A DNA stretch of 64,000 nt from an uncultured Pseudomonadota bacterium (GTDB lineage Bacteria > Pseudomonadota > Alphaproteobacteria > RF32 > CAG-239). The stretch lies in contig CASFNK010000033.1 in the NCBI GenBank assembly GCA_949295995.1, forward strand, positions 1-64,000. Reading direction: 5' to 3'. Of the stretch, positions 1 to 64,000 are shown piece after piece. The notes beneath the pieces are model-generated. The model saw only the letters and a program-made list of their open reading frames with translations, made no database searches and was not told where the DNA came from. Position 1 is the first letter of the stretch; the number at the start of each line of letters is the position of its first letter. A program made the translations under genes and the position numbers.

Positions 1-49
1 ATGAATTAAGTAAACAAAGCTAAGTAAATTAAATAAAAGGAGAAAGACG

Positions 50-1078
50 ATGAACAAGAACTGTAAACTGACAATAGGAGCGATGCTGTTATTGACAACG
101 GCTTTCTCCGTGGCGGAAGTTCGGGCACAAACCTGCGTTGTTCCGCCGACTTGCGAAGGCTTGGGCTATGATAAAGCGGCCTCAGACTGCGGCGGTTTGG
201 CAAAACTGCGCTGCCCGTTTGATGACTCTAAATATTTCTGCACCGCTTACCTGAATCCAGATGGCTCATCTCCTGCCGCAGTTGGCGATATTGTGTATTC
301 TGACGGAACTTATTCAAGCCCTGAATTTAATTATCCAACCAAAACACCTGTCGGAGTCGTTTTTTCCAATAATGGTGGTTATTTTGTTGCTTTAGATACT
401 TATGGAAGTTTTGATGAAAACTCAAAACTATCTTGTTCCGGATATTCAACCGGTGTTAAAAATTGGAGTGTTCCAACAGCAACGCAATTAAAAGAGATGC
501 ATAATAATAAAACCAAATTAAACGAAACCATGAACCTGTTAGCCGGAGTTGCAATCGGAGGAAAATATCTATACACAACCGATGGCAGCTACGTATATTA
601 TGTCGATACTTCTACTGGCAAATCAGGTGATGATGCCTATGGCTCTGGTACGACACGTTGTGTCAATAGTATCGGAAATATCCAAGGTAATTCATCATTG
701 CAAATCGGCGATTCTTACATAAAAGATGGAATAGCAATCGGGACGGTTGTTGCCTTGGATAGTTCAGGAAAACACGGAACCATAGCTTTCAATGCCGGTA
801 GTGCAACCGCAACCGATGCCACATCTATCTGTGCAGCAAAAAATACCGGTGGTCTTGCTTGGTCTTTGGCTACCGGTCCCCATGCTTGTACTTTATTAAA
901 AAATGCCGGAAGTTATATTAGTGACTATTATGGTGAGTTTGTAACATGTGCAGTTCATGTTTCAGGAGGAAGAGGCTCTTGTAAAGATAGTACTTATCAT
1001 ACTGGCATTAATATTTATAGACCTACCAATTGTAATACAACAGACCTTCTATCTGTTGTCTGCGAAGCGGCTTTCTAA
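50..1078 (+). CDS. Secreted Cys-rich protein of unknown function
   Basis: 342 residues with a clear signal peptide (about 27 residues, cleaved after VRAQ). The mature N-terminus carries a dense run of cysteines (motifs TCVVPPTCEGLGY and LRCPFDDSKYFC). The rest is a Gly/Ser/Thr-rich body with more cysteines and a short motif NWSVPTATQLKEM, which resembles the tryptophan-serine-proline signature of DUF1566-like surface domains. The start is supported by AAAAGGAGAAAGACG just upstream. It is probably exported and held together by disulphides. The function is unknown. It shares a general style (Cys plus short 'GxVxxxDxxGxHG' segments) with the protein at 41106-41714. A strong terminator follows, so it is probably monocistronic. 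Confidence 0.75.
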   Translation: MNKNCKLTIGAMLLLTTAFSVAEVRAQTCVVPPTCEGLGYDKAASDCGGLAKLRCPFDDSKYFCTAYLNPDGSSPAAVGDIVYSDGTYSSPEFNYPTKTPVGVVFSNNGGYFVALDTYGSFDENSKLSCSGYSTGVKNWSVPTATQLKEMHNNKTKLNETMNLLAGVAIGGKYLYTTDGSYVYYVDTSTGKSGDDAYGSGTTRCVNSIGNIQGNSSLQIGDSYIKDGIAIGTVVALDSSGKHGTIAFNAGSATATDATSICAAKNTGGLAWSLATGPHACTLLKNAGSYISDYYGEFVTCAVHVSGGRGSCKDSTYHTGINIYRPTNCNTTDLLSVVCEAAF

Positions 1079-1096
1079 AAGAACTTATAGCCAACC

Positions 1097-1131
1097 AAAA
1101 GCTCTGAAAAAAAGATTCAGAGCTTTTTGTT
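1097..1131 (+). terminator. Rho-independent terminator
   Basis: Stem AAAAGCTCTGA / TCAGAGCTTTT with an A-rich loop, followed by a T-rich run. It ends the transcript of the secreted protein at 50-1078. Confidence 0.85.
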
Positions 1132-1262
1132 TGTAAAAATAGACAAAAATTGTTGATTTTTAGAAAAATATGTGGTATATAATAATTAATAACCGAAAAT
1201 AATTACCTTTTCTTAAGTATTCGGTGATAAGATAGCAAAAAAATTGATGAAGGAGAAAATTG

Positions 1263-1769
1263 ATGAGCAAAGATATCAAAGAAGAGATTAAGAGAATCAA
1301 GAACAAAGCCGCACTTGTTACAGCATTAGGTGTAGCAAGTCTTAGTGGAGCACATGCTCAAAGTCAATCACCGAACTTAGAAACTCCTGATGTCAATAAA
1401 GAAACAATTAATAAACAAGAATTGAATTATCAAGATGTTATTAATCAATTTAAACAAAAAGTCGGAATAAACAATTTTGAAGCAAAATCTGGCATCAATA
1501 TCAATGATCAACCCATGGAAACCAAAGAATGGAGTAATCGATACGCCAGCATTACCGAATATAACATTGATGGCAAGGAAGAAGTACGTTTATCAAGTGA
1601 AAATTGCAATATAATCATCTCAGGAGATAAAGTAACTTCGTATAAAGGAGAAGAATTATCGGCCGAACAAGTACAAGAAAAATTAAAAACTTTCCAAAAA
1701 CAAAGCTCTCAAGATGAAACCAATTTATTTATGAATACATACAATAAATTACATTCACATACAAAATAA
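1263..1769 (+). CDS. Small exported protein of unknown function
   Basis: 168 residues from the ATG at 1263, which lies 7 bases after AGGAG. A TTG in frame at 1260 is less likely. The N-terminus is basic (KEEIKRIKNK), followed by a hydrophobic Ala/Val/Leu stretch ending in AHAQ, so a signal peptide cleaved at about residue 33 is likely. The mature part is hydrophilic, rich in Asn/Gln/Lys/Glu, with one cysteine, and ends without a membrane segment. No family is recognised. It is a single gene with its own terminator. A possible promoter (TTGATT about 17 bases before TATATA) lies around 1150-1180. Confidence 0.65.
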   Translation: MSKDIKEEIKRIKNKAALVTALGVASLSGAHAQSQSPNLETPDVNKETINKQELNYQDVINQFKQKVGINNFEAKSGININDQPMETKEWSNRYASITEYNIDGKEEVRLSSENCNIIISGDKVTSYKGEELSAEQVQEKLKTFQKQSSQDETNLFMNTYNKLHSHTK

Positions 1770-1787
1770 AAAACTTTTCAATTTTTA

Positions 1788-1817
1788 CACCTTACTCCAC
1801 AGAGTAAGGTGTTTTTT
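1788..1817 (+). terminator. Rho-independent terminator
   Basis: Perfect stem CACCTTACTC / GAGTAAGGTG followed by TTTTTT. It closes the gene at 1263-1769. Confidence 0.9.
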
Positions 1818-1842
1818 ATTAAATAAATGCCCCTCAATAAAT

Positions 1843-1892
1843 TAAAAAAACAGCCCCTAAGGACTGTTCTATAATCTTGGTAGCGAGGGGGA
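1843..1892. repeat. Direct repeat copy 1 (tRNA-Met 3' end plus terminator)
   Basis: 50 bp identical to 2074-2123, offset by exactly 231 bases. On the minus strand it contains the last 15 bases of the tRNA (CCTCGCTACCA end), the 9-base spacer and the hairpin terminator. A tRNA 3' end duplicated downstream of the intact gene is the usual footprint of site-specific integration. No integrase is present in the 181 bp between the copies. Confidence 0.9.
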
Positions 1893-2047
1893 TTGCTAAG
1901 CAAAAACAATCAGTGAAGTGATTGTTTTTGTCTGCAAAATCTTAGAAACGCTTATTAAAATGAGAAAGCGACAACTTTCGAAATTTTAATTAGCGGCCTA
2001 AGTGCTAATCTCCCGCAGTTTGCATAAAGAGCAAACTGCCGAGCTAC
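1893..2047. other. Structured intergenic segment related to the 33.1-33.3 kb element
   Basis: Non-coding stretch between the two direct repeats. It contains a perfect 12-bp hairpin (1901-1912 with 1919-1930), a 13-pair helix with one mismatch (1949-1961 pairing with about 1972-1986) enclosing GAAAG/CTTTC, and a perfect 9-bp hairpin (2015-2023 with 2031-2039). The blocks GCTAAG, TCTGCAAnnTCTTnGnAAC and GCCTAAG also occur in the same order at 33169-33271. There the stem sequences differ but are still paired. Strand and function are unknown. Confidence 0.55.
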
Positions 2048-2073
2048 ATAACACATTAAAAGGTAAACAAACA

Positions 2074-2123
2074 TAAAAAAACAGCCCCTAAGGACTGTTC
2101 TATAATCTTGGTAGCGAGGGGGA
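2074..2123. repeat. Direct repeat copy 2 (overlaps tRNA-Met 3' end)
   Basis: Second copy of the 50-bp repeat at 1843-1892. This one is continuous with the intact tRNA and its terminator, so it is the parental copy. Confidence 0.9.
2075..2099 (-). terminator. Terminator of tRNA-Met
   Basis: Read on the minus strand: ACAGTCC, a TTA loop, then GGGCTGT followed by seven T. It lies about 10 bases after the CCA end of the tRNA. It is duplicated in repeat copy 1. Confidence 0.8.
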
Positions 2124-2185
2124 GATTCGAACTCCCGACACATGGATTATGATTCCACCGCTCTAACCAACTGAGCTACCCCGCC
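2109..2185 (-). tRNA. tRNA-Met (CAT anticodon)
   Basis: 77 bases with encoded CCA. The acceptor stem has 7 pairs (two G-U), the D-arm contains AGCTCAGTTGG, and the anticodon stem GTGGA/TCCAT closes the loop ATCATAA with anticodon CAT. The T-arm contains GTTCGAATC. A paired position 1-72 and the overall sequence fit elongator Met better than initiator. A tRNA-Ile with a lysidine-modified CAT is less likely but cannot be excluded by eye. Confidence 0.93.
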
Positions 2186-2201
2186 ATCAGGTTCGTGGTA
2201 T

Positions 2202-2230
2202 TTAATAATAAATTCTGAGTTTATTGTCAA
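2202..2230 (-). promoter_or_regulatory. Sigma-70-type promoter of tRNA-Met
   Basis: On the minus strand TTGACA (2225-2230) and TATTAA (2202-2207) are separated by exactly 17 bases. The -10 ends 16 bases before the tRNA 5' end. This is the best consensus promoter seen in the window. Confidence 0.8.
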
Positions 2231-2368
2231 CAATTATTTTCATCAGATAATAAAAAATACATCATCAAAACAAAACTCATTTGCGGATGCAAATTTAGCA
2301 CTAAAAAAAATATATTTTAACAAAAATACCAAGTTATAAACAGGTAAATTCAGATTCCGCAAATTTTC

Positions 2369-2396
2369 TTGATTCGCGGTAAATTATTGTTAAATT
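2369..2396 (+). promoter_or_regulatory. Possible promoter of the sucrose-synthase-like gene
   Basis: TTGATT (2369-2374), 16 bases, TAAATT (2391-2396), followed by a short leader to the ATG at 2437. The -35 overlaps GATTC, a GANTC site of the kind methylated by CcrM in alphaproteobacteria. Weak consensus. Confidence 0.35.
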
Positions 2397-2436
2397 GTAA
2401 CCATAAATTTCACAACAATTTATGGAGAATTAAAGA

Positions 2437-4017
2437 ATGTCAAAAAAATTAAAAGTCATGTTTTCGACACATGGCTTGGTGGAAGGCGACTTTGGATTTG
2501 AGCTAGATGAAAAAGGCTTCCCTACTTCCAAAGTTATTTCCAAGAAAGTAATCACCGGACAAGACACCGGCGGACAAGTTTACTATGTAAAAGCACTGGC
2601 TGCAAATTCCAACAACTACGATGTTGACTTGGTAACACGCCGTGTTGACCCCAGAATTTGCCCTCAATTTGGCGGCACACCACGCAATTTGGGCACAGAT
2701 ATCAACTATACAATTGAACAACAATGGCACGAAAGTTCTAACATTCGCAGTCGTGTTTTGCGTGTTCCTGCCGGTGGCAATTTCAATTTTGTACCTAAAG
2801 AAGAGATTGTTCCCCTTTTACCGGAATTGATTAAAAATTTATATGAATTCTATAAAAAAGAAAATGCCTTGGATAACATTGAAGTTGTTGAAGGACACTA
2901 TCGTGATGGTATGTTAGCCGCCGATATGCTTTGCAGCAAGATTGAAGAAGAAACCGGACGTCGTCCTATTATGTTGGTAACCAGCCACTCTTTAGGACAC
3001 AAAAAATACGAACGCAATCTTCCGCAATATGAAGCAGGCAAGATTAGCGAAGAAGAATGGCAATGGCACAACTTTGAGCAACGCATTGAGCATGAAACCT
3101 TTGCTTTTAAAAAGGCAGACATTATCATTGGTACCTCTCCTGACGAACAAACTCGTCTGGTAGCTGAGCCTTATCTGGCAGATATCAACAAGATTACGGT
3201 TATTCCGCCGGGCTACAATGATGAAATTTTCAAACCATTAAATCCGCAAGAATTACACAAATTAAAATATCACTTTGATTATAAAAATATTTATAATGAA
3301 GACAAAGTCATTGATTTGACCGATAAGAAAGTCGTTTCCTCTTTGGGGCGCGTTGTAAGAGATAAGGGTTTCAGCGAACTTTCTCGCTCTATGGCAGAAA
3401 TTATGAAAGAAGACCCGTCGGTTGTTTATATGGTTAGTGGTGAAATCGGCAATCCTGTTACCCAAGAATGTCATGAAATTTTGAAAGACTTTGAAGATAG
3501 AGTTATCTTTTTGCCATCACTCAACCAAAAAGAAATGGCAAGAGTGTACAATGTTTCATCAATTTTTGTAATGTCCAGCTTAAACGAAGCCTTCGGTATG
3601 GTTCCGATTGAAGCCATGGGCTGCCAAACGGCCGTTATTGTCGGACGCAGCGGCTTCAACGATTTTGCACATTGTGCGGACATTCGTGATGACAGCCAAG
3701 ATTACAGCAAAGCAATCGGTATCTATGCACCATCACAAGAAAGCGACCGTTGGCGCCAAGTAAAGGCTCTGAAATTGTTATTAAATAACGAACCTCTGCG
3801 TCAAAAAATTGCTGAAAACGGCAACACTTATGTTCGCAATAATCTGACCTGGCAAAAGATTTCTGAACAAAAAGACCAAATTGTTCAAAAAGTCTTACGA
3901 GCCAAATCAGAAAATGTTGCATCAGTTACACATACAAACGCCGTCAAAGATTCTTCTGGTACCCAAAAGATGAGCACCACGGATATCATCACGGCAAAGA
4001 AACAAAAAGCCATTTAG
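2437..4017 (+). CDS. Sucrose-phosphate-synthase-like glycosyltransferase (GT4)
   Basis: 526 residues. Residues about 42-52 read GQDTGGQVYYV, the hallmark donor and acceptor loop of the sucrose synthase / sucrose-phosphate synthase branch of GT4 enzymes. The sequence SHSLGHKKYERN at about 185 matches the basic motif of the same family, and EAFGMVPIEAMG near 388 is the E-x7-E nucleotide-sugar motif. It probably makes sucrose phosphate or a related glucoside from a nucleotide sugar in the cytoplasm. The last 40 residues are polar and family-specific. Start: GGAGAATTAAAGA before the ATG. It stands alone, with no sucrose-phosphate phosphatase beside it, so the product is inferred only from family. 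Confidence 0.85.
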   Translation: MSKKLKVMFSTHGLVEGDFGFELDEKGFPTSKVISKKVITGQDTGGQVYYVKALAANSNNYDVDLVTRRVDPRICPQFGGTPRNLGTDINYTIEQQWHESSNIRSRVLRVPAGGNFNFVPKEEIVPLLPELIKNLYEFYKKENALDNIEVVEGHYRDGMLAADMLCSKIEEETGRRPIMLVTSHSLGHKKYERNLPQYEAGKISEEEWQWHNFEQRIEHETFAFKKADIIIGTSPDEQTRLVAEPYLADINKITVIPPGYNDEIFKPLNPQELHKLKYHFDYKNIYNEDKVIDLTDKKVVSSLGRVVRDKGFSELSRSMAEIMKEDPSVVYMVSGEIGNPVTQECHEILKDFEDRVIFLPSLNQKEMARVYNVSSIFVMSSLNEAFGMVPIEAMGCQTAVIVGRSGFNDFAHCADIRDDSQDYSKAIGIYAPSQESDRWRQVKALKLLLNNEPLRQKIAENGNTYVRNNLTWQKISEQKDQIVQKVLRAKSENVASVTHTNAVKDSSGTQKMSTTDIITAKKQKAI

Positions 4018-4035
4018 TTTATGGCTATTCGTTAA

Positions 4036-4067
4036 AAAGAAAACCCGCCGATTGGCGGGTTTTCTTT
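4036..4067. terminator. Bidirectional terminator
   Basis: Stem AAAGAAAACCCGCC / GGCGGGTTTTCTTT with a 4-base loop. It lies between two convergent genes and carries T-tracts on both strands. Confidence 0.9.
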
Positions 4068-4332
4068 AATGTTTATCATCTAAAATTTCATATTCGGCAT
4101 CAATGATATCGGCTTGTTTATTTTGATTTTTTTTCTTAACAATCACTACTGTTTCTTGTCCGAATTTTTTCTGATAATACCAACGTCTTCCTAAATTCCA
4201 CAAAAAATCGCCCAGCAAAAACACAACGACGACCGGCAGAATAAACGACAATAAATAAACCGAAAACACAAGCCCGCCCAAAATCAAGACACTCACGGCA
4301 AGCCACATCACAAAAGCATCAATTTGTCTCAT
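4066..4332 (-). CDS. Small two-helix membrane protein
   Basis: 88 residues from the ATG at 4332, one base after the stop codon of the ROK kinase gene (TAG T ATG), with AAGGATG upstream. This tight coupling makes the short start better than a longer frame beginning at 4410. Two hydrophobic segments (about residues 7-25 and 27-45) are followed by a basic cytoplasmic tail (RRWYYQKKFG) and an acidic end (IIDAEYEILDD). No known family recognised. It is translated with the kinase and may be a small accessory membrane protein. Confidence 0.65.
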   Translation of the reverse strand: MRQIDAFVMWLAVSVLILGGLVFSVYLLSFILPVVVVFLLGDFLWNLGRRWYYQKKFGQETVVIVKKKNQNKQADIIDAEYEILDDKH

Positions 4333-4333
4333 A

Positions 4334-5227
4334 CTAAGCATCCTTATTAAATTTTTCGGCAGCAGCCAAAGTCGTCCCGATAAGAGCCGCGTCATTTTCC
4401 AATTGAGCATGTTTAAGTAACAACGGCATGGTTACGATTTGCCCGTTAACCTCATTTTGTAATTTTTCAAAATCCATAAATGCGGTTAAAGAGCCAAACA
4501 ACACCACCACTTCGGGATCAAAAATATTAGCTAATCCGGCAATGCCGCGAACAACATCACTTTCCCAAATATGATATGCTTTTTCAGCTAAAGGATTATT
4601 TTCTTTCAAACCTTTAATCACATCATGACTGGACACATCATCTCGACCGTAAACTTCTTTGGCATCGAGCCCCAAAGCCGTTCCAGAGGCATAAATTTCA
4701 TAACAATCCCATAATCCGCAACCACATTTCCTTTTTTTCTCACGATTCACCGAGAAATGCGCCTCTCCTCCGGCACCTGATTTTCCTTTTAAGAGCATTC
4801 CGTTCACAATAAAGGCCAAACCGACACCGGTTCCTATAGCTACCAACATAGAATTTTGAGTTCCTTTAGCGGCCCCCAAACGATACTCTGCCCACATAGC
4901 GGCATTTGCATCATTTTCCACATAAATCGGCTTTGATGAGAGCGAGACAAAATCCGTATTCATATAACCCTTAGGCATATTTCCGACCGATGCAATAATT
5001 CCGGTATTTTCTTTATTAACCTCCCCTGCCGTTGCAATCGCCACAGCATCAATTTGACTTTCAAACTGATGAACAATATCTTTCAGTGTATTATAGAGAA
5101 CATCATTATCTTTCGGCGTTGCGATTCTGGTTTGTTTAGAAAGTAACTTTCCGTCTTGCGCAACCAAAGCATAAGCAATTTTGGTCCCGCCGATATCAAA
5201 GGCAAGAAAAGTCTTAAAATTTTGCAT
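4334..5227 (-). CDS. ROK-family sugar kinase
   Basis: 297 residues. The ATP-binding motif DIGGTKIAYALV is at about 11-22, ENDANAAMWAE at about 103 holds the catalytic Asp, and IGTGVG at about 130 is the second phosphate loop. GGEAHFSV plus CGCGLWDCYEIYASG forms the His and three-Cys zinc site of ROK kinases. It probably phosphorylates glucose, fructose or an amino sugar; the exact sugar cannot be told. NagA and NagB occur elsewhere in the window, so N-acetylglucosamine or N-acetylmannosamine is a reasonable guess. Start supported by AGGGAG. Divergent from the ArsC-like gene. Confidence 0.85.
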   Translation of the reverse strand: MQNFKTFLAFDIGGTKIAYALVAQDGKLLSKQTRIATPKDNDVLYNTLKDIVHQFESQIDAVAIATAGEVNKENTGIIASVGNMPKGYMNTDFVSLSSKPIYVENDANAAMWAEYRLGAAKGTQNSMLVAIGTGVGLAFIVNGMLLKGKSGAGGEAHFSVNREKKRKCGCGLWDCYEIYASGTALGLDAKEVYGRDDVSSHDVIKGLKENNPLAEKAYHIWESDVVRGIAGLANIFDPEVVVLFGSLTAFMDFEKLQNEVNGQIVTMPLLLKHAQLENDAALIGTTLAAAEKFNKDA

Positions 5228-5305
5228 AAAAATCTCCCTAATCTGGTTGTCTTATATAAATATATGACTTATAGTAACCAAAAGCAATCAATTCTGAGGA
5301 AAATC

Positions 5306-5662
5306 ATGAAATATTTATTTTTAGAATACCCCAAATGCTCCACCTGTCAAAAGGCGCGACGCTGGTTGGAAGAACATCAGATTGAGTTCACAGCTCGCCA
5401 CATTGTTGAAGCCAATCCCACAGCAGAAGAACTTGCCTTTTGGCAAATAAAAGGAACTCTCCCCTTAAAGCGATTTATAAATACTTCGGGATTACTTTAT
5501 AAATCTTTAGGCCTAAAAGACAAACTCCCTCTCCTCTCCGAAGATGAACAAAGACACCTCCTAGCCTCTAACGGCATGTTGGTTAAGCGCCCTATTTTAG
5601 TAGGTGAAGATTTTGTACTGACCGGATTTAAAGAACAAGAATGGCAAAAACATCTTCTTTAA
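5306..5662 (+). CDS. ArsC/Spx-family thioredoxin-fold protein
   Basis: 118 residues from the ATG at 5306 (GAGGAAAATC upstream). A longer frame from 5156 would run into the divergent kinase gene. EYPKCSTCQKARRWL near the N-terminus is the CxxC redox motif of the ArsC/Spx/YffB fold, and the late KRPILVGEDFVLTGF is the conserved 'RP' loop of the same fold. The family includes arsenate reductases and Spx-type regulators. No arsenic genes are nearby, so a YffB- or Spx-like redox role is more likely than arsenate reduction. Confidence 0.8.
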   Translation: MKYLFLEYPKCSTCQKARRWLEEHQIEFTARHIVEANPTAEELAFWQIKGTLPLKRFINTSGLLYKSLGLKDKLPLLSEDEQRHLLASNGMLVKRPILVGEDFVLTGFKEQEWQKHLL

Positions 5663-5735
5663 ACGCTAATTTACTGAAAATTAAAAAATTTTATATATTA
5701 TCACAGTAAAACATTTTATATCAAAGGATTCTCAA

Positions 5736-6506
5736 ATGGAAAAATCCACTACAATCGGTCTATCAGCCGGCATTGCTTCTATTGGTATTGGTATGTATCT
5801 TAAAGGAGCTGATCCCCACGCTTTAATAAATCCGGCGGCATATTTAATTATTTTTGCAGGAACAGCGGCCGCATTATTTAACGCCTTCACAATGGAAGAA
5901 CTGAAGCGCTTTCCAACATTATGCAAAATAATATTCTGCGGGAAACCGCAAATGAGCAAACAAGAAGTTTTAGAACTATTTGTCAGCTTAGCGAAATCAG
6001 CCAAACAAGAAGGCGTCATGGCCATTGAAAAAAAAGCAAATGAAATAGAGGATCCATTTATAAAATCGACCTTATCCATGGTAGCCGATGGTTTTAGCGC
6101 AGATTTTATATACGAAACAGCCGATAACGATATCAAGCAAATGGAAGAGAGACACCGTGCAAATGCTTCTATCTTTTCGCAAGGAGGAATGTATGCCCCG
6201 ACACTTGGTGTTTTGGGAGCCGTTATTGGATTAATTGCAGCACTTGGTAACTTATCGGATATTGATAAATTAGGACACTCGATTGCGGCAGCCTTTGTCG
6301 CAACCTTATTGGGTATTTTTACCGGTTATGTCTGTTGGCACCCATTCGCTAACAAACTTAAAAGAATATCTGCCGCAGAAGTAGAAGTAAAGAAAATGAT
6401 TTTAGAAGGGGCACTCGCTTTACAATCAGGAGCTTCATCCATGGCAATGGAATCAAAATTACAATCTTTCATTCCTGCTTCGGAAAGAAAAGCCCGCCAA
6501 GATTAA
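5736..6506 (+). CDS. motA: Flagellar motor stator protein MotA
   Basis: 256 residues of the MotA/PomA type. There are two N-terminal helices, a cytoplasmic loop with REEG-like QEGVMAIEKKANEIEDPF, and two C-terminal helices with the family motif YAPTLGVLGAVIGLIAAL. It forms the proton or sodium channel with MotB and pushes on the rotor. motB follows 12 bases later, so the two are co-transcribed. A second, different MotA starts at 63713, so this genome probably has two stator sets. Confidence 0.9.
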   Translation: MEKSTTIGLSAGIASIGIGMYLKGADPHALINPAAYLIIFAGTAAALFNAFTMEELKRFPTLCKIIFCGKPQMSKQEVLELFVSLAKSAKQEGVMAIEKKANEIEDPFIKSTLSMVADGFSADFIYETADNDIKQMEERHRANASIFSQGGMYAPTLGVLGAVIGLIAALGNLSDIDKLGHSIAAAFVATLLGIFTGYVCWHPFANKLKRISAAEVEVKKMILEGALALQSGASSMAMESKLQSFIPASERKARQD

Positions 6507-6518
6507 AAAGGAAAGCAA

Positions 6519-7181
6519 ATGGTCAAGAAAAAGCCAGCCGAACAACCCCATGAAGAACACGCCGATGAAACGTGGTTAATTCCTTATTCTGATTTATTAA
6601 CCTTATTATTGGCATTATTCATTGTGTTATTTGCATCTTCTTCACTTGATAAGAAAAAAGCCGCACAAATTCAATATGCTTTTGCGGCAGCTTTTGGTTC
6701 TATGGGCGCCGACCAAATGAACGGAACCATTTTAAATTTTTTAGATGATGCAGCCAAAGCAAACTTAGGAGAAGGAATAGGCATTGGCTCGGATGCCCAA
6801 GGAGCAACTTTAGACATCACCAGTTCCATATTGTTTGAAAAAGGTTCTGACAAATTAAAAACCGGCACGGATGAACTTTTGGATAAAATAGCCACATTAC
6901 TAAAAGGAGATAAGTATCGCAGATTTGGAATTAGCGTTGAGGGACACACCGATACCGTTGAAACCAAACTCTCACGCTATAAATCCGATTGGGAATTATC
7001 TTCTGCCCGAGCAGGAACAATAGTGGATGCGTTAATATCTCGAGGAGTAAAAGAAGAGCGCTTCAAATCAGTCGGTATGGGACATATTGTTCCGAAATAT
7101 CCCAATACCAACACTTATGGCGAATATATCCCCGAGAATCAGGAAAGAAACCGCCGAGTTGTTGTCAGACTAGAAATTTAA
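6519..7181 (+). CDS. motB: Flagellar motor stator protein MotB
   Basis: 220 residues with a short polar N-terminus. A single membrane helix is preceded by IPYSDLLTLLLALFIVLFA, where the Asp is the ion-binding residue. A plug region follows, then an OmpA-like peptidoglycan-binding domain (VEGHTDTVE and LSSARAGTIVDALI, ending in RNRRVVVRLEI). It anchors the stator to the cell wall. AAAGGAAAGC lies before the ATG. The partner is the motA gene just upstream. Confidence 0.92.
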   Translation: MVKKKPAEQPHEEHADETWLIPYSDLLTLLLALFIVLFASSSLDKKKAAQIQYAFAAAFGSMGADQMNGTILNFLDDAAKANLGEGIGIGSDAQGATLDITSSILFEKGSDKLKTGTDELLDKIATLLKGDKYRRFGISVEGHTDTVETKLSRYKSDWELSSARAGTIVDALISRGVKEERFKSVGMGHIVPKYPNTNTYGEYIPENQERNRRVVVRLEI

Positions 7182-7243
7182 GACCTAGCCCTATTGACTA
7201 TTCATCATCAAACTGCTATTCCAAACACGAAAGGAAGGTAGAA

Positions 7244-7840
7244 ATGTTTAGCCTATTTAGCATTCAGGAATTTATCAGTGCCTTTGTGGTTTTATTTGCA
7301 GTCATAGACGTTACGGGGTCAATTCCCATCTTTTTAAGCCTCAAGAAAAAAGGCAAAAAAATCAATGCCACCAAAGCAGCACTTTTCTCTCTCATAATGT
7401 TCATCGGCTTTTTTTATGTCGGAGAGGCTTTTTTACGTTTATTCAGTGTAGATATATCCTCCTTTGCGATTGCCGGCTCAATAATTATCTTTGTAATGGC
7501 TATGGAAATGATATTGGACATAGAAATATTTAAGAGTTCACCCGATTCCCCCAAGGATGCAACTTTTATACCGGTTGTATTTCCGTTAATTGCCGGAGCC
7601 GGAGCCTTAACGACACTGCTTGCCATTCGCTCTCAGTATGCAGATATCAACATCATTTTAGCGGTTTTGCTCAATGTGATATGGGTCTATATTGTCCTAA
7701 AGCTCAGCAAAAAAATTGACCGTATTTTAGGTGCCGGAACCATATATATGTTGCAAAAATTTTTTGGAATAATTCTACTTGCGATTTCCGTAAAATTATT
7801 TACACATAATCTGGCCATTTTACTGCAAGAAGTAAAATAA
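7244..7840 (+). CDS. MarC-family integral membrane protein
   Basis: 198 residues from the ATG at 7244 (GGAAGGTAGAA upstream); longer in-frame sequence would overlap motB. Six hydrophobic segments are visible. The motif VIDVTGSIPIFLSL in the first helix region and PLIAGAGALTTLLA near residue 110 are typical of the MarC/UPF0056 family. The family's role is unsettled (an old link with antibiotic resistance was withdrawn). It lies 62 bases after motB and could be read through from it. Confidence 0.85.
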   Translation: MFSLFSIQEFISAFVVLFAVIDVTGSIPIFLSLKKKGKKINATKAALFSLIMFIGFFYVGEAFLRLFSVDISSFAIAGSIIIFVMAMEMILDIEIFKSSPDSPKDATFIPVVFPLIAGAGALTTLLAIRSQYADINIILAVLLNVIWVYIVLKLSKKIDRILGAGTIYMLQKFFGIILLAISVKLFTHNLAILLQEVK

Positions 7841-7865
7841 AAAAGAGCCCTATCCAAAGGGCTTT
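7841..7865 (-). terminator. Terminator for the FrhB/pyruvyl-transferase gene
   Basis: On the minus strand AGCCCT / AGGGCT with a short loop, then CTCTTTTTTATTTT. The plus-strand T-tract is poor, so it serves the minus-strand gene mainly. Confidence 0.65.
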
Positions 7866-7869
7866 GGGG

Positions 7870-10212
7870 TTACTTTTCTCTATTTACAAAAATAAATAAG
7901 GGAATACAACCAAACAACAAATATTTGCAACGATTTCTGGTTTGAATAGTCTTCCAAACAGGCAACATATTAAATAATCTCCCGACACTTACATGCCCTT
8001 TTTTAATCATCCGCCACAAAACAAACTTATTAAACAACTTCAAGGTCTTAATTTCTTTTTTATTGGCTTTTGTTTTGGGCATCAAATCCAAACTTTCTTT
8101 AAGAAAAGCAAAAGAAGATTTCTGTTTTTCTTTCAATAATGGCTCAACAATATCATAATTGATACCGACATATTCTACGGATTGCTTATCAAGCCTATCA
8201 ACCAAATGCGTTTTGAGGTTCAAACTTCCCAACAAACTTTCCAATCGAGACGCCCCTCTTTGTGAATTGATAACGCATAAAAAATCTTTTTTAAAAATTA
8301 AAGAGAAACAAACACAATGAAAAGAATCAGTAATTACCAATTCAGCATTTTTAATTAAATTCAACCATTCTCCGATATGACGAAATTGACTACTCTGAGC
8401 TTGCACCTGAGGATTATTGTAAATATCAACCAATTCCAAATTTTTCTCATTTGCAATAGATTGTAAAACCGCCATTGTCTCCGAATTGTCGTCTAACAAC
8501 ATATAAGCAATATATTTTTTATCGATTTTATTGTTTTGAGCTTCTTTTTCAATAATTGCCTCATAATCTTCCTTTTGCAATAATAACGTCGGATCCAAAA
8601 CCTGAGTAGCATCGACATGGAACATATTCCGACAAATATCTACACCTGACGCTTCTCTTACAGAGATTGCCGAAAACCGTTTCAGAGCTTTTTTAACTTG
8701 CTCTGTTGCCTCATCACTCCCCTCCCAAAAATCGACCCCGAAGCTAGCCGCATAGGAGATTAAATTTTTACCATTATCCGCAAATTCCAAGAAGAACTCT
8801 GGCAAATTACGAAAACTATACAAATAGCGCCAAACTTGGTCGCTTCCCACCACAAAGGTATCATACTTTGAGTTCAACTCGCTCAAATCATCAAAATTCC
8901 AACAAACCCGACTTCTTTTCAAAAAAGCCTGTCGAAATTCTTCAAAAAACTTTCCTTTATACCGATATTCAGATTTTTTAACCTGGCTTTCGGGACGAAA
9001 ATCAATAATTTCAGCTTTGTTGCCGGTTTTTTCAATGGCTTTTTGCAAAGCATAAGCAACCAAACACGCTCCAAAATTACTACTATGTTGCAAATTAAGA
9101 ATACCGACTTTGTGCTTAGAAACCTCATTAGTCTTAATAAACATATCAGCCAGAGATTTCCAATTTTGCTCTTTTTGTAAAGCACTGAAAAATTCTTCCC
9201 TCGCGACATGGGCTGTTACCGGCTTGCTCAAAGAGGGATTACCCAATATCACGGCATCAGCCGGCACCTGTTCACAAAATGATACTTTTTCTTTTAATTT
9301 TTCCAATAATAACCCCGCTTTAGGTGAATTAACCATAACCACAGAGGTTCCCTTATCATTATCCAAATGTCGGCGATAAGAAGAGATACCCCAAAAATCA
9401 CCAAGAGTAAAATCAGAACATCTTTTTACACCGCAAAATTGGCATTGATAACAACTTTTTCGTAAATAAAGATTATTTAAGAACCCCAACATATAAGAAT
9501 TTTCAGAGTGGAGATCGTGAAGTTTACCGTCAATCACTAAAGAATATTTTTTCCACCCTTTGCCTTTATTGCGAAATTCAATATGTGTTTTTTCCTTAAC
9601 TCCTAAATTTTTCAAATATAATTGCCATACCTTAGGAGATGGAACACCATGACACAACAAATCAACCAAAAGTAAATTATCATAATTTTTCCCTAAAAAC
9701 GCCTTCAAACCGGCGACCTGACAGGGTGTTCCCATAAACAAAACCTGTTTATTTTCATGCAAATCCGCACGCACTTGCATAAAAACAGACCCGATATCAC
9801 TTTGCACATATTTAGAACCGAGTAATTTTTCAAGCTCTGCAAAATCATCTACCCGCACATGGCGCAAAACATTTTCATCATCAAAAGCGGCACCGTAAAC
9901 CACTCCTTTTTGAGCCAGAATATGTTCAGCCAACAAAGCAAAAATTCCACCTGAAGAACTTTTTTTCACCATATTGGCGTTACTATTTTGCACGGCAAAA
10001 AAACGGGTTGCATAATTATTTTTCAATTCGCCACTATGCAGAGCTGGACAAACCTTTTCACACTTGTTGCAATTAACACAAACATCTTCATTCACTATTG
10101 GTCGAGCAAAACCTTCCTTATCGGCTTTCATTTCAATTGCTCGGACCGGACACACATTAAAACAAGCAGCACAACCATAACATTGGCTATTTAAAACGCT
10201 TCCAATCTTCAT
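7870..10212 (-). CDS. Fusion: ferredoxin/FrhB-type domain plus polysaccharide pyruvyl transferase
   Basis: 780 residues in one frame. Residues 1-60 hold two [4Fe-4S] sites (CYGCAACFNVCP and CVNCNKCEKVCP). Residues about 80-350 match the coenzyme F420 hydrogenase/dehydrogenase beta-subunit family (GTPCQVAGLKAFL, LLCHGVPSPKVW, CxxCxFCGVKRCSDFTLGDFWG). From about 370 (VGILNLQHSSNFGACLVAYAL) to the end it matches polysaccharide pyruvyl transferase (WcaK/CsaB type), with SDQVW and ITDSFHC motifs. Such fusions occur in surface-polysaccharide clusters and do not require F420. It is probably a flavin/iron-sulphur-assisted step adding or forming a pyruvyl ketal on a glycan. It stands alone, near the polysaccharide operon. 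The ribosome site is weak. Confidence 0.85.
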   Translation of the reverse strand: MKIGSVLNSQCYGCAACFNVCPVRAIEMKADKEGFARPIVNEDVCVNCNKCEKVCPALHSGELKNNYATRFFAVQNSNANMVKKSSSGGIFALLAEHILAQKGVVYGAAFDDENVLRHVRVDDFAELEKLLGSKYVQSDIGSVFMQVRADLHENKQVLFMGTPCQVAGLKAFLGKNYDNLLLVDLLCHGVPSPKVWQLYLKNLGVKEKTHIEFRNKGKGWKKYSLVIDGKLHDLHSENSYMLGFLNNLYLRKSCYQCQFCGVKRCSDFTLGDFWGISSYRRHLDNDKGTSVVMVNSPKAGLLLEKLKEKVSFCEQVPADAVILGNPSLSKPVTAHVAREEFFSALQKEQNWKSLADMFIKTNEVSKHKVGILNLQHSSNFGACLVAYALQKAIEKTGNKAEIIDFRPESQVKKSEYRYKGKFFEEFRQAFLKRSRVCWNFDDLSELNSKYDTFVVGSDQVWRYLYSFRNLPEFFLEFADNGKNLISYAASFGVDFWEGSDEATEQVKKALKRFSAISVREASGVDICRNMFHVDATQVLDPTLLLQKEDYEAIIEKEAQNNKIDKKYIAYMLLDDNSETMAVLQSIANEKNLELVDIYNNPQVQAQSSQFRHIGEWLNLIKNAELVITDSFHCVCFSLIFKKDFLCVINSQRGASRLESLLGSLNLKTHLVDRLDKQSVEYVGINYDIVEPLLKEKQKSSFAFLKESLDLMPKTKANKKEIKTLKLFNKFVLWRMIKKGHVSVGRLFNMLPVWKTIQTRNRCKYLLFGCIPLFIFVNREK

Positions 10213-10397
10213 ATAAAAATGACCCTAAAATTTCAAAATACCAGAGTAGATATATATATCCACCTGTCATATTCAATATATACCTCAAACAACTAAATGC
10301 TTTTAATTGTGAATTATCCAGAGATATGAATTGACGAACCTAAAGGAAATACCTTAACACTAAAGAGTAAGTTAACCCTAAAATATAAGAAAGAACT

Positions 10398-11360
10398 ATG
10401 GAAAAATTACAATATTTATTTACACATCACGCCACCCTTTCCCAATCTTGGATGTGGGTGATTTTTGGTATTGCAGTTATTGTCTTACTGCTCTGGGACT
10501 TGTTATTTTTTAATCGTAAGAATGAAGTTCCTAACTTTATGCATACCCTCATTTTGTGCATTGTCTATATTCTCGCCGCCTGCATTTTTGGCGTCTTTGT
10601 GATATACGAAGAAGGCATGGAAAAAGGCTTGCTGTTTTTCACCGGTTTTTTGGTTGAAAAGAGTTTGTCATTAGATAACGTTTTTATTATTTCTTTGGTC
10701 TTTACATCACTGCAAATTCCAAGAATGTATCAACACCGTGTCTTATTCTGGGGTATATTAGGTGCTCTGGTAATGAGAGGTATTCTCATTTTTGTCGGCG
10801 ATGCTTTAATCAAAGAATTCCACTGGGTACTTTATCTGTTTTCTGCCTTTTTGCTCTACACAGGTATCAAGATGGTTCTCCCTTCTTCAGAAGAAGAAAA
10901 ACCCTTAAAAGAAACACGTTTATACAAAACGATTTCTAAGTTTTTCCACGTAACACATGAAATTCACGGAGAACACTTCTTCATTAAGAGAAACGGGCAT
11001 CACTACATTACCCCGCTGTTTTTCGCGCTCTTAATTGTAGAAACCATGGATGTTATCTTCGCATTAGACAGTATTCCGGCAATCTTCTTAATTACGCAAG
11101 ATATCTTCATCATCTACACCAGTAACATTTTTGCAATTCTTGGCTTAAGAGCCTTATACTTTCTTTTGGAAGCTGCCGTACATCGCTTTGTCTATCTCAA
11201 ACAAGCCTTATCAGTTATTCTTATCTTCATCGGAAGTAAGATATTCTTGCCCTATGTGGGATGGAAATTAGAAGCATGGCATTCATTATCAATAACTTTC
11301 TCAATTATCTTTATTGGTATTGCTGCTTCACTTATCTCCACCAAGAAAAAGCAAGCCTAA
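10398..11360 (+). CDS. TerC-family membrane protein (Alx-like)
   Basis: 320 residues with about nine hydrophobic segments. The two acidic signatures of TerC proteins are present: KSLSLDNVFIISLVF (about 95) and VIFALDSIPAIF (about 222). Length and ending fit the Alx/TerC group, linked to manganese export and metal insertion during secretion. A soluble loop with many His (VTHEIHGEHFFIKRNGHHY) lies before the second signature. The 185-bp leader was checked for a yybP-ykoY manganese riboswitch and none was convincing. Confidence 0.88.
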   Translation: MEKLQYLFTHHATLSQSWMWVIFGIAVIVLLLWDLLFFNRKNEVPNFMHTLILCIVYILAACIFGVFVIYEEGMEKGLLFFTGFLVEKSLSLDNVFIISLVFTSLQIPRMYQHRVLFWGILGALVMRGILIFVGDALIKEFHWVLYLFSAFLLYTGIKMVLPSSEEEKPLKETRLYKTISKFFHVTHEIHGEHFFIKRNGHHYITPLFFALLIVETMDVIFALDSIPAIFLITQDIFIIYTSNIFAILGLRALYFLLEAAVHRFVYLKQALSVILIFIGSKIFLPYVGWKLEAWHSLSITFSIIFIGIAASLISTKKKQA

Positions 11361-11371
11361 AAATTAAGAAC

Positions 11372-11406
11372 AAAAAAATCCCGAAGAAAACTTCGGGATT
11401 TTTTTT
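11372..11406. terminator. Bidirectional terminator
   Basis: Stem AAAAAATCCCGAAG / CTTCGGGATTTTTT between convergent genes, with T-tracts on both strands. Confidence 0.9.
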
Positions 11407-11423
11407 CTCTCAACGAGTCTAAA

Positions 11424-12605
11424 TTAAAAATCCTCTCCTTTCATAAGCTGCAAAAACTTATGCGAAAAGACCTCCAATGTACCATTATCAATATATTTCT
11501 GACGAGAATTATCTCCCATCTCCTGTAATCTATGTTTATTTTCCAACATTTGAATAATGGCTTTTTGCAAACTCTCGATATTTTCACTTTCAAAAATGAA
11601 ACCATTTTCTCCCGGAGTAACCAAGAACTTCGCTCCGACATTAGTACTGATAATCAGCGGTTTTCCAGCCATACAAGCCTCTAAAGCCACCAAGGAAAAA
11701 GACTCATCTCTGGATGCCACCAAAATCACATCACTGTCAGAATAAAACTCCTTCAGCTTATCATAAGGAACAGAGGTTCCCCATTCAACATGTGGGTGAT
11801 GAGAATATCTTTGTTTCAAATCTTCTGAAAATTCATCAACATCACGACCGGCAATATACAATGTCATCTGTTCTTGATATTTTTCAGGCAAAGTTGTAAA
11901 GGCTTTCAAGGCCACATCTTGCCCCTTAATCGGACAAACGGCACCCAAAATAGAAAAGAGTATTTTATCATGCGGTTTTCTGTGAGGAATACCTTCCGGA
12001 AACAAATCCTCAATCGCCAAATTCAAAATTTTAACATGAGAACTGTATTTTTGTACCACCTGTTTAGAATATTCCGTAACCACGGCAACTTTTTTAGCCA
12101 TACCCAAACTGGCTTCTAAATCGGGACGAAATTTCTTTCTTTTATAGCGAGCAATATAGTCTTTATCAATCACTTGACTTTCATGCACCCACCACAAAAT
12201 TTCAGGTCCTTTCAAGAGTGAAATCACCGGATAAGTAACCACAGTATTGGCAATAGCATAATCACAATCTCCGGCAAATTCATTAATCAAAGCCTTATTC
12301 GTGCGAAATCCGGGGTGAACAAAAACTTCAATTCCCAGTGCCTCGAAAGTCGGACGCAAAGAGCCATCCAAATAAGACAGAACTCTCACTTGCCCGCCGT
12401 CTTTTAAAATTGCTTTAGCCACCACCAACAACATAATCGGCGCTCCAGTTGAAGACATCTCATGCGAAAAGAGAGCAACTTTATAAGCATGGGTTTTATC
12501 TTTTTTCAACGGCTCCAAGCGTGCTCGCAAATCGGGCAACTTTTTGTGGTAATACCACCAATTTCTGATTTTTCTGACTTTTTTCTTAATGAATCTCATT
12601 TTCAT
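11424..12605 (-). CDS. GT4-family glycosyltransferase
   Basis: 393 residues. A basic N-terminal stretch is followed by the first Rossmann fold (VALFSHEMSSTGAPIML). The C-terminal fold carries FSILGAVCPIKGQDVALKAF and the donor motif ESFSLVALEACMAGKP (E-x7-E). It probably transfers a sugar, possibly rhamnose, to a surface glycan on the cytoplasmic face. It is the last gene of the minus-strand operon that starts with rfbA and lies 7 bases after rfbB. AAAGGA is close to the ATG; a second ATG two codons in is possible. Confidence 0.85.
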   Translation of the reverse strand: MKMRFIKKKVRKIRNWWYYHKKLPDLRARLEPLKKDKTHAYKVALFSHEMSSTGAPIMLLVVAKAILKDGGQVRVLSYLDGSLRPTFEALGIEVFVHPGFRTNKALINEFAGDCDYAIANTVVTYPVISLLKGPEILWWVHESQVIDKDYIARYKRKKFRPDLEASLGMAKKVAVVTEYSKQVVQKYSSHVKILNLAIEDLFPEGIPHRKPHDKILFSILGAVCPIKGQDVALKAFTTLPEKYQEQMTLYIAGRDVDEFSEDLKQRYSHHPHVEWGTSVPYDKLKEFYSDSDVILVASRDESFSLVALEACMAGKPLIISTNVGAKFLVTPGENGFIFESENIESLQKAIIQMLENKHRLQEMGDNSRQKYIDNGTLEVFSHKFLQLMKGEDF

Positions 12606-12612
12606 TTTTCCT

Positions 12613-13641
12613 TTAAGCAGCTTTAGAGCCCGTTAATTTTTTCAAATACCAGTCAACGGTTTTAACAATGCCGCTGGCAAAATTTTCATCAGCTTTCCAC
12701 CCCAACTGGGTTGAAAGTTTGGTGGCATCAATTGCATAGCGACGATCATGTCCCGGTCTGTCTTTAACAAAAACAACCAAATCTTTATAAGAGCCGCCTG
12801 ATTTTTTAGGCATTTTCTTATCCAAAATAGCACAAATTGCATCCACAATTTCCAAATTATTCTTTTCGTTATGTCCGCCGATATTATAGGTTTCGCCAGA
12901 CTGACCTTTATGGAAAATCAAATCGATTGCTTTGCAGTGATCCAACACATACAACCAATCACGCACATTTTTACCATCACCGTAAATCGGAATATTCTTT
13001 TCTTCCAAACAATTAGAAATAATTTTCGGAATAAGTTTTTCAGGATGTTGCTTCGGACCATAATTGTTAGAACAATTAGAAATAGTAACATTCATACCAT
13101 ACGTACGGTGATATGCTTTCACAATCATATCCGAACTGGCCTTTGAGGCCGAATAAGGCGAACTTGGGTCATAAGGCGTTGTTTCATAAAAATATCCGCT
13201 ATCACCCAATGCACCATACACCTCATCGGTAGAAATATGATGGAAGCGGCAATTTTCATAACCTTCCTTAACTTGATTTGGCGCACTCATCCAATAATTT
13301 CTGGCTACATCCAACAAAGTAAAAGTTCCTAAGACATTAGTTTCAATAAAGGCTTTCGGACCGGTAATGGAATTATCGACATGGCTTTCAGCTGCAAAAT
13401 GCACCACGCCTCTGATATCATATTCGCTAAAAAGTTTTTCAATTAAGTTTCTATCACAAATATCGCCCTTCACAAATTTATAGTTTGGGCAATCCTGACA
13501 GTCTTCCAGGTTATCCAAATTACCGGCATAAGTCAGTTTATCCAAATTAATCACCAGATAATCAGGATATTTTTTAGCAAAATACGGAACAAAATTAGCG
13601 CCGATAAATCCGGCGCCTCCGGTAACGAGAATAGATTTCAT
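12613..13641 (-). CDS. rfbB: dTDP-glucose 4,6-dehydratase
   Basis: 342 residues. The NAD-binding motif TGGAGFIGANF is at the N-terminus, the catalytic region STDEVYG with Asp/Glu is near 137, and YSASKASSD near 170 carries the Tyr-x3-Lys pair. It converts dTDP-glucose to dTDP-4-keto-6-deoxyglucose in dTDP-rhamnose synthesis. The start overlaps the stop of the previous gene (ATGA), so translation is coupled. It is separated from rfbA, rfbC and rfbD by acyl-transfer genes in the same operon. Confidence 0.93.
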   Translation of the reverse strand: MKSILVTGGAGFIGANFVPYFAKKYPDYLVINLDKLTYAGNLDNLEDCQDCPNYKFVKGDICDRNLIEKLFSEYDIRGVVHFAAESHVDNSITGPKAFIETNVLGTFTLLDVARNYWMSAPNQVKEGYENCRFHHISTDEVYGALGDSGYFYETTPYDPSSPYSASKASSDMIVKAYHRTYGMNVTISNCSNNYGPKQHPEKLIPKIISNCLEEKNIPIYGDGKNVRDWLYVLDHCKAIDLIFHKGQSGETYNIGGHNEKNNLEIVDAICAILDKKMPKKSGGSYKDLVVFVKDRPGHDRRYAIDATKLSTQLGWKADENFASGIVKTVDWYLKKLTGSKAA

Positions 13642-14780
13642 TTTTTATCTCCATATAAGTCGTTATATTTTAAGAAACGGTCAAAATAGCGTTCAACCAA
13701 TTCATCCACCATAATATCTGGTTTATGCTCTTCAATCAAAGCCTCTAACTGCTCACGCTTATTGTGCTTGTTATGCGCATAAACAGTTTTTTGAAAAGCC
13801 TTGTTCAAATAAGGCACCAACCCCATACCAAAAGAATCTCTAATCATAAACAAAGTTTTCTTTTCTCTTGCCTGAGAATTTTCATAAATTTGCATAAATC
13901 CGTGATCTTCATTCTTCAAACATTGTATTTTCATATCATCAAAAAACGCGACATGATAATTTGTGTCTTTCATTCCTGCCACGTCCAAATCCGATTTTTG
14001 GCTTCCTGCCGCAGTAATCATATCTTCCGAAATTTTCTTCACCGGCAAATGATAACCGAATTTATTTAAATATTCCGCCATTGCTGTATAACCGACATAT
14101 CCGCCGATTTCGTTCCAGTGAGAATCAAGCGGAAAATAAATTTCCATCGGCAACTCTTTTTTAGCAGCCATCAACGCATCTTTAAAATTAATGATTTTGG
14201 CTTTGGTGTTTTTTTGCAAATATTCCACCGCCAAATCCATACGCGACTTATCAGACTTGCGCTGTTTTTGCAAACGTTCAGGCATATATTCCGAATACAT
14301 AGCTTCTTTGTTCGGAGCTATTACAATAATATAATCGATTCCCTGACGCGCATAAAACTCTCTTGCTTTTTCCACCCCTTGCGCCATTTGTTGCAGCTCT
14401 TCTTCACTAAAACGCACTTCTCCGAAATAATCAATCAAAGTATAGCCATCAGGCACTTTTGCCGAATCATAGAAAGCCCAGCCCTTTTGCCCTTGAATAG
14501 AAATTCCGTTATCAATCCCTAATTTATACTGAATTTTGCCATATTTTTTGAGCAATCTTTTACGTCCCGCAAAAGTATCATTATAATAGGCTTCATATTC
14601 TTTGGGAAAGTTCAAACTTAACTCTGTAGGTTTGGCCTTCAACGGACGATTATCCAATAATTCGGTATTGCTAGAAAACATATTAGCCGTAAACGGATAA
14701 AACACCCAATAAACAAACACCAAAGCGGGCAATAAGCGATACCAAACAAAAATATTTTTAAGAATTTTTTTAATCATCAT
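13638..14780 (-). CDS. AlgJ/AlgX-like SGNH O-acetylation protein
   Basis: About 380 residues from the double ATG at 14780/14777, which overlaps the stop of the preceding paralogue. One N-terminal membrane helix precedes a periplasmic domain of the AlgX/AlgJ SGNH-like family. The DxH pair is in PLDSHWNEIGGYVGY (about 230) and the nucleophile Ser is in MIRDSFGMGLVP. It shares NDTFAGR, IAPNKE and the DE(L)ERYF ending with its neighbour at 14770-15897, so the two arose by tandem duplication. It likely transfers acetyl groups delivered by the MBOAT at 15900-17294 to a polysaccharide. Confidence 0.82.
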   Translation of the reverse strand: MMIKKILKNIFVWYRLLPALVFVYWVFYPFTANMFSSNTELLDNRPLKAKPTELSLNFPKEYEAYYNDTFAGRKRLLKKYGKIQYKLGIDNGISIQGQKGWAFYDSAKVPDGYTLIDYFGEVRFSEEELQQMAQGVEKAREFYARQGIDYIIVIAPNKEAMYSEYMPERLQKQRKSDKSRMDLAVEYLQKNTKAKIINFKDALMAAKKELPMEIYFPLDSHWNEIGGYVGYTAMAEYLNKFGYHLPVKKISEDMITAAGSQKSDLDVAGMKDTNYHVAFFDDMKIQCLKNEDHGFMQIYENSQAREKKTLFMIRDSFGMGLVPYLNKAFQKTVYAHNKHNKREQLEALIEEHKPDIMVDELVERYFDRFLKYNDLYGDKK

Positions 14781-15897
14781 AATGCCCCGAAAAGATACGG
14801 CTGTAATTTGCATAGCGAGAGAAATAGCGTTCTATTAACTCATCAACCACCACGTCCGGCTTATAAGTTTTCATCAAATTCTCATAATAAGACAATTTTT
14901 TGTTTCCGGCCGGCGCATTGATGGTATGTGCAAAAGCTCTATTCAAGAAAGGCATTAAAGCTCCTGCAAAAGAATCACCCAACACCATCAAAGTTTTACC
15001 GTTAGATTGCGACTTATTATCGCACAAGAAGACATATTTTTCTCCGGCAGCATTTGCACAATCAAATTTAGCCTGAGACAAATAATCAATATGATAATTC
15101 ATTTCCATAGCTTCGGGATGCATATCAACATGTTGCTTTCCGGCAGGTTTAATCATCTCGAGTGTCAAATGCTTTTGTGGTAAATAAATACCGTTTTGAT
15201 TAAGGGCACGAGCAATATTTTCAAAACCGACATAAGCTCCGATATTATTCCAGTGTGTATCTTTCTTAAAATACAAATTATAAGGATATTCTGCCTTAGC
15301 TTGCAAAATTGGTTCTTTTAAGTTCACAAAAACCGCTTTTGTATGTTTTTTCAAATACTCAACCGCCGCATCCATTCGCGACTTATCAGAAACTCTGGCT
15401 TTTTGCATACGCGCCGGCATAAATTCGGAATAAATCCCTTCTTTATTTGGCGCAATTACAATAAAATATTTGGCACCATGTTTGGCGTAAAAATCGGCAG
15501 CCATATTGATACCTTCAACCATTTTGGCCAGTTGTTTATCATCAAACCGAACTTCACCGAAATAATCCACCATGGTATTTCCGTTATTCACTTTAACGGA
15601 ATCATAAAACATCCACCCTTTATCACCGTAAAAATACTGACCGGTGTCAATTTTTAGAGCCTGTTTCAATTTAATATATTTAGAGACCAAATCCTTTCTT
15701 CCGGCAAAAGTATCATTATAATAAGCCTCAAAATTTTTGCTGAAATTACGGTCAAACTTAGCTGGTTTTTCATGCAACGGACGATTATCCAAGAGCTCGG
15801 TATTGCTAAAGAACATATTTGCCAGGAACGGCCAAAACACAATAAAGCAGAAAATAAAAGCCGGCACCAGGCGATATATGACATACAATTTTTTCAT
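14770..15897 (-). CDS. AlgJ/AlgX-like SGNH O-acetylation protein (paralogue)
   Basis: 375 residues from the ATG at 15897 (a GTG one codon earlier is also open). N-terminal membrane anchor, then a periplasmic SGNH-type domain with KKDTHWNNIGAYVGF (DxH) and VLGDSFAGALMPF (nucleophile Ser). Close paralogue of the next gene: both have SSNTELLDNRPL-like and NDTFAGRK segments. It starts 2 bases after the stop of the MBOAT gene, so the acyl donor channel and two acceptor-side enzymes form one unit. Confidence 0.82.
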   Translation of the reverse strand: MKKLYVIYRLVPAFIFCFIVFWPFLANMFFSNTELLDNRPLHEKPAKFDRNFSKNFEAYYNDTFAGRKDLVSKYIKLKQALKIDTGQYFYGDKGWMFYDSVKVNNGNTMVDYFGEVRFDDKQLAKMVEGINMAADFYAKHGAKYFIVIAPNKEGIYSEFMPARMQKARVSDKSRMDAAVEYLKKHTKAVFVNLKEPILQAKAEYPYNLYFKKDTHWNNIGAYVGFENIARALNQNGIYLPQKHLTLEMIKPAGKQHVDMHPEAMEMNYHIDYLSQAKFDCANAAGEKYVFLCDNKSQSNGKTLMVLGDSFAGALMPFLNRAFAHTINAPAGNKKLSYYENLMKTYKPDVVVDELIERYFSRYANYSRIFSGHYDD

Positions 15898-15899
15898 CA

Positions 15900-17294
15900 C
15901 TAGAACCTGAAATAAATAAACGGATTATAGGTATTGCTTGCCAAGAGTAACACACTGAAATAAGCAATCACCACACACCAAGCCGGATTTGCCAAACGCA
16001 TAAATCCAAACTTATATTCAGTTTTAAGCGGTAATTTATCAAACAGGAGTTTTAAGAAACCGCAACTCAAAACAGCCAATACCAAAACCATTAAGAATTC
16101 GTTTGACAGATATGCTGAATAAACATCGGTTTTGTAAGGAACAAACATTCTGTTGAGATACCCCAGAGCCGAGCTTAAGTTTTCCGCTCTGAAGAACACC
16201 CACCCCACCATAACCACTAACAAGGTATAGGCAGTTTGAATAAGACGAAATCTCAAGAATTTCTCTATTGGCAAAATACGCTCACAAACCAAGAACACGC
16301 CATGGAACAACCCCCAAACCACAAAATTCCAACTTGCCCCATGCCACAAACCGGTCATAAAGAACACAATCATCAAATTGCGATAGGTTTTCAATTTGCC
16401 CTCACGATTACCGCCCAACGGAATATATAAATATTCCTTAAACCAGGTCGAGAGTGAAATATGCCATCTTCTCCAAAAATCTTTAATTGAAGTAGAGATG
16501 TAAGGATAGTTAAAGTTCTCGTTAATGTGGAAACCAAACATCTTACCCAAACCGATAGCCATATCGGAATAACCCGAAAAATCAAAATAAATTTGGAATG
16601 TATAAGCAACAATACCAATCCAAGCCATCGGCGTAGAAATATCATTTAACCCTAAGCCAAAGATTTCATCGGCAGTTTTTGCCATAATATTGGCAATAAT
16701 GACCTTTTTTGCCAAACCTTGCAAAAAGCGAACAGCTCCTTGGTTAAACAAAACAAAAGACACTTTACGATTATCAATTTGCGCCGCAATATCATAATAT
16801 TTCAAAATCGGTCCTGCAATCAATTGCGGGAAGAAGGAAATAAACAAGCCCATCTTAACCAAACTTCTTTGTGGCTTGCAAACCCGACGATAAATATCCA
16901 CCAAATAAGAAATAGATTGGAAGGTATAAAAAGAAATACCAATCGGCAATGGCAATGTTTTCACCTCAACATTGAGACCAAAAATCGCATTTACATTTTC
17001 CATAAAAAAGCCGGAATACTTAAAAACACCGAGCAAGACTAAGTTAATGATCACACCCCACACCAAAGAGTTTTTGCGTTTTTTCTCATCACTTACGTCG
17101 ATTTTCAAACCGCATATATAGTTAATGAGGATTGACAATAACATAATAACGACATAAACCGGCTCGCCCCAAGCATAGAAAAACAAGCTGGCCACCAGTA
17201 ATAAGACGTTGCGATAGCTTTCTTTGGTCAGAAAATAAAGCCCTAAAACGATTGGCAGAAACATCCACAAAAAGATTAACGAACTAAAAACCAT
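15900..17294 (-). CDS. MBOAT-family membrane O-acyltransferase (AlgI-like)
   Basis: 464 residues with about ten membrane segments. Family signatures are LPIGISFYTFQSISYLVD (about 118), DFWRRWHISLSTWFKEYLYIPLGG (about 270, conserved His) and FFMTGLWHGASWNFVVWG (about 310, the active-site His). It passes an acyl group across the inner membrane for sugar O-acylation. Overlaps rfbD by 11 bases. The pairing with the two SGNH proteins downstream mirrors AlgI-AlgJ-AlgX and similar cell-surface acetylation systems. Confidence 0.9.
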   Translation of the reverse strand: MVFSSLIFLWMFLPIVLGLYFLTKESYRNVLLLVASLFFYAWGEPVYVVIMLLSILINYICGLKIDVSDEKKRKNSLVWGVIINLVLLGVFKYSGFFMENVNAIFGLNVEVKTLPLPIGISFYTFQSISYLVDIYRRVCKPQRSLVKMGLFISFFPQLIAGPILKYYDIAAQIDNRKVSFVLFNQGAVRFLQGLAKKVIIANIMAKTADEIFGLGLNDISTPMAWIGIVAYTFQIYFDFSGYSDMAIGLGKMFGFHINENFNYPYISTSIKDFWRRWHISLSTWFKEYLYIPLGGNREGKLKTYRNLMIVFFMTGLWHGASWNFVVWGLFHGVFLVCERILPIEKFLRFRLIQTAYTLLVVMVGWVFFRAENLSSALGYLNRMFVPYKTDVYSAYLSNEFLMVLVLAVLSCGFLKLLFDKLPLKTEYKFGFMRLANPAWCVVIAYFSVLLLASNTYNPFIYFRF

Positions 17295-18120
17295 TTTCTA
17301 ATTTCTCCACACAATCTTTCAAACTAACCGTCCAGTGATTAATTTTCAAATTAAAATCACGTTTGATTTTGGCTTTATTGAGAACCGAATAATTCGGACG
17401 TTTTGCCAGAGTCGGATAGTCCTTACTTTCAATTGGCAACACCTCACAATCCAAATCCGAGTATTTCATAACAGCCGTTGCAAAATCATACCACGAACAA
17501 ACCCCTTCATTGGAGAAATGATAAATTTCTTTCATCCCTTTTTTAATTTGCGGCAAAATATCAACAATAGCCTGAGCCAAATCTTTGGCATAAGTCGGAG
17601 TACCTGCTTGGTCAAACACAACGCTGAGCTGAGCTCTTTCAGCCCCCAAACGACGCATGGTTTTCACAAAATTATTGCCAAACGTTGAATAGAGCCAAGC
17701 CGTACGAATAATCACCGCTGTATCGGCATATTTCAACACTGCTTGCTCGCCTTCTAATTTTGTTTTTCCATAAACGGATTGTGGATTAACCTCATCTGTC
17801 TCCACATATGGCTTACAAGACATACCGTCAAACACATAATCGGTTGAAATTTGAACCAAGGGAATACTGGTCTTGGCCAAATTTTCTGGTCCTTTGGCAT
17901 TAATCTTTTGAGCCAATTCAAAATCATTTTCGGCTTTATCAACGGCAGTATAAGCGGCACAATTGATAATTGCTTGCCAATTATCTTTTTTTGCAAAATC
18001 AAGAACAGCTTTTTCATCCGTAATATCTAATTCAGACTTATCAACGAACACAGCCTTATCTTTTAACAACAGCTTAAGTTCGCTCCCCAACTGTCCGTTG
18101 GCACCCACAACTAAAAACAT
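17284..18120 (-). CDS. rfbD: dTDP-4-dehydrorhamnose reductase
   Basis: 278 residues. The N-terminal motif VVGANGQLGSEL binds NADPH. STDYVFDG near 92 and VYGKTKLEGE near 118 carry the catalytic Thr, Tyr and Lys of the extended short-chain dehydrogenase fold. It makes dTDP-L-rhamnose in the last step of the pathway. It overlaps rfbC by 10 bases and the MBOAT gene by 11, so translation is tightly coupled. Confidence 0.93.
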   Translation of the reverse strand: MFLVVGANGQLGSELKLLLKDKAVFVDKSELDITDEKAVLDFAKKDNWQAIINCAAYTAVDKAENDFELAQKINAKGPENLAKTSIPLVQISTDYVFDGMSCKPYVETDEVNPQSVYGKTKLEGEQAVLKYADTAVIIRTAWLYSTFGNNFVKTMRRLGAERAQLSVVFDQAGTPTYAKDLAQAIVDILPQIKKGMKEIYHFSNEGVCSWYDFATAVMKYSDLDCEVLPIESKDYPTLAKRPNYSVLNKAKIKRDFNLKINHWTVSLKDCVEKLENGF

Positions 18121-18656
18121 GTAATATCTTTCAAAAGAGGAAGAACTTTATCTTTATCTGACAACACCGCATCTTTGGGATTAATCTTCCAATCAATACC
18201 CAAATCTGGATCATCAAACCGCACACCGCCTTCCGAGGCTTTGCTATAAACATTATCGCATTTATAAGCAAAAACTGCCGTCGGAGTCAAAACAGAAAAA
18301 CCATGTCCGAACCCACGCGGAATCATTAATTGACGATTATTTTCTGCCGACAATTCCACCGCCACATGTTTCCCGAAAGTAGGAGAATCTTTCCTCAAAT
18401 CGACAGCCACATCTAAAACTGTACCTTGCAATACGCGTACCAGCTTGGCTTGAGAAAACTCTCCTTTTTGAAAATGGACGCCGCGAATGGTTCCATAACA
18501 AGACTTTGATTGGTTATCTTGAATAAAATCATAATCCAAACCGGCCTCAGCCATTTTGGCTTTATTCCAACTTTCAAAGAAATACCCTCTGGCATCTTCA
18601 AAAATTTGCGGTTCAATAATAACCACACCCTCGATCGGCGTTTTAACAATCTTCAT
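18111..18656 (-). CDS. rfbC: dTDP-4-dehydrorhamnose 3,5-epimerase
   Basis: 181 residues from the ATG at 18656, the position matching other family members and preceded by GAGG; a TTG four codons earlier is unlikely. Cupin fold. RGVHFQKG (about 60) has the catalytic His, VDLRKDSPTFGKHVAVEL is family-typical, and PRGFGHGFSVL follows. It epimerises C3 and C5 of the 4-keto sugar. It overlaps rfbA by 14 bases. Confidence 0.92.
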   Translation of the reverse strand: MKIVKTPIEGVVIIEPQIFEDARGYFFESWNKAKMAEAGLDYDFIQDNQSKSCYGTIRGVHFQKGEFSQAKLVRVLQGTVLDVAVDLRKDSPTFGKHVAVELSAENNRQLMIPRGFGHGFSVLTPTAVFAYKCDNVYSKASEGGVRFDDPDLGIDWKINPKDAVLSDKDKVLPLLKDITCF

Positions 18657-19527
18657 GACAATCCTCAACCACTCTCTTCAAATAATCTTTATAATCAATT
18701 CCATCCTTGAGGGAATTAATGATTTCGGTTAATTGTTTTTCATCAATAAAACCGCGTTTGTAAGCAATTTCTTCAATACAAGCGATTTTCAAATCCTGAC
18801 GTTTTTCAATAATACCGATAAAATTGGACGCATCCAACAAGGATTGCGGCGTTCCGGCATCAAGCCAAGCATTCCCTCGCTTCATGGTAACCACATTAAG
18901 ACGCCCCTCTTCCAAATAAATTTTATTCAAATCGGTAATTTCCAACTCGCCTCTTGCCGAAGGTTTCAACTGGCGAGCTTTTTCAACCACATCTGACTTA
19001 TAGAAATATAAACCGACAACGGCATAATTAGATTTTGGATTTTTTGGTTTTTCTTCAATTGAAATAGCCTTGTGATTTTTATCAAATTCAACCACACCAA
19101 AGCGTTCGGGATCTGAAACATGGTAGCCGAACACGGTTCCGCCTGGATTATGAGCCACTTCATCTCTAAAGAATTTGAGTTGGTCGCCCATATAAAAGAT
19201 ATTATCCCCCAAAATCAAGCAAACATCATCTTGCCCGATAAAATCCGCCCCGATAGTAAAAGCCTGAGCAATACCTTTCGGCTCTTGTTGAATTCTGTAT
19301 TCAATCGTCAGACCCAAACGTTTTCCGTCACCAAACAAACGCTCGATATTTGGAGTATCTTGCGGAGTAGAAATAATCAAAATATCTTTGATTCCAAACA
19401 ACATCAAAGTAGCCAACGGATAATAAATCATAGGCTTATCATAAACCGGCAACAATTGTTTGCTGGTTGTATTTGTCAAAGGATACAAACGAGAACCGCT
19501 TCCTCCGGCTAAAACTATTCCTTTCAT
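18643..19527 (-). CDS. rfbA: Glucose-1-phosphate thymidylyltransferase
   Basis: 294 residues, first gene of the minus-strand polysaccharide operon. LAGGSGSRLYPLT is the nucleotidyltransferase signature. YDKPMIYYPL, QDDVCLILGDNIFYG-type metal and substrate motifs and GNAWLDAGT are present. It activates glucose-1-phosphate with dTTP to give dTDP-glucose and starts the rhamnose branch. The order rfbA-rfbC-rfbD is followed by acyltransferase genes before rfbB. Confidence 0.94.
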   Translation of the reverse strand: MKGIVLAGGSGSRLYPLTNTTSKQLLPVYDKPMIYYPLATLMLFGIKDILIISTPQDTPNIERLFGDGKRLGLTIEYRIQQEPKGIAQAFTIGADFIGQDDVCLILGDNIFYMGDQLKFFRDEVAHNPGGTVFGYHVSDPERFGVVEFDKNHKAISIEEKPKNPKSNYAVVGLYFYKSDVVEKARQLKPSARGELEITDLNKIYLEEGRLNVVTMKRGNAWLDAGTPQSLLDASNFIGIIEKRQDLKIACIEEIAYKRGFIDEKQLTEIINSLKDGIDYKDYLKRVVEDCHEDC

Positions 19528-19739
19528 GGGACATGTCCTTTTTTTTCAAATAAAAAAATTTGTTTTATGTTACACCATCCCTTATCAAAGGCAACTTTTT
19601 TCTCATCAATACCCACATTTGCAACATCATCGATATCAACTTTAGTTTATTTCGCACAAGAAAAAGCTGGTAATTTTATTGAAAATCAGTTATATATAAG
19701 AACAAGTTAATATTAGGAGAAAAGAAAAGGATTTTCACC

Positions 19740-20345
19740 ATGACCGATATTACTTATTTTAACGGACTTTCATTGGAAGAAAACATCAAACACAACTTCA
19801 CCCAAGCAGATAAGATACAGGTTTGGGCGCACACCCTTCAAGTTCGTCATAACGCCCTAAATTTGGCACAAAAATTCGGAATTTCGCCCGAACAAGCCTC
19901 ATCAGCGGCACTTTTGCACGACATCAGTCGTATTTTTGCCAAAGAAGAATATCTGGAACTGGCGCAAATTTATGATTTGGAAATTTTAGCCGAAGAAAGG
20001 CAACTTCCCGACCTTTTACATCAAAAACTCTCCCGCGTGATTGCCGTTGAGAGTTTTAATATCACGGATAAAGAAGTCCTAAATGCCATATCTTGCCACA
20101 CCACTTTGCGCGCTCATGCCACAAAACTCGATAAAATTTTATTTTTAGCCGATAAATTAAGTTGGGCCAGTCAAGACCTACCCGCCTTCACGCCTTTAGT
20201 CATCAAACAGCTAGAAAAATCTTTAGATGATGGGGTTTATTGTTATCTGTTTAACAGCTTACACAACGCAACGCCCATGCCGGTTGTTCACCCTTGGCTA
20301 AAAGCAGCCCTACAGGATTTAACTCCTTCTCTTGCCGCCTCTTAA
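19740..20345 (+). CDS. HD-domain phosphohydrolase, YqeK-like
   Basis: 201 residues. The HD motif is in SAALLHDISR (His-Asp at about 57), preceded by RHNALNLAQKFG and followed by CHTTLRA and ILFLADKLSW, the arrangement of the YqeK group of symmetrical diadenosine tetraphosphate hydrolases. YqeK usually accompanies nadD; here it stands alone. It ends 2 bases from the convergent MBOAT gene with no clear terminator between. Confidence 0.75.
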   Translation: MTDITYFNGLSLEENIKHNFTQADKIQVWAHTLQVRHNALNLAQKFGISPEQASSAALLHDISRIFAKEEYLELAQIYDLEILAEERQLPDLLHQKLSRVIAVESFNITDKEVLNAISCHTTLRAHATKLDKILFLADKLSWASQDLPAFTPLVIKQLEKSLDDGVYCYLFNSLHNATPMPVVHPWLKAALQDLTPSLAAS

Positions 20346-20347
20346 AA

Positions 20348-21754
20348 TTAAAATCTGAAATAAATAAACGGATTATAGGTTGACGCCGCCAAACTAATTG
20401 TTGACCAGAAGAACAAAACAAATAGCCAAATATTAATAGCCGTTCTCAAAACTTTGCGTTCATAAGCCACATACAGCATATTTTTGCATACCGGCATCGC
20501 ACAAATTAATCCCACCACCATCATCAAGGCAAATTTGTTATTAACGCCATAATCGAAATTCGGCAAATGGTCTCCAACATTAATTCCCAACATTTTACCG
20601 ATAAACTCAAAACCATACATCACGCTGGGAGCTCTGAAAATAATCATTCCGATACCAATAGCCATCAAGGCATAAATATGTTTTCCGACACTTACAAGTT
20701 TAGTATCTGCTTTATCTTTACTCCAGCCGATAAAACGTTCAAACACAATAAAAATGCCGTTCCAAACGCCCCACAAAATATAGTTCCAAGCAGCACCATG
20801 CCAAACACCGGTAACCAGAAAAATAAAAAAGAGATTCCAATAGGTACGCACTTCACCTTTTCTGTTTCCACCCAACGGAATATAGAGATATTGGCGAAAC
20901 CATGTTGCTAAAGAAATATGCCATCTCCGCCAAAATTCACTGATAGATTTGGAAATATAGGGATAATTAAAGTTCTCCAAGAACCTAAAACCAAACATCA
21001 ACCCTAAACCGATAGCCATATCAGAATATCCCGAAAAATCATAATAAAGCTGCAAACAATAGGCAACAGCGCCCAACCAAGCGATTTCGGTTGTTAAATT
21101 TTCGGGAGCTTGCTCAAAAATCTTATCAACCACCACTGCCAAAGTATTGGCAATCAAAACCTTTTTCGCCAAACCGATGATAAAACGTTTCAGACCGATT
21201 ATGACATATTTGAATTCAACCTTACGCTCATCAATTTGTTCACAAACATCATGATATTTAACAATCGGACCAGCAACGAGTTGCGGAAAGAGCACGATAT
21301 AAAGCGCCAATTTATAAACATCTCTCTGTGCCGGAATTTCTTTGCGATAAACATCAATCAAATACGACATCGCCTGAAACGTGTAAAAGGAAATACCAAT
21401 CGGCATAATCACATCTACAAAATCAATATGTGTGTGGAGTGCCAAATTAATATTATCAATCACAAAATTAAAATACTTAAAATAGAACAAGAAGCTCAAA
21501 TTGACCAAAATTGTTACAGTTACAATTCCCAATCTCTGACGCGGATTTTGGTACTTATCCAAGCATAAAGCGCCGATATAATTTACCAAAATAGTAATAA
21601 TCATAATCGCCAAATATCTGGGCTCGCCCCAAGCATAAAAAATAATACTGGCAATCAATAAGATATAGTTTCTGATTTCTTTTTTTGCCAAGAAATAGAT
21701 TGCCATCACCACCGGCATAAAAACAAACAAAAATGTCATTGAGCTAAACAGCAT
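20348..21754 (-). CDS. Second MBOAT-family O-acyltransferase
   Basis: 468 residues with the same signatures as the copy at 15900-17294: MPIGISFYTFQAMSYLID, EFWRRWHISLATWFRQYLYIPLGG and FLVTGVWHGAAWNYILWG with the active His. The two proteins have similar length and identical C-terminal ending TYNPFIYFRF, so they are paralogues. GAGGAG precedes the ATG and overlaps the end of the upstream SGNH gene. It forms its own two-gene acylation unit, possibly acting on a different position or glycan. Confidence 0.9.
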   Translation of the reverse strand: MLFSSMTFLFVFMPVVMAIYFLAKKEIRNYILLIASIIFYAWGEPRYLAIMIITILVNYIGALCLDKYQNPRQRLGIVTVTILVNLSFLFYFKYFNFVIDNINLALHTHIDFVDVIMPIGISFYTFQAMSYLIDVYRKEIPAQRDVYKLALYIVLFPQLVAGPIVKYHDVCEQIDERKVEFKYVIIGLKRFIIGLAKKVLIANTLAVVVDKIFEQAPENLTTEIAWLGAVAYCLQLYYDFSGYSDMAIGLGLMFGFRFLENFNYPYISKSISEFWRRWHISLATWFRQYLYIPLGGNRKGEVRTYWNLFFIFLVTGVWHGAAWNYILWGVWNGIFIVFERFIGWSKDKADTKLVSVGKHIYALMAIGIGMIIFRAPSVMYGFEFIGKMLGINVGDHLPNFDYGVNNKFALMMVVGLICAMPVCKNMLYVAYERKVLRTAINIWLFVLFFWSTISLAASTYNPFIYFRF

Positions 21755-21757
21755 TTT

Positions 21758-23083
21758 TTACTCCTCGGGCAAATCTAAATTCAGCAAACGGCTCAAGAAA
21801 CGTTCTCCCGTTTCAATCACAAAAATATCAGGTTTATAATTAACAATCGTTTCTTTCATATATGGCAAGTCATAATCTCTGCCATAACCGGTATAAATGT
21901 GGAGCATATTCTTAAAACTTTCCGCGGCATACCAATTCATCCGCAAAAACTGGCTATCGGCATAGAAAACAGCATTTAATTTATTATTGGGATTCGAAGA
22001 AGAAAAATCATAAGTTTCGATTCTCTTTTCTTTGTCCACCATAGCATAAGAACTTTGAACGGTCGGCTTTTTAACTTCAAATTCATCATAAGTCAACTCA
22101 GCCTTAGGTAAAACTTTATAAGCATCAATTCCCAAGGCCGAGGCAATATCCACATCGGCACTCACCTTGGGAACAATATTAAAATCTTGTGTTTTCATCA
22201 CTTTCAAATGAGGAAAATCTTTTTTTATGCGATTAAACAATTCCAGATAACCGACATAAGCACCTCGATGATTCCAGTGTGTACCGGTCTTATAAAACAA
22301 GATATGCTTATTTTTTGCATTCATTAACGCCTCGCCCGGATACACAACCGAAACAAAAGAGCGCGCTTTCAAAAAGGAATAAACCTGTTCGATTTTTGAT
22401 ATGGGATTTTCTTTTTCAAATCCGTCGGGATAAAATTCGGGATAAATACGTTCTTTATCGGGCACCAAAAACAGATAAAATTTCATACCGTTTTTCTTTG
22501 CCCAAACAGAAATATGCTCCAAATTTTCTTGAATTTTTCGCAAATCGTTATTGCTGAACAAATCCTTGTTTTGGAACATTTCCACCGAACCCCAACGTTT
22601 GGTAAACATCCACCCGTCTTTACCGCTCATAGCGGTTTCACTTTTGAGCTTGCGATTCAAAAACAAGTTAATTTCACTGTTCACATCAATAAAGAGTTTG
22701 CGCTGATTAAAATGGTCATTAAACCAAGCCTCAAAATCTCTGCCGTAATTAAAATTGATTTTACCGTCTTTCACCAAAGGCACATATTCAGCTAAGGTTC
22801 TGTTTTCTTGTTGGCTGATTTTATCATGATTAATTTTTGAGATAGGAACAAACATAAAAGCAATAACAAAAGCCACAAATACAATATCGATTCGCGAATT
22901 ATGTTCAATAATTTTGAATTGCGCCAAATAATCCACCAATTTATAGCAAGCCAAACCAGCCAAAGTCAAAATAATGACAAAGACCTTCCAGTCAAAAGAG
23001 ACAGGCTCTCCCACCAGATAGAAATCACTTCCCCAAATCAAAATCAATAGGGTTAAGATGATAGCAATAATTACTCGACGCAT
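21758..23083 (-). CDS. AlgX-like SGNH protein with altered DxH motif
   Basis: 441 residues from the ATG at 23083; an upstream TTG at 23104 is less likely. Two N-terminal membrane helices (about 3-20 and 26-45) and a third at about 60-80 precede a periplasmic AlgX/AlgJ-like domain. The His is in FYKTGTHWNHRGAYVGY, where the Asp of DxH seen in the other two copies is Gly. The Ser region reads FYADSQFLRM. Longer and more diverged than the pair at 13.6-15.9 kb. It is 3 bases upstream of the second MBOAT gene and is its likely partner. Whether the Gly form is active cannot be judged by eye. Confidence 0.78.
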   Translation of the reverse strand: MRRVIIAIILTLLILIWGSDFYLVGEPVSFDWKVFVIILTLAGLACYKLVDYLAQFKIIEHNSRIDIVFVAFVIAFMFVPISKINHDKISQQENRTLAEYVPLVKDGKINFNYGRDFEAWFNDHFNQRKLFIDVNSEINLFLNRKLKSETAMSGKDGWMFTKRWGSVEMFQNKDLFSNNDLRKIQENLEHISVWAKKNGMKFYLFLVPDKERIYPEFYPDGFEKENPISKIEQVYSFLKARSFVSVVYPGEALMNAKNKHILFYKTGTHWNHRGAYVGYLELFNRIKKDFPHLKVMKTQDFNIVPKVSADVDIASALGIDAYKVLPKAELTYDEFEVKKPTVQSSYAMVDKEKRIETYDFSSSNPNNKLNAVFYADSQFLRMNWYAAESFKNMLHIYTGYGRDYDLPYMKETIVNYKPDIFVIETGERFLSRLLNLDLPEE

Positions 23084-23159
23084 ATAATATTTCCCAATTA
23101 ACAACTAAAGAGAGAGGGTATCATCATCTCTTCAAAAGTCAACGATACTTTTTAAAATA

Positions 23160-24104
23160 TCAATCATTTTCTGCCAAATAGGCTCTGATTTCACGTGCAA
23201 TAAATTTCTTTAACAGCGGATTATAGTGCCCAATTCCGGGAGCAATTTTTAACTTTGAAAGAGGCATATTTTTATGCAACTGCCATACCGAATACAGCGG
23301 ACAATCCATATCCAAACGATTATGAATCAAGAGCGCCGGAATATTTTGAATTTTCTTCACATTGCGCATAATTTGGTTATTTTTCAAAGTATAGGCCTTA
23401 GCCGCATAATTCAGATAAATTTTCAACTCGGCATATTCATCTTCATCTAAAATTTCTTTTGTTCCGAAAGCAGGATGGACATTTCCCAAAATTCTTTCAT
23501 ACCAACCATATTGATTAGCCGCCGTTAAATTTTTTTGCAAATCATCGGCATTAATCAATTCGGCATAATACTCAGGCAAAGATTTCCAACTTCCGGCATT
23601 TTCTTGCATTTGTTCCAAAAATTCGGGATAAAAGAGTGCACTTTGTTTATCAAACCACTCGCTATGCACTTCGTCAGCCAAAAACACTTGTGAAAGAAGG
23701 AGTTTATCAACCAATTCAGGATATCTTTCGGCAAAACACAACATCACGGTTGAGCCCCAAGAAGCACCGCGCAAAATCACTTTTCCGCTCAAGTTCAGAT
23801 AATCATAAAGACGTTTGATATCCCAAATAATATCTTCCATGGAGTTATGTTTCATCTCACCTTTGGGTTCTGATAAGCCGCACCCTCTTTGGTCAAACAT
23901 AATCACCCGATATTTTTTCAAATCAAAGATTTTGGCATGTCCTGCACTTGTTCTTCCCCCAGGTCCGCCATGGGTCAATAAAACCACCTTTCCTTTTGGG
24001 TTTCCATATTCCGCAAAAAACACCTTATGTCCGTCAGCTTCAGGCAAAAAACCTTGATTAAAGGCTTTCGGTTCAAACAGTTTATGCCAAAAATCTTTCC
24101 ACAT
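23160..24104 (-). CDS. Proline-iminopeptidase-like alpha/beta hydrolase (S33)
   Basis: 314 residues from the ATG at 24104, preceded by AAAGGAGAGAAAT. Motifs: THGGPGGRTSAGH (oxyanion loop), MFDQRGCGLSEPKG, RGASWGSTVMLCFAERYP with the nucleophile Ser (GxSxG), and late Asp (NRLDMDCP) and His (GIGHYNP). This is the pattern of prolyl aminopeptidases, which release N-terminal proline from small peptides in the cytoplasm. Somewhat shorter N-terminus than some members. Divergent from nagA. Confidence 0.85.
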   Translation of the reverse strand: MWKDFWHKLFEPKAFNQGFLPEADGHKVFFAEYGNPKGKVVLLTHGGPGGRTSAGHAKIFDLKKYRVIMFDQRGCGLSEPKGEMKHNSMEDIIWDIKRLYDYLNLSGKVILRGASWGSTVMLCFAERYPELVDKLLLSQVFLADEVHSEWFDKQSALFYPEFLEQMQENAGSWKSLPEYYAELINADDLQKNLTAANQYGWYERILGNVHPAFGTKEILDEDEYAELKIYLNYAAKAYTLKNNQIMRNVKKIQNIPALLIHNRLDMDCPLYSVWQLHKNMPLSKLKIAPGIGHYNPLLKKFIAREIRAYLAEND

Positions 24105-24214
24105 ATTTCTCTCCTTTATTACGTCTCTTAGCATAAACAAAATAAAAATTTAGGCAATAATTTACTTTTTGAAACTATAATATTTTGCAAATCTACGAAG
24201 GAGATAAATAACTC

Positions 24215-25399
24215 ATGGCCTCTGAAATCTGTTTGCATAATGCCAATGTTCTGACCGGCTATTCCGTCATGAACAACTGTGCGGTTTTGTTAAAAGATTA
24301 TAAGATTATTGATGTTTTCAATGAGGCTCGCTTTGCCAAGAAAAAATTCTCTCCCGACGTCAAATTTATTGATATGGAGCAAAACTACATTGCCCCCGGA
24401 CTAATGGACACTCATATTCACGGCATTGGAGGATTTGGAACTGATGACCTATCTCCCGATTCTATCCTCAAGATGTCTGAAATTTTACCCTGCTACGGCG
24501 TAACCTCTTTTATTCCCACGCTTTACAGTGCCCCAAAAAAAGAAATGATTAAGGCCATCAGAGCCGTTGTTTCGGCCATGGGACAAGAAACCGGTGCCAA
24601 AATTTTAGGTCTGCACCTCGAAGGTCCTTTCATATCCCCTGACCGCCTCGGCGTCCAATCTGCCGATTCTTTAAGCCCGGTAGATATTTCTTTAATGGAA
24701 GATTTTCTCAAAGCAGCCAAAGGTAAAATCATCAATATGACAGTAGCCCCCGAACTCAAAGGTATGAGGGAATTAGCTTTATTCTGCGTTTCCAAGGGAA
24801 TTGTCCTACAAGCCGGACACACCAACGCCACCTATGAGCAAATGGTAGAAGGTATGCAAGTTCGTATTCTTCATACCACGCATTTGTTTAATGCCATGAG
24901 TCGTATGCACCACCGAGATCCAGGAGCGGTAGGAGCCGTATTTATCCACCCTGAAATGTCGTGTGAACTCATTGCCGACGGCATTCATATCAACCCTGAG
25001 TTCATCAAATTTTTACTCCGTTGTAAACCGCTCGATAAACTTGTGCTGGTAACAGATTCGCTTAAAACCACCAAACAAAAAAAGTTACCTCTTATTGCCA
25101 ATGGTGATGAAGTGTATTTGGATAAATGTTTTTACCGCAAATCCGATAATGTCATAGCCGGTTCGGCACTCACAATGATAGAAGGGGTTAAAAATTTAGT
25201 TTCGTTTGGTTTGAGCTTGGAACAAGCCATTCAAATAGCATCCACCAATCCGGCAAAGATTATGAGAAGAGAACATTTAGGTCTCATAGCCCCCGGCTAT
25301 GATGCGGACTTAGTAATTTTTGACAAAGACTTCAAAATCAAATATACCATAATTAACGGCAAACTTTACAAACAAGGAAAAACGATATGCGAGTTTTAA
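24215..25399 (+). CDS. nagA: N-acetylglucosamine-6-phosphate deacetylase
   Basis: 394 residues of the amidohydrolase fold. [12 protein letters not shown] (about 68), [11 protein letters not shown] (about 136, metal Glu), [22 protein letters not shown] and VTDSL with the catalytic Asp are all present. It removes the acetyl group from GlcNAc-6-phosphate and supplies NagB, whose gene overlaps its end by 13 bases. AAGGAGATAAATAACTC lies before the ATG. Together they route amino sugars from peptidoglycan or host glycans into glycolysis. Confidence 0.94.
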
Positions 25400-26184
25400 T
25401 CCAACCTGATTATGACAAATGCTCCCTCTGGACAGCGAATTATATAGCTTACCGAATACAAACTTTCCGCCCAAGCGAGAGTAAGCCTTTTGTTTTGGGC
25501 TTACCGACCGGCTCCACGCCTCTAGGAACCTATAAAGAATTAATACGCCTAAATCAGACTGGAAAAATCTCTTTCAAAAACGTCGTAACTTTTAATATGG
25601 ATGAATATATCGGACTTCCGCCTGCACACCCGCAAAGTTACCACTACTTTATGGAAGAAAACTTCTTCAAGCATATTGATATCCCCCCGCAAAACATCAA
25701 TATGCTCAACGGAATGACCCGCAACTATGCCGAAGAATGCCAAAGCTACGAAAACAAGATTAAATCCTACGGCAAAATAAATTTATTTTTAGGCGGAGTC
25801 GGAACAGACGGACATATTGCTTTTAATGAACCAGGGTCCTCTTTGTCTTCCCGTACGCGTATCAAAACCTTAACCACAGAAACCATTGAAGCCAATGCCC
25901 GCTTTTTTAATAATGATTTAAACCAAGTCCCCAAAACAGCCCTCACGGTTGGTATTGGAACAATTATGGACGCTGAAGAGGTATTAATCATGGCCGCGGG
26001 CTCCAATAAAGCGCTGGCTATTCGCCACGCCATAGAAGAAGGCATAAACCACATGTGGCCGGTCAGCATTTTGCAAATGCACCAACATGCCATTATCGTG
26101 TGTGATGATGCCGCCGCCAATAAATTAGAAGTCGACACCATCCGCTATTTTAAGGACATCGAATCTTCCAAAATTTTGAAATAA
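25387..26184 (+). CDS. nagB: Glucosamine-6-phosphate deaminase
   Basis: 265 residues. [16 protein letters not shown] (about 39) is the phosphate loop, [10 protein letters not shown] (about 66) carries the catalytic Asp, and [19 protein letters not shown] (about 136) carries the catalytic His and family signature. It turns glucosamine-6-phosphate into fructose-6-phosphate plus ammonia. Overlaps nagA, so the two are one operon. A strong terminator follows. Confidence 0.95.
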
Positions 26185-26196
26185 CAACCCCAAAAA

Positions 26197-26224
26197 CGCT
26201 CTTAAAAAAGAGCGCTTTTTTTAA
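26197..26224 (+). terminator. Terminator of nagA-nagB
   Basis: Stem CGCTCTT / AAGAGCG with an A-rich loop, followed by a long T-tract. It also has A's on the left, so it may serve the convergent SIMPL gene too. Confidence 0.85.
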
Positions 26225-26237
26225 GATTTATCTCACG

Positions 26238-26978
26238 TTATTCCAACCAAAATTCGACTGTGGAGACCACGCGAACTTTCTTATCAATTTGTGCGCTTTC
26301 TTGTGCATTAGCCGTTTGCTCTCTTGGCAAAATAGAAAAGACGCCTTGTTGAGCTCTGCGAATTTTGCCGACTTTGCTATCTGAACTTTTTGCAAATTCT
26401 TGCGCTGCCGCGGTTGCGTTTTTGGTTGCTTCTTCCAACATCTGCGGTTTAATTTCGTTTAAGCGAGTAAAGATATAAGAAACGGGTGAACCATATTGGT
26501 TATCCAAAATCACACCTTTTTCCACCAATTCTCCGGTCTGGCGCAAAGCATTTTCCACCGCATCGACCTTTGTTGAGCGTACGGTTACACTTTGCGAAAT
26601 AATATAGCGCACCGGATTAGAATTATTATCCCGATAAGGATTGGTCATCAAATCATTGGTTTCCACTCTTCCTTCAATAACTTCGGCATCATCAAAACCT
26701 TTTTCTTTCAAAAAAGTACGTACTTGCGCCAAATTGGCATTAATTTGTTGCTGTGTTGAGAGCAAATCCATACCTGTTGCCACATAGCGAATATTCCACA
26801 CCGCCAAATCGGCACGAACATCCATTTCCGCCAAACCTTTAACGCTGACAAAATTGTTTTTCAAAACAGCTTGATAATAAAAATATCCGGGAAAGAAGCC
26901 GCCGCACCCAAGCCCTAAGGCAATAAGCAAAGCGCACCAAAATTTTCCGCCGCATTTGCAATTTGTTTGATTTTCCAT
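26238..26978 (-). CDS. SIMPL-domain (DUF541) membrane-anchored protein
   Basis: 246 residues from the ATG at 26978 (GAGAGGTGCAATT upstream). A longer frame would start in galE. One membrane segment lies at about 18-38 after a Cys-containing start (NCKCGGKFWC). The SIMPL/DUF541 domain follows: VSVKGLAEMDVRADLAVW, then the long helix region and GKIRRAQQGVF near the end. SIMPL proteins form oligomeric extracytoplasmic structures; their role is poorly defined. Follows galE by 20 bases. Confidence 0.78.
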   Translation of the reverse strand: MENQTNCKCGGKFWCALLIALGLGCGGFFPGYFYYQAVLKNNFVSVKGLAEMDVRADLAVWNIRYVATGMDLLSTQQQINANLAQVRTFLKEKGFDDAEVIEGRVETNDLMTNPYRDNNSNPVRYIISQSVTVRSTKVDAVENALRQTGELVEKGVILDNQYGSPVSYIFTRLNEIKPQMLEEATKNATAAAQEFAKSSDSKVGKIRRAQQGVFSILPREQTANAQESAQIDKKVRVVSTVEFWLE

Positions 26979-26998
26979 AATTGCACCTCTCAAATAGA

Positions 26999-27964
26999 TT
27001 AGCGTTCCAAATTCCAAGTTGTCTGAATAATATCATCAATATTGGTATATTTAGGCTCCCAGCCCAAGAGCTCACGGGCTTTATCTGAGGAGGCAATCAA
27101 CACCGCGGGGTCTCCGGGGCGGCGGTCCGCATATTTCACATTTATTTTCGTACCAATCACACGTTCAGCCGCCTCAATCATCTCTTTGACAGAGGTTCCC
27201 TCACCCGTACCAAGATTAAGCACGGCTGAAGGCATTCCTGCAATTAATTTTTCAATTGCCAAAACATGTGCCGTTGCCAAATCGCTGACATGAATATAAT
27301 CTCTGATGCAAGTACCGTCTCGAGTATCATAATCGCTACCAAATACCGACATTTCGGCTCTCACGCCGGTTGCTGTTTCCATGATAATCGGTAACAAATT
27401 CTGCGGATTTTTTTCTTTTCCTTTAATATCGCCATCCGCATCATAGCCAACGGCATTAAAATAACGCAAGGCAACGTACTTAATTCCTTTCAAGGTATCA
27501 TACCAATCCATAAATTTTTCAATTTCCAACTTGGTAAAACCATAATAGTTAATCGGCTTTACTGGGTGTTTTTCATCTACTGGCAAATATTCTGGCATTC
27601 CATAAACCGCAGCCGAAGAAGAAAAAACAATATTTTTGACATTATTATCGGCCATTGTCATTAAAATATTGAGCGACCCTTGAATATTATTGAGAGAATA
27701 TTTATTTGGATTTTCCATAGATTCACCAACGGCTTTTTTGGCAGCCAAATGCACCACGGCATCAAACCCTTGGCTCATCACTTCGCTCAATCTGGTATAA
27801 TCCAAAATATCGCCTTCCTCAAAATCAGCCATATCAAACAAATTAATCTTTTGTCCGGTAGAAAGGTTGTCAAACACACAAACTCTATGACCGCTTTGCA
27901 GCAAGGCTTTCACCACATGACTTCCGATATATCCGGCACCACCGATAACTAATACTCTAGCCAT
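26999..27964 (-). CDS. galE: UDP-glucose 4-epimerase
   Basis: 321 residues of the extended SDR fold. VIGGAGYIGSHVVKALL is the NAD loop. SSSAAVYG (about 114) and YGFTKLEIE with Tyr-x3-Lys (about 140) are the catalytic residues. ALRYFNAVGYDADG and RDYIHVSDLATAH are GalE signatures. It interconverts UDP-glucose and UDP-galactose (or the N-acetyl forms). It follows ugd by 3 bases; AGAGAGGATAAATT precedes the ATG. Confidence 0.92.
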   Translation of the reverse strand: MARVLVIGGAGYIGSHVVKALLQSGHRVCVFDNLSTGQKINLFDMADFEEGDILDYTRLSEVMSQGFDAVVHLAAKKAVGESMENPNKYSLNNIQGSLNILMTMADNNVKNIVFSSSAAVYGMPEYLPVDEKHPVKPINYYGFTKLEIEKFMDWYDTLKGIKYVALRYFNAVGYDADGDIKGKEKNPQNLLPIIMETATGVRAEMSVFGSDYDTRDGTCIRDYIHVSDLATAHVLAIEKLIAGMPSAVLNLGTGEGTSVKEMIEAAERVIGTKINVKYADRRPGDPAVLIASSDKARELLGWEPKYTNIDDIIQTTWNLER

Positions 27965-27967
27965 AAT

Positions 27968-29272
27968 TTATCCTCTCTTTCCAATACAAGAATAAGTAAA
28001 GCCCAAATTTTGTACTTTTTGAGCATCCAACATATTACGCAAATCCAAAATATTAGGAGATTTCATAATTTGCTTGAGTTGAACCAAATCAAGAGTGCGA
28101 AATTCTTCCCACTCGGTTAAAATAACGACCAGCTCTGCATTTTGGCAAGCATCTAAGGCCGAATTTGCATAGCTGACTTTATCTCCCAAAATTGCCTTAG
28201 CATTGCTCATTGCTTTTGGGTCAAACACGCATACATTAGAATTATGCTTCAAAATTTCTTGCAAAATCTGCATAGCCGGAGATTCTCTGCAATCATCGGT
28301 TCCGCCCTTAAAAGCCAATCCCAAGACGGCAATTTTTGCTTTAGGATTATGGTTGACCATCTCAATCGCACGCAAACCCATTTTAGCCTTGCGCAAATCA
28401 TTTTGTTCAATGGTTGTTTCGATTAAAGATAAATGCACACCATATTTTTTACCCATTTGCGCCATGGCATTTGTGTCTTTGGGGAAACAAGAACCGCCAT
28501 ACCCGGGCCCCGGATTTAAGAACTTTGCACCGATTCGGCTATCCAATCCCATACCTTGCGCCACTTCTTTGACATCGGCACCGGCTTTTTCGCAAAAGTC
28601 CGCCATTTCATTAATATAATGAATTTTCATTGCCAAGAAAGCATTGGAGGCATATTTAATAGCTTCCGATGACTTGCGGTTAACCAGTAAAAACTTGGTC
28701 TTACCTTCAAAAGGTTTGTAGAGTTCAAGCAAGATATCACGTGCTTTTTGCGAATTTGCCCCGATAACGATTCTATCGGGATTAAAGAAGTCATGGATAG
28801 CAAAACCTTCACGCAAGAACTCAGGCAAAGAAACCACATCAAAATCAGCACTAGGATTTGTTTTGCGAATAAGCTCTTCCACATCATCACCGGTTCCGAC
28901 CGGAACGGTTGACTTCGTTGCCACCACGGTATAGCCATCCAAATACTGAGCCAACTCGGTTGCCGCAGCATGAATATACTTCATATCTGCTTCTTTGGTA
29001 ACGGGATGAGGCGGTGTTCCGACAGCAATCAACACCACATCGGCACCCTTAATTCCTTCGGCCATAGAAGTCGTAAATTGCAAACGACCTGATGCCACAT
29101 TTTTTTGAAATAAGTCTTCCATTCCGTCTTCATAAATGGTAACTTTTCCAGACTTCAACGAATTAATTTTTTCTTCAATTTTATCAATACAAACCACATT
29201 ATTTCCGAGTTCAGCCAAACCGACGCCTGTTGGCAAGCCGACATAACCCGTACCGATAATTGCAACTTTCAT
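27968..29272 (-). CDS. ugd: UDP-glucose 6-dehydrogenase
   Basis: 434 residues. The N-terminal NAD fold has IGTGYVGLPTGVGLAELG, TKSTVPVGTGD and PEFLREGFAIHDFFNPDRIV. The central GPGYGGSCFPKDTNA contains the catalytic Cys. The C-terminal fold has VLGLAFKGGTDDCRESPA. It oxidises UDP-glucose to UDP-glucuronate for surface glycans. The second of two adjacent ATGs was chosen because its distance from AAGGA is better. First gene of ugd-galE. Confidence 0.94.
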   Translation of the reverse strand: MKVAIIGTGYVGLPTGVGLAELGNNVVCIDKIEEKINSLKSGKVTIYEDGMEDLFQKNVASGRLQFTTSMAEGIKGADVVLIAVGTPPHPVTKEADMKYIHAAATELAQYLDGYTVVATKSTVPVGTGDDVEELIRKTNPSADFDVVSLPEFLREGFAIHDFFNPDRIVIGANSQKARDILLELYKPFEGKTKFLLVNRKSSEAIKYASNAFLAMKIHYINEMADFCEKAGADVKEVAQGMGLDSRIGAKFLNPGPGYGGSCFPKDTNAMAQMGKKYGVHLSLIETTIEQNDLRKAKMGLRAIEMVNHNPKAKIAVLGLAFKGGTDDCRESPAMQILQEILKHNSNVCVFDPKAMSNAKAILGDKVSYANSALDACQNAELVVILTEWEEFRTLDLVQLKQIMKSPNILDLRNMLDAQKVQNLGFTYSCIGKRG

Positions 29273-29356
29273 CATTAGTCCTTAGTATTATTAGTAATTA
29301 CTCAGATAATAACAAAATCTCTTCTAAACACAACCGTGAAATCAGACTTTCCACCA

Positions 29357-30949
29357 CTAAGACAATATCCCCATTGCCACTCTTAAACCATCCACGGCCG
29401 AAGAGACAATTCCTCCGGCATATCCGGCACCTTCCCCGCAAGGATAAACCCCAATAATATTGGATTGTAAATCTTCCCCTCGGATAATGCGAATTGGCGA
29501 TGACGAACGGGTCTCGATAGCAGTCAACACCGCATCGGGATGGGCAAAACCGCGCAATCTTTTGTTCATCTCGGCAATTGCCAAGCGCAAAGTCTCGGCA
29601 ACATAATCAGGAAACAATTCACTCAAATCACACCATTTTACCCCAGGCGTATAAGACGGTTTCACGCTTTTTGCTCCCACGGAGGGACGATGAGCCAGAA
29701 AATCACCCACCAACTGTGCCGGTGCAAAATAGTTTTTGCCACCCATTTCAAATGCTTTTTCTTCCAAAGCTCTTTGCCAATACATTCCTTGCAAAGGATG
29801 CTCTCCGCCAAAATCTTGCGGATTAACGCCTACCAACAAAGCAGCATTTGCATTAATATTATTGCGGGCAAATTCACTCATTCCGTTTGTAACCACGCGA
29901 GATGTTTCGGACGCCGCCGCCACCACTTCGCCTCCCGGACACATACAAAAAGTATAGGCCGAACGCCCATTAGGCAAATGCACTGCCAATTTATAATCAG
30001 CGGCTCCAAGCTCCGGACGACCGGCATAACGCCCATATTGCGTTTCATCAATCATACTTTGCAAATGCTCAATTCTGGCACCGATAGAAAACGGTTTTTG
30101 CTCAATTTTGATACCTGAGTTATAGAGCATTTCAAAAGTATCGCGCGCACTATGCCCCAGTGCCAAAATTAGTTTATCTGTTTGAATTTGATATAGGCTT
30201 CCGTCTGCTTTTTGAATTTGCACGGCACAAAGTTGGTTATTTTTTACTTCTAATCCGACCAACTTTTCCTCAAAACGATATTCTCCGCCCAAAGAGGTAA
30301 TTTTTTTGCGAATATTTTGTACGACATGAACCAGATTATCGGTACCGATATGAGGCTTTGCCAAAAATAAAATTTCTTGCGGGGCTCCGGCATCAACAAA
30401 TTCCTGCAAAACTTTTGCACTCAAAGCATCTTTTTTAATACCGGTCATGAGCTTACCATCCGAAAATGTTCCGGCACCGCCCTCCCCGAATTGCACATTA
30501 GAGCTCGGGTTTAATATTCCTTTTTGCCAAAAGGTTTGCACGTCTTTTTGCCGCTCAGGCACAGGCTTTCCTTGCTCAATAATCAGCGGATTTTGTCCCC
30601 CCTCAGCCAAAGCAATTCCAGCAAACATACCTGCCGGCCCGCTGCCAACAATCACCGGACGCAGTTTTGAGCGTATTTTAGGCTCAATCACCAACATAGG
30701 CTTAGATTTAATCAGCTCCACATCTTTCCACACCAAAATCCCGGAGATATAATCTTCATCGCCCCAAACTTCCATATCAATCGAATACACAAAATGTACA
30801 TTCGTTTTATTACGAGCATCGACGGATTTTTTAGCAATTTTAATTGCTTTAATATTTTCGATATCCAAGCCGGTTTTCATAGAAACGATTTCTTTCAAGC
30901 CTGCTAAATCGACACTTAAATCGGCTTGTATATTATTTACTCTAATCAT
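29357..30949 (-). CDS. FAD-dependent dehydrogenase-like protein (COG2509 type)
   Basis: 530 residues. About 90 residues of N-terminal domain are followed by a dinucleotide-binding motif VGSGPAGMFAGIALAEGG (about 101), FGEGGAGTFSDGKLMTG (about 158), LALGHSARDTFEML and an end CGEGAGYAGGIVSSAVDGLRVA. This architecture is that of conserved 'uncharacterised FAD-dependent dehydrogenases'. The substrate is unknown. The ribosome site is weak. Confidence 0.82.
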   Translation of the reverse strand: MIRVNNIQADLSVDLAGLKEIVSMKTGLDIENIKAIKIAKKSVDARNKTNVHFVYSIDMEVWGDEDYISGILVWKDVELIKSKPMLVIEPKIRSKLRPVIVGSGPAGMFAGIALAEGGQNPLIIEQGKPVPERQKDVQTFWQKGILNPSSNVQFGEGGAGTFSDGKLMTGIKKDALSAKVLQEFVDAGAPQEILFLAKPHIGTDNLVHVVQNIRKKITSLGGEYRFEEKLVGLEVKNNQLCAVQIQKADGSLYQIQTDKLILALGHSARDTFEMLYNSGIKIEQKPFSIGARIEHLQSMIDETQYGRYAGRPELGAADYKLAVHLPNGRSAYTFCMCPGGEVVAAASETSRVVTNGMSEFARNNINANAALLVGVNPQDFGGEHPLQGMYWQRALEEKAFEMGGKNYFAPAQLVGDFLAHRPSVGAKSVKPSYTPGVKWCDLSELFPDYVAETLRLAIAEMNKRLRGFAHPDAVLTAIETRSSSPIRIIRGEDLQSNIIGVYPCGEGAGYAGGIVSSAVDGLRVAMGILS

Positions 30950-31007
30950 TGTATAAGTTATATTTTCCTTGCCAAAATAAATATTTACCTATAACATTCT
31001 ACACGTT

Positions 31008-31319
31008 ATGAGAAAGTTAGTCAGCATATTTATTACCGTTGCGTTATTAATATCTGCTTTTGATATTATAGACGTGAACGATATAACACTCAATGGTAAA
31101 GAAATTTTTACCACAGACAATGCATGTGCCGACCACGATGAGGACGACTTAAGCAACACGGAATTTCATATTTCAATTTCGCCACAAATCATTTATAACT
31201 TGCCGGCGCCGATAACTTTTTATCCTAAAATCTCAGACAAAGAAAAACACTTTTTCCCACAAGATATTCTGAATTTACCCAAACTTACAGTAAGCCTCTA
31301 TCGCCCCCCGATTGCCTAA
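31008..31319 (+). CDS. Short exported or membrane-anchored protein of unknown function
   Basis: 103 residues. The N-terminus MRKLVSIFITVALLISAF is a good signal or anchor segment. The rest has an acidic patch (DHDEDDLSN) and no recognised motif. No good ribosome site. It precedes the gene at 31366 by 46 bases on the same strand. Could be a spurious frame, but the signal-like start and codon pattern suggest a real small gene. Confidence 0.4.
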   Translation: MRKLVSIFITVALLISAFDIIDVNDITLNGKEIFTTDNACADHDEDDLSNTEFHISISPQIIYNLPAPITFYPKISDKEKHFFPQDILNLPKLTVSLYRPPIA

Positions 31320-31365
31320 ACGATATTTTTTTTGCACATCGTTAACACAATTAAAGAGGAAATTT

Positions 31366-32034
31366 ATGGCAAATAACATTAATGTATTTGTTCTTTGGGC
31401 GAACGGTCGGCATAAGGAAGCCGAAATTCTATCCGCCATCAGAGAACATTTTGAAATTCTGCAAACTTATGAAATTTTTTGGAATTCAAAATATTTCACC
31501 CAAAATCTCAGCCGCTTTTACGGCAAAAAACTCCCCAATGCTTTTCGCAAGAAAAAGCTCTGCGGCACGGGCAGTTTTTTGGTAATTTGCGTCAACGACC
31601 CCAATCCGCAAATTCAAAACCAGAAAAATCTAAATTTGACTTCCGCCAAACACCGTTGCCGTCAAATTTTAGGTGGAAATTATCTCCATGCCAGCGACTA
31701 TAAAACCGAAGCCGAAGAAAACCTTCTGTTGCTGACGGGATTATCGCCGTCAGAACTGCCGCAAACACCGCATTCCCAAGCACTGCAACCGATTGTTTTG
31801 CATCAAGACTTAATCGGCACCCCCGCTTGGGAAAGTGAGACGCAATTATTGAACTTTATTGCCAAAATACCGCAAATTAAATTCAGCGCACCCAATACCA
31901 TTGTAAGCCAAGACATCACACAAACCGCACGGCTGCTCAATGCCCGCAAAAAGCTCTTCTCGCTAAACCGTGAGCGTTACCTCATTAAGGTAAATCACAA
32001 GAACTGCGAATTTTTGCTCAAAGAAGCGGCTTAA
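31366..32034 (+). CDS. Conserved-looking protein of unknown function
   Basis: 222 residues from the ATG at 31366 (AGAGGAAATTT upstream). The first 75 residues look like a distinct domain: VFVLWANGRHKEAEILSAI, then FEILQTYEIFW, RFYGKKLP and KLCGTGSFLVICVND. I have an impression of similar N-terminal 'ALWANGRHKE...CGTGPF' sequences next to capsule or teichoic-acid genes in other bacteria, but cannot confirm it. No membrane helix. The stop overlaps the convergent membrane-protein gene by 4 bases. Confidence 0.65.
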   Translation: MANNINVFVLWANGRHKEAEILSAIREHFEILQTYEIFWNSKYFTQNLSRFYGKKLPNAFRKKKLCGTGSFLVICVNDPNPQIQNQKNLNLTSAKHRCRQILGGNYLHASDYKTEAEENLLLLTGLSPSELPQTPHSQALQPIVLHQDLIGTPAWESETQLLNFIAKIPQIKFSAPNTIVSQDITQTARLLNARKKLFSLNRERYLIKVNHKNCEFLLKEAA

Positions 32035-32354
32035 GCCTCATCATCGTCGGCCTCACTGTCTTTATCTGAGGCCGACAATATTTTCCATACGCCTTTGCGA
32101 TACATCCACAAATTGATAACCCCGAGCACCACGGATAACGAACCGAACAAATAGAGCAAATAATACCAGTTCAGCTCATTAGCCGACATCATCACATCTT
32201 GCCCGCTGACACGAATAAAAGCGATTGCCACCGCCGTAATCAAAAAAGCCACAATAAAAGCCAAAGTCCAAATTTTGTTGACAATCACCTTTCGTACCGT
32301 AAAAGCCGTCAACAAATAAACCAAAATCAGCGCCAAAAACAAATAAACTTCCAT
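32031..32354 (-). CDS. Small three-helix membrane protein
   Basis: 107 residues from the ATG at 32354; AAGGAGTGAGAAA precedes it and lies inside the longer frame, so the shorter start is better. Hydrophobic segments at about 2-18, 25-45 and 60-82 and an acidic tail (DKDSEADDDEA). No family recognised. Confidence 0.6.
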   Translation of the reverse strand: MEVYLFLALILVYLLTAFTVRKVIVNKIWTLAFIVAFLITAVAIAFIRVSGQDVMMSANELNWYYLLYLFGSLSVVLGVINLWMYRKGVWKILSASDKDSEADDDEA

Positions 32355-32424
32355 TTTCTCACTCCTTAAAAACATAATCTAAAAGCAAGATATAATCTCA
32401 GTCCGGCAAAAATCACCCTTAGCA

Positions 32425-32462
32425 ATAAAAAAAAGAGCTGCCCCATAAAGAGGCAACTCTTT
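32425..32462 (-). terminator. Terminator of the small membrane protein gene 32476-32742
   Basis: On the minus strand GAGTTGCC / GGCAGCTC with one G-U pair, then TTTTTTTTATTG. Confidence 0.8.
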
Positions 32463-32475
32463 CGTATTTAACCTA

Positions 32476-32742
32476 TCAGAAAAGATATTTGGCATCCTGA
32501 TAAGTTAAAAACAATCCTATGAGCGCGCCTATAATGGCTCCCCACCAAGCGGCAGAGAGATCATTCCAAGCGCAGTCAAAAAACATTCCAGCCACAAACC
32601 AGAAGACGAAACCGCCCCAGATTGCACCGCCGAAACTATTTTTGATCAATGCAACTAGGACACCTGCACCGGCACATGCAAGCATCCATACCATAATTAT
32701 TGCTATCGCAATAAAAATGGCTAAGAAAAAAATTTCCATCAT
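32476..32742 (-). CDS. Small hydrophobic membrane protein of unknown function
   Basis: 88 residues, mostly hydrophobic, with three likely membrane segments (4-24, 28-52, 62-80) rich in Gly, Ala and Trp. Three cysteines in total are not in a known motif. No clear ribosome site, but its own terminator follows. Probably real given the consistent hydrophobic pattern. Confidence 0.55.
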   Translation of the reverse strand: MMEIFFLAIFIAIAIIMVWMLACAGAGVLVALIKNSFGGAIWGGFVFWFVAGMFFDCAWNDLSAAWWGAIIGALIGLFLTYQDAKYLF

Positions 32743-33011
32743 ATTATTATTTTTTTTATTTTTTTTAATAATAAATGTGAAAATTTTGCTTTATCAATTC
32801 ATGGACTTTTCGGTAACTCAAAACAGAACTTAATCCGTCTCAAAAAACCTTACGCCCAATCAAAGCAAATCTTCACTCCCCCGCACAATATCAACAAAAT
32901 TATATAATTCATATCTATACTATACCACAAATCAGGGCTGATAACAACCCTTTTAAGCAGTCAGAACGCTTTTTTGTCCATTTTTTGATGATTTTATTTT
33001 ATGGGAAACAA
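32743..33011. other. Intergenic AT-rich stretch, no gene seen
   Basis: About 270 bases of AT-rich DNA between the small membrane protein and the structured elements. A short hairpin AAGCAGTCAGAACGCTT is visible near 32955-32971, before a T-run. No ORF with a ribosome site, no RNA family recognised. Confidence 0.5.
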
Positions 33012-33097
33012 TCATATAATAAGAATTAAAGACAAAGTACCAAGCATAGTAAACCTATGTGAGGACACTTTTGACCAGCAAATTCTGTATTAAATGA
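33012..33097. repeat. Palindromic element, partial copy A
   Basis: Imperfect hairpin: TAATA-AGAATT (33017-33027) pairs with AATTCT-G-TATTA (33081-33092), then CAAAGT with ACTTTTG (33033-33038, 33067-33073, one bulged T), then CATAG with CTATG (33045-33049, 33055-33059). The same architecture, with the same bulges but different bases in all three helices, forms the inner half of the element at 54200-54321. The bases CCTAyGTGAGGA and CTGTATTA are conserved. Confidence 0.65.
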
Positions 33098-33107
33098 CCT
33101 TTAAATT

Positions 33108-33337
33108 AAAAAGCTGTTATATGAGAAAAATAGAGTAATTTCTAACAGTGATAAAAATTTTAGCAAACGCTAAGTAAAAATGCCTTTAATGTGGCATTTT
33201 TATCTGCAAGGTCTTTGGAACATCTTGTTGAGCTAGGTGATAAAATCACCACAGCGAAACTAGATGCCTAAGAAATTAGTACGTGAATTTTTATCATCTG
33301 TGTAAAATTGCTCTAGGTTTCCATAGAACAGCTTTTT
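33108..33337. repeat. Palindromic structured element C, at the slt stop codon
   Basis: The terminal stem AAAAAGCTGTT (33108-33118) pairs with AACAGCTTTTT (33327-33337). Next inward are TATG/CATA, GAAA/TTTC, TAGAG/CTCTA and an 11-bp helix TGATAAAAATT / AATTTTTATCA. Inside are hairpins TTAGC-GCTAA, TAAAAATGCC/GGCATTTTTA and GGTGAT/ATCACC. The outer part shares GTTATATGAGA...TCCATAGAAC with the element at 54200-54321. The inner part shares ordered blocks with 1895-1985. Its end falls within the stop codon of slt. Confidence 0.65.
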
Positions 33338-35081
33338 ACAGAGTGGGCCATTGTCCCGACGCCACCTCATCCATACTCTTGTGGACTTGACCAAAGCGCA
33401 GATTATATGCCCAGAAATTGGCCATTACCCGCTCCACATAAAGCCTGGTCTCCCGCGCCGGCAAAACCTCTATAAACAATAGGGGATCATTGTTATATTT
33501 AGCAGACTTCTGCCATTTGAATAAATTTCCGGGGCCGGCATTATAGGCCACCGCCAAATAAAAAAGATTATCTTGCACAAAAGGCTTGCCCATCAAATAG
33601 CTCAAATATTGCTGACCGATTTCCATATTATAATCCGCATCAAACAAAACCGAACTATCGCGCTTGAGTTTTCTGTCTTTGGTAACATGATAAGCGGTAT
33701 TAGGCATTAACTGCATTAAACCTTTTGCCCCTGCCCCACTTTTAGCTTCCGTATTAAACCCTGATTCTTGGCGAATAAGTGCTAACACCAAAGCACGGCT
33801 GACTTTCCAGCCACCATCTGGCAACCATGAAGGCACAGGATAAGCAATATTGTCATAAAAACGACTGTTTTCGTTGTCTTTAACCTCATTAGAAAGCCTA
33901 ATTGCCAAGGACGGCATATTATACTGCGCCGCCAAATAGAGCGTTGCTTCCTTCTGGCGCTCATTCATATTCTTATAAGCATAGCGCAGCTCGCTTTCCG
34001 CCAATTTTGGATTTTTCGCCATAATCAAAACAATAGCACGCTGAATTGCCGCAGAAGCTAAAAGGTCATCTACATAAGTGTTTTCATCAAAATTATTAAA
34101 ATAGGTTGTGCCCGCCCAGTTAAATTCCCACGGCTGGCGAAGTTGATAGTTGGCAAGCATACCGTAAAACGTGCGTTTATACTTTGAAGCGACTTTCAAC
34201 CACCGAGTCGCAACTTGCTTTTTATTCAAACGCGAATAAGAACGATAAGCCCAATAAGCACCGGCACCGACCAGCCACTCATCATTGTCTTTCTTAGCCC
34301 CGAGTTTTGAAAAATAAGCTGCAGCCTTATTATAATCATGTAACCGCCAAGCCGCCAAACCACCAATCCACAACGCCATGGCATCACTACTTCTGCGAAT
34401 AGGCTTGGCGGTATATTCCAAGGCTAATTTATTTTGATTATCCAACAAATAAACCGTAGCCAAAGTGGCACTCATGGCATCATGCTCTCGGTCAGGAATC
34501 CACATTCTCAAATTTTTATCTTGAAGAATTTTTTTTGCAGCCAAGGTTTTCCCTTTATTAATAGCTCTGCGAAAAGCCTCAACTTTTTGACGCACATATT
34601 TGCGTTTGTTATCGGGCAAATGCTCATAGCGATTATTATACCAACTGTAAGGAGAAATAAGCGGTTTAGGAATTAAATCTTCAATTTCAGTCAGTTTATC
34701 TTGCGCTTTTTTGGATTTAGATTTTGCCAAACGCAAAATTCTGGGAGCCTGCGGATGATCATAATAAAGTCTGAGCCAATTTTTTAATTCTTCATAGCTT
34801 GATTTATAGGTTTTGGAAAGATACTTCTGCGCCAGCACATGCCCCATCAACAGTTGATTATGAATATCCTCAACATAATCATCAGCCGTATCAAAATCTT
34901 CTTTTTCAATGGCTCTGAAAACTTTCTTATAGTTCGTAACGTCTTTTTTGCTAACCACCAAATTGCTCATAATCTGTTGCAAAGCACTTTGGTCAATAAC
35001 ATTTTGCGTAGCCCAAGCCTGCTGAGCCTGAACACCACAAAACAAAACCACTCCGCAAAAGAGCAACACTTTTTTCAGCAA
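33336..35081 (-). CDS. Soluble lytic murein transglycosylase (Slt-like)
   Basis: 581 residues from a TTG start that lies 6 bases after AAGGAG. A signal peptide (CGVQAQQAWA) is followed by a long alpha-helical superhelix (about 40-420). A C-terminal lysozyme-like domain holds ALIRQESGFNTEAKSGAGAKGLMQLMP (catalytic Glu in ESGF) and YLAVAYNAGPGNLFKW. It cleaves the glycan strands of peptidoglycan in the periplasm. The stop codon lies within the palindromic element C. Confidence 0.9.
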   Translation of the reverse strand: MLKKVLLFCGVVLFCGVQAQQAWATQNVIDQSALQQIMSNLVVSKKDVTNYKKVFRAIEKEDFDTADDYVEDIHNQLLMGHVLAQKYLSKTYKSSYEELKNWLRLYYDHPQAPRILRLAKSKSKKAQDKLTEIEDLIPKPLISPYSWYNNRYEHLPDNKRKYVRQKVEAFRRAINKGKTLAAKKILQDKNLRMWIPDREHDAMSATLATVYLLDNQNKLALEYTAKPIRRSSDAMALWIGGLAAWRLHDYNKAAAYFSKLGAKKDNDEWLVGAGAYWAYRSYSRLNKKQVATRWLKVASKYKRTFYGMLANYQLRQPWEFNWAGTTYFNNFDENTYVDDLLASAAIQRAIVLIMAKNPKLAESELRYAYKNMNERQKEATLYLAAQYNMPSLAIRLSNEVKDNENSRFYDNIAYPVPSWLPDGGWKVSRALVLALIRQESGFNTEAKSGAGAKGLMQLMPNTAYHVTKDRKLKRDSSVLFDADYNMEIGQQYLSYLMGKPFVQDNLFYLAVAYNAGPGNLFKWQKSAKYNNDPLLFIEVLPARETRLYVERVMANFWAYNLRFGQVHKSMDEVASGQWPTL

Positions 35082-35111
35082 CTGACGCTCCTTAAAATTA
35101 AGAATAAAAGA

Positions 35112-35834
35112 CTATTTTCTAAGCCAACGAACTTTAGCCGCACAATCCGTTTGAGACAATCCCTTTACCCTACACCGATTGACAACGATATTAGGGATTT
35201 TATCCATTGAGTAACATCCATCACCAATAAGCGTATAATCATGATGAACCATTTGATTAGGCGGAACATCAATAAAACTCAAGGTAGTTTCCATTTCAGG
35301 CCAACGAAGACGAACGCTTAAATTGGTTAACTTGCGATCAAGTGTGGTAATGATTTGGAAACGCACATTACAAGTAACCGTTCCGCTAAGCAGTTTATTA
35401 ACGCTAAAATCGCTATACAACAAGAAAATCAGAGGCTCATCTTCAGCTTTTTGCGCCCCGTTATAGGCAATCGGATAGATTGAAGTTGTACCTCTTTTAA
35501 CGCCATCAAGCGTAGGGCGCAATTTTCTAGGCATTGCTTTATAGATATAATCCTCAGGATTTTCAACATCAACTTTAGCAGGAGGCCCCTTAGGCTCATT
35601 TGTCTGAGGTTTGGCTTGAGAAACCGTTTTTTGCTCAGTTTCTTTTGTTTGATTATTTGAAGTCTGAGAAGTATTATTTTCCCACCAAGAACTTTTTTTA
35701 TCATTAGTTGTTCGCTTCCAAGTCGGCGTTTTAGTTTCCGCCTCATCTCCAAACATTTGCGCACGCACAGGAAACAACCATAAACATACGCCGATTAGCA
35801 ACATAATTCCTATTTTACATCTCAGATTTTTCAT
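35112..35834 (-). CDS. Exported four-Cys protein of unknown function
   Basis: 240 residues. Signal peptide (cleaved after PVRAQ), then a low-complexity Ser/Thr/Gln/Lys linker (about 30-95) and a C-terminal domain with four cysteines (VTC, GDGC, NRC, TDC). The layout (Cys, beta-rich stretch with LxxRLRW, then VPP and three late Cys) matches that of the next gene, so both probably share one fold. No known family recognised. Follows the gene at 35854 by 19 bases and precedes slt by 30. Confidence 0.65.
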   Translation of the reverse strand: MKNLRCKIGIMLLIGVCLWLFPVRAQMFGDEAETKTPTWKRTTNDKKSSWWENNTSQTSNNQTKETEQKTVSQAKPQTNEPKGPPAKVDVENPEDYIYKAMPRKLRPTLDGVKRGTTSIYPIAYNGAQKAEDEPLIFLLYSDFSVNKLLSGTVTCNVRFQIITTLDRKLTNLSVRLRWPEMETTLSFIDVPPNQMVHHDYTLIGDGCYSMDKIPNIVVNRCRVKGLSQTDCAAKVRWLRK

Positions 35835-35853
35835 ACATCAATTCCAAACAGAA

Positions 35854-36633
35854 CTAGCGAATTTGTCCCATAATATCGGTTGCTCGAGATAAATTCACCA
35901 CAGCTTTGTCATAAATTTCTTTGAGTTCGTCTTGTTCTTTCTTTTGAGCTTGAACCTTAGCTTTTTTCTCTTCATTAAAGGTTACCTTTTTAAATTCTCG
36001 ATAATACTCGGGATCACTTGAAGGAACATATTTAAATAAGGACTCACAAGCACTCATAGCAGTTGTTTGAATGGTAACACCTGTACTATTTGGATTAAGA
36101 ACATTACAACTACCAAACTTAAATGTCGGATCATTAATTAACAAGAAACATCTGTCCGTTTCAATACGAGATTTTAAAGATACCTGACGATAGGCTTTCA
36201 AATCTGGCACTTTCAAACTGGTTGTCAGTGCAACGGATGTAATTTTTTCAGTTTCGGACTTAGGTTGTCTGAACTGCCCCTCGTTATTATTATAATTTTC
36301 CTCTTGCATTTTTTTCTTATCGAGATCTTTTTCAAACTTAATAACATTTGCGATAGCATCATCTTCCCAAGTCAAGTTCAACACAATATTGTTTACATTA
36401 TTTTCGGAACGATTATAAAAAGTAGCACTAAATTCACAATCTGTTACTTTACCATCTCTATCACGAATAGGTTTAACATCATGAATTTTAAATAAGACAT
36501 TTGGTTGTTCTTCAGTAACGACACTGACTAAGCCATCATCTTCTTCCGTAATTTCTTCAGCATAAGCCATCGTAGCCATAACCACGGACAACGAACAAAC
36601 GGTTCCCAATAAAAACTTTTTACTAATTGCCAT
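35854..36633 (-). CDS. Exported four-Cys protein, likely paralogue of the previous one
   Basis: 259 residues. Signal peptide ending AYAE. A domain follows with VTDCEFSATFYNRSENNVNNIVLNLTW-type beta strands, a short charged insertion, then three more cysteines (DRC, GSC, SAC). The C-terminal 60 residues are a highly charged coiled-coil-like helix (EEKKAKVQAQKKEQDELKEI). AAGGAT precedes the ATG. Function unknown; possibly forms a periplasmic complex with its neighbour. Confidence 0.65.
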   Translation of the reverse strand: MAISKKFLLGTVCSLSVVMATMAYAEEITEEDDGLVSVVTEEQPNVLFKIHDVKPIRDRDGKVTDCEFSATFYNRSENNVNNIVLNLTWEDDAIANVIKFEKDLDKKKMQEENYNNNEGQFRQPKSETEKITSVALTTSLKVPDLKAYRQVSLKSRIETDRCFLLINDPTFKFGSCNVLNPNSTGVTIQTTAMSACESLFKYVPSSDPEYYREFKKVTFNEEKKAKVQAQKKEQDELKEIYDKAVVNLSRATDIMGQIR

Positions 36634-36713
36634 TTTATAATCCTTACATAAAAAACTGGTTTAGCATTTACCCATAGTTTAAGCACAAAAGATGAATAAA
36701 TATATAATTTCCT

Positions 36714-37532
36714 CTAAATATTACACAATTTTTGTTTCATTCTGAGCATATCGACCCAAGCCTTGGCTTTTTGCCCACTGTTTCTGAGTAAATACGCCGG
36801 ATGGAAGCTGGCTAAAACCGGAATTTTCTTTCCATCACTTGTTTTATATTCCAACCATTTACCGCGCAATTTAGAAATCGGCTCGGCATTATCGAGCAAA
36901 GCATTAGCCGCACTTCCGCCCAAAATCATAATAATTTCTGGACTAACCAACTCTATTTGCCTCTTCAAAAAAGGCAAGCAAACTGCGACTTCCCCTTCGG
37001 TCGGGGTTCTGTTCCCCGGCGGACGCCAAGGTAAAATATTGGTAATAAAGCACTCATCACGTTTAATACCGACGGCTCCGAGCATTTTTTCAAGCAATTG
37101 CCCGCTTCTGCCCACAAAAGGAATACCGCTTCTGTCTTCATCTGCCCCGGGAGCTTCGCCGATAAGGAGCAATTTTGCGTGTTCATCTCCATAACCAAAG
37201 ACGGTCTTGTTTGCCGTAAGTTTCAACGCACACCCGTCAAAGCCTTCCACTAATTCTTTTAGAGCAGCAATAGTTTCCGCTTTTGAACAAAGCTCTCGAG
37301 CATTCTGACAAGCACTAACCGTTGCCTGAGCTAATTCGGTGGTCGCCGGACGAAGAGTTGCTTCCACACTTGAACTTTTATTTTGCACGGCAGAAACCGT
37401 AGCATGAACCGGAGCTGTTTTGGGTTCATCAATCGTTGTCTGAAGAGCAAAAGGCACATCACCACAGGTTTCATCAACACCTGCGGTTAAATACCACTCC
37501 AAAATTTCTCGTACATTTAAATTTTCACTCAT
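36714..37532 (-). CDS. Family 4 uracil-DNA glycosylase
   Basis: 272 residues, start chosen at the ATG at 37532 because the next residues (REILEWYLTAGVDE) match the usual N-terminus of this alphaproteobacterial family. The catalytic domain has LLIGEAPGADEDRSGIPFVGRSGQLLEKML (about 130), FITNILPWRPPGNRTP and SFHPAYLLRNSGQK. A 90-residue Ala/Thr/Val-rich linker precedes it. The family's four Cys for an iron-sulphur cluster are expected; GCALK, CFIT and CLPF provide three and the fourth is not obvious by eye. It removes uracil from DNA. Confidence 0.82.
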   Translation of the reverse strand: MSENLNVREILEWYLTAGVDETCGDVPFALQTTIDEPKTAPVHATVSAVQNKSSSVEATLRPATTELAQATVSACQNARELCSKAETIAALKELVEGFDGCALKLTANKTVFGYGDEHAKLLLIGEAPGADEDRSGIPFVGRSGQLLEKMLGAVGIKRDECFITNILPWRPPGNRTPTEGEVAVCLPFLKRQIELVSPEIIMILGGSAANALLDNAEPISKLRGKWLEYKTSDGKKIPVLASFHPAYLLRNSGQKAKAWVDMLRMKQKLCNI

Positions 37533-37683
37533 GGCTATTAAATTAAAACAAATCTTACTTTTTGTCATTTAATAATTAAATATTTACACATAATAGTACA
37601 TAATATAGAAATTGCTGTTGTATGATAGCAAAACTCATGTAAAATACAGAAGATTTAAAAATTAAATTAGGACAGAATTTATC

Positions 37684-39483
37684 ATGGCAAAAATCGGCTA
37701 TTTATTTGTTACAGTTTTGAGTTTCATGCTGTTCAATTCTTGCTCTAACAGGCAAGAAGCTCAATTACCGACGATTCAAGCCCCTTCTTCTCAACCTAAG
37801 ATTTCCTCTGTTAGCGGGCAAAAACCTTACGGAGCATATTTGGCAGGTCGCGTTGCCCACTTGCGTAAAAATTTTAACACTGCCGCCGATTACTACATTC
37901 AAGCCTTAAATGAGGATTCGCAAAATCAAGACTTAATCAGCCGTATTTACATCATTCTTGCTTCGGAAGGTCGCATTGACGAAGCTGCTAAATATGCCAA
38001 AATTTCTCTGCAAAAAGGAGATAAAAATAACATAACTTACATTATTATTGCCACAGATGAAATTAAACAGCAACAATATGCCGCCGCCATCAAAACCATG
38101 AACAAATTAGACGGCACGGTTTATAAAGAATTCATCACCCCGTTGATTTCTTCTTGGGCATATGTAGGATTAAACCAACCCGACAAAGCCTTAAAAGAGC
38201 TTTCAATTATAAAAAAAGAGCCTAGTTTCAAAGCGTTATACAATTTCCACGCCGGAATGATAAACGATTATTTTGACCGTACGGATGCCGCCCGCAAGCA
38301 CTATGAGGTTATTGTCCATGAAGAAAGTTTGGAAATGTCTTTCCGCGCCCTGCAAGTCATCACCAACTTTTATCTGCGCAATAACGAAAAAGACAAAGCA
38401 ATAGCGTTAGCGCAAAAATACAATGATGACAAACTCATGCTTGATATGCTCAACAAGCTCTCGAACTCTGTACAAGCCGCCAATCCCTCAGAAACTAAAA
38501 GAATCATCACCAGCGCACAACTTGGCTTATCAGAGGCACTCTTCAGCATTGCCGCTACTTTGCGCCAAGGTCCATCAGGTGTTGATTTAGCACATATTTT
38601 CATTTGTCTGTCCATTTATTCCAACCCCAAATACGATTTAGCAAAGCTCTTGCTGGCTGACATATTGGAAAACCGTGAAATGTACGCCCAAGCCAATGAA
38701 GTTTATAATGAAATCGACGAGTCTTCGGTAGCTTATTTTTCGGCGCAAGTCAAAAAGGCTAATAACTATGTTTCCATGGAAGATTACGAGAATGCCGAAA
38801 TTTTGCTCAAATCTTTAGCTCTTGAAGCTCCGCAAAACTACCAAGTTTTGCTTGATTTAGGAGATGTTTTGCGCCTGCAAGAAAAACCGGAAGAAGCCAT
38901 ATCTTATTATGAAGAGGCTCTCTCCAAGATGCCTTCTAATGCCTCACAAAAATGGGTATTATACTATGCTTTGGGCATTTCTTATGACGCCAACAAACAA
39001 TTTTCCAAAGCTGAAGAAAACTTAACCAAAGCTCTTGAGATAAGCCAGAACAACTACCTTGTGCTCAACTATCTGGGATATAGTTGGCTCAAGCAAGGCA
39101 AAAACACCGAACAAGCCTTTGGTATGATAATTGACGCCTACAACCAACTTCCAACCGATGGACACATTACCGATAGCTTGGGCTGGGCATTTTACCAACT
39201 TGGTATGTATGATAAAGCGATTGAATATTTGGAAAAAGCCGCCGAGTTAGAACCTGCCAATGCTTTGATTAATGAACATTTAGGCGATGCTTATTGGCAA
39301 GGCGGTCGCAAGAACGAAGCCCGTTTTCAATGGCAACACGCCCTCACCTTGCCTGATGATACCGGTGAAGTTATCACTAAAGATGTTAAAGCAAAAATTG
39401 CTAACGGCATAAAAAAACACCAACCGCTTGACTATGACCAAGCCGACATCAAGAGCAAGATAGCAACCATTTCTCAAGATTAG
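37684..39483 (+). CDS. TPR-repeat lipoprotein
   Basis: 599 residues. The N-terminus has a lipobox (MLFNSC) after a hydrophobic stretch, so it is probably a lipoprotein. Nine or more tetratricopeptide repeats cover about 55-580, with typical YxxAxxYxxxAL and LGxxYxxxG patterns (for example GWAFYQLGMYDKAIEYLEKAAELEP near 500). It is probably a periplasmic or outer-membrane scaffold. Partners unknown. Confidence 0.85.
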   Translation: MAKIGYLFVTVLSFMLFNSCSNRQEAQLPTIQAPSSQPKISSVSGQKPYGAYLAGRVAHLRKNFNTAADYYIQALNEDSQNQDLISRIYIILASEGRIDEAAKYAKISLQKGDKNNITYIIIATDEIKQQQYAAAIKTMNKLDGTVYKEFITPLISSWAYVGLNQPDKALKELSIIKKEPSFKALYNFHAGMINDYFDRTDAARKHYEVIVHEESLEMSFRALQVITNFYLRNNEKDKAIALAQKYNDDKLMLDMLNKLSNSVQAANPSETKRIITSAQLGLSEALFSIAATLRQGPSGVDLAHIFICLSIYSNPKYDLAKLLLADILENREMYAQANEVYNEIDESSVAYFSAQVKKANNYVSMEDYENAEILLKSLALEAPQNYQVLLDLGDVLRLQEKPEEAISYYEEALSKMPSNASQKWVLYYALGISYDANKQFSKAEENLTKALEISQNNYLVLNYLGYSWLKQGKNTEQAFGMIIDAYNQLPTDGHITDSLGWAFYQLGMYDKAIEYLEKAAELEPANALINEHLGDAYWQGGRKNEARFQWQHALTLPDDTGEVITKDVKAKIANGIKKHQPLDYDQADIKSKIATISQD

Positions 39484-39557
39484 ACAAAAACTAATTCTGG
39501 ACAGGCAAACAAATTTGTGCTATTTCTAAATAAGAAGAAGCACAAAGGAGAAGTATC

Positions 39558-41063
39558 TTGCAAAATAATCCGTTTGCCAAACTATTTGCCGACAAATTTC
39601 AATCCGAAGTTCTCAATCAAAGCACTTTTTATGGGGAGAAAGAAACCATAAAAAAGAGCACAATCGAAACTAAATTTATGGAAAGGTTCAACCTCTTTCT
39701 GGAACGTTGCGGCGAAAAACCGATTGATACCTCACACCATTTTATCTCCGATAAAAAATTGGCCAATTTTTGCTCAAGCCTCCGTTTTTATATGGTGCGC
39801 AATATTCAAGATTTACCTCAAGTTTCATCTGAATACAGCCGCGATAAAGACCTGATTAGCTTATTTGACAGTGCCGCCCAATATCTCATCAACCGCTCAC
39901 GTCAATATCGGTTAAGAGGGCGCAGAGTTCCCGAACTCTCTGATATATATGATTACATTACTTGGAAAGCAAATATTGGCAATTTCCCCCATCAAGTCAA
40001 AATAATTCCTTCAAAAATTCCGGCCAAACCCGGAAAAAAGAACTTATTTATCTTTGACCCCAACCGCATTCCCGAAAAAGAAAATCTGGTCGAAAAACTA
40101 TTTCATCACGATATGCAAGATATGCTCACCCCTGCCCCGCAAGAAACAAAGATTTTCTTTACGCACATGCCAACTTCTTATCCCGAAGAAATTGCCGTCG
40201 CCAATGTTTTAACCACTTTGCGCTATCCGCAAGAATACAACGAAGCAGACATGGAATTTGCCAAAATTCATTGGAGCAATTTTTTAGGAAAAAAATTAGA
40301 ATATAATGAGGATAATGAAATCACCTCTGGCTATCGCTACGAGGACCAAGATTTCGTCAACAACCTCAAAGACATCAAAATTTTCGGTTACTGTGCAGGC
40401 ATGGCTGACGCGCACCGTTGCCTCAAGGCTTTCAAAGAACTGGCTCTGCAAATTTATGATAAAAAAGTTGTTCAACAAGCCTTCAAAAATATTCAGGTTA
40501 TGGGCTATGCTATGGGCCCTTTGGAAAAAACGAGTGATTACTCCGCTGTTTATTTTATGTCAAATGATGTTAACGATATCAGCAAACCCGAACACGTTTT
40601 CAAAACCAATTTTCCGGAACTCTATCCTCAAGTTCACATTACCCCAAAAGACTTAGAAACTGTTGATTCTAAAATTACTGAGACACAGGATGGTAATTTT
40701 ATTGTAGCCAGCCCCATGCCGGAAAATTCATTTCAAATCATGGCTAATGGCGAGATTATTGATAAATTAAAAAACAAAAACGCCATTCCGGCTCACTTAA
40801 CATTAGATAAGGATATGAATAAAGCCAAACAAATCAAAGAAGAAAATCTGCGCAAAAAGGAATGGCGCGACGGCCACCGCCTGCAAAACACCACAGCCGC
40901 CAATTTAGGTCATCCGAATCACATTATGGCAAGGACGGTATTTACCAATATGCTGCAAGATAAAACCGGAGCGGAGCTGTTCAGCCACACCGACAGCCCC
41001 AACGCTCAATATGTACTCATGCCGGCCATCTCATACGCCCACCGCCAAAAACTAAAAGAATAA
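39558..41063 (+). CDS. Large soluble protein of unknown function (TTG start)
   Basis: 501 residues. The TTG at 39558 is 7 bases after AGGAG, and no ATG suits that site. There is no signal peptide or membrane helix. Visible features are a central region MADAHRCLKAFKEL and VMGYAMGPLEK, and a polar, charged C-terminus. Near codon 25 the sequence ATGGGGAGAAAG (39631-39642) is complementary over 12 bases to the loop of the RNA candidate at 49.5 kb. No known family recognised. Confidence 0.65.
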   Translation: MQNNPFAKLFADKFQSEVLNQSTFYGEKETIKKSTIETKFMERFNLFLERCGEKPIDTSHHFISDKKLANFCSSLRFYMVRNIQDLPQVSSEYSRDKDLISLFDSAAQYLINRSRQYRLRGRRVPELSDIYDYITWKANIGNFPHQVKIIPSKIPAKPGKKNLFIFDPNRIPEKENLVEKLFHHDMQDMLTPAPQETKIFFTHMPTSYPEEIAVANVLTTLRYPQEYNEADMEFAKIHWSNFLGKKLEYNEDNEITSGYRYEDQDFVNNLKDIKIFGYCAGMADAHRCLKAFKELALQIYDKKVVQQAFKNIQVMGYAMGPLEKTSDYSAVYFMSNDVNDISKPEHVFKTNFPELYPQVHITPKDLETVDSKITETQDGNFIVASPMPENSFQIMANGEIIDKLKNKNAIPAHLTLDKDMNKAKQIKEENLRKKEWRDGHRLQNTTAANLGHPNHIMARTVFTNMLQDKTGAELFSHTDSPNAQYVLMPAISYAHRQKLKE

Positions 41064-41069
41064 AAAACA

Positions 41070-41100
41070 AAAAATCCGGTGGCATAAAGCCCACCAGATT
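41070..41100 (-). terminator. Terminator of the gene at 41106-41714
   Basis: On the minus strand AATCTGGTGG / CCACCGGATT, then TTTTTGTTTTTTA. It has a weaker plus-strand T-tract. Confidence 0.75.
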
Positions 41101-41105
41101 AAATT

Positions 41106-41714
41106 TCAAAATTCTAACAACGGCAAAATATAAGCATAGTACTCAATATTACAACTATAACTCATGCCATTATTAAAATTTAATACCCACGCATAAGCCT
41201 TACACAAACATTCTTCATCTTTCTCCAAAAAATTCAGAGAACCTGTCCAATAATAGGACGGATGCAACAACTCCGCACCTGGGATCAATGACAACGCTTG
41301 GTTGATTTGATAGCGATTCTGGCAAATAAGAGACATTTCTTCCTTATTCCCCAGAAAAGCTTCTCCTTGCCTGATACCGTTTTCTGAATAATTATAACAA
41401 ATAACGGAACTATCAGTACATCTGACATCATGTAGATTCTTAGTTTTTTGTTGAAATATATACCATACAATGCAGCTACGTTGTTTACTGGCTGCACATT
41501 GTGGAACATAGTAGTCATCTGCATCATAGGTATGTTCATTTGCCCACTCACCTACTTTCTGATGTAACGTAACAATCAAGCCATGCTGACCTGTTTCATC
41601 AACATAACCGACAACACCGGAAACCTGCTTATTCGGAAGCAATTGTTTTGAAAATGCTCGATCTTTGGCATAATAAAACATGCCAACATCAATCAAACGT
41701 TCCTTCTTTTCCAT
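41106..41714 (-). CDS. Cys-rich protein of unknown function, DUF1566-like style
   Basis: 202 residues, no obvious signal peptide. It contains GVVGYVDETGQHGLIVTLHQK, then several cysteines (PQCAASKQRSC, ECLCKA). Late residues are SGSLNFLE-like, then AWVLNFNNG, which resembles the end of DUF1566-type domains (Y/W-x-S/T-x-W-S...). The start is not firmly set and the gene could be a fragment. Function unknown. Confidence 0.55.
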   Translation of the reverse strand: MEKKERLIDVGMFYYAKDRAFSKQLLPNKQVSGVVGYVDETGQHGLIVTLHQKVGEWANEHTYDADDYYVPQCAASKQRSCIVWYIFQQKTKNLHDVRCTDSSVICYNYSENGIRQGEAFLGNKEEMSLICQNRYQINQALSLIPGAELLHPSYYWTGSLNFLEKDEECLCKAYAWVLNFNNGMSYSCNIEYYAYILPLLEF

Positions 41715-41908
41715 AATTGTAAATTTTAAATATGTTACACAAAATAATTATTAATTAGCATCAGTTGTAACAGATATTTCTTTTTTGTCAATATTTTCTA
41801 AAAAAACATATTCAATCACTATCGCACACACCAAAAAGCTCCGGAAAATAAAACTCCGGAGCTTTTTATTTACTGCCCAAATTATAAAAACAAATTAAAT
41901 AGTCTGGC
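41715..41908. other. Intergenic, with the pheT terminator
   Basis: AT-rich, 190 bases. The only feature is the 13-bp hairpin at 41833-41867. Confidence 0.6.
41833..41867. terminator. Terminator of the pheS-pheT operon
   Basis: Perfect stem AAAAAGCTCCGGA / TCCGGAGCTTTTT, T-tract on the minus strand after pheT. Confidence 0.9.
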
Positions 41909-44302
41909 TTAGCTTCTCAGTTGTCCGCCTGTTTTGTTGCAAACAGCCATTTCAACCTTTTTCATCAAAACCTCTAACTCTTGGTCGCTAAATGTTTTTT
42001 CTTGCGGTTGGAAAGTAACCGAAATAGCAATAGACTTTTTGTTCTCAGGCAAATTTTCGCCCTCATAAAGGTCAAAAATGCGTACATCGATAATTGTATT
42101 GCGATCAGCCGTCTTAGCCGCCGTAATCACATCTATTGCTTTAACTTTTTTATCAACCACAAAAGCCAAATCTTTATCAACCGGTTGAAATTGAGAGAGT
42201 TCCAATTTTTTCTTAGCTTTACTTTGCGCATCACGTGGGAGCGGAATATTATCCATATAAACCTCAAAAGCATAAACTCTCTGTTTCAACCCAATCTTTT
42301 TGGTAACACTCGGATGCAATTCACCAAAATAAGCCAAAACATTTTTGCCCAAGCGTAAGACACCGCTTCTTCCCGGGTGATAATATGTCGGCGCATCTGT
42401 TGTAATTTGAGCATTTTCAAACGGTCCGTTAGCCGCAGCAATAGCTGCCAAAGCATCAGCTTTCACATCAAACACATCGTATGCTCTGGCCTCTCCTGTC
42501 CAATGTTTTTTAGAGGTTTGACCAATGCGGATACCGCCGGCTACCAAAGTCTGTTGCCCGGGCTTGCGACCGAAAAATTCCGGCCCGACTTCAAACAAAG
42601 CAACATTACCGTATCCTCTGGCAATATTGTTTTTCGCCCCCAAGAGCAAGTTTGGCAAAACCGAAGGACGCATCTCATTTAAATCTGCTGCAATCGGATT
42701 CATCAATAAAACGACATCATCATTTTGGCGACGGAAATATTGCGCGATATTACTGTCGGTAAAACTCCAAGTAACCGTTTCCAACAGTCCTCTATTAGCC
42801 AATTCATGTTTAACCGTAAGCATACGTTGTTGTGCCGGCGTCAAAACCTGGCGTGGCAATTTATCATGCGGCAAAGATTCCGGCACAATATTATCCAAAC
42901 CAATCATTCTGACCACTTCTTCAACAAGGTCGTGCTCACCTTCAATATCGCCGCGCCATGTCGGAGAAATAGCTTTAATTCGACCATCAGCTTCAACCGA
43001 AATCTTAAAACCGAGGTTACTCAAAATTTCGGTTATTTTATCGGATGACACATCAATACCGGCAAAATTCTTCATTCTTTCCGGACGCAGATAAGCCACT
43101 CTTTCGGCACAATCTTCAGAGCCTGCAATTTCCATTTCACTGACTTCACCGCCACAAATATCAACAATCATCTGCATTGCATAATCAGAGCCGAGCACGT
43201 TTGACTTTGGGTCAACCCAACGCTCATAACGATATCTGGAATCAGAATCAATTTGGAAATGGCGTCCCGTCCGAGCAATGCATTCCGGCTTAAATAAAGC
43301 ACATTCCAAGAACACATTTTTGGTCTCATCGGAACAGCCTTTTTCTTGACCGCCCATAATACCGCCCAAACATTGAACACCTTCATCATCGCAAATACCC
43401 AAAGATTTGCTGTCCAACGCATATTCTTTTTCCTCTAAAGAGATAAATTTTTCACCTTCTTTAGCCATGCGAACGGTGATGTTGCCTTTGAGCTTATCGG
43501 CATCAAAAACGTGCAACGGACGAGCCATATCATAGTTGATATAGTTGGTAATATCAACCAACGGAGAAATCGAACGTAACCCGATAGCGGTTAATCTGTC
43601 TTTCATCCATTTTGGCGTCTGTGCTTTGTTGTTCACACCGCGAATATAGCGTCCGACATAAGTCGGGCAGGCATCAAAATCTTCAATTTTTACTTTAACA
43701 GGGCTGGCAAAAGTACCTGAAATTTTGCGAATTTCTAAAGGTTTAAGTTTTCCAAGACCGGCCGCAGCCAAATCACGAGCCACACCTCTGACTCCTAAGC
43801 ATTCAGCTCTGTTTGGCGTAATTGAAATATCAAATACTGGATCAATCGGCAATACGTCTGCCGCCGGAACACCAACTTTGGTACCTTGCGGTAGTTCGAT
43901 AATTCCCGTATGGTCTTCCCCGATACCGAGTTCTTTTTCGGAGCACAACATACCAAAGCTCTCAACACCGCGGATTTTACCGACTTTCAAAACCTCGTTA
44001 TAGCAAGGAATAACCACGCCGACCGGCGCAAAAATTCCGATAAGCCCTTGACGAACATTAGGCGCACCACAAACAACTTGCAAATTTTGTTGACCATCAT
44101 TAACACTCAATAAATGCAAATGGTCGGAATCCGGATGCATTTCACAATCTTCAACTTTTGCTGTAACAAAACCTTTTAAATTGCTGGCAGGATTAAAAAC
44201 TTCTTCAACCTCAAGACCGATTTTGGTAAGGGTTTCGGCAATTTCATCAACACTTGCCTGAGTATCCAAATGTTCTTTTAACCAAGATAACGTAAATTTC
44301 AT
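41909..44302 (-). CDS. pheT: Phenylalanyl-tRNA synthetase beta subunit
   Basis: 797 residues. N-terminal tRNA-binding domain (KVGKIRGVESFGMLCSEKELG region), B3/B4 editing region (CPTYVGRYIRGV, PLVDITNYINYDMARPLHVFDADKL), and the class II-like core. A C-terminal ferredoxin-like anticodon domain ends with the usual FSDQEL and VEMAVCNKTGGQLRS. It charges tRNA-Phe together with PheS, whose gene is 12 bases upstream. Length normal for the family. Confidence 0.95.
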   Translation of the reverse strand: MKFTLSWLKEHLDTQASVDEIAETLTKIGLEVEEVFNPASNLKGFVTAKVEDCEMHPDSDHLHLLSVNDGQQNLQVVCGAPNVRQGLIGIFAPVGVVIPCYNEVLKVGKIRGVESFGMLCSEKELGIGEDHTGIIELPQGTKVGVPAADVLPIDPVFDISITPNRAECLGVRGVARDLAAAGLGKLKPLEIRKISGTFASPVKVKIEDFDACPTYVGRYIRGVNNKAQTPKWMKDRLTAIGLRSISPLVDITNYINYDMARPLHVFDADKLKGNITVRMAKEGEKFISLEEKEYALDSKSLGICDDEGVQCLGGIMGGQEKGCSDETKNVFLECALFKPECIARTGRHFQIDSDSRYRYERWVDPKSNVLGSDYAMQMIVDICGGEVSEMEIAGSEDCAERVAYLRPERMKNFAGIDVSSDKITEILSNLGFKISVEADGRIKAISPTWRGDIEGEHDLVEEVVRMIGLDNIVPESLPHDKLPRQVLTPAQQRMLTVKHELANRGLLETVTWSFTDSNIAQYFRRQNDDVVLLMNPIAADLNEMRPSVLPNLLLGAKNNIARGYGNVALFEVGPEFFGRKPGQQTLVAGGIRIGQTSKKHWTGEARAYDVFDVKADALAAIAAANGPFENAQITTDAPTYYHPGRSGVLRLGKNVLAYFGELHPSVTKKIGLKQRVYAFEVYMDNIPLPRDAQSKAKKKLELSQFQPVDKDLAFVVDKKVKAIDVITAAKTADRNTIIDVRIFDLYEGENLPENKKSIAISVTFQPQEKTFSDQELEVLMKKVEMAVCNKTGGQLRS

Positions 44303-44314
44303 TGTTCTCTTCTC

Positions 44315-45418
44315 CTATCTCTGCGCACCGCCGTTATTACTCAAACCACCTGTCATGGAAGACTCATCCAAAGGCACAAAGCCATAATGTTTCAACCATC
44401 TGACATCTGATTCAAAGAACGTGCGTAAATCAGGAATACCATATTTCAGCATAGCCAACCTATCTAAACCCATACCGAAAGCAAAACCTTGATATTCATT
44501 AGGGTCAATACCTCCGGCTTTTAGGACATTGGGGTGCACCATACCGCAACCCAAAATCTCGAGCCAATCATTACCGGCACCGATTTTGAGTTCGTTTTTT
44601 GTTTTCAAACAACCGATATCCATTTCGGCCGAAGGCTCAGTAAATGGGAAATAAGAAGGACGATAGCGCACCGGCAATTCATCGAGCTCAAAAAATGCCT
44701 TAACAAAGTCATATAAGCAGCCTTTAAGATGCGCCATGGTAATATTTTTATCAATCACCAAACCCTCAACCTGGTGGAACATTGGGGTATGTGTTGCATC
44801 ATAGTCCGAACGATAAGTACGTCCCGGCGCAATAATTCTGATAGGCGGACATTGTTTTTCCATGGTTCTGATTTGCACCGAGGAGGTTTGTGTTCTGACC
44901 ACATAGCTGTCATCAAAATCATCACTCTCCAAATTTTTGATATAGAAAGTATCTTGCATTTGGCGAGCCGGATGGTTAGCCGGAGTATTAAGCGCATTAA
45001 AGTTATGGAATTGGTCTTCAATATCCGGTCCATCAGCCACTTCAAAACCCATCTGCCCAAAAATAGCGACAACTTCCTCATAAATTTTGCTGACCGGATG
45101 AATCCTGCCCTGCACTTCAGGACGAATAGGCAAAGTAACATCAATCACTTCATGAGCCAATTTTTCATTGAGTTCTTTTTCTTCCAAAATTGCTTTTTGC
45201 TTATCCAAAGCGGCTTCAATTTCAGTTTTCAAGATATTAAGTTGTTTACCCATTTCCTTTTTCTCTTCAACCGAGAGGGAAGATAGAGATTTCATCAGTT
45301 CGGTAATTTTACCCTTTTTGCCCAGAGCAACCACCCGAACATCTTCCAAGGCTTTTATATTTTGAGCCGCACTCACGTTTTCGAGAAGCTCATTTTTTAA
45401 TTGCGTAGTATCCACCAT
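44315..45418 (-). CDS. pheS: Phenylalanyl-tRNA synthetase alpha subunit
   Basis: 367 residues. N-terminal coiled coil, then the class II catalytic core: GFEVADGPDIEDQFHNFNALN, HPARQMQDTFY, MFHQVEGLVID and GFAFGMGLDRLAMLKYGIPDLR (motif 3). It forms a tetramer with PheT. A hairpin terminator lies upstream (45484-45518), so expression may depend on read-through from rplT. Confidence 0.95.
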   Translation of the reverse strand: MVDTTQLKNELLENVSAAQNIKALEDVRVVALGKKGKITELMKSLSSLSVEEKKEMGKQLNILKTEIEAALDKQKAILEEKELNEKLAHEVIDVTLPIRPEVQGRIHPVSKIYEEVVAIFGQMGFEVADGPDIEDQFHNFNALNTPANHPARQMQDTFYIKNLESDDFDDSYVVRTQTSSVQIRTMEKQCPPIRIIAPGRTYRSDYDATHTPMFHQVEGLVIDKNITMAHLKGCLYDFVKAFFELDELPVRYRPSYFPFTEPSAEMDIGCLKTKNELKIGAGNDWLEILGCGMVHPNVLKAGGIDPNEYQGFAFGMGLDRLAMLKYGIPDLRTFFESDVRWLKHYGFVPLDESSMTGGLSNNGGAQR

Positions 45419-45483
45419 AAATCCACCATAAAATATTAAACTAAAACATTAAGTATTGTCAGTAACAACGTAATTTAAAATGC

Positions 45484-45518
45484 AAAAGAGTCAACCGAAA
45501 CCATCAGTTAACTCTTCT
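45484..45518 (-). terminator. Terminator or attenuator between rplT and pheS
   Basis: On the minus strand AAGAGTTAAC / GTTGACTCTT followed by TTGCATTTT. It sits 26 bases after the rplT stop and about 65 before the pheS ATG, where a pheST attenuator would act. No leader peptide rich in Phe is evident. Confidence 0.6.
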
Positions 45519-45544
45519 GTAAAAATGTTTGCTAATTGCTTAAC

Positions 45545-45904
45545 TTATTTGCTTAAAGCATTTTTAGCAGCTTCGACCAATTTGGCGAAGTTAGCAGGCT
45601 CTTTCAAAGCGATATCAGCAAGGACTTTTCGGTCGAGTTCAATGCCGGCTTTGCTAAGCCCGCTGATAAATCGAGAGTAAGTCAAATCATGCAAACGAGT
45701 CGCGGCGTTAATTCTTTGAATCCACAAAGCGCGGAAACTTCTCTTTTTAGCCTTACGATCGCGATAAGCGTATTGTAAACCTTTTTCAACTTTTTCAACA
45801 GCAACACGGAAAACGTTTTTAGAACGACCACGATAACCTTTGGCCATAGCCAAAACTTTTTTATGACGAGCGCGAGCTGTTACACCTCTTTTAACACGAG
45901 ACAT
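45545..45904 (-). CDS. rplT: 50S ribosomal protein L20
   Basis: 119 residues, very basic. [29 protein letters not shown] is the L20 N-terminus, and [24 protein letters not shown] is the core. Preceded by AGGAGGATGTGTAA, a very strong ribosome site. Follows rpmI by 12 bases. Confidence 0.97.
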
Positions 45905-45916
45905 TTACACATCCTC

Positions 45917-46114
45917 CTACAAATACGGTAAAAACTTTTTAACAATGATGGTATCAGACTCTGAAAGCAGAGTAGTACCTCTGGCTTGTCTTTTCATTTT
46001 TTGTGTTTTGCAGAAAAGGCAGTGTCTCTTTTTGGCAAAATTTCTTTTTAATTTGCCGGTTCCGGTAACGCTGAAACGTTTTTTAGCGGAACTTTTAGTT
46101 TTCAACTTAGGCAT
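45917..46114 (-). CDS. rpmI: 50S ribosomal protein L35
   Basis: 65 residues from the ATG at 46114. [25 protein letters not shown] is the L35 signature. GAAAGGAAGCAAA upstream. The infC gene, which often precedes rpmI in bacteria, is not in front of it here. Confidence 0.95.
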
Positions 46115-46231
46115 TTTGCTTCCTTTCAATAAGTTATTATATTGGATGCATTAGGAGTATTCAGGCATGCCTTACCAGCACTGACATACTCAAAACGATT
46201 GTTTTATACACTTAACTTTTCAATATTGCAA
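46115..46231 (-). promoter_or_regulatory. Promoter and leader of rpmI-rplT
   Basis: On the minus strand TTGCAA (46226-46231) is 17 bases from TATAAA (46203-46208), a good promoter. The leader of about 80 bases contains GAGTAT paired with ATACTC (46155-46160, 46186-46191) and a GGCATGCC palindrome. L20 represses its own operon through leader structures in other bacteria; a similar role here is inference. Confidence 0.6.
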
Positions 46232-46295
46232 GCATTTTTTATTCATTTATATCGTTTATTAAAGAAACTTCTATTACACTCAAACCCCAAGAGAA

Positions 46296-46655
46296 TTAAT
46301 ACAAATAATTTTCATTATCCCTGAGTTTGCGAATATATTCGGCGCGTTCTTGCTCATCGACAAAGCCATCTTTATCCTTATCCATTTCTTTGAATTGCTC
46401 TTCAGGTGTTTTATAGGTACCGTTCTTTTTGTTACGGCGAATATTGCGCCTGTCTTCTCTGGTCAAATTATCAAACCGGCTTTCATATTCTTCCAATGAC
46501 AATTTACCATCTTTGTCTTTATCATATTCTCTCATTTGATAAGAGGCAATTTCTTCCGAACGACTTTTAACTGGCATTCCTTCAGGAAAAGTATATTTTC
46601 CCCATGCTTGTCCTGATAACAACCATACACCGACCAACACAACCAAATATTTCAT
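46296..46655 (-). CDS. Exported EF-hand calcium-binding protein
   Basis: 119 residues. Signal peptide (cleaved after GQAWG) and two EF-hand loops: DKDKDGKLSLEEY at about 44 and DKDKDGFVDEQE at about 91, each with acidic residues at the usual ligand positions. The basic linker between them (RRNIRRNKKNG) is unusual. Secreted or periplasmic; binds calcium. Follows lolD by 11 bases on the same strand, so it may share that transcript. Confidence 0.8.
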   Translation of the reverse strand: MKYLVVLVGVWLLSGQAWGKYTFPEGMPVKSRSEEIASYQMREYDKDKDGKLSLEEYESRFDNLTREDRRNIRRNKKNGTYKTPEEQFKEMDKDKDGFVDEQERAEYIRKLRDNENYLY

Positions 46656-46666
46656 ATTTACCTCTC

Positions 46667-47398
46667 TTAATAAAAATTACTACCCTCTATCGGCACAAAG
46701 GCTTCCAACCGCTTATCAACCAACTTACCCTCTTCTAAAGCAACTTTTCTATCCATTCTATCTGCCAACTCAAAGTTATGTGTGGCAATCAAAGCCGACA
46801 AGCCGGTTTCTTTCACAATTGCCAACAATTCGGCAAACACAATTTCGGCTGTTTTAGGGTCAAGGTTTCCGGTTGGTTCATCCGCCAACAACAACTTCGG
46901 CGCATTAGCTAAAGCTCTGGCAATTGCCACACGCTGCTGTTCACCGCCTGACAATTCCGCCGGACGATGATTAGCTCTTTTTTCCAATTTCAAACGAGAT
47001 AATAACCATCTGGCTTTTTCTTGAGCCACCTTATATTTCACACCGGCAATCAACTGCGGCAACATCACATTTTCGGTCGCATCAAAATCAGGCAACAAAT
47101 TATGATATTGATAGACAAAACCCAAATAATCACGCCTTAAAGCCGTGCGCATACCATCACCCAACTTGCTGCACTTTTGCCCATTGAGATAAATTTCGCC
47201 TTTTGTTGGTCTATCAAGTAAGCCTGCAATCTGCAACATAGTTGATTTTCCGGAACCCGATGGCCCGATAAGCGCCACAACTTCTCCCGGCATAATCTCC
47301 AAATCGACCCCGCGCAAGACATCCAAGTTTTGACCGCCTTGCTTAAAGGTTTTCACAACTTTTCTTAATTCCAAAGTAGGCACAATATTTTTATTCAT
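46667..47398 (-). CDS. lolD: Lipoprotein-releasing ABC transporter ATPase LolD
   Basis: 243 residues. Walker A GPSGSGKST, Q-loop VYQYHNLLPDFDA, signature LSGGEQQRVAIARAL, Walker B LLLADEPTG, and H-loop ATHN. This Q-loop variant (YQxHNLLPDF) is typical of LolD. It powers extraction of lipoproteins from the inner membrane. Overlaps lolC by 8 bases. Confidence 0.93.
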   Translation of the reverse strand: MNKNIVPTLELRKVVKTFKQGGQNLDVLRGVDLEIMPGEVVALIGPSGSGKSTMLQIAGLLDRPTKGEIYLNGQKCSKLGDGMRTALRRDYLGFVYQYHNLLPDFDATENVMLPQLIAGVKYKVAQEKARWLLSRLKLEKRANHRPAELSGGEQQRVAIARALANAPKLLLADEPTGNLDPKTAEIVFAELLAIVKETGLSALIATHNFELADRMDRKVALEEGKLVDKRLEAFVPIEGSNFY

Positions 47399-48638
47399 AT
47401 CTCAAAGCCTCCACCGGATCAAATTTAGCGGCACGATACGCCGGATATATGGTTGCCATGAATGACAATAACAAAGAAATCACGACCACAACACCAACTT
47501 CCATAGCATCAACTTTAGCTGGCAATTTTGATAAGAAATAAATCTCAGCTGAGAACAAATCTTGCCCCAATAAGGATTGCAACCCCTGACGAATTGCCTC
47601 GATATTATCACAAAACAGCAACCCCAAAACTAATCCCAAAGCTGTCCCGACCACACCGATTCCTGCACCATCCATAAAAAAGATACGCATAATCATTCCT
47701 TTCGTCGCCCCCATCGTTCTGAGTACGGCAACATCGCGCCCCTTATCTTTTACGAGCATAATCAAACCGGTAATAATATTAAAAGCGGCCACGATAATGA
47801 TGAGCGTGAGAATAATAAACATCACATTTCTTTCAACTTCAATCGCATTAAAGAAAGCCGAATTACTTTGTTTCCAATCATAGACATAAGCCCCTGCCCC
47901 GACACTTTCTTCAATAGCTTGACGCACAGGTTTGAGCATTTTTTCATCATCTAAAGTAACATCAATATTTGTAACGGCACCAGACAATCCAAAATAAGTC
48001 TGAGCACTCTCCAAAGGCATAAAAATAAAACTGGAGTCATACTCAAACATTCCCACTTCAAAAGTTCCCAAAATCGTATAAGACTTCATCCGCGGTACGG
48101 TACCAAAAGCCGTAATTTTACCGTTTGGAGAAATAAGTGTAATTTCATCACCCTCAATAAGCCCCATTTTATTAGCCAAACGAGAACCGATAATCACGTT
48201 GTTTCCCTCAAAGCGCGACATATCAATATTTTTAAGGCTGTTTCTCAAAATATCTTTTTTTAAGATATCTTCTTTTGTAATACCACGCACCATAGCACCT
48301 TCTGCTACTTTTCCCGAAGAAACCAAGAGCTGATTTTCAATCATCGGAATCACGGTTTTAACATCATCAAATTCGGCAATATCTTTAACCGCTTGCTGAT
48401 AATTATTAAACGGCAGCCCGATTGTTGAGACAATACCAATATGCCCGTTAATCCCCAAAATGCGCGCGAGCAATTCCTCACGAAAACCATTCATCACCGA
48501 CATCACAATAATCAAGGTAGCCACACCGAGAGCGATTCCCGTAAAGGCAAAACCGGTAATCACCGAAATAAAGCCCTCTTTGCGCTTGGCATGGATATAG
48601 CGTCTGGCGACCAAACGTTCAAATTTTGAAAAAATCAT
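47391..48638 (-). CDS. Lipoprotein-releasing permease LolC/LolE
   Basis: 415 residues from the ATG at 48638 (ACAGGAGACTTGAAA upstream). MIFSKFERLVARRYIHAKRKEGFISVITGFAFTG-type start, a first helix (GIALGVATLIIVMSVMNGF), a periplasmic domain, and three C-terminal helices with FNIITGLIMLVKDKGRDVAVLRTMGA and ATIYPAYRAAKFDPVEALRYE. A single LolC/E protein with LolD is typical of many alphaproteobacteria. Could be named lolC or lolF. Confidence 0.9.
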   Translation of the reverse strand: MIFSKFERLVARRYIHAKRKEGFISVITGFAFTGIALGVATLIIVMSVMNGFREELLARILGINGHIGIVSTIGLPFNNYQQAVKDIAEFDDVKTVIPMIENQLLVSSGKVAEGAMVRGITKEDILKKDILRNSLKNIDMSRFEGNNVIIGSRLANKMGLIEGDEITLISPNGKITAFGTVPRMKSYTILGTFEVGMFEYDSSFIFMPLESAQTYFGLSGAVTNIDVTLDDEKMLKPVRQAIEESVGAGAYVYDWKQSNSAFFNAIEVERNVMFIILTLIIIVAAFNIITGLIMLVKDKGRDVAVLRTMGATKGMIMRIFFMDGAGIGVVGTALGLVLGLLFCDNIEAIRQGLQSLLGQDLFSAEIYFLSKLPAKVDAMEVGVVVVISLLLSFMATIYPAYRAAKFDPVEALRYE

Positions 48639-48720
48639 TTTCAAGTCTCCTGTTTGCTTATAAAAATTTATAAAGCCCTCACAAGTCTTTGGCAACCATT
48701 CAATTCCGACAATGTGTATA

Positions 48721-48746
48721 AAAAAAGCACCGATTTCTCGGTGCCT
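48721..48746 (-). terminator. Terminator of the FlaF-like gene
   Basis: On the minus strand GCACCGA, GAAA loop, TCGGTGC, then TTTTTT. Confidence 0.9.
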
Positions 48747-48764
48747 TAAGTAGCAATAAAAAAT

Positions 48765-49430
48765 TTAGCAAGCCGGACGCTTAGACATCAAACCTTCCGA
48801 AATCTGCAGATTCGTCATAATCATACTGTCCAAGGCTTTATGATTAAGAGAGTCAACATTTTTGCCGACTTCCAAAGTTCTGCAAGAAACATAATCAGCC
48901 AACTTAATCAAATTTCCTTTAGTTTCTTTCGGCAAAGGATTATTTTCATCAGATGCCAAAGTTTTAATATAAACCCAAAGTTTCATATTATTATCCAAAG
49001 CACTAACCAACTCGGCAGTACTGTTATTTTCTCTGGCATTAGACAAGTCAACGGCACATTTCAACAAAGAAAAAGCCTCTTCTCTGGCTAAATTATTCTT
49101 AACGGCTTCCACCAAGCCCTCAGAAATTTGCATATTAATATTAACCAGACAATCAAAATCGGTTTTAGTCATTTTCAAGCCCTTAGAAAGAATCATTCTT
49201 TCAACGAACTTAGAGAGTTTCATCAAATTAGCTTTAATATCTTCGGGAAGCAAATTCTTTGCGTTCTTTAATGAAGTTTCTATTTCGACCCAAAGCTTCA
49301 AATTGCTGTCCAAAGCCTGAATGATTTCATGTTGATTATTGCTGGTTGAAGCTTTAGCCAACAACATCGCATGATTCAGCAAAACGACGGCTTCGTTTTC
49401 AGCATTTTTCACTTGGTTATTTGTATTCAT
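48765..49430 (-). CDS. Tandem FlaF-like flagellin synthesis regulator
   Basis: 221 residues from the ATG at 49430 (TTTGAGGAAGTAAAA upstream). Two repeats of about 100 residues match each other: repeat 1 has LDSNLKLWVEIETSL, LLPEDIKANLMKLSKFVE and INMQISEGL; repeat 2 has LDNNMKLWVYIKTL, PLPKETKGNLIKLADYVS and TNLQISEGL. The order (LxLW, PLPxExxxNLxxLxxxV, NxxIxxGL) is that of FlaF, normally about 110-130 residues with one copy. In Caulobacter FlaF works with FlbT to control flagellin translation. It is next to the flg genes. No FlbT gene is in the window. Confidence 0.8.
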   Translation of the reverse strand: MNTNNQVKNAENEAVVLLNHAMLLAKASTSNNQHEIIQALDSNLKLWVEIETSLKNAKNLLPEDIKANLMKLSKFVERMILSKGLKMTKTDFDCLVNINMQISEGLVEAVKNNLAREEAFSLLKCAVDLSNARENNSTAELVSALDNNMKLWVYIKTLASDENNPLPKETKGNLIKLADYVSCRTLEVGKNVDSLNHKALDSMIMTNLQISEGLMSKRPAC

Positions 49431-49523
49431 TTTTACTTCCTCAAAAGTTAATAGTTCATACACAATATAGATTTTAGACTAAGTTATTTAAATAATAATT
49501 CAAAGACATCCACAACTTATATC

Positions 49524-49637
49524 CTAGGCCTGCCTAAAATGGGGAGAAAGACAGGCCTTCGGACAAAGAGAGAGAAACACCTCGTAATAAAGTTTTCTCT
49601 CAAACGCACCGGAACAAATGGGGAGAATTCCGATGCG
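49524..49637 (-). ncRNA. Candidate structured RNA with two anti-Shine-Dalgarno loops
   Basis: Between flgH and the FlaF-like gene, read on the minus strand. Hairpin 1 (49605-49637) has 10 pairs with loop TTCTCCCCATTTG. A middle hairpin GAGAGAAA/TTTCTCTC spans 49570-49601. Hairpin 2 (49526-49558) has 9 pairs with loop TTTCTCCCCATTTTA. Both loops share TTCTCCCCATTT although their stems differ. The loop sequence is the exact complement of ribosome sites of flgF (9 bases) and of flgG and flgH (7 bases). It could be a 3'UTR-derived sRNA or a cis element. No own promoter or terminator was identified. Confidence 0.55.
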
Positions 49638-49654
49638 AAAGGCTTTTACATAGG

Positions 49655-50419
49655 CTAGAAAGGAGACAGAATATCAATGAGCTGACGACCATATCTCGGT
49701 TCTTGCATATCAGAAACCGTACCCCGACCGCCATAAGATACTCTGAGTTCGGCAATTTTACTCGATTCGATAGAATTATCGGATTTAATGTCTGCGCGTC
49801 TGATAATACCTCTGACAGTGAGTTGGCGCAGTTCATAATTCACTCTGATTTCTTGGGTTCCCTCAATCACCAAATTATCATTCGGCAAAACTTGGGTAAC
49901 AACAGCCGCCATCGTCATGCTGATATCTTCCGAACGGTTAATTTTACCCTCGCCTTGAACATCATGATTCGACATCACGTTAAACAAATCGGTTACATCA
50001 ACACCTTCCGGCAGATAATCATGAGCATATTTTTCATATCCGGCCAAAGCATTAATATTAACCGTATCTTCGTTATCATCACGATACTGTTCGGTTTTGT
50101 TTTTCATAGAGGCATTATCCGAAGCCACGATATTAACCGTGATAATATCACCGACCTTAGCCGCTCTCTGGTCTTGGAAAAATCCGGAAGAGCCTTTTTT
50201 CCATAATGAGTTTGCCCCGGCATATTGCTCTGGCTTAGCTGGCATCGGCATAGAAACGGCCTGATACCCGGGAGCTTCCACCGGATTTTGAATTGGAGCC
50301 AAATCCGGCTCTTTACCGATATTTGACAATCTTGACCAGGTATTACACCCACTCAAAGCCGTTGCCATCATCAACACGGCGGCTAATTTACAAAATTTTT
50401 GTTTTGAATTATTCATCAT
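49655..50419 (-). CDS. flgH: Flagellar L-ring protein FlgH
   Basis: 254 residues. Lipoprotein signal with lipobox ALSGC. Core features are SLWKKGSSGFFQDQRAAKVGDIITVNIVASDNASMKN-type and VVTQVLPNDNLVIEGTQEIRVN followed by RGIIRRADI, all FlgH hallmarks. It forms the outer-membrane L ring. The ribosome site is GGGGAGATTGG, overlapping the flgA end. Last gene of flgF-flgG-flgA-flgH; the RNA candidate is directly downstream. Confidence 0.93.
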   Translation of the reverse strand: MMNNSKQKFCKLAAVLMMATALSGCNTWSRLSNIGKEPDLAPIQNPVEAPGYQAVSMPMPAKPEQYAGANSLWKKGSSGFFQDQRAAKVGDIITVNIVASDNASMKNKTEQYRDDNEDTVNINALAGYEKYAHDYLPEGVDVTDLFNVMSNHDVQGEGKINRSEDISMTMAAVVTQVLPNDNLVIEGTQEIRVNYELRQLTVRGIIRRADIKSDNSIESSKIAELRVSYGGRGTVSDMQEPRYGRQLIDILSPF

Positions 50420-50431
50420 CCAATCTCCCCT

Positions 50432-51154
50432 TTATTGGACATCTATCCTAACCGTATCGGCATCAACCACTTCACCGACAAGGATTTTTTTGCTTTTCGT
50501 ATTTTCGACTTCAATTTTATCGCCTTTTGCACCGTCTTGACGAGCTTGCCCGCGAGCGGTAATTTGCATTTTTTTGGTTTGATAAATTACCGTAATCAAG
50601 TCATTTTTATGAATAAGAATTTTCTCACCGATATCTCTGTCGGTAATAATTTTTCCGGCTTTAAGATATTTTTTAGCTTCTTTGTTTACGAGCTTATCCA
50701 AATCCACCACAAACATCGGTTTAATTCTGTTCATACGCACTTGAATGGTTTTGAGCATATCAGGCGTAATAACTTCGCCTTTATCAATATTTTTTGCCGG
50801 CACGTAGATATCGCCCAAAACATAAAACTTACCGCTAACGGTTGTTTGGGCAAAAGGTTTCCCATCGGCAAAAATTTCCACCTTGCATGAAAACTTGTTT
50901 TGCAGTTCATCAGCTTCTAATTGTTCAACCAAAATTTTAGCGCGTTGAGCATTTTCGATTTGAAAGACAGTTTGCCCACCGAAAAATTCCAAATCAACAG
51001 CCTCCAGCCGTCCCTGCTCCACAAATTCTTTTTTAATTGCCGCTGATACTTCATCTTCGCTCACCATCAACAGATTATCTGTTGCCTCTACCGCTTTCAA
51101 ATTTCCGACGGTTAAGATTAAAAATAACACACTGCAAATCAATCTAATTTTCAT
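50432..51154 (-). CDS. flgA: Flagella basal body P-ring assembly protein FlgA
   Basis: 240 residues. Signal peptide, then a SAF-type domain with YVPAKNIDKGEVITPDMLKTIQVRMNRI and a C-terminal NDLITVIYQTKKMQITARGQARQDGAKGDKIEVENTKSKK-type beta clip. A periplasmic chaperone for P-ring assembly. It sits between flgG and flgH, the usual alphaproteobacterial order. Confidence 0.9.
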   Translation of the reverse strand: MKIRLICSVLFLILTVGNLKAVEATDNLLMVSEDEVSAAIKKEFVEQGRLEAVDLEFFGGQTVFQIENAQRAKILVEQLEADELQNKFSCKVEIFADGKPFAQTTVSGKFYVLGDIYVPAKNIDKGEVITPDMLKTIQVRMNRIKPMFVVDLDKLVNKEAKKYLKAGKIITDRDIGEKILIHKNDLITVIYQTKKMQITARGQARQDGAKGDKIEVENTKSKKILVGEVVDADTVRIDVQ

Positions 51155-51173
51155 GAAGAACCCTTTACCACGC

Positions 51174-51962
51174 TTATCTAAGTTGCGTAATTGTACTCAA
51201 CATCTGATCTGAGGTTTGAATAATCTTAGAGTTCATTTCATAAGCACGTTGTGCCGAAACCAACTCGGTAATTTCCGAAACCGCATTCACATTAGATGTT
51301 TCAAGATATCCTTGCAGGATTGAACCAAACCCCTCGGCATCCGGATTATCGAGCACCGGCGCGCCTGATGCTTGGGTTTCCAAGAACAAGTTTTGCCCCA
51401 TGGCTTCCAAACCAGCCTCGTTTACAAAGGTTGCGAGTTCGAGTTGCCCGATATTAATTTCATCGGTTTCACCGTCTTGTTTTACCCAAACTTCTCCCGA
51501 ATTATTAACATAGACTTCGGTAGCATCTTCAGGGATGGTAATTTCGGGCTGAACGACATAACCGTCATGTGTAACAATCACACCGTCACCGTTTCTTTGG
51601 AAAGCACCGTCACGGGTATAAGCCGTTCCTTTACCTTCCGGAAGCTCTACTTGAAAATATCCTCGACCTTGAATGGCCAAATCCAGAGAGTTATTGGTAT
51701 TGGTCAAACCCGTACCGCCGGTAATACGATAAACGGCTGCGGTTCTGACACCGAGACCAAGCTGAATACCGGACGGTACGATTGTTTCACCGGCCGAAGA
51801 AGCAGCCCCCGGACGAACAATGTTTTGATAGAGCAAATCATTAAATTCAGCTCTGCGTTTGGTATAAGCCGTGGTGTTCATATTGGCAATATTGTTGGAA
51901 ATAACGTCAACATTGGTTTGTTGAGCCAGCATTCCCGTTGCACCGATAGCTAAAGATCTCAT
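51174..51962 (-). CDS. flgG: Flagellar distal rod protein FlgG
   Basis: 262 residues. MRSLAIGATGMLAQQTNVDVISNNIANMNTTAYTKRRAEFNDLLYQ-type rod N-terminus, a central DLAIQGRGYFQVELP and YTRDGAFQRNGDG, and a C-terminus EISELVSAQRAYEMNSKIIQTSDQMLSTITQLR-type. The ribosome site GAGGGGAGAGAA contains GGGGAGA, the complement of the anti-SD loops. Follows flgF by 17 bases. Confidence 0.95.
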   Translation of the reverse strand: MRSLAIGATGMLAQQTNVDVISNNIANMNTTAYTKRRAEFNDLLYQNIVRPGAASSAGETIVPSGIQLGLGVRTAAVYRITGGTGLTNTNNSLDLAIQGRGYFQVELPEGKGTAYTRDGAFQRNGDGVIVTHDGYVVQPEITIPEDATEVYVNNSGEVWVKQDGETDEINIGQLELATFVNEAGLEAMGQNLFLETQASGAPVLDNPDAEGFGSILQGYLETSNVNAVSEITELVSAQRAYEMNSKIIQTSDQMLSTITQLR

Positions 51963-51979
51963 TTTCTCTCCCCTCTAAA

Positions 51980-52723
51980 TTAAGCCAGCTGAGAATAAGC
52001 TGTAATAGTGTTAGACAAACGTTCATGTTCTTCATCAATCATACTTTGCACAATTTCGTATGAACGTTGCAGTTTAATCATTCTGGTCATTTCGCTGATT
52101 GAATCGACATTGGATTTTTCCAACGCACCTTGCACAATCTGCACATCTTGCGCGCCGACAATCATGTCATTGCCATTGGTATTGGCAAACAAGGTATCAC
52201 CGATTTTTTCCAGTTTTTGATTATCGGCAAATTTTACCGTCTTAATACGACCAATCGGACCATTTTCGGTCAAAACATCACCGCTTTCGCTAATGGTAAT
52301 ATCTTTTTCGCCCGGAGCAAAAAAGAACGGCTCATTATTTTCCGACATAACGGCATAACCCTCGCTCGTAACCAATTGTCCGTCAGCATTCAAAGTAAAA
52401 TTACCTTTTTTGGTGTACATTTCTCCTTGCGGGGTTTCTACAGCAAAGAAATTATCACCCCGAACCGCCAAATCAAAAACATTTCCGGTTTCAACAATCG
52501 CCCCTTCGCTAAAGTCATGATATTGCCCGTAATCCATTGTAAAATAGACCGGAACTTTACCAAAACCTTGCGCTTGAGGCGTCTGTGTCAAATAAGATGT
52601 GAAAATTGCACCATCTTGCTTGTAACCACTGGTGTTCATATTTGCCATATTATTGGAAACAATATCCATTTGTTTCCATAAGGCCATTTGGCGTGAAAGT
52701 GCAATATATTTGGTATTATCCAT
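51980..52723 (-). CDS. flgF: Flagellar proximal rod protein FlgF
   Basis: 247 residues. N-terminus with LSRQMALWKQMDIVSNNMANMNTSGYKQD-type motif, central FDLAVRGDNFFAVETP and YTKKGNFTLNADGQLV, C-terminus EMTRMIKLQRSYEIVQSMIDEE. First gene of the operon. Its ribosome site TTGGGGAGAAT (52730-52740) is complementary over 9 bases to the loops of the RNA candidate at 49.5 kb. Confidence 0.94.
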   Translation of the reverse strand: MDNTKYIALSRQMALWKQMDIVSNNMANMNTSGYKQDGAIFTSYLTQTPQAQGFGKVPVYFTMDYGQYHDFSEGAIVETGNVFDLAVRGDNFFAVETPQGEMYTKKGNFTLNADGQLVTSEGYAVMSENNEPFFFAPGEKDITISESGDVLTENGPIGRIKTVKFADNQKLEKIGDTLFANTNGNDMIVGAQDVQIVQGALEKSNVDSISEMTRMIKLQRSYEIVQSMIDEEHERLSNTITAYSQLA

Positions 52724-52845
52724 TAATTTATTCTCCCCAATAAAAATCGGATAATTTTCTTTGCTTATAAGTAATGCAAATTACGTGCCAAATTTTAAGA
52801 AAGTTTTAACGGATTATTTTTTACTTTGAAAATTCAGTGATTTAA

Positions 52846-52883
52846 ACAAAAAAAAAGAGAGAGGGTGGAAGTTCCTCTCTCTC
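52846..52883 (-). terminator. Terminator of the gene at 52906-53880
   Basis: On the minus strand AGAGAGAGG / CCTCTCTCT, then TTTTTTTT. A smaller hairpin CCTCCGCAAGGAGG lies just before it. Confidence 0.9.
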
Positions 52884-52905
52884 TCGTCCTCCTTGCGGAG
52901 GTAGG

Positions 52906-53880
52906 TTACTTTCGGAAATAATTTAGAACCATAATGATGCTCTTCACATCATCATAAGTCATTTTTCGGTTTCTTGGAGAACCTCCAATTCCGACGTGTC
53001 CGCCGAAACCGGTACCTTCTTCCAGTCCATACAGCTCATTGAGCTTCGCATAAACCTTTTTAAGGCCGTTTTCTCCAAATAACTCTTCCGCAACTTCAGC
53101 ACATGGAGTGCCGATTAAAATGTTGCCCTCGTCATAAAGAGCAACAACAATCGGATTTGCCCATGCCGCTGCAGTGCGGACATTCCCGTCTTTTTTCTGA
53201 TACCAAGTGTCAAAGCCAAATACAGAAGCTCCTCGGATAACAAGGATTCCACTTTCCTTGTGTCCGCGTTCTGCCATATCAGCTTGAGCCTTGGCAACTA
53301 ATCTTTCCTGCTCCTGTACGGCAGCGGCATAAAATGGAGCTAACATCTCCTCTTCGGAGAACATCAACTTCCGCCAACCGTGTACGGACAGCTCAGCATT
53401 TGAGCCAAAACCGCTGTAAAATGCATGCCACAAGGACAGCATTTTACCGAACGGCAAAGCCATTCGGTCAAGACCGACTGGGTCTGTATCCAACAAGGCG
53501 ATAGTCCCAGCCAGAGCCGTGAAATCACGACTCATGACTTCTGCCACTTTTCCTTTCAAGAACTTATTGTTCTTGTTGCAAGGTGCTGGAATGTAACCTG
53601 CCAATGCTGCGATTGCAAATGTGCAATCCGCGTCAATGTGCGAAATTACGAACCGCTGGTCTTTCCGTCTTGCTCCATAGCAATCGCGATAAGCGCGAAT
53701 TGCTACAGACTCGAGCTGAGATAAATCACGACCGTCGGGGGTTATCCCGTGATGGTCCATTAAAAGACCATCTACTACAGACCGCCCCCCGTAGGAGCAT
53801 TCTACCGGGCAATAGCCCTGGTTTACATAATTTTGCGCCTCTGCCGCAGTCTTGGCAAAGACGATTTCGAGTTGTTTCAT
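52906..53880 (-). CDS. DHH-like protein, probably acquired by transfer
   Basis: 324 residues with no clear family. VECSYGGRSVVDGLLMDHHGI (about 27) and VISHIDADCTFAIAALAGY (about 79) resemble metal-binding motifs of DHH-type phosphoesterases, though spacing differs from typical DHH proteins. HVGIGGSPRNRKMT near the end is also conserved-looking. The gene is about 50-57% GC in the lines I counted, well above its neighbours, with different codon choices. The start has no Shine-Dalgarno sequence and TATAAT lies 4 bases before the ATG. It separates the flagellar cluster from era. Likely foreign; function not known. Confidence 0.7.
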   Translation of the reverse strand: MKQLEIVFAKTAAEAQNYVNQGYCPVECSYGGRSVVDGLLMDHHGITPDGRDLSQLESVAIRAYRDCYGARRKDQRFVISHIDADCTFAIAALAGYIPAPCNKNNKFLKGKVAEVMSRDFTALAGTIALLDTDPVGLDRMALPFGKMLSLWHAFYSGFGSNAELSVHGWRKLMFSEEEMLAPFYAAAVQEQERLVAKAQADMAERGHKESGILVIRGASVFGFDTWYQKKDGNVRTAAAWANPIVVALYDEGNILIGTPCAEVAEELFGENGLKKVYAKLNELYGLEEGTGFGGHVGIGGSPRNRKMTYDDVKSIIMVLNYFRK

Positions 53881-54199
53881 AATTATATGGTTTTAAGTAT
53901 TTGCATTTGAAATTGAGGCATGCAAACAACGGCCTCAGATATAAAAAAGAAAAAATATTATACCTAAGCCGTCTCCATATTTATATGAAACGAATGGCAT
54001 AATAATTACTAAAGTCTTATAGAATAGACTTTAATAATACCATACCTCCGCCCTCCTGTCTAGACAAAAAACAGCTCTATTTTTGGAAATAAAAAAGAAT
54101 TTGAAAAACAAACTTAACCCGCCGTAAGTCTTTTACGAACCTACAACGAGCTCCACGAAAAAAATTTACAAGCAGTCCACCGTTATACAATTTTTTCCC
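53881..54199. other. Intergenic stretch, no gene seen
   Basis: AT-rich apart from a GC-richer end. An 8-bp hairpin TAAAGTCT/AGACTTTA (54010-54033) and a 10-bp palindrome TGTCTAGACA (54057-54066) are visible. No ORF with a ribosome site and no recognisable RNA. Confidence 0.5.
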
Positions 54200-54321
54200 A
54201 AAACCCGTTATATGAGATTGATAATAAGATTTAAGAGAGCTGACACCGCAGCGTAGCCAAACCTACGTGAGGATGGCAGCTTCTCGCAAAATCTGTATTA
54301 GAAATCCATAGAACGGGTTTT
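54200..54321. repeat. Palindromic structured element B, at the era stop codon
   Basis: 122 bp folding into one long hairpin: AAAACCCGTT/AACGGGTTTT, TATG/CATA, GATT/AATC, a tandem GA internal loop, TAATA/TATTA, AGATTT/AAATCT, GAGA/TCTC, GCTG/CAGC with a T bulge, CGTAG/CTACG. The outer half matches element C (33108-33337) and the inner half matches element A (33012-33097), each with compensatory base changes. Its right end begins within the era stop codon. Confidence 0.7.
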
Positions 54322-55231
54322 AAGAGTTGAAGTCAAGATTCCACGCACTATACCTTGCCGGATCATCAATCCAGTTGGCGCGTACTTTCACAAATAAAAA
54401 CAGATGAACACGCTCTTCGAGCTCTCGTTCAATCTCGCGACGTGCCGATTGCCCGATTTTTTTAATCATCTCACCGCCACGACCTAAAATAATGGTCTTT
54501 TGGTTGTCTTTTTTGACATAGATAGTCATCTCGGCACGCACCGATCCATCTTCACGCCGCTCCCATAATTCGGGCTCAACAGTGAGCTCATAAGGAATTT
54601 CTTGCCGCAAATATAAAAAGAGCTTCTCGCGCACAATTTCAGCCGCCAAAAGTTTCAGCGGCATATCAGACATCTGCTCTTCGGGATAATACCAAGGAGA
54701 TTCCGGTAAGTTGTCAGCCAAATATTTGTAGAAGTCATCAATATTTTGTCCGGTAAGGGCGGAAATCATAAACGTTTCTTTGAAATTTCCGGCCTCATTC
54801 AACGCAGCACTTAAGGCCAAAAGCTTGGTCTTGTCAATAATATCAACTTTGTTCAAAACCAAAATGGCAGAGAGTTTGTTTTTGTTGAGCTGGTCAATAA
54901 TGGCTCGGGTTTCATCATCAAACCCACGTTTGGCATCAACCACCAAAACGACAATATCGGCATCTTTCACTCCGCTCCAGGCCGAAGACACCATAGCCCT
55001 GTCCAAACGTCTTTTGGGACGAAAGATACCCGGCGTATCAATAAAAATGATTTGCGTATTTTCATACACCCCGATACCTCTGACCATGGTACGCGTGGTT
55101 TGCACTTTCGGCGAAACGATGGAGACTTTTGACCCGACAAAATTATTGGTAATGGTTGATTTTCCGGCATTCGGCGCACCGATTAATGCCACAAATCCAC
55201 ATCTTAAAACCTGAGTATCATTTGTGTCCAT
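54320..55231 (-). CDS. era: GTPase Era
   Basis: 303 residues from the ATG at 55231, inside the rnc end. G1 GAPNAGKST, G2 region TTRTMVRGI, G3 DTPGI, G4 NKVD, and a C-terminal KH domain (IILGRGGEMIKKIGQSARREIEREL). It binds 16S rRNA during 30S assembly. It overlaps rnc by 14 bases, as in many alphaproteobacteria. The gene ends in the palindromic element B rather than next to recO. Confidence 0.95.
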   Translation of the reverse strand: MDTNDTQVLRCGFVALIGAPNAGKSTITNNFVGSKVSIVSPKVQTTRTMVRGIGVYENTQIIFIDTPGIFRPKRRLDRAMVSSAWSGVKDADIVVLVVDAKRGFDDETRAIIDQLNKNKLSAILVLNKVDIIDKTKLLALSAALNEAGNFKETFMISALTGQNIDDFYKYLADNLPESPWYYPEEQMSDMPLKLLAAEIVREKLFLYLRQEIPYELTVEPELWERREDGSVRAEMTIYVKKDNQKTIILGRGGEMIKKIGQSARREIERELEERVHLFLFVKVRANWIDDPARYSAWNLDFNS

Positions 55232-55886
55232 GCGGATATCCCAAAAAATCAAGCATCTTAGCGGCAGCTTCCTGCTCGGCTAATTTTTTATTACGTCCGG
55301 CGCCGACTTGCGGTTCAACCCCATTAAGAGCAACCGACATATAAAACGTCGGCTCGTGTTCACTCCCTTCCCTGCCTTTCAGTTCATAAATCGGATTACC
55401 CAAACCTTTGCTGTGAGCAACTTCTTGCAACAAGGTTTTGTTGTCTTTGGGAGGAGCCACATTTTTATCAATCAGTTCTTTCCAATGTTGGTTCACAAAA
55501 TTGACGGCTTCATCACAACCGGCATCCATAAAAATAGCTCCGATGACCGCCTCACAAACATCGCACAAGACATTTTCGTTATGGCGAATTTCTTCATCCG
55601 CCACAATCATAAACTTATCAAGTTTAAGCATTAACGCCACTTCGGCAACGGTTTCTTTACAAACCAACCCGGTATGACGTTGCGACAAGCTCCCTTCGGG
55701 TTCATTGGGAAACATACGATACAAGAGGCTGGCAATCGCCACACCCAAAACTCTATCACCCAAAAACTCCAAACGTTCATAATTATCACATAAACGCGCC
55801 GAATGACTGCTATGCGTCAATGCCTGTTGCAACAGATGCTGATTATGGAACTTATATCCCAAAATATTTTCTAAATCAGAAAGCAT
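55218..55886 (-). CDS. rnc: Ribonuclease III
   Basis: 222 residues. Catalytic signature ERLEFLGDRVLG (about 38), acidic residues in DVCEAVIGAIFMDAG, and a C-terminal double-stranded RNA-binding domain (KTLLQEVAHSKGLGNPIYEL and GAGRNKKLAEQEAAAKML). It processes rRNA and structured RNAs. The gene order lepB-rnc-era is typical. Confidence 0.95.
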   Translation of the reverse strand: MLSDLENILGYKFHNQHLLQQALTHSSHSARLCDNYERLEFLGDRVLGVAIASLLYRMFPNEPEGSLSQRHTGLVCKETVAEVALMLKLDKFMIVADEEIRHNENVLCDVCEAVIGAIFMDAGCDEAVNFVNQHWKELIDKNVAPPKDNKTLLQEVAHSKGLGNPIYELKGREGSEHEPTFYMSVALNGVEPQVGAGRNKKLAEQEAAAKMLDFLGYPHGHK

Positions 55887-55934
55887 GATAAACTCTTTAT
55901 TTATAAATTGTAAGGAACGATAACTTGGATAATC

Positions 55935-56663
55935 TTATTTAATTTTGTTAAACAAGCGTTCCCAACGAATCATTTTTGGCCAAGTCCAAGGCTTGTACCA
56001 AGCACCGTCATCGCTGTTTGAAAAGAATAAAAAGCGAGCCTTACCGACCAAATTTTCAAAAGGAACAAATCCGACATTAACACGACTATCGTCGGAACGA
56101 TCGCGGTTATCGCCCATAACAAACAAACTTCCCTCGGGAACGGTCAACTCGGGTAAGTTATCTTCGTTTTCAAAATCAGAAACTTCCAAAATTTTGTGTT
56201 TTTTACCCCCCGGCAAAGTTTCCATATATTGGTGATAGCGTTCGGCATTGCCTTGACTGTCGCGAATAACAAAATCTTGCATTTCTTCACGTTCAACCAA
56301 CTCACCATTCACAAACAAGCGTCCGTTTTCCATTTTGATTTTGTCGCCAGGTAAACCGATAACTCGTTTTATATAGTCGGTTTTGTTATCTTGCGGAAAC
56401 TTGAAAACCACCACATCACCTCTTTGAGGGACATCTGCCCAAACTCTTCCCTCAAACAAAGGAATACTAAAAGGCAAAGAATGTTTAGAATAACCGTAAG
56501 TATATTTAGAGACAAACAAATAATCCCCGACATAAAGGGTTGGATACATAGAACCCGAAGGAATTTTAAAAGGCTCAAACAAGAATGTTCTAATCAGGAT
56601 GGCAATAACGATTGCATAAAACAACGTTTTCACCGTATCCATTAAACTTTCATCTTCTTCCAT
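55935..56663 (-). CDS. lepB: Signal peptidase I
   Basis: 242 residues. N-terminal membrane helix, then IPSGSMYPTL with the catalytic Ser, DYIKRVIGLPGD with the catalytic Lys, and VPEGSLFVMGDNRDRSDDSRVNVGFVP. It cleaves signal peptides on the periplasmic face. It lies 48 bases before rnc. Confidence 0.95.
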   Translation of the reverse strand: MEEDESLMDTVKTLFYAIVIAILIRTFLFEPFKIPSGSMYPTLYVGDYLFVSKYTYGYSKHSLPFSIPLFEGRVWADVPQRGDVVVFKFPQDNKTDYIKRVIGLPGDKIKMENGRLFVNGELVEREEMQDFVIRDSQGNAERYHQYMETLPGGKKHKILEVSDFENEDNLPELTVPEGSLFVMGDNRDRSDDSRVNVGFVPFENLVGKARFLFFSNSDDGAWYKPWTWPKMIRWERLFNKIK

Positions 56664-56793
56664 ATTAATCTCTTTTATAAAAAAACAATAACTTCAGCCA
56701 TTATTTTTGAAAAAAGCATGAACGCGTGCCTTTTTCAAAAACAATCAATCTTTTGCATACTAACCGCATATTTTACGGATAGCAACAACAAAA

Positions 56794-57198
56794 TCAAATT
56801 AATTCAATAATTACAAACGCTTGCGCCCAAGGATAATCATCACTCATGGACACTTGCAGATTATACTCCTTGCCTTTACTTAACTTTTGTAAATGTTTCA
56901 ACGCACCGCCGTAAATTTTGAGTTGAGGCTTGCCTGACTTTTGGTGAACAATGGCAATATCTTTCATAAAGACCCCTTCACGAAAGCCTGTTCCCAAGGC
57001 TTTTGCAAAAGCCTCTTTAGCGGCAAAGCGTTTAGCCAAAGTGCAAGCATATTCTTTATTAGAAATCGCTTGACGTCTCTTAATCTCATTAAATTCGACC
57101 GGCGCAAAAGAGCGTTTCAGAAATCTCTCTCCGAAGATGCTGATTGTTTCCTCAATACGGCTGATATTAGCCAAATCACTTCCGACACCCAAAATCAT
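56794..57198 (-). CDS. acpS: Holo-[acyl-carrier-protein] synthase
   Basis: 134 residues. ILGVGSDLANISRIEE with the metal Asp, RFAAKEAFAKALG with the metal Glu, and VSMSDDYPWAQAFVIIE at the end. It attaches 4'-phosphopantetheine to acyl carrier protein. It is not preceded by pdxJ, which often stands here in relatives. Confidence 0.93.
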   Translation of the reverse strand: MILGVGSDLANISRIEETISIFGERFLKRSFAPVEFNEIKRRQAISNKEYACTLAKRFAAKEAFAKALGTGFREGVFMKDIAIVHQKSGKPQLKIYGGALKHLQKLSKGKEYNLQVSMSDDYPWAQAFVIIELI

Positions 57199-57311
57199 AA
57201 AAATAACCCTTTTCTAACCTTTTGATACCACACAAACATTTGGTATATAATATAAAAAATTTTCCATCGCAACCCAGATTTAAGAAAAAACTTAAATTGT
57301 GGATTGTCTTA

Positions 57312-59462
57312 TTATTGATTAGCCCTTGCCACATAAGAAACTACTTTGCTGGCTTTGAGAGCCGCAATAATATCCGTCAAATGTTTAAGGTCTTTCACAT
57401 CAATATCAATCAATAATTCAAAATAGCTGATTGTTCGATAAACGATATTCAAGTTGGAGATATTACCGTTATTTCTGGCAACCAGATTTGATAATTCGGC
57501 CAGCGACCCCGGTTCATTGGCAAGCATCACTTTCAAGCGTCCGGTATGCATTTCATTTTCGGCTTCCTCACCCCAAGCAATATCGAGCCAACGTTCAGGC
57601 TCATCGGCATATTTTTCCAAAGCCTTACAATCAATTGTATGAACAGCCACACCTTTACCGGTAGTAACGATACCGACAATTCTATCGCCCGGCAGTGGGT
57701 GGCAGCATCCGGCAAAATGAACGGCCATACCCGGAATAAGCCCTTTAATTTTAAGCGGTTCGCTTTTTTTATCTTTTTTAATAACCTTTTTAAAGCTCGG
57801 AACCTTGATGGCTTTAACCACTTTTTCCAGTTTGGATTGCTTATAAGCCGGATAAACCGCTTTCAAGACATCCCAACCGGTAACCAACCCCTCACCAACC
57901 TTGGCATAAACATCTTCAATCGATTCGGCTTCAAAATTCTGCAACACGTTAACCAAGGCTTTTTCAGAAAATTCCAGATTTTCGCCCTTAAATAAGCGTT
58001 CCAAAATCTCTTGTCCCAAAGTAATGAATTGGTCGCGTTTGTTCGCACGCACATAACGTCTGATAGCGGCTTTGGCTTTTCCGGTTACCACAAAACGCTC
58101 CCACTCGGTTGAGGGGTGTTGCGCTTTAGAGGTTAAAATTTCGACCTGATCACCATTTTGCAACACGGTACGAAGCGGTCTGATTTCACCGTTAATTTTA
58201 GCTCCGACACAAGTATCACCGACCGAAGAGTGAACGGCATAAGCAAAATCCACCGGTGTTGAATTGACCGGTAAACCGATTAAATCACCTTTGGGCGTAA
58301 AGCAAAAGACTTGGTCGTTATACATTTCGAGCTTGGTATTTTCCAAAAACTCTTCAGGATTTGAGGCTTGCTCCAAAATTTCCAACAACTCTCTAATCCA
58401 GCGATAATGCTTACCTTCGGCTTTTTGTCCTTGTTTGTAAGCCCAGTGGGCGGCCACACCTTTTTCACCGATTTCATGCATTTCATGGGTACGGATTTGA
58501 ATTTCGATACGGGTATTTTCAGGTCCTATCACACCGGTATGAATTGATTGATAACCGTTTGGTTTCGGGGTTGAAATATAGTCCTTAAAACGTCTTGGCA
58601 CCATGTGATATTTGCTGTGAACCACACCCAAAGCCTGATAACAGGTTGCTACGTCATCAACAATAATACGAAACGCCATAATATCGGAGAGTTGCTCAAA
58701 CGAAGCGTTTTTCTGCTGCATTTTGCGCCAAATGGAATAAGGCGTTTTTTCTCGTCCGGAAACAACCGCCTTTATCCCATTTTCTTCCATATCTTTTTCA
58801 AGTTGTTTAATAATTTTCGGAACAATATTACTGCCTTGCTCACGCAAAAAGTTTAAACGAGCTACAATAGAATCATGAGCATCTTTATTAAGCTCGGCAA
58901 AAGCAATTTCTTCCAACTCGCTTTTCACTTCTTGCATACCGATACGTTCAGCCAAGGGCGCATAAATATCCAAAGTTTCACGAGCAATTCTGGCGCGTTT
59001 TTCAGGCTTCTTCACAAAATGCAAAGTCCGCATATTATGCAGTCTATCTGCTAATTTAATAAGCAGGACGCGGATATCTTCCGACATTGCAAGCAAAAGT
59101 TTGCGAAAATTTTCAGCTTGTTTGTTATTGGCCGATTTTTGCTCAATCATCGCCAACTTGGTCAACCCGTCAACCAACTGAGCCACCTGCTCACCAAAAA
59201 GTGAACGAATTTCCTCAACTGTAGTATCGGTATCTTCCACCGTATCGTGCAACAATCCGGCGATAATAGAAGCTGAATCCAACTTAAACTTGGTCAAAAT
59301 ACCGGCAACTTCCACCGGATGCGAATAATAAGGGTCGCCGGATTCACGAAGCTGGGCGCCATGTTTTTTCATAGCAAACACATAAGCGCGGTTAAGAGCG
59401 TCTTCATCGGCATCAGGGTCATAAGATTTTACTAAATCGACTAATTCATACTGTCTTAACAT
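57312..59462 (-). CDS. Bifunctional (p)ppGpp synthetase/hydrolase Rel
   Basis: 716 residues from the ATG at 59462, preceded by TTTAAGGGTGAAA. A longer frame has no ribosome site. HD hydrolase domain (HPVEVAGIL, LLHDTVEDTDTT, RLHNMRTL), synthetase (KPNGYQSIHTGVIGP, EIQIRTHEMHEIGEKGVAAHW), TGS domain (FCFTPKGDLIGLP, TPVDFAYAVHS), a Cys-His region (FAGCCHPLPGD) and a C-terminal ACT domain. It makes and degrades the stringent-response alarmone. Both active sites look intact. Confidence 0.95.
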   Translation of the reverse strand: MLRQYELVDLVKSYDPDADEDALNRAYVFAMKKHGAQLRESGDPYYSHPVEVAGILTKFKLDSASIIAGLLHDTVEDTDTTVEEIRSLFGEQVAQLVDGLTKLAMIEQKSANNKQAENFRKLLLAMSEDIRVLLIKLADRLHNMRTLHFVKKPEKRARIARETLDIYAPLAERIGMQEVKSELEEIAFAELNKDAHDSIVARLNFLREQGSNIVPKIIKQLEKDMEENGIKAVVSGREKTPYSIWRKMQQKNASFEQLSDIMAFRIIVDDVATCYQALGVVHSKYHMVPRRFKDYISTPKPNGYQSIHTGVIGPENTRIEIQIRTHEMHEIGEKGVAAHWAYKQGQKAEGKHYRWIRELLEILEQASNPEEFLENTKLEMYNDQVFCFTPKGDLIGLPVNSTPVDFAYAVHSSVGDTCVGAKINGEIRPLRTVLQNGDQVEILTSKAQHPSTEWERFVVTGKAKAAIRRYVRANKRDQFITLGQEILERLFKGENLEFSEKALVNVLQNFEAESIEDVYAKVGEGLVTGWDVLKAVYPAYKQSKLEKVVKAIKVPSFKKVIKKDKKSEPLKIKGLIPGMAVHFAGCCHPLPGDRIVGIVTTGKGVAVHTIDCKALEKYADEPERWLDIAWGEEAENEMHTGRLKVMLANEPGSLAELSNLVARNNGNISNLNIVYRTISYFELLIDIDVKDLKHLTDIIAALKASKVVSYVARANQ

Positions 59463-59593
59463 TTTCACCCTTAAACAAAAAGTTACCTGTAGCAATTGAT
59501 TTAATACTACACCATTTACACACAAACCTACAACACAAAAATTAAAATTTGCTTTAAAACCCCCGAAATTTCCGCCTCTCTGTAACATAAAGC

Positions 59594-59623
59594 CAAAAAA
59601 AGGAGCCGATTAAGGCTCCTTTA
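59594..59623 (-). terminator. Terminator of rpoZ
   Basis: On the minus strand AAAGGAGCC / GGCTCCTTT followed by a T-tract. Confidence 0.9.
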
Positions 59624-59642
59624 AAAATTTTTACATTAATAA

Positions 59643-60131
59643 CTACTCTTCATCGTCAAAATTATCGCCTAGGTCATCGCCTAAGTCAAAATTTTCATCC
59701 ATAGCGTTTTCATCACCTAAAGACATATCATCGCTATCGACATCGGAGGCATCTAAATCCAAAACATCATCATCTTCACCATGGACTTGCATACCCTCAG
59801 ATACTTCATTATCAAGCAAAACACCTGAAAATTGGTCATCCAAATCAGCCAATTCTTTTTCAGCAGCCATAATTTCCATTTCTTCTTCTTCAGGCTCTTC
59901 AACTTCAACATATTTTTGAAGTCCCAAGACCAAAGATTTTTGCAATTCTTCAATACTAACGGTTTCATCAGCAATTTCACGCAAAGCCACAACCGAATTT
60001 TTATCATTATCGCGAGCGACCGTAATCGGAGCACCTGAAGCAATATCTTTAGCACGCTGAGCCGCAACCATTAACAGTTCATAACGGTTAGGAATTTTAT
60101 CAACGCAATCTTCAACAGTTACACGAGCCAT
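59643..60131 (-). CDS. rpoZ: RNA polymerase omega subunit with long acidic tail
   Basis: 162 residues. [30 protein letters not shown] is the omega N-terminus, and [16 protein letters not shown] follows. From about residue 76 the tail is extremely rich in Asp and Glu with few basic residues, longer than the usual omega. It assists polymerase assembly. The next gene downstream on the strand is rel, separated by a terminator. Confidence 0.93.
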
Positions 60132-60226
60132 TTTCTCTCATCCTCAAAAATTAAACAGAGTTTTCTTAGCTTTATACAGACTAAAAAACACAAATGCAAT
60201 AGCAAAATGCAAAAAATTTTTGCAAA

Positions 60227-61492
60227 TTAATTTAAAACCGATACCACTTGTCCCAAAATACGATATTTTCCGGCTTCAAATTCTTTTTTTAAGAGCTTAC
60301 GATTTTTACGAACCTCCAAAATATCATTCATCGGTGCCTTATACATTTCCACCATAGCCTGCATAGTTGCATATTGTAAATCTGCCAAACGCTCATTTAA
60401 AGTTTCTTCTAAATAAGCATTATATGCCCCGCTTTGAAAAGCTTTCACACTGGCCAAAGTTGCGCTACGCATCATTCCCATTCGGTATGCTTTAATTGTT
60501 TTATCACAAGTATAAGCCCATCCTTCGGGAGAAAATCCTTCTCCGCCAACAGCCAAACGAAGCTCTGTTTCCAACCCAGCCAAACGCAATTTCTGTACCA
60601 ATCGCTGACAAGGATTAACAATATCTTTCAATCCGTTCATTGGTAAACCGATTTTATTTTCAATCTCCCAAATATCCAGGAGATTACCCGCATTATAAAT
60701 TCGTCCCTGAACCCGAATATCCTCACCGATTTTATAAACTTTAGGCAAAGTTCTGGCAAAAGCCTTCACATCTGCACTTGTGAGTGGGCTATTAATATCG
60801 GGATTAATGGTGCGCAAATCACTAGCTCCTACTTTCACCTCAGGCTTAGCACCGGGAATAAATTCTTCTTCGGGCACCAATTCTCTGATTTTTTGATATA
60901 ATTTTTCGTCATATTCTACTTTGGGAGATGCTTTTTTTATGATTGGTCTTTCTTGAGGTGTTCTGTTCTCCGGCCACATTTCAGGCATAAGCAAATAATA
61001 AAGATAAGGAGACAAAAACTCTAAATCTTCAATTCCGGCCAATTGAGGAGCGATTCGCGTCGGAAATTTATTTTTTGTTTCCTTAATTCCCGGCATATTA
61101 AGCACTTTTTCGGGCATATTTGGAACCGTATGCAAATAAGGTCCGATATATTGATAATACTCTTTAGGCATTAGAGAGAGCATATCAAGCAAATCCTGTT
61201 CATGTTCATTACGAATACGCTTTTCGGTTGAACCATAATCGGTTATGGTCAACCGAAACAAATCATCAAATAGATTACCGATATCCCAATGAAAATCATA
61301 ACGCCGATTATACCGCCGTCTGCCGACAATATATTTTTGCTCCAGTTCTTCATACTTCGGCAAGGACATATCCATATCCACTTTATAGTATTTGGCAAAA
61401 TCAGCCGCACCGGCGCACACATTATGCGCCGTCAATAGAAATCCGCCCCAAAGACAAGAGCAAACAAATATTTTAGTTTTGGTTAAGAGCAC
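60227..61492 (-). CDS. Exported protein of unknown function (GTG start)
   Basis: 421 residues. The frame opens with GTG at 61492, with AAGG about 12 bases upstream, and overlaps the preceding gene by 20 bases, so translational coupling is likely. A signal peptide runs to about residue 28. A mainly helical, charged body follows with no known motif; PAPxxxPEEEF-like and LSPYLYYLLMPEMWPE segments are visible. Four cysteines in all. It is paired with a DUF4139 protein. Confidence 0.65.
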   Translation of the reverse strand: MLLTKTKIFVCSCLWGGFLLTAHNVCAGAADFAKYYKVDMDMSLPKYEELEQKYIVGRRRYNRRYDFHWDIGNLFDDLFRLTITDYGSTEKRIRNEHEQDLLDMLSLMPKEYYQYIGPYLHTVPNMPEKVLNMPGIKETKNKFPTRIAPQLAGIEDLEFLSPYLYYLLMPEMWPENRTPQERPIIKKASPKVEYDEKLYQKIRELVPEEEFIPGAKPEVKVGASDLRTINPDINSPLTSADVKAFARTLPKVYKIGEDIRVQGRIYNAGNLLDIWEIENKIGLPMNGLKDIVNPCQRLVQKLRLAGLETELRLAVGGEGFSPEGWAYTCDKTIKAYRMGMMRSATLASVKAFQSGAYNAYLEETLNERLADLQYATMQAMVEMYKAPMNDILEVRKNRKLLKKEFEAGKYRILGQVVSVLN

Positions 61493-62906
61493 TGCTTAAT
61501 CTGACCTTATAAGAAAGAGTTGTTTTCCCTCGAGCCGGAACACTAACCTGCCACTCTGCTTTTTCGGCAGTTTTGTTTTGGGCAGGAATATTTTCTTCTA
61601 ACATATTCCAAAGCGAGCCAAAACTCTGCACAAAACTAACCGATTCGCTTTTATCCGATGCATTACTGAAAATAATCTCAATCAAAGCCTCGACCGCATT
61701 GGGAGCAACTTTTTGAATATTCACAACCTTACCTTCAGCCGTCAGATCAAATGATTTACCGAGTTTGAGTTCTGATTTTTCACCGACCGCCAATTGAGCA
61801 AACACATTTTCACCCAAGAAGGCTAAATTTTGCGATTGTTGCTTATCATAAAAACGAATAACACCTTGTGGCAAAACTTCACCTAAGCCGGCATTTTTAT
61901 CATTATTGAGTTGAACGATCTCATCAGGTGTTTGTTTTTCAAAACTTCCCCCGGTTACACCGTTCCATAAATAGAAGGGCGATACAAACTTATATTCTTT
62001 TTGATAAGTAACATTTTTCTTTTCCAACAAAGCCAATTGTTTTGACTGATTATTCAAAACGTCTGTTTTAAAAGGCAATGTATAAAAATAGTAACTTCCC
62101 AGTTCTTTAGGCATTTGATTAAGAGCCGTTGTTTTTCCCATCACGGCCATATTGGCATTTTGAGTTTTTGCCGACAACATCACTGCTCGAGGTTGAATAC
62201 CGCTGTTGTTATTAACTTGATTAACCTCACCTGCCACAAATTGCAAAGTAGCATTTTTATAATCTGCACCGGATTCGTTATTCAAAGTAATCCATCCCCA
62301 AAGATTAAGTTTATCATCACTCAGCATTTCGGCAGTATAATCAACTTTCCAAGAAATTCCTTTGGTCAAATAAGAGAGTGTTAGCGGTTGCACTCCGTCT
62401 TTTTGCGTCATAATCTGAGCGGATAAGGTCGGAACCGAAACTAATCCTTCGGGGAGCTTGTCAAAAATCAAGCGCCCCGGAAAATCAATTTCTATTCCGT
62501 AATTAAACTGCAAAATTGACCGTCCATAACGGCTATCAATAATTTTCGCCTCATCAAAAATAGTTTTGCCCGTTGCCTCGTCAACAAGCGCAGTTTTCAC
62601 AGTTTTACCGATAGAAGCATCAACAATATTAATTGGCGTTTGCAAATTATAGTTATAATTTTGTTCTATAACTTGAATATCCGAACCATGCAAAATAGCC
62701 GTTTCGGGCAACATTTTTTCGGCTACATTTTCAAATACCAAAGAATTTTTACCGACAACAAGATTAAATTCCCTCACATCCCTGACTAAACCAAGGTTTC
62801 CGTTATAAACACTCAAAGTTACATTGTGAACACCATCTTCCGCCCAAACGGACAAAGGAAGCATACACAAACTCAAAATACCCAATAATGCAAAATATCT
62901 CTTCAT
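61473..62906 (-). CDS. DUF4139-type secreted protein
   Basis: 477 residues from the ATG at 62906 (AGGAGAGTGCTG upstream). Signal peptide (LPLSVWAED), then VHNVTLSVYNGNLGLVRDVREF and SVPTLSAQIMTQKDGVQPLTLSYLTKGISWKVDYTAEML-type strands, ending in KTTLSYKVRLSSA. The GISWKxxYxA segment is the hallmark of DUF4139/mucoidy-inhibitor-like proteins, predicted beta-rich and periplasmic. Function unknown. Confidence 0.8.
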   Translation of the reverse strand: MKRYFALLGILSLCMLPLSVWAEDGVHNVTLSVYNGNLGLVRDVREFNLVVGKNSLVFENVAEKMLPETAILHGSDIQVIEQNYNYNLQTPINIVDASIGKTVKTALVDEATGKTIFDEAKIIDSRYGRSILQFNYGIEIDFPGRLIFDKLPEGLVSVPTLSAQIMTQKDGVQPLTLSYLTKGISWKVDYTAEMLSDDKLNLWGWITLNNESGADYKNATLQFVAGEVNQVNNNSGIQPRAVMLSAKTQNANMAVMGKTTALNQMPKELGSYYFYTLPFKTDVLNNQSKQLALLEKKNVTYQKEYKFVSPFYLWNGVTGGSFEKQTPDEIVQLNNDKNAGLGEVLPQGVIRFYDKQQSQNLAFLGENVFAQLAVGEKSELKLGKSFDLTAEGKVVNIQKVAPNAVEALIEIIFSNASDKSESVSFVQSFGSLWNMLEENIPAQNKTAEKAEWQVSVPARGKTTLSYKVRLSSALNQN

Positions 62907-62973
62907 CAGCACTCTCCTAATTAATTATCCAATAATATAATCGATAAAAAAACAAAAAAAAAGTGATAAAATG

Positions 62974-62993
62974 TGAATATTGCTAGACTCGTG
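62974..62993 (+). promoter_or_regulatory. GANTC site in the gcrA promoter region
   Basis: GACTC at about 62984-62988, about 65 bases before the gcrA ATG, within a region rich in A/T. In Caulobacter CcrM methylates GANTC and GcrA acts at such promoters. A single site, so only suggestive. CcrM itself is not in the window. Confidence 0.3.
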
Positions 62994-63052
62994 GATATTA
63001 ATGACGTATTATCAAAACTAAATTAGTATTTCTCAAGAGAGGAGATAAGGAT

Positions 63053-63640
63053 ATGGCATGGACAGAGCAAATGATTGAAGACCTGAAAAGAATGTGGGAT
63101 GAAGGTCTGTCAACAGGAGAAATAGGCAAACGCCTAGGCGTTACCAAAAACTCGATTATCGGTAAAGTTCACCGTTTACAATTAACCGCCCGCCCCTCTC
63201 CGATAAAGAAGAAAGAAGACGGTGCCTCTTCGACCCCAAAAGCCAAAGAAGCGAAAAGTGCAAAACCTGCCACTTCTGGCAAACAGGCTTCCACTCCTAA
63301 GGTTTCCACCCCAACTGCTCCTAAAGTAACGCCTCAAGAGGTCAAAAAAACTCCGAAAGAAGAATTGGAAATTTCTCAAATTCCCGCAAAAGAAGAAATT
63401 GAAGAAATTACCCCCAAACGGGACCGCATAGAAACAATACGTAATTCTGTTCACGTTGACCATCCCAAAGGCAAGCACAAAACCATGTTAACAGATTTGG
63501 ACAATCACACTTGTCGCTGGCCGATAGGCGATCCCAAAGACGAAAATTTTCATTTTTGCGGCCGTAAAGTAAAGATAGGCCAAACCTATTGCGAAGAACA
63601 TGCCGCCATAGCTTACGTTAAGGCCAACTCAAAAAAATAA
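63053..63640 (+). CDS. gcrA: GcrA-family cell-cycle regulator
   Basis: 195 residues. WTEQMIEDLKRMWDEGLSTGEIGKRLGVTKNSIIGKVHRLQL is the GcrA-type helix-turn-helix at residues 3-45. A Lys/Pro/Thr-rich linker (45-120) follows. The C-terminus CRWPIGDPKDENFHFCGRKVKIGQTYCEEHAAIAY is the conserved domain that binds sigma-70. AGGAGATAAGGAT precedes the ATG. It controls methylation-dependent transcription and is found only in alphaproteobacteria. Confidence 0.94.
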   Translation: MAWTEQMIEDLKRMWDEGLSTGEIGKRLGVTKNSIIGKVHRLQLTARPSPIKKKEDGASSTPKAKEAKSAKPATSGKQASTPKVSTPTAPKVTPQEVKKTPKEELEISQIPAKEEIEEITPKRDRIETIRNSVHVDHPKGKHKTMLTDLDNHTCRWPIGDPKDENFHFCGRKVKIGQTYCEEHAAIAYVKANSKK

Positions 63641-63712
63641 ACTTTGCAAATTATTAACAAATTTATGTTAATTTATATAAAGTATTATGAAAATTTATAA
63701 GGAAGTAACAAA

Positions 63713-64000
63713 ATGTCTCTAGGAAGCCTTTTAGCCTTTTTGGCTGGTTTTGCGGTTGTAATCGGCTCAATAATATCTGCAACAGACCACCCAATGGCTT
63801 TTATTGATATTCCGAGTATTATCATTGTTGTCGGCGGAACGTTTGTGGCATCTTTTATTTCTTATGAAGCAAAGACAGCTCTTGGGGGGCTTAAACTCGG
63901 CTTAAGCACATTTAAAAAGCACAAAGATTCGGAAACCTCTCTCAAAGATGAAGTCGGTCGTATTGTTCGTTGGGCCTATATTATCCAAAAAAATGGTCTT
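63713..64000 (+). CDS. Second MotA-type stator protein, cut by the window end
   Basis: First 96 residues only. MSLGSLLAFLAGFAVVIGSII, then FIDIPSIIIVVGGTFVASFISYEAK, matching the first two helices and loop of MotA/PomA. GGAAGTAACAAA precedes the ATG. It differs clearly from the copy at 5736 (which has the sequence INPAAYLIIFAGTAAALF instead). A partner MotB is expected beyond the window. Confidence 0.85.
   Translation, partial: MSLGSLLAFLAGFAVVIGSIISATDHPMAFIDIPSIIIVVGGTFVASFISYEAKTALGGLKLGLSTFKKHKDSETSLKDEVGRIVRWAYIIQKNGL

Follow-up and report, generated by a model that had tools for sequence, protein, structure and literature searches.

A hairpin array at the end of the flgF operon

The window, that is, the whole 64,000-nt stretch analysed, carries on its minus strand the genes flgF, flgG, flgA and flgH, followed by an array of three hairpins and then by a flaF-like gene (Table 1). 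All flagellar genes around the hairpins lie on the flgH strand. The sigma54-type site ahead of flgF was found in all 39 of the 39 family loci compared. The flgB-flgC-fliE operon is located on a separate contig and has its own sigma54 promoter. The FlaF-like gene to which the initial annotation drew attention does adjoin the array on its downstream side; it encodes two FlaF domains in tandem, and its relatives match it over the full length. Elsewhere in the window, two motA-motB pairs (5736-7181 and 63713 onward, plus strand) share a single contig of this 1.6 Mb genome.

Table 1. Positions of the flagellar genes, ribosome sites and hairpins in the window.
Feature	Position	Strand	Description	Basis
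sigma54-type promoter	52775..52790	−	TGGCACGTAATTTGCA; promoter of flgF operon, 51 nt ahead of flgF	
flgF ribosome site	52731..52739	−	TGGGGAGAA; 9-nt complement to both loops; GGGGA in 49/49 family genomes	
flgF	51980..52723	−	rod protein, leading gene of operon	Pfam, phmmer
flgG ribosome site	51967..51973	−	GGGGAGA; GGGGA in 45/50, GGGA in 50/50 family genomes	
flgG	51174..51962	−	distal rod	Pfam, phmmer
flgA	50432..51154	−	P-ring chaperone; no GGGGA site	Pfam
flgH ribosome site	50424..50430	−	GGGGAGA; GGGGA in 32/48 family genomes	
flgH	49655..50419	−	L-ring; stop about 17 nt ahead of hairpins	Pfam
Hairpin 1 (H1)	49605..49637	−	11 bp, loop TCTCCCCATTT, -15.5 kcal/mol; loop complements flgF, flgG, flgH and flgB SDs	fold and alignment
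Anti-SD loop core 1	49616..49627	−	TTCTCCCCATTT	exact match
Hairpin 2 (H2)	49570..49601	−	13 bp, -11.1 kcal/mol, no C-rich loop	fold and alignment
Hairpin 3 (H3)	49526..49558	−	10 bp, loop TTCTCCCCATTTT, -16.0 kcal/mol	fold and alignment
Anti-SD loop core 2	49537..49548	−	TTCTCCCCATTT	exact match
flaF-like gene	48765..49430	−	downstream neighbour of array; SD AGGAAG; not a predicted target	Pfam

Folding recovered the architecture proposed initially, two minus-strand hairpins that differ in their stems and share a 12-base loop, with a third hairpin between them: H1 and H3 have unrelated stems and the identical loop core TTCTCCCCATTT. The 161-nt region folded to -52.6, compared with -35.9 for shuffled sequences (z = -4.85), and none of 200 shuffles was as stable. 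Our scans of this genome covered 1.24 of its 1.6 Mb, in stretches. Within them the 12-mer occurred twice, both times between flgH and flaF, and just 2 of 180 intergenic TCCCC sites fell into the loops of strong hairpins, namely H1 and H3. No Rfam family matched the array, either at the gathering threshold on the window or at E<=1 on eight loci. Among near relatives the stem of H2 has the same sequence in four genomes, and within the genus one base pair of H1 is altered on both sides. Across the four, 99.3% of pair cells were kept and two pairs were altered on both sides, which beats slid versions of the alignment but remains weak support at n=4.

A possible second copy of the array, a terminator hairpin that follows a ccrM-like gene and has the loop TTCCCCTA, was rejected and left as a probable coincidence. 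This strong hairpin (G000:C10:20460, minus strand), 3' of the DNA methyltransferase gene, resembles the last array hairpin of other genera.

The loops complement a rare ribosome site of rod genes

The complements attributed to the loops, 9 nt at flgF and 7 nt each at flgG and flgH, were present as described. The site is also as unusual as had been claimed: GGGGA occurs within 22 nt upstream of 41 of 1150 predicted starts in the same genome (3.6%) and is not equally common across genes. There it precedes flgB, fliE, flgF, flgG, flgH and fliL, and it is absent from flgC, flgD, flgE, motA, motB, fliM and flaF. In family genomes GGGGA was conserved at flgB (37/40) and fliE (29/39), and at flgC, which sits between the two, it was found in only 7 of 40 (flgB versus flgC, Fisher p=5e-12). 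Although fliL carries GGGGA in the close relatives of the window, it does so in just 8 of 30 genomes, and both it and fliM (6/29) were dropped as targets. This pattern of conservation delimits a target set made up of rod genes and, often, the L-ring gene. The targets named initially, flgF, flgG and flgH, thus stand but are incomplete, as flgB and fliE outside the window belong with them. Describing the targets as early flagellar genes is too broad; the term should be narrowed to the rod genes flgB, fliE, flgF and flgG, plus flgH in two thirds of genomes, as the hook and motor genes of this genome lack the site. The other sigma54 promoters found here lie ahead of a flgE-like gene and of the operon that leads to flgD. 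Both lack GGGGA, and the mark is therefore not merely a property of the sigma54 class.

When all 1150 genes were ranked by predicted pairing with loop 1, flgF came 4th, fliE 5th, flgH 9th, flgB 12th and flgG 22nd. Flagellar or chemotaxis genes made up 5 of 25 hits (p=0.0014); the p value of a 6/11 enrichment was post hoc and is not relied on. The best match was a dnaA-like gene (G000:C2:81002) with the leader AUGGGGAGAUAAA, which possibly reflects a link to replication or an off-target. Other genes with GGGGA, such as this one, imply either that off-targets exist or that pairing alone is not decisive. In the flgF leader (52712-52760, minus strand), ATTATCC can pair with the start ATGGATAAT, placing GGGGAGA in a loop, and ATTATCC is kept in most relatives. 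It is possible that this loop makes loop-loop contact with the hairpins.

The array is conserved where FlgH is present

FlgH was found in 42 of 82 family genomes. The flgH-flaF region was taken from all 42 and from some more, giving 52 regions. At least one hairpin with a YCCC loop was present in 49 of these and at least two in 46; the mean per region was 2.06, and dinucleotide shuffles gave 0.20. Loops recurred across genera as UCUCCCCA, UUUCCCCA, UUUCCCCU or AUUCCCUA, and the 5' stem 8-mers were only 33% identical between genera. The stems had been noted simply as different, which is true of the window; family-wide they are the variable part, and what is conserved is not the whole loop but a YCCC(C/U) core, with flanks that track the targets. 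Where relatives retain GGGGA sites, the loops remained constant too; a lack of conservation there would have refuted the initial proposal.

Each of 24 genomes contained the exact hairpin-A pattern a single time, invariably next to flgH. It was found in none of the relatives lacking flgH or flagella, and a reversed-pattern control gave 0 matches. About half of the family genomes have no FlgH, and the exact pattern is missing along with it.

Loops and ribosome sites changed together

The evidence that goes beyond the initial annotation is the coevolution of loops and ribosome sites. Genus g8 has UUAUUCCCUA in its outer loops and UAGGGAAUAA at the flgG site, an exact 10-nt complement in G013, and hairpin A and flgF retain UCUCCCCA and UUGGGGAGA, respectively. 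At flgB of this genus, the fourth G is lost in two genomes (AAAGGGAAUG in G028 and AUAGGGAAUAA in G079), and GGGGAA is retained in G013 and G066. When arrays were permuted between genera, the own array gave the better fit at flgG (p=0.0053) and at flgB (p=0.0013). For flgF, flgH and fliE the same permutation was not significant at 0.05, perhaps because their core varies little. As far as sequence comparison can tell, these results support the view that loops and binding sites changed together in evolution. The flgB operon lies elsewhere in the genome, and its coevolution with the array is most simply read as pairing in trans.

Related arrangements outside the family

An outgroup of 55 loci was assembled from a genome scan with FlgG. 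None of them had GGGGA at flgF and none had the array; at flgG, four Magnetospirillum-type loci carried GGGGAAGGA or similar. In most members of a second gut family (12 genomes), flgH is followed by a single hairpin, and its loop matches the SDs of the same genome in other letters. Loop UUUUUUCCUCCCUUU accompanies flgH site AAAGGGAGGAAAAA, and UUUUCCUCCCUU accompanies AAGGGAGGAAAA; the flgH SD is matched over 14 and 12 nt. Comparing own with swapped pairs in this family gave p=0.04 for flgH, and the test was not significant for flgF and flgG.

A loop after flgH that matches flgF also occurs in scattered Rhodospirillales-type genomes. Over 47 outgroup loci the match to flgF gave a signal (p=0.0007 and 0.0001), and a few lineages account for it, namely Curvivirga, Aestuariispira, Tistlia and relatives. 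A class-wide rule was rejected: when 20 loci drawn from different families of the class were compared, flgH was usually followed by a plain terminator. The Curvivirga and Aestuariispira loci (L276 and L290) have a common post-flgH stem resembling GAATTACGC/GCGTAATTC and a loop, CU-rich and roughly 28 nt long, that matches the flgF, flgG and flgH ribosome sites.

Origin and partners of the putative RNA

Hfq was encoded in 18 of 18 genomes searched. CsrA was found in 0 of the 18 by a search whose control was positive in E. coli and B. subtilis. The presence of Hfq and absence of CsrA favour Hfq-type pairing over a CsrA decoy. On the flgH strand a T-run follows a C-loop hairpin in 31 of 51 relatives, although A/T-rich stems blur this signal. 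In the genome of the window no T-run follows hairpin 3 and no terminator was called, leaving the 3' end unproven here.

A promoter scan found no promoter at hairpin 1. The conserved TTATTATGT ahead of hairpin A was considered as the promoter of a free sRNA and rejected, as no -35 partner is evident. In 36 genomes (for example at loci L059, L064 and L068) an unpaired UUAUUAUGU or UUAUUGUGU lies 10-13 nt 5' of hairpin A; it is usually preceded by UUCCC(C), has no evident -35 box and is absent from the genus of the window. This UUAUUAUGU element could be a cleavage or processing site or an additional pairing site, but it is only a hint.

Discussion

The predicted hairpins, their complementarity to the rod-gene sites, the rarity of the SD elsewhere in the genome, the conservation of the array and the coevolution of loop and SD are read directly from the sequence. 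Without transcript data, we consider it likely that the array is an RNA derived from a 3'UTR which, probably with help from Hfq, acts in trans to block the ribosome sites of rod genes. Its source would be the 3' end of the flgF-flgG-flgA-flgH transcript driven by sigma54; that it is cut out of the flgH mRNA, and does not have a start of its own, is inferred. Within this operon its C-rich loops would pair with the GGGGA sites of flgF and flgG and, often, of flgH, and the same loops would pair with the flgB and fliE mRNA of the separate flgB-flgC-fliE operon. A covered ribosome site would be translated less, and the completed rod/L-ring transcript would thereby feed back on rod-protein synthesis. 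When sRNAs occlude an SD, translation is normally repressed, which makes feedback on rod synthesis the likely role. A stable RNA, its cleavage from the flgH mRNA, help by Hfq, repression and the feedback role all remain inferences, as does the notion that the RNA shuts off rod-protein synthesis rather than activating it. It cannot be excluded that the RNA activates its targets, or influences the decay of their mRNA, instead of repressing them.

It appears unlikely that the loops act solely in cis by folding back, through long-range 3'-5' contacts, on the flgF, flgG and flgH sites of the same mRNA without any free sRNA. Such a model accommodates the single flgFGAH transcript carrying both the loops and three SDs, and the failure to find a separate promoter. 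It leaves unexplained why a conserved GGGGA is kept at flgB and fliE, which lie on a different contig under their own sigma54 promoter, and why flgB gives the strongest coevolution (p=0.0013). Highly improbable is a protein decoy, in which the loops capture a protein whose other binding sites are the GGGGA motifs or the sequences complementary to them, as CsrB/RsmZ do for CsrA. The repeated identical motif in several loops on free stems is indeed a CsrB-like layout, but the loops hold the complement of the mRNA sites and not the same motif, their flanks follow the SD flanks as base pairing predicts, and CsrA itself was missing from all 18 genomes.

Still less plausible is activity of the opposite strand, on which the loops would read GGGGAGA and either mimic ribosome sites or sponge C-rich RNA. 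Perfect stems are symmetric and would permit this, and 21 of 51 relatives have an A-run on the 5' side of a hairpin. However, the surrounding flagellar genes are all transcribed from the flgH strand, and the T-runs 3' of hairpins on that strand, blurred as they are, point the same way. We give least credence to ordinary operon-end hairpins, whether terminators or mRNA-protecting stems, that match the SD by chance. The site is the end of an operon, and many relatives have a T-run behind the C-loop hairpin; chance would nevertheless have to account for the confinement of intergenic TCCCC in strong hairpin loops to the array, for constant loops on variable stems and for loop-SD coevolution, and most outgroup operon ends lack such hairpins altogether. 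We retain an RNA that pairs in trans with the rod-gene ribosome sites as the preferred reading.

Parts of this arrangement have precedents. NfeR1, of the ar14 family in Sinorhizobium meliloti, is induced by N stress and represses ntrB and transporter mRNAs by pairing redundant motifs at the translation start (PMC10746234; PMC3927594). The array resembles these ar14 (cuckoo-type) anti-SD RNAs in having several hairpins with an identical unpaired anti-SD motif and divergent stems. It differs in the motif, which is CCUCCUCCC in ar14 and UYUCCCCA or UUCCCUA here (the family loops are TCTCCCCA, TTTCCCCA, TTTCCCCT and ATTCCCTA), and in its location between flgH and flaF, its matches to rod genes and its lack of an Rfam match. 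By motif and Rfam non-match the array fails to qualify as an ar14 member. OppZ and CarZ of Vibrio cholerae are autoregulatory RNAs from operon 3' ends that pair with the transcript of the same operon and inhibit its translation, with processing by RNase E demonstrated (PMC7398697). The array likewise lies at the 3' end of an operon and complements the translation starts of flgF, flgG and flgH; its cleavage, however, is only supposed, its target sequence is common to several genes and a second operon, and the pairing would be done by hairpin loops.

Flagellar mRNAs are also known to give rise to sRNAs. According to its abstract, CJnc230 (FlmE) of Campylobacter jejuni is processed from the 3' end of the RpoN-dependent flgE mRNA and represses flgM and Cj1387c (PMC11187230), and as described there it is similarly an sRNA from a flagellar mRNA acting on other flagellar genes. 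The targets given are not rod genes, and that abstract mentions neither repeated anti-SD loops nor SD coevolution. The E. coli sRNAs FliX, FlgO, MotR and UhpU are Hfq-bound and derive from flagellar mRNA ends, and FliX lowers flagellar gene expression (PMC10578931); they belong to the sigma28 class and involve other genes, and the interactions of MotR and FliX with the S10 operon map inside coding sequences (PMC10578931). What appears new here is that the array is devoted to rod genes by way of a ribosome site of their own, and that loops and sites have been re-lettered together, although our coverage of the literature was partial and an earlier description cannot be excluded.

The carriers are gut alphaproteobacteria. 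To our knowledge, the shut-off of rod proteins after rod completion is understood mainly at the transcriptional level. We tentatively suggest, as a possibility rather than the expected outcome, that these bacteria address a single stage of assembly by a private SD/anti-SD code. Within the sigma54 class, rod genes would carry a dedicated site absent from hook and motor genes, and an RNA from the end of the last rod/L-ring transcript would silence all of them as a rod-to-hook checkpoint. The code may drift (GGGGA/UCCCC, UAGGGAA/UUCCCUA and GGGAGGA/UCCUCCC) and, within Alphaproteobacteria, may have originated or changed its letters on more than one occasion. Because natural compensatory changes exist in genus g8 and in the second family, the pairing can be tested from sequence. 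One compact RNA seems to pick out rod genes by their ribosome site within a sigma54 class that they share with hook genes. The joint change of an sRNA and several unlinked targets is also unusually clear here, which should be useful for studying how sRNA regulons evolve.
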